8,481 nucleotides of DNA. Origin: Candidatus Woesearchaeota archaeon. GTDB lineage: Archaea > Nanoarchaeota > Nanoarchaeia > Woesearchaeales > CALCXY01. Of the stretch, positions 1 through 8,481 are shown in pieces. The stretch covers positions 1-8,481 of the forward strand of contig JASMFX010000046.1 of NCBI GenBank assembly GCA_030751555.1. The letters run 5' to 3'. Within the stretch, counting starts at the first letter, position 1, and each line of letters opens with the position of its first letter. A program made the translations under genes and the position numbers. The notes below the pieces were generated by a model, which was not told the DNA's origin, did no database searches, and saw only the letters and a list, made by a program, of their open reading frames with translations.

Positions 1-485
1 AAAAAAAATTAAACCTAAAAGAGAGCATAGGCTCCTCACTAAAAAAAGCTGACCTCTCACCTATAATCAGCATAGCTCTTCAAATTAGCAACCTCTACAA
101 GCTTCTTAAAACACAAGAAACCTATCTAGAGCAATGCATGAATCGTTATTGTCCTAACATCACAGCTATAACCGGTTCCCTCATCGGAGCAAAGCTTCTC
201 AATCAGGCAGGTTCCCTAAAGCACCTATCTGAATTTCCTTCCTCAACAATACAACTCCTTGGAGCAGAGAAAGCCCTTTTCAGACACCTAAAAACAGGTG
301 CAAATAGTCCAAGGTATGGTTTTTTACATGAACATCCATTGCTTGCGAAAAGCAAAAAAAAGATTCAAGGAAAAGTTGCCAGGGCACTTGCCGATAAGAT
401 AGCCATAGCAGCCAAGGTGGATTACTTCAAAGGAAAGCCTATCGGAGAAAAACTAAGAAAAAGTCTAGAGGCAAAATTCAAATGA
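1..485 (+). CDS. nop5: C/D-box sRNP core protein Nop5/aNop56, 3' part (5' end outside window)
   Basis: Scaffold of the archaeal C/D-box small RNP. It bridges L7Ae bound to the guide RNA kink-turn and the methyltransferase fibrillarin. The frame is open from base 3 with no stop, so the gene begins upstream; about 160 C-terminal residues are visible. They cover the end of the coiled-coil (LQISNLYKLLKTQETYLEQC) and the complete Nop domain. The family signatures are clear: PNITAITGSLIGAKLL, the strongly conserved LGAEKALFRHLKTG and the GFLHEHPLL stretch that contacts the kink-turn RNA, then KIARAL-like and VDYFKG motifs. The protein ends shortly after the domain and lacks the long lysine-rich tail of eukaryotic Nop56/58. 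The ATG at 138 is internal and not the true start. The stop overlaps the next gene's start (ATGA, 482-485), so the genes are probably translationally coupled. Very confident. Confidence 0.95.
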   Translation, partial: KKLNLKESIGSSLKKADLSPIISIALQISNLYKLLKTQETYLEQCMNRYCPNITAITGSLIGAKLLNQAGSLKHLSEFPSSTIQLLGAEKALFRHLKTGANSPRYGFLHEHPLLAKSKKKIQGKVARALADKIAIAAKVDYFKGKPIGEKLRKSLEAKFK

Positions 486-976
486 AAGAAGAAATCATGG
501 ATCTCGTAGATGAAAATGACAATGTGATAGGTCAATCTCCAAGATCTGAAATTAGAGAAAAAAGATTGCTCCATAGAGGTGTTGTTATAGTAATAACAAA
601 CAAAGAAGGAAAGCTCTTAATGCAAAAACGTTCTATGAGTAAAAAGATCTTCCCTGGAAAATGGGGCTTTGCTGCTGGAGGAGGGGTTGACAAAGGAGAG
701 TCATACGAATCTGCTGCCAATCGAGAGTTAGAAGAAGAAATTGGAATTAATACCCAATTAACTAAAATCGCACCAATAAGGTATAAAGATGAAACACTAA
801 ACCATATCTTTATGATGTTTCATGCTGTCCATGAAGGCCCTTTTGTAATGAATGAAATCGAAATATCTGAATTAAAGTTTATGACTAATAAGGAAATTGA
901 AGACCTCATTAAGAATAATCTTCTTTGTGCAGATGATATTCCTGTTTTTAAAAAATTCATTGAACATACAAAATGA
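482..976 (+). CDS. Nudix hydrolase (IPP-isomerase-like/YfcD-like group)
   Basis: Nudix enzymes cleave nucleoside diphosphates linked to another moiety, or isomerise isopentenyl diphosphate; the substrate here cannot be read from sequence. The Nudix box is intact at residues 67-89: G-x5-E (G67, E73), then RELEEEIGI with metal-binding Glu82, Glu85 and Glu86. The N-terminal DLVDENDNVIG and the HRGVVIVITN strand are typical of the IDI/YfcD-like subgroup, as is PGKWGFAAGG before the box. At 164 aa the length is normal for a single-domain Nudix protein. The chosen ATG overlaps the nop5 stop by 4 nt, with a weak SD (gagg) at about 468-471; Met6 at 497 is a possible alternative. The 3' end again overlaps flpA by 4 nt, so the gene sits between two C/D-RNP genes as part of one transcript. 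Family assignment is secure; calling it a true IPP isomerase would be speculative. Confidence 0.9.
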   Translation: MKEEIMDLVDENDNVIGQSPRSEIREKRLLHRGVVIVITNKEGKLLMQKRSMSKKIFPGKWGFAAGGGVDKGESYESAANRELEEEIGINTQLTKIAPIRYKDETLNHIFMMFHAVHEGPFVMNEIEISELKFMTNKEIEDLIKNNLLCADDIPVFKKFIEHTK

Positions 977-1632
977 AAAAATCAAAAATATTTGAAGTAT
1001 ACGAAGACAGAGGTAGGTTCTTTACCAAAAACAAAGTCCCTGGTCAACAAGTATACGATGAAATCCTAAGGAAGGACAAGGGAGAGGAATTTCGTGAGTG
1101 GAACCCATACAGATCCAAAATTTGCAGTGCGCTAAAAAAAGGAACGCAAAATATTTTTATTCGCAACGATTCAATCATACTCTATCTCGGAGCATCTACA
1201 GGCACTACTGTATCCCACCTTTCAGATATGCTTACAAACGGTTTTATCTTTGCTGTTGATCTCGCACCAAGGGTTCTCCGTGATCTCTATTTCTTAGCTG
1301 AAACACGAACAAACATTGCGCCTATTTTGGCAGATGCCTCTAAACCAGAATCATACATTGAAAGAATCTCAGCAGTTGACATCATTTTCCAGGATATTGC
1401 CCAAAAAAACCAAGTAGAGATCTTCCTAAAAAACATCAACTCTTTTTTAGTTTCCAATGGCTACGCAATAATAGCTGTAAAAGCTCGATCAATAGATGTC
1501 ACAGCCCAGCCAAAAAAGATCTTCAACCAGGTAAAGGCTCAACTAGAAGAATCCTTGACAATTATTGACACAAAAGATCTCTCCCCTTTTCAAAAGGACC
1601 ATATACTCTACATATGTAAAAAGAAGGATTAG
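973..1632 (+). CDS. flpA: Fibrillarin-like rRNA/tRNA 2'-O-methyltransferase
   Basis: Catalytic subunit of the C/D-box RNP; transfers methyl from S-adenosylmethionine to ribose 2'-OH at guide-specified positions in rRNA and tRNA. The 219-aa length is normal for archaeal fibrillarin. Family blocks appear in order: the N-terminal VYEDRGRFFTKN strand region, the REWNPYRSKI block at 41-50, SAM-binding motif I YLGASTGTTVSH at 71-82, acidic residue Asp96 (Glu in many homologues) in AVDLAPR, ILADA at 118-122, QD at 140-141, VKARSID at 169-175 and KDH at 208-210. Asp141, Lys170 and His210 match the conserved catalytic-site residues. The ATG lies in the ATGA overlap with the Nudix stop and has no good SD, which suggests coupled translation. 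Nothing looks broken. Very confident. Confidence 0.96.
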   Translation: MKKSKIFEVYEDRGRFFTKNKVPGQQVYDEILRKDKGEEFREWNPYRSKICSALKKGTQNIFIRNDSIILYLGASTGTTVSHLSDMLTNGFIFAVDLAPRVLRDLYFLAETRTNIAPILADASKPESYIERISAVDIIFQDIAQKNQVEIFLKNINSFLVSNGYAIIAVKARSIDVTAQPKKIFNQVKAQLEESLTIIDTKDLSPFQKDHILYICKKKD

Positions 1633-1671
1633 AATTGTTATATCAACACTGGCGATACTTGACGAGTTTGC

Positions 1672-1708
1672 TTTTTCCGGCCGCAATATTATCTTACAAA
1701 TTTTGTTT
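1672..1708 (+). terminator. Possible archaeal oligo-T terminator after flpA
   Basis: A T5 run at 1672-1676 and TTTTGTTT at 1701-1708 follow the flpA stop by 40-75 nt. Archaeal RNA polymerase terminates at oligo-T tracts without needing a hairpin, so these are the best candidates for the end of the nop5-nudix-flpA transcript. The tracts are short, so confidence is low. Confidence 0.3.
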
Positions 1709-1727
1709 CTGAACACCTTTCACATAA

Positions 1728-1760
1728 CACAGACTCTCCAATTAAATTGGCGAGTCTGTG
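1728..1760. repeat. Palindrome A (33 bp)
   Basis: Arms cacagactc (1728-1736) and gagtctgtg (1752-1760) are perfect reverse complements. After one T/C mismatch come the inner arms ccaat (1738-1742) and attgg (1746-1750), with a taa loop. This gives 14 paired bases and only one mismatch. No T-tract follows, so it does not look like an intrinsic terminator. Confidence 0.75.
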
Positions 1761-1762
1761 GG

Positions 1763-1824
1763 ATCTTAAATTCGAGCCTGTATACCTAAGCTAAAGCATA
1801 GGGTTTTAGACTCGAATTTAAGAT
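1763..1824. repeat. Palindrome B (14-bp perfect arms, 34-nt loop)
   Basis: atcttaaattcgag at 1763-1776 is exactly reverse-complementary to ctcgaatttaagat at 1811-1824. The 34-nt loop can itself fold (cctaagc / gcatagg with one A-A mismatch and a taaa tetraloop). It starts two bases after palindrome A and ends just before palindrome C. Confidence 0.75.
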
Positions 1825-1825
1825 A

Positions 1826-1871
1826 ATTTTTCCTATCTCCCCTTACCCAGGTACGGGGAGATAGGAAAAAT
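1826..1871. repeat. Palindrome C, copy 1 of a dispersed 44-bp element
   Basis: Arms 1827-1842 and 1855-1870 pair perfectly over 16 bp (17 with the flanking A-T), around a 12-nt loop ttacccaggtac that contains a further tacc/ggta match. The central 26 nt (1836-1861) recur at 7911-7936 with two differences. The 3' arm ends in AAAAAT, so neither strand produces a hairpin followed by U residues; this argues against an intrinsic terminator. Confidence 0.85.
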
Positions 1872-1940
1872 CAGACTATTCTAGAAGCAGTCAGAATGTC
1901 CAAATGGCATGCACGAAAAAAGATAACTTAACCCTCAGAA

Positions 1941-1956
1941 CGAAAATATTATAAAC
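1941..1956 (+). promoter_or_regulatory. BRE/TATA promoter for the membrane-anchored protein
   Basis: cgaaaatattataaac contains a purine/A-rich BRE-like start and a TATA element (about 1946-1954). Its upstream edge is about 31-32 bp from the ATG at 1978, so transcription should start at or within a few bases of the ATG. No SD is present, consistent with leaderless translation. Confidence 0.6.
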
Positions 1957-1977
1957 TCCCCTCCATAGCAATCCATT

Positions 1978-2523
1978 ATGAAACATGGTCAAATCATCAT
2001 TGTAGTGTTTTCTCTTCTTGTTCTTGGATCACTAGCATTTTTAGAAACCCGTCTTAACGTTCTCCAACCACCCAAACAGGAAACCTTTGTGGCGATGAAC
2101 CATCCCAACGACTTCCAAAATGAGGATGAAGGGACTTTTTCCATGAACATCAACATCGGGTACGATACGTTAGAGCACCACTTTGGATTTATTCCTGATA
2201 ACCTCATTATTTTTAATTCTAAAAAAATTCAGGGCCTACGGCTCCTCTATAACCTAGAGGATAAGATCATGACCGGTGGTCTACCTTCCCTCAAGTCTTC
2301 GGCCTTCGAATTATTTGACAAACAAAACCACAACATTATCTATACCTTCAAAAAGAATATTGGGCAAAAGTTCATAGTAGATGGAACAGATATTGGAGTA
2401 GGTCCCTATGATCCCACAAAGATCAGCAATCTCATTACAGGGAATGTAATCCTAGACATCTCAAATCCACCAACCGCAGACATTCCAGCAAACGTCGAAA
2501 TCCTAGATCTTGCTCTCATTTAA
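1978..2523 (+). CDS. Membrane-anchored extracytoplasmic protein of unknown function
   Basis: I do not recognise the family. The 181-aa protein opens with MKHG and a hydrophobic stretch at residues 5-22 (IIIVVFSLLVLGSLAF), best read as an N-terminal membrane anchor or uncleaved signal. About 155 residues should lie outside the membrane. That part is rich in short alternating hydrophobic strands: GTFSMNINIG, LIIFNSKKIQGLRLLY, NIIYTFKKN, then KFIVDGTDIG (131-140). The order strand / 'FNS' / strand / 'F.VDG' loosely resembles concanavalin/LamG-like beta sandwiches, where a VDG turn is common; this is only a fold-level guess. The gene stands alone between the palindrome-rich intergenic region and the cysteine operon promoter, and it has its own leaderless promoter. 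It has no cysteines, unlike many secreted disulfide-stabilised proteins. Confidence 0.8.
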   Translation: MKHGQIIIVVFSLLVLGSLAFLETRLNVLQPPKQETFVAMNHPNDFQNEDEGTFSMNINIGYDTLEHHFGFIPDNLIIFNSKKIQGLRLLYNLEDKIMTGGLPSLKSSAFELFDKQNHNIIYTFKKNIGQKFIVDGTDIGVGPYDPTKISNLITGNVILDISNPPTADIPANVEILDLALI

Positions 2524-2534
2524 TCTGTAATTTA

Positions 2535-2549
2535 GGAAATATTTAAATA
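2535..2549 (+). promoter_or_regulatory. Strong BRE/TATA promoter of the cysteine operon
   Basis: ggaaat (2535-2540) fits the archaeal BRE pattern and abuts a near-ideal TATA box, tatttaaata (2540-2549). The TATA centre (about 2545) is 26-27 bp from 2571/2572, which is where an archaeal transcript normally starts. That falls on the ATG of the poly-cysteine mini-ORF, so this ORF would be at the very 5' end of the mRNA, and cysE would have a leader of nearly 60 nt. Confidence 0.75.
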
Positions 2550-2571
2550 CCAGTTCCTCTTCCTTATTCCT

Positions 2572-2598
2572 ATGCGAACAATAAACTGTTGTTGCTAA
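2572..2598 (+). CDS. Leaderless 8-codon poly-cysteine leader peptide (MRTINCCC)
   Basis: ATG at 2572 falls on the start site predicted from the TATA box at 2540-2549. It reads M-R-T-I-N-C-C-C and stops at TAA 2596-2598, 30 nt before the cysE GTG. Three consecutive Cys codons (TGT TGT TGC) lie directly before the stop, and the downstream genes make a cysteine precursor and charge tRNA-Cys. Poly-cysteine leaderless upstream ORFs are known as cysteine-responsive attenuators in mycobacteria; this has the same layout. When charged tRNA-Cys is scarce, a ribosome would stall on the Cys codons and change folding or access around the cysE start. The peptide itself is probably not functional. The caveat is that 'tgttgttgc' is a simple triplet-like run, so chance is not excluded. 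Confidence 0.6.
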   Translation: MRTINCCC

Positions 2599-2613
2599 AT
2601 ATTCTCATTGTTC
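2576..2613 (+). promoter_or_regulatory. Candidate attenuator stem around the leader peptide
   Basis: gaacaat (2576-2582, within the leader peptide) is the exact reverse complement of attgttc (2607-2613, between the leader stop and cysE). The 7-bp stem encloses the three Cys codons and the stop. A ribosome on the leader ORF would keep it open. Separately, atca (2616-2619) can pair with tgat (2630-2633) in the SD-like region. The fold is short and AT-rich, so this is tentative. Confidence 0.4.
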
Positions 2614-2628
2614 TTATCAGATCTATAG

Positions 2629-3210
2629 GTGATTCTTATCGCAAATGCCATAATCGAAGACATAAAAGCAGTTCAAAAAAACGACCCAGCAGCCAAGAGT
2701 TTATTAGAGGTTCTGCTCTGCCATACCCCTCTCCATGCTATCATAGCCCATCGTTTTATCCACGAGCTGCACAAAGCAAACCTCAGAATCCTAGCAAGGT
2801 TCCTTTCCCAACTAAATCGATTTTTTACAGGCATTGAAATCCATCCAGGTGCAAGCATTGGAAAAGGGTTTTTCATTGATCACGGCATGGGCATTGTTAT
2901 CGGAGAAACCACTACTATCGGCACCAACTGCCAGATGTTCCATGGCGTAACATTAGGAGGAACAGGCAAACACCAAGGAAAAAGGCACCCAACTATTGGA
3001 AATAATGTCTACATAGGCATGGGAGCAGTCCTCCTCGGCCCTGTCAAAGTAGGAAATAACGTAAAAATTGGAGCAAACACCTTTGTCGTGATGAAGGACA
3101 TCCCGAATAATGTCACCGTCGTAGGCCAAAATCCCAAAATCATTAAGCTCAATGGCCAAAAAGTAGTCAGGGATCTAGAAAGAACAAACCACAAAGAATA
3201 TATACTTTGA
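2629..3210 (+). CDS. cysE: Serine O-acetyltransferase
   Basis: Makes O-acetylserine from serine and acetyl-CoA, the committed step of sulfide-dependent cysteine synthesis in the cytoplasm. At 193 aa it is the short, bacterial-type form. The N-terminal helical region has [15 protein letters not shown] and the LHAIIAHR motif. The left-handed beta-helix hexapeptides begin at [11 protein letters not shown] (68-78), then [13 protein letters not shown] (82-94), GVTLGGTGK (106-114) and RHP (119-121). His85 corresponds to the catalytic His of E. coli CysE and Glu70 to its Asp partner. GTG at 2629 is the only standard start, because a TAG stop lies immediately upstream. However, the SD-like aggtgat (2627-2633) overlaps that GTG and is spaced ideally for codon 4 (ATC, 2638), so the real start is unsettled. 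It is followed after 16 nt by cysS. The bacterial-type sequence suggests ancient transfer. Confidence 0.95.
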
Positions 3211-3213
3211 CAA

Positions 3214-3222
3214 GGAGAGGAT
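3214..3222 (+). promoter_or_regulatory. Ribosome binding site of cysS
   Basis: ggagaggat lies 4 nt before the ATG at 3227, the same spacing as the SD of the 72-aa gene at 8215. It is a one-base-gap variant of GGAGGTGAT and supports ATG 3227 as the start. Confidence 0.6.
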
Positions 3223-3226
3223 ATTC

Positions 3227-4627
3227 ATGACCTTAAAGATTTACAACACGTTAACGAGAAAAGTAGAAACCTTCAAGCCACTCAAGAAAGGTCACGTAGG
3301 AATATACGCTTGCGGCCCTACAGTCTATAATTTTGTCCATATTGGCAATCTAAGAGCATACATCTTCTTTGACTTGGTGAACAAGTACCTAAAATACAAA
3401 GGCTATAAAGTCAACTTAGTTTCCAATATAACAGATATCGAAGATAAAATCATACGAGATTCTCAAAAACAAGGAATCTCCTTAAAGCAATTCACAGAAA
3501 AGTACACAAAAGCATACATCGAAGATCTTAAAACACTGAACATCGATCTCCCGAACCAACTCCCTAAAGCCACAGATTACATAAATCAAATGGTGACTTT
3601 AACAAAAAAACTACTTGAAAAGGGTTATGCATACAAATCTGGTAAATCTTACTATTACAAAATTAAAGCTTTCAAAAACTATGGAAAGATTGCGCATCTG
3701 GATAACCTGGATCAGTTGATGAAAAATGCTGAAGGACGTCTTTCAGATGCTGATGAGTATGAAAAAGACGATGTCCGAGATTTTGCTTTATGGAAAGGAT
3801 ATGATAAAGAAGATGGAGAGGTTTTCTGGGAAACAGACCTTGGCAAAGGCAGGCCTGGCTGGCATATTGAGTGCTCTTGCATGTCTTCTGATCTTCTAGG
3901 AGATACATTTGACATCCACATAGGGGGAGTAGACCTCATTTTTCCACATCACACCAACGAAATTGCTCAGTCAGAGGCTGCTTCAGGTAAAAAATTCGTA
4001 AACTACTGGCTCCATAATGAGCACCTTCTTGTTGATGGGAAAAAAATGTCAAAGTCATTAGGTAACTTTTATACGTTAAGAGATTTACTAGACAAAGGCT
4101 ACGACCCAAAATCCATACGCTACTTGTTATTATCAACACACTACCGTCAAAAACTTAATTTTACCTTCGAAACCCTAGACTCAGCTAAAGCCCCTATTGA
4201 GCGCCTCCAAGAGTTCGTAAGAAACCTCTCCCACATTAAGTCATCAAAAGACAACAAGAAGGTGCAGCCCCTCATCACAAAGGCAGAAAAAGAATTCGAA
4301 GCAAAACTAGACAATGATCTTAATATCTCTGAAGCACTAGCAGTTATCTTCGATTTCATAAGAGATATCAATAAGCTGGAGATATCCAAAAGTGACGCTA
4401 AGATCGTCATCTCCACCATCTTCAAGTTTAATGAGATTATCGGCGTTCTCGATAAGCCAAAAAAAGAAACCCTCCCTGCCACAATCAAAAAGCTCATCGA
4501 TGATAGAGAACAGGCAAGAAAGAACAAAGACTTTGAAAAAGCAGACAAACTCAGAGATGAATTAAAAAACAAAGGCATTGAATTAGATGACGCACCTGAA
4601 GGGGTTAGGTGGAAAAAAATAACTTAA
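3227..4627 (+). CDS. cysS: Cysteinyl-tRNA synthetase
   Basis: Class I aminoacyl-tRNA synthetase that activates cysteine with ATP and charges tRNA-Cys. The 466 aa are close to E. coli CysRS (461). YACGPTVYNFVHIGNLRAY carries the zinc ligand Cys29 and the HIGN signature (38-41). The other expected zinc ligands are Cys216 in GWHIECSCM, His241 and Glu245 in FPHHTNE. The KMSKS loop is intact at 273-277. The C-terminal helical bundle ends in the typical R-E-x-AR-x-x-KDFEKADKLRDEL segment and GVRWK. The start is set by an SD at 3214-3222, and it is co-transcribed with cysE. The stop (TAA 4625-4627) overlaps the stop of the opposite-strand gene in the palindrome ttaa. Having CysRS implies direct charging rather than reliance on the SepRS/SepCysS route alone. 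Very confident. Confidence 0.97.
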   Translation: MTLKIYNTLTRKVETFKPLKKGHVGIYACGPTVYNFVHIGNLRAYIFFDLVNKYLKYKGYKVNLVSNITDIEDKIIRDSQKQGISLKQFTEKYTKAYIEDLKTLNIDLPNQLPKATDYINQMVTLTKKLLEKGYAYKSGKSYYYKIKAFKNYGKIAHLDNLDQLMKNAEGRLSDADEYEKDDVRDFALWKGYDKEDGEVFWETDLGKGRPGWHIECSCMSSDLLGDTFDIHIGGVDLIFPHHTNEIAQSEAASGKKFVNYWLHNEHLLVDGKKMSKSLGNFYTLRDLLDKGYDPKSIRYLLLSTHYRQKLNFTFETLDSAKAPIERLQEFVRNLSHIKSSKDNKKVQPLITKAEKEFEAKLDNDLNISEALAVIFDFIRDINKLEISKSDAKIVISTIFKFNEIIGVLDKPKKETLPATIKKLIDDREQARKNKDFEKADKLRDELKNKGIELDDAPEGVRWKKIT

Positions 4628-5190
4628 GCTCTAGGAATTCTTTCTACATTTGCATACATAAGCATCAAAGCTAACTGCTCCAAAACCTTTTGGTCCTTTG
4701 GAAGATCTCCCCTACTCTTTCTTGTATGCGCCCATACCAAATAACGTGCGCTTCCATTATCTTCACTGCTTTTTACCACAGTAATGCTAAGATCCTCAGG
4801 AAATTTTTCAGCCATTTTCTTAGGATCCACTCCTCTAACATTCCCATCACCAGATGATTGGCAAAGTCTCTGCATTACCCCATAAGATCCAGCAGTTACA
4901 AAGTAGGTATCCCCTGCAGCGTCGACCCTTTTTACTCCCGGATTTCCTTTATTATCATGAAAAAAACCATTAGCATGTCCATTCCCATTTGACTTAGGCC
5001 CTCTCCTATAACCAGAATCCCTTCCAAAACTCATCTCTTCTTGCATTCCATCATTCCAGAATTTTCCAACTAATCCAGGATCATTTGCATAATTAGCCAA
5101 GGCAGCAGCTACACTCTTGTCTGTCACATATGCTTGATGCAAACTACTCATAACAGCTCTATGTTCTCTTGCCATTCGATTTTTCATCAT
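4624..5190 (-). CDS. Hypothetical soluble protein, Gly/Asn-rich middle
   Basis: I do not recognise this family. From the ATG at 5190 it is 188 aa. It has no signal peptide or membrane helix. The N-terminal third looks helical (MSSLHQAYVTDKSVAAALANYANDP); the middle is rich in Gly, Asn and Asp (RRGPKSNGNGHANGFF, then DNKGNPG); the end is mixed alpha/beta, with a charged linker followed by a closing helix (QKVLEQLALMLMYANVERI). The frame opens at 5238, but the first 16 codons translate AT-rich, TATA-like DNA, so a later start is more likely. ATG 5190, 5187 and 5175 are all plausible; TATA-like tattttaat (5215-5223) suits 5190, and ttatataa (5198-5205) suits a leaderless start at 5175. It lies 93 nt downstream of ValRS on the same strand and converges on cysS with a 4-bp overlap of stops. 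Confidence 0.75.
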   Translation of the reverse strand: MMKNRMAREHRAVMSSLHQAYVTDKSVAAALANYANDPGLVGKFWNDGMQEEMSFGRDSGYRRGPKSNGNGHANGFFHDNKGNPGVKRVDAAGDTYFVTAGSYGVMQRLCQSSGDGNVRGVDPKKMAEKFPEDLSITVVKSSEDNGSARYLVWAHTRKSRGDLPKDQKVLEQLALMLMYANVERIPRA

Positions 5191-5197
5191 TTCCCCC

Positions 5198-5223
5198 TTA
5201 TATAATTTATAAGTATTAAAATA
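5198..5223 (-). promoter_or_regulatory. TATA-rich promoter region for the hypothetical gene
   Basis: On the minus strand this stretch reads tattttaat followed by a TATA-rich run to ttatataagg. Two overlapping TATA-like elements fit leaderless starts at 5190 or 5175. The GGGGG at 5193-5197, directly before the ATG at 5190, is a poor SD match and too close to the start. Confidence 0.4.
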
Positions 5224-5283
5224 AAGCTTTCCAATCATTTATAAAATCTTCGATTCCAACAAGAACAAAGTATGAAATTCGTA

Positions 5284-7791
5284 CTACTCAATCTCTAATT
5301 CATGAGAAAATTCAACTTCACTGTCCTTATTCAACTCCTCATACTCAATAGTTTCAACACCTGCAGCCCCTCGTATATCCTCTGATACAAGCTCAAAATC
5401 CTCAGATGCAATCTTTGCCTGCAATTTCATATACTTTACAGGTGTTTTCAAGGATAGATTCTTCTCAGTTTTCGCCTTCCGGGCATTTCCAACAGCATAC
5501 AAAACCAACCCCCCAATCCTCTCAGCTTCTTCATCCTCAAGAATTGCCTCAGGCCACAAACTATTGTGAATGCTTTTCTTGCCTTCCTTCTCAGCATAAT
5601 AAAGATGATAGATCTCTTCAGTAATATGAGGCATAATCGGTGCAAACATTTTGAGAATAGCAAGAAGACCATGATACAACCCATATTGAGCTGATTTCCG
5701 CTGAGGCTCCCCTCTTTTGTCTGGATTATAGAGCCTATCCTTAACAATCTCCAGATAATTATCGCAAAAACTATGCCAGAAAAAAGTCTCTACCTCTAAC
5801 TTAGTTTTAGAATATTCATAATTATCAAAAGACTCAGTAGAGCTTTTAATAATTTTTGAGAGGCTGCTCAAAAACCACTTATCAATAACCTCCAACTCTA
5901 TTTTCTTATCTTTATAATCTTCTAAATGCATAAAGCAAAACCTCGAGGCATTCCAAAGCTTGGTAATCAATTTTTGACCAGTAACGAGATCCTTCTCCTG
6001 AAACGGCAGATCATCCCCTAATTTGCTCCCAGCAGACCAGAACCGCAAAGCATCTGCACTATATTTCTCTATCATCACCTGAGGTTCAACAATATTTCCC
6101 TTTGACTTTGACATTTTCTTTCCATGAGGATCTAATGCCCATCCAGATATCATGACATCTTTCCAAGGCAATGCATTTTCATGCAAATGACTCCTAACAA
6201 CAGTATTGAAAAGCCAAAAAGTAATAATATCATGAGCCTGTGGCCTTAAATCCATCGGCAATAATTTCTTAAAAATACTCTTGCCCTTAAACAACTCAGC
6301 AGCAATACGGGGAGTTAAAGAACTAGTAGCCCAGGTATCCATAATATCTTTTTCAGGAACCACATCATCCTTAGTATAGCCTTTTGGCAGATCCTTCAAA
6401 GGATCCACAGGGAGATCCTTTTCCGCTGCATAGATAGGATCCATAGTTTTCTTGTCATACCAAACAGGAAAAGGAATTCCCGAAAACCTCTGGCGACTAA
6501 TACACCAATCCCACTGCAATCCTTTTATCCAATTATCAAATCTATTGCGCATATGCCCGGGGAACCAGTTCAACTCTTTTCCCCGTTTCAAAAAATCTTT
6601 TTTCAAATCCAAATACTTGATAAACCATTGCTCTGTTGCTACATACTCAATAGGCGCCCCACAACGATCGTGAACATTGGAAGTATGATTCATTGATTCT
6701 TTCTTTATCAATGCCTCTTTTTTCTCCAAATCCTCAATAGCTTGTTTTCGAGCCTCTTCAGAGTTCATTCCCTTATAAGGCCCCACATGATACTTACCTG
6801 AAAAATCCATTATGTTGATTGCCTTAACATCTGGGTGCCGTGCCATCCACTCAACACAATCCAACCCGCCATAAGTGCAATAATAAACAACTCCAGTTCC
6901 ATACTCTGTTTTTGCTGATATATCATGTGTTATAGCCACTGGCAAATCAGCAAAACTTATACTAACCTTTTTCCCAACCAACTGCTTGCCTTTAAACGTA
7001 TTAATTAAAGTAAGCGCAAACTCTCCCTTAAAAGTAGAAAAAGCATCCTTGCTAAGGATCCAAACCTCTCCATCCTTTCTTTTGGCTTTTACATAGTCTC
7101 CATTCTCATCAAGCGAGATACCAACACAGGAAGGATGCAACTCAGGTCGGGTCGTAGCATAAATAATATACTCTCCGCTGGCAACCTTGCCCTTAACATA
7201 AACAAGCTGTGTGGTTTTTTCAACATCTTCCATCTCAACCTGGGCAATTGCAGTCTGACACTGTGGACAAAAAGTAATAGGAGAAAATTTCCTCTCAACT
7301 CTTTTTTTCTTTACCAAATCTAAAAAAGCTGCTTGAGAAATTTTCCTAGAATGCTCATCTAACGTAGTATAAAAAATACTCCAATCACAGCTCATTCCAA
7401 TATTTTTCCAGTCTTGGATATAAGCTGGTCGTAATTCCTTATCGAGAGTTTCCAAACAAAGCTTGACAAAGGCATCTCTCCCCATCTTTATAGCTTTAAC
7501 ACCCTTAATTTTCTCAATTAATCGTTCAGTAGGTAAACCATTATCATCAGTCCCAAAGGGATAAAACACATTAAATCCCTTCATTCGCTTATACCGAGCT
7601 ATAAAATCTTCCTGAGAGTAACTAAATGCATGCCCAATATGCATTTTCCCACTTACAGTAGGGGGAGGTGTATCTATCGAAAACACTTTTGATCGTGATT
7701 TAGCATCAAATGCAAAAATCTTCTCTTTTTCCCAGTATTTCTGCCATTTTGGCTCTTCCTCTGCAGAATCGTATTTCTTAGGTTTTCCCAT
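5284..7791 (-). CDS. valS: Valyl-tRNA synthetase
   Basis: Class I synthetase that charges tRNA-Val and edits mischarged threonine. The 835 aa are typical of the archaeal-type enzyme, which lacks the long C-terminal coiled-coil of many bacterial ValRS. The order is: N-terminal WQKYWEKEKIF; HIGH signature at 51-54 in SGKMHIGHAFSYSQED; GTDDNGLPTE (80-89); a CxxC zinc-type knuckle (Cys175-Cys178); the CP1 editing domain, about 200-380, with YATTRPE (211-217) and GTGVVYYCTYGG; QWDWCISRQRFSGIPFPVW (426-444); KMSKS at 559-563; and a helical anticodon-binding domain near 640-760 (WFLSSLSKI, YLEIVKDR, APIMPHITEEIY). The ATG at 7791 sits 31 bp from a TATA box (7814-7822) with no SD, so it is probably leaderless. 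Stop is TAG. No truncation or missing signature is seen. Very confident. Confidence 0.97.
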   Translation of the reverse strand: MGKPKKYDSAEEEPKWQKYWEKEKIFAFDAKSRSKVFSIDTPPPTVSGKMHIGHAFSYSQEDFIARYKRMKGFNVFYPFGTDDNGLPTERLIEKIKGVKAIKMGRDAFVKLCLETLDKELRPAYIQDWKNIGMSCDWSIFYTTLDEHSRKISQAAFLDLVKKKRVERKFSPITFCPQCQTAIAQVEMEDVEKTTQLVYVKGKVASGEYIIYATTRPELHPSCVGISLDENGDYVKAKRKDGEVWILSKDAFSTFKGEFALTLINTFKGKQLVGKKVSISFADLPVAITHDISAKTEYGTGVVYYCTYGGLDCVEWMARHPDVKAINIMDFSGKYHVGPYKGMNSEEARKQAIEDLEKKEALIKKESMNHTSNVHDRCGAPIEYVATEQWFIKYLDLKKDFLKRGKELNWFPGHMRNRFDNWIKGLQWDWCISRQRFSGIPFPVWYDKKTMDPIYAAEKDLPVDPLKDLPKGYTKDDVVPEKDIMDTWATSSLTPRIAAELFKGKSIFKKLLPMDLRPQAHDIITFWLFNTVVRSHLHENALPWKDVMISGWALDPHGKKMSKSKGNIVEPQVMIEKYSADALRFWSAGSKLGDDLPFQEKDLVTGQKLITKLWNASRFCFMHLEDYKDKKIELEVIDKWFLSSLSKIIKSSTESFDNYEYSKTKLEVETFFWHSFCDNYLEIVKDRLYNPDKRGEPQRKSAQYGLYHGLLAILKMFAPIMPHITEEIYHLYYAEKEGKKSIHNSLWPEAILEDEEAERIGGLVLYAVGNARKAKTEKNLSLKTPVKYMKLQAKIASEDFELVSEDIRGAAGVETIEYEELNKDSEVEFSHELEIE

Positions 7792-7813
7792 GAAATGTAT
7801 GAAACTAGCCTTC

Positions 7814-7822
7814 TTTTTAAAA
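7814..7822 (-). promoter_or_regulatory. TATA box of valS
   Basis: Minus strand ttttaaaaa, preceded by caac. Its upstream edge is 31 bp before the valS ATG at 7791, predicting a leaderless transcript. The spacing matches the promoters at 1941, 2535 and 7991. Confidence 0.55.
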
Positions 7823-7901
7823 GTTGCTTATTCTTAGAGGTTTTACAACATACTAATGTCTGATACTCCTTTCTAGATTTTTGCCGCTATTTGCTACTTA
7901 A

Positions 7902-7945
7902 CTTAATTCTTCTCCCCTTACCTGGGTACGGGGAGAAGAATTAAG
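7902..7945. repeat. Palindrome C, copy 2 of a dispersed 44-bp element
   Basis: Arms 7902-7917 and 7930-7945 are perfectly complementary over 16 bp around a 12-nt loop (ttacctgggtac). Arm length, loop length and the 7-bp inner stem (tctcccc/ggggaga) are identical to the copy at 1827-1870. The outer 9 bp of each arm match that copy at only 2 of 9 positions, yet stay self-complementary. It lies between the divergent valS and 72-aa genes, where a terminator would not be expected. No T-tract follows on either strand and I see no target-site duplication. Confidence 0.85.
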
Positions 7946-7984
7946 AAGGGGATAAATTTATTCCTAAAAAGGGACAACAATATA

Positions 7985-7998
7985 GAAAAGTATATATA
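7985..7998 (+). promoter_or_regulatory. BRE/TATA promoter ahead of the 33-codon ORF
   Basis: gaaaag (7985-7990) followed by tatatata (7991-7998) forms a BRE-plus-TATA arrangement. The predicted start near 8020-8021 is 3-4 nt before an ATG at 8024. The same spacing rule holds for the other leaderless genes here. Confidence 0.5.
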
Positions 7999-8023
7999 CA
8001 ACCTCCACTTTACTATTTACACA

Positions 8024-8125
8024 ATGAAACTAAGTAAACTATTTGCGGATATGAATATGATTTACTTAGTTAGTAGAATTTCTTACAGCAGACAGTGGAA
8101 AGGATTTACATCCTACACCCATTGA
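8024..8125 (+). CDS. Possible 33-codon leaderless micro-ORF
   Basis: ATG at 8024 opens 33 codons, beginning MKLSKLFADMNMIYL and ending GFTSYTH before TGA at 8123. I do not recognise the peptide; it is basic with a short hydrophobic patch and no obvious membrane segment. The main evidence is position: a good TATA box lies 33 bp upstream, as for the leaderless genes in this window. Against it, the ORF contains an 11-bp perfect dyad (8028-8038 / 8061-8071), and further flanking complementarity (tccact 8004-8009 / agtgga 8094-8099), so the transcript might instead be a structured non-coding RNA. It ends 89 nt before the 72-aa gene and could share its transcript. Confidence 0.35.
   Translation: MKLSKLFADMNMIYLVSRISYSRQWKGFTSYTH
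8028..8071. repeat. Palindrome D (11-bp perfect arms, 22-nt loop)
   Basis: aactaagtaaa at 8028-8038 is exactly complementary to tttacttagtt at 8061-8071. Outer pairing tccact (8004-8009) with agtgga (8094-8099) could extend it into a longer stem with internal loops. It lies inside the 33-codon ORF and has no sequence similarity to palindromes A-C. Confidence 0.65.
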
Positions 8126-8139
8126 TCTCATTTTTTAAA

Positions 8140-8199
8140 GATAAGTTGATACTTATACCAAATTAAGAGTATACGACTATACAGTTTTCTCAGCTTATC
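8140..8199 (+). promoter_or_regulatory. Structured 5' leader before the 72-aa gene
   Basis: gataagttg (8140-8148) pairs with cagcttatc (8191-8199) over 9 positions, one of them G-U. The 42-nt interior can form smaller stems (atact 8149-8153 / agtat 8168-8172). The stem ends just before the SD at 8204, so it could affect translation. It matches no riboswitch class I recognise. Confidence 0.35.
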
Positions 8200-8203
8200 T
8201 AAA

Positions 8204-8210
8204 AGGTGAT
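8204..8210 (+). promoter_or_regulatory. Shine-Dalgarno deciding the start of the 72-aa gene
   Basis: aggtgat matches the anti-SD sequence and lies 4 nt before ATG 8215. This rejects the GTG at 8206, which lies inside the SD itself. Confidence 0.7.
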
Positions 8211-8214
8211 ACTC

Positions 8215-8433
8215 ATGAAGATCTTATCAAAACTCTCAAAACAGGAAAAAGTGTATTCCGTGGTTGTTTCCCTAGTTACAGGAGGAAACGGAGCTATGCT
8301 TGTAAATGCCCTCAAAGTAAGAGGCTCACTCATCTTACCCATAGTCTCAATAGCTGTATCTGCATTCATGATCCAGCTCATCAAAAGAGATTTCGAAAAA
8401 CAGGAGCTAGAGCACGCTCTCAACTTAAAATGA
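8215..8433 (+). CDS. Small two-helix membrane protein of unknown function
   Basis: 72 aa, no recognised family. A short basic N-terminus (MKILSKLSKQEK) is followed by hydrophobic segments at about 13-31 (VYSVVVSLVTGGNGAMLV) and 38-55 (SLILPIVSIAVSAFMIQL), separated by a KVRG turn. The C-terminus is charged and probably cytoplasmic (KRDFEKQELEHALNLK). A hairpin of two membrane helices with both ends inside is the simplest topology. The start is fixed by the SD at 8204-8210. Another strong SD follows only 6 nt after the stop, suggesting an operon continuing past the window. The ORF on the opposite strand over the same bases is a shadow. Confidence 0.75.
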   Translation: MKILSKLSKQEKVYSVVVSLVTGGNGAMLVNALKVRGSLILPIVSIAVSAFMIQLIKRDFEKQELEHALNLK

Positions 8434-8439
8434 CCGAGA

Positions 8440-8448
8440 GGAGGTGAT
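8440..8448 (+). promoter_or_regulatory. Perfect Shine-Dalgarno at window edge, followed by a two-codon frame
   Basis: ggaggtgat is a full-length match to the anti-SD and lies 4 nt before ATG 8453, exactly the geometry at 8204/8215. The frame from that ATG, however, reads Met-Leu-stop (TAA 8459-8461). ATG 8447 and GTG 8444 are in the same frame and end at the same stop. See findings. Confidence 0.6.
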
Positions 8449-8481
8449 GAAAATGCTGTAAAACAAAAAACACACAAACAA

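What the first reader, a model, noticed from the sequence alone, without database searches (positions are those of the whole stretch)
2540..2598. Leaderless poly-cysteine leader peptide ahead of cysE-cysS: candidate archaeal cysteine attenuator
A near-ideal TATA box (2540-2549) predicts transcription starting on the ATG at 2572. That ATG opens an 8-codon ORF, MRTINCCC, whose last three codons before the stop are all cysteine. The downstream operon makes the cysteine precursor and charges tRNA-Cys. Stalling on consecutive codons of the end-product amino acid is the logic of attenuation. In mycobacteria, leaderless poly-cysteine uORFs are described as cysteine-responsive attenuators. I know of no described archaeal example, so this could be an independent invention or a wider mechanism.
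Basis: partly seen in the sequence, partly recalled or inferred. Interest (0 to 1): 0.85.

Follow-up and report, generated by a model that had tools for sequence, protein, structure and literature searches.

The report
Archaeal cysteine-sensing leader peptide
A very short gene of eight codons ending in three cysteines sits at the front of a cysteine-supply operon in an uncultured archaeon, and relatives carry the same kind of switch for cysteine, leucine, valine, tryptophan, serine and aspartate, which looks like an amino-acid attenuator family in archaea.

Summary
Of 33 CysE-encoding genomes in one Woesearchaeota order, 22 carry an equivalent poly-Cys ORF behind a TATA-like box upstream. A model of Cys codons plus post-stop sequence found 25 more leaders among 42 hits examined; 22 of these precede cysS, cysK-type genes or the SepRS-SepCysS pathway. 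A linear element, TTCTnTTCATTGTTTTAG, follows the stop: CATTG starts 3-11 nt after it in 14 of 23 CysE-found leaders and 0 of 427 ordinary stops. Searches blind to cysteine found the same architecture with Leu codons before leuS, Val before valS, Trp before trpE and trpS, Asn/Asp before aspS, Ser before serA-serS. tRNA-Cys lies downstream of 11 of 45 leaders, so control cannot be only of translation initiation. Cys leaders show no hairpin switch. Best reading: ribosome stalling on scarce-amino-acid codons controls early transcription termination without hairpins. Start site, amino-acid response and direction are inferred. A 2021 paper states that no archaeal transcription attenuation was known.

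The parts
2540..2549 (+). TATA box (TATTTAAATA), preceded by purine-rich BRE-like GGAAA (BRE by recall); predicts a transcription start at or next to ATG 2572
   Evidence: best TATA 9-mer within 60 nt starts 31-34 nt before the start codon in 40 of 54 leaders
2572..2598 (+). leader ORF MRTINCCC (predicted leaderless: ATG at the 5' end of the RNA)
   Evidence: relatives
2587..2595 (+). sensor codons TGT TGT TGC (Cys-Cys-Cys) directly before the stop TAA
   Evidence: 170 Cys codons in 46 Cys leaders, TGT 122 and TGC 48
2602..2616 (+). conserved post-stop linear element TTCTCATTGTTCTTA (CATTG core 2606-2610), proposed effector module
   Evidence: CATTG 3-11 nt after the stop in 14 of 23 CysE-found leaders, 0 of 427 ordinary stops
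2627..2633 (+). AGGTGAT, probable Shine-Dalgarno sequence of cysE
   Evidence: by eye the same spacing to the start codon as AGGT in relative L009
2629..3210 (+). cysE, serine O-acetyltransferase (GTG start as listed; the true start may be ATC 2638)
3227..4627 (+). cysS, cysteine--tRNA ligase

Best explanation
A TATA box starts an RNA whose first codons are a leaderless leader peptide ending in Cys codons. Ribosomes translate it while RNA polymerase is still close by. When Cys-tRNA-Cys is plentiful the ribosome reaches the stop codon, where its leading edge meets the UUCUCAUUG element a few nt downstream, and leaves; RNA polymerase then tends to pause and terminate (or the RNA is cut, for example by FttA/aCPSF1) in or just after the U-rich element. 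When charged tRNA-Cys is scarce the ribosome stalls on the Cys codons, the element is handled differently (exposed, with a ribosome held behind the polymerase), and transcription runs on into tRNA-Cys, cysE, cysK or cysS. The sensor codons differ by operon; the effector element is shared. Shown by comparison: the architecture, its conservation, codon-to-gene matching, the element's register to the stop codon, and lack of a hairpin switch in the Cys leaders. Inferred: start site, translation, stalling, termination, and the on/off direction.
For: Conservation upstream of cysE in 22 of 33 genomes. Independent recovery by model R1, which holds no TATA, start codon or gene information: of 42 hits examined, 25 are leaders with a start codon and TATA-like box, and 22 of those precede Cys genes. 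A Cys leader precedes sepS, a SerK/SbnI-like gene and SepCysS, a non-homologous route to Cys-tRNA. Cys-free searches found Leu-leuS (3), Val-valS, Trp-trpS, Trp-trpE, Asn/Asp-aspS and Ser-serA/serS with the same element. Distance from stop to CATT has SD 1.4 nt against 11.0 nt from start codon to CATT, over 51 of 53 leaders, which points to a ribosome at the stop as ruler. ARAGORN calls tRNA-Cys(gca) downstream of 11 of 45 leaders, in 10 within 100 nt. The 20 nt after the stop are 52% T against 31% at 30-70 nt (57 leaders).
Against: No transcript, ribosome-profiling or growth data. Eleven of 33 CysE genomes showed no clear leader in the stretches read, and 9 of 23 CysE-found leaders lack exact CATTG at 3-11 nt. 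CysE itself was not found in the eight fibrillarin relatives (0 of 8). The element is absent after 427 ordinary stops, so it is not simply a general gene-end terminator; whether it pauses, terminates, is cleaved or binds a factor is unknown. One leader (L093) reads through the element and stops after it. Cys leaders show no alternative RNA structures, so the switch cannot be read off the RNA as in bacteria.
Confidence: 0.72

Rival explanations
1. Translation attenuation or reinitiation, as described for mycobacterial cysteine genes: the leader controls access of ribosomes to the cysE start codon.
For: In the window the cysE SD (2627-2633) begins 29 nt after the leader stop codon, and trpE in L195 starts about 24 nt after the CATTG core. 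A 2026 paper says several mycobacterial cysteine biosynthesis genes are regulated by translation attenuation (passages).
Against: tRNA-Cys is called downstream of 11 of 45 leaders, within 100 nt of the stop in 10; a tRNA needs no translation. The Cys leaders show no hairpin or SD-masking structure beyond shuffles (mean z +0.28 local and +0.43 whole; window). The distance from leader to the first listed ORF varies from tens of nt to over 500 nt.
Confidence: 0.12
2. Post-transcriptional control: the element is an RNase or RNA-binding-protein site whose masking by a terminating ribosome sets the stability of the RNA, with transcription unaffected.
For: The element is registered to the stop codon, is linear, and was not found after ordinary gene stops (0 of 427), as expected of a specific recognition site. 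FttA binds U-rich RNA and cuts nascent RNA (passages of PMC11616081).
Against: tRNA-Cys, freed by RNase P (recalled), would escape leader-based decay. The U-rich make-up and promoter-proximal place fit termination at least as well.
Confidence: 0.12
3. The element is a DNA operator for a repressor and the leader ORF is incidental or only marks the promoter.
For: The element lies close to the promoter (31-84 nt from the start codon).
Against: The element keeps its distance to the stop codon (SD 1.4 nt), not to the start codon (SD 11.0 nt). Sensor codons match the downstream gene for several amino acids while the element stays the same.
Confidence: 0.03
4. The ORF encodes a functional Cys-rich or metal-binding microprotein.
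For: Repeated Cys residues; the N-terminal MIR(Q/E)DYYR is kept in nine leaders.
Against: The rest of the peptide is not conserved across groups, and peptides with Leu, Val, Trp, Ser or Asn/Asp codons occupy the same architecture.
Confidence: 0.01

Closest known systems
Mycobacterial leaderless polycysteine uORF attenuators (Canestrari et al. 2020, title seen as a reference; paper not held; mentioned in passages of PMC13236596)
   Same: Leaderless-type start, run of Cys codons before a stop, upstream of cysteine-supply genes.
   Different: Archaeal TATA promoter; conserved linear post-stop element; no SD-masking structure found; tRNA-Cys and cysS in the operons; same architecture used for other amino acids. 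The mycobacterial case is called translation attenuation in the passages seen.
Bacterial leader-peptide transcription attenuators (trpL, hisL, leuL classes recalled; Mtb ilvB1 described in passages of PMC13236596)
   Same: Codon run of the end-product amino acid in a short leader ORF ahead of the cognate biosynthesis or aaRS operon; Trp codons before trpE; Leu codons before leuS followed by an aminotransferase class IV gene.
   Different: No terminator/antiterminator hairpin pair in the Cys leaders; the leader begins at the predicted RNA 5' end; archaeal transcription machinery.
Archaeal FttA/aCPSF1-dependent termination (passages of PMC11616081, PMC8116511, PMC8448881)
   Same: U-rich RNA is the FttA site; ribosome and FttA/aCPSF1 are proposed to exclude each other; promoter-proximal aCPSF1 goes with reduced escape.
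   Different: No leader-peptide control of it appears in the passages seen; here a specific CATTG core sits at a near-fixed distance from a leader stop codon.
T-box riboswitches
   Same: Control of aaRS and amino-acid genes by tRNA charging (recalled).
   Different: No T-box match in window 2500-2700; sensing here is by codons in an ORF.

Membership tests
Ribosome-mediated (leader-peptide) attenuator | short ORF with a run of codons for the end-product amino acid | tested here: met
   Codon runs present and conserved; translation itself not testable here
Ribosome-mediated (leader-peptide) attenuator | located ahead of the cognate operon, in cis | tested here: met
   22 of 25 R1-found Cys leaders precede Cys genes; a 23rd does so on an overlapping contig; 8 non-Cys leaders precede matching genes
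Ribosome-mediated (leader-peptide) attenuator | expression responds to supply of that amino acid through the codons | not testable with these tools
   needs expression data
Bacterial terminator/antiterminator attenuator | mutually exclusive hairpins, terminator hairpin with U-tract | tested here: not met
   46 Cys leaders fold no better than shuffles on average (mean z +0.28 local, +0.43 whole); window. Single small hairpins across the stop occur in L140, L141, L143, L151 and the Cys leader L036
Mycobacterial leaderless polycysteine attenuator | leaderless start | tested here: inconclusive
   predicted from TATA spacing; no TSS data
Mycobacterial leaderless polycysteine attenuator | consecutive Cys codons before the stop, upstream of Cys genes | tested here: met
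Mycobacterial leaderless polycysteine attenuator | acts on translation of the downstream gene (translation attenuation as named) | tested here: not met
   as a general mechanism: no SD-masking fold and tRNA-Cys downstream of 11 of 45 leaders; for the window alone it is not excluded
T-box riboswitch | Rfam-recognisable structured leader | tested here: not met
   no such match at E up to 5 in window 2500-2700
FttA-dependent terminator | U-rich RNA upstream of the cut, promoter-proximal release | tested here: inconclusive
   52% T in the 20 nt after the stop; cleavage and release not testable

The most novel reading that the evidence does not exclude
Woesearchaeota possess a general, hairpin-free amino-acid attenuation system: leaderless leader ORFs with interchangeable sensor codons (Cys, Leu, Val, Trp, Ser, Asn/Asp) joined to one shared linear UUCAUUG element at near-fixed distance from the stop codon, which lets the position of one ribosome decide whether archaeal RNA polymerase terminates. 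This would be the first transcription attenuation in archaea, invented independently of bacterial hairpin attenuators and used for tRNA, aminoacyl-tRNA synthetase and biosynthesis operons.
Probability: 0.65. Interest if true: 0.95.

Novelty: new variant of a known kind. Interest (0 to 1): 0.92.

Why it matters
[quoted passage not shown] This report gives 57 concrete candidates, with a defined sensor, a defined element and matched target genes, including a trpL-like leader before trpE. It makes ribosome control of archaeal transcription termination, and the proposed competition between ribosome and FttA, directly testable. It also suggests how uncultured, gene-poor archaea may sense charged tRNA, and offers a way to assign unknown genes to amino-acid regulons.

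Tried and rejected
Hairpin switch in the window leader: folds no better than shuffles. Known RNA family: no Rfam match at gathering score in 15 sources, which also did not call the intron-bearing tRNA-like genes there; only chance-level matches in window 2500-2700. Element as general gene-end terminator: 0 of 427 stops. Leaders outside the order: of 279 genomes drawn evenly from the phylum, 25 matched R1 at E<=0.01; the 10 of these not seen in the order searches gave no TATA-plus-ATG poly-Cys ORF at their hits, so the element-bearing form looks restricted to this order within that sample. Of the 42 R1 hits examined, 17 are not usable leaders: one lies at a contig end and repeats L077 (L078), three lie in one coding repeat, 13 others have no TATA-plus-start Cys ORF. 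By-eye reading of the Cys-free pattern listings (roughly 330 printed rows, long rows cut at 80 letters; most are ordinary genes or chance) gave 20 matches with an in-frame stop 3-9 nt before [TC]TCATTG and at least five codons. Of these, 14 match the downstream gene (Cys 7, Leu 3, Ser, Asn/Asp, Val, Trp) and 6 do not: G008 MPHKEEIAVL, G055 MSILVIL, G213 MKTIKY, G234 MEKDCYDV, G175 MAEYEMSNY, G322 MYCKSC (antisense within a gene). R2 on eight genomes listed far more hits than leaders; only the 30 made into loci were scanned, giving one new leader.

Limits: R1 and the patterns require CATTG-like letters, so element conservation in those sets is partly selected; the unselected figure is 14 of 23. 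Start-codon choice favoured better TATA scores; one leader (L080) starts with GTG. TATA matches range from 6 to 9 of 9. Several leaders lie 0.7-2.5 kb before cysE with cysK or another ORF between. Some leaders are close relatives (the MIRQDYYR group), so counts are not independent events. The whole genome of the window is not held.

Full report
WHAT IS THERE. The window (8481 nt) carries the end of nop5, a NUDIX gene, fibrillarin, cysE, cysS and valS. Fibrillarin's relatives found in genome contigs are eight Woesearchaeota and Nanoarchaeota MAGs at 42-60% identity. Between an unknown 181-aa ORF and cysE, a TATA box (2540-2549) precedes ATG 2572, which opens MRTINCCC (2572-2598). Shuffled windows give such an ORF 0.005 times per window.

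CONSERVATION WITH CysE. CysE was absent from the eight fibrillarin relatives (0 of 8). In 352 genomes of the order of one of them, 33 had a match at E<=1e-25, of which 30 became loci. A scan for short ORFs ending in Cys found leaders behind a TATA-like box (6-9 of 9 matches) upstream of cysE in 19 of the 30. Examples: MQKVNCC in the nearest relative (82% CysE identity), MRTPCCC, MVNSICCC, MKSPGMCCCC, MTKTTCCCDCCCC. In five of the 19 the leader lies 0.7-1.2 kb before cysE with another ORF between, cysK in three. Further upstream stretches of the 14 remaining genomes, including the three CysE hits not made loci, gave three more clear leaders, G267, G268 and G309: the first two stand before a cysK-like gene about 2.5 kb ahead of cysE, the third directly before a CysE-like ORF. 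Hence 22 of 33; G097 and G075 are weak candidates and nine showed none. Within 400 nt of cysE alone, 9 of 31 regions (window included) hold a Cys-ending ORF with TATA of 8 or better, against a shuffle mean of 0.015 (maximum 1 in 200 rounds). The window and its nearest relative share the TATA box, Cys codons and TCATTGTTCT after the stop, while much of the peptide's first half differs.

A POST-STOP ELEMENT. Aligned by the stop codon, the leaders share a T-rich linear element, consensus TTCTnTTCATTGTTTTAGTT. In leaders found through CysE, without reference to the element, CATTG starts 3-11 nt after the stop in 14 of 23; after stops of open frames of 200 codons or more in the fetched loci it does so in 0 of 427. 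In 51 of 53 leaders with a CATT-like core, the distance from stop to core has SD 1.4 nt and from start codon to core SD 11.0 nt. The element therefore keeps register with the stop codon, which points to a ribosome at the end of the leader ORF rather than to the promoter. An exception is L093, whose ORF reads through the element and stops after it.

SEARCH WITHOUT GENE INFORMATION. A sequence-only model (R1: three Cys codons, stop, element) from 18 loci was run on the 352 genomes. At E<=0.5 most hits are chance, so I fetched stretches around 42 of the best listed hits that were not already in hand. Of these 42, 25 are leaders with a start codon and TATA-like box although the model holds neither (24 by script, L093 by hand); 17 are not. 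Of the 25, 22 are followed by cysS, cysK/cysM or a PALP gene of that type, or sepS. Two lie on contigs that end too early; one of these, L077, continues on an overlapping contig with cysK-like and cysS genes. L083 precedes an unknown ORF. One leader (MKTKQNKACCTSCC, L100) precedes O-phosphoseryl-tRNA ligase, a SerK/SbnI-like gene (below cut-off) and SepCysS, the indirect archaeal route to Cys-tRNA. In total I hold 49 Cys leaders (48 genomes and the window) and 8 others (57). Cys codons vary synonymously (TGT 122, TGC 48 in 46 leaders), and the best TATA starts 31-34 nt upstream of the start codon in 40 of 54 leaders.

OTHER AMINO ACIDS. A Cys-free pattern (TATA, 21-25 nt, ATG, 12-42 nt, TTCATTG or CTCATTG) was run on the same 352 genomes (57 genomes repeated because the first listing was cut). 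Reading the listings by eye gave 20 matches with an in-frame stop 3-9 nt before the core; 14 match the downstream gene (7 Cys, 7 others) and 6 do not. The element-only model R2 on eight genomes gave one more leader among the 30 hits scanned. The eight non-Cys leaders are: MKTTILLLLL, MNLKFLLILLN and MIKYKILVLLL before leuS (the last followed by an aminotransferase class IV gene); MFKTVVVVVVG before valS; MVNFKVDYWYWR, with trpS 857 nt downstream after an unknown ORF; a leader ending WTWC directly before trpE (its start codon is uncertain, TATA at 28 or 37 nt); MYINNNRDNDQ before aspS; MELICSSCSA before a DUF1015-aminotransferase gene, serA and serS. Binomial probabilities of the matching residues in the last eight positions range from 1e-2 to 1e-6 each. 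So the codons vary with the regulated gene and the element stays: sensor and effector are separate modules.

HOW IT MOST LIKELY WORKS. ARAGORN calls tRNA-Cys(gca) downstream of 11 of 45 leaders, in 10 of them starting within 100 nt of the leader stop and in seven at 21-31 nt. A tRNA is not translated, so the general mechanism must act on transcription or RNA processing. The 46 Cys leaders fold no better than shuffles (mean z +0.28 local, +0.43 whole), so there is no bacterial terminator/antiterminator pair; small hairpins across the stop appear in L140, L141, L143, L151 and the Cys leader L036. The 20 nt after the stop are 52% T, against 31% further on. My best model: with enough charged tRNA the ribosome finishes the leader, its front edge reaching the element, and leaves; transcription then tends to end at or near the U-rich element. 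With scarce charged tRNA the ribosome stalls on the sensor codons, the element is left in a different state, and the polymerase reads on. Passages of papers support the parts: FttA recognises U-rich nascent RNA and its exclusion by the ribosome is hypothesised (PMC11616081, PMC8116511), and promoter-proximal aCPSF1 goes with reduced escape, consistent with premature termination (PMC8448881). Against a plain terminator stands the absence of the element at ordinary gene ends, so a dedicated pause signal or recognition factor is possible. Start site, translation, stalling, termination and the sign of the response are inferred.

COMPARISON WITH THE KNOWN. It works like leader-peptide attenuation, and its Cys form resembles the mycobacterial leaderless polycysteine uORFs, but it is not a member of either established type: hairpin pairs and SD occlusion were looked for and not found. 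The listings of ten paper searches showed no archaeal leader-peptide attenuator, and PMC8448881 states that no transcription attenuation or antitermination was known in archaea in 2021 (passages). The library lacks most subscription papers, and Canestrari 2020 was not held.

RANGE. In 279 genomes drawn evenly from the phylum (some already searched), R1 matched 25; the 10 newly seen genomes among these gave no real leader. The element-bearing form thus looks confined to this order in that sample; element-free relatives could not be tested.

Noticed in passing
window 2627-2647: cysE has no in-frame ATG start at the expected place: the SD AGGTGAT is followed at the usual spacing by ATC (2638) where relative L009 has ATG; GTG 2629 overlaps the SD. 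Either a non-AUG start or a sequence error.
   Followed up: partly
window 1826-1871 and 7902-7945: Two 21-22 nt inverted repeats (95% complementary) sharing the core CCCCTTACC..GGTACGGGG, one after fibrillarin and one upstream of valS; also imperfect 26-30 nt inverted repeats at 1718-1824. Function unknown.
   Followed up: no
L100 (G138:C45): A SepRS, SerK/SbnI-like, SepCysS operon in a genome of this order sits behind a poly-Cys leader.
   Followed up: yes
L073 (G103:C81): A poly-Cys leader precedes a PIG-L deacetylase (weakly BshB1-like, below cut-off), an unknown gene, a GNAT gene and cysS, which hints at a low-molecular-weight thiol pathway.
   Followed up: partly
L144 (G008:C29): Leader-like ORF MPHKEEIAVL with the element TTCTTTCATTGTTTTAA precedes an aspartate-aminotransferase-like gene, with no clear codon run; the sensed amino acid is unclear.
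   Followed up: partly
L011 (G341:C13), L012, L015, L027, L033: tRNA-like genes stand before cysE that ARAGORN names otherwise (Asp, Leu, Pyl, Ile, with introns) or misses, and Rfam does not call; probably intron-bearing tRNA-Cys, not counted here. L011 also has a LAGLIDADG ORF after its leader.
   Followed up: partly
L036 (G090) and L038 (G096): Long Cys-rich leaders (ending FCSCCCCCC and FFCCCCCNC) with perfect TATA boxes but no CATTG element precede divergent CysE-like genes; L036 has a hairpin across its stop. Possibly a second subtype with another effector.
   Followed up: no
L027, L069, L071, L072, L076, L084, L086, L087, L096: These nine leaders share the N-terminus MIR(Q/E)DYYR before variable Cys-rich ends, more conserved than a pure sensor would need, though the genomes may be close relatives.
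   Followed up: no
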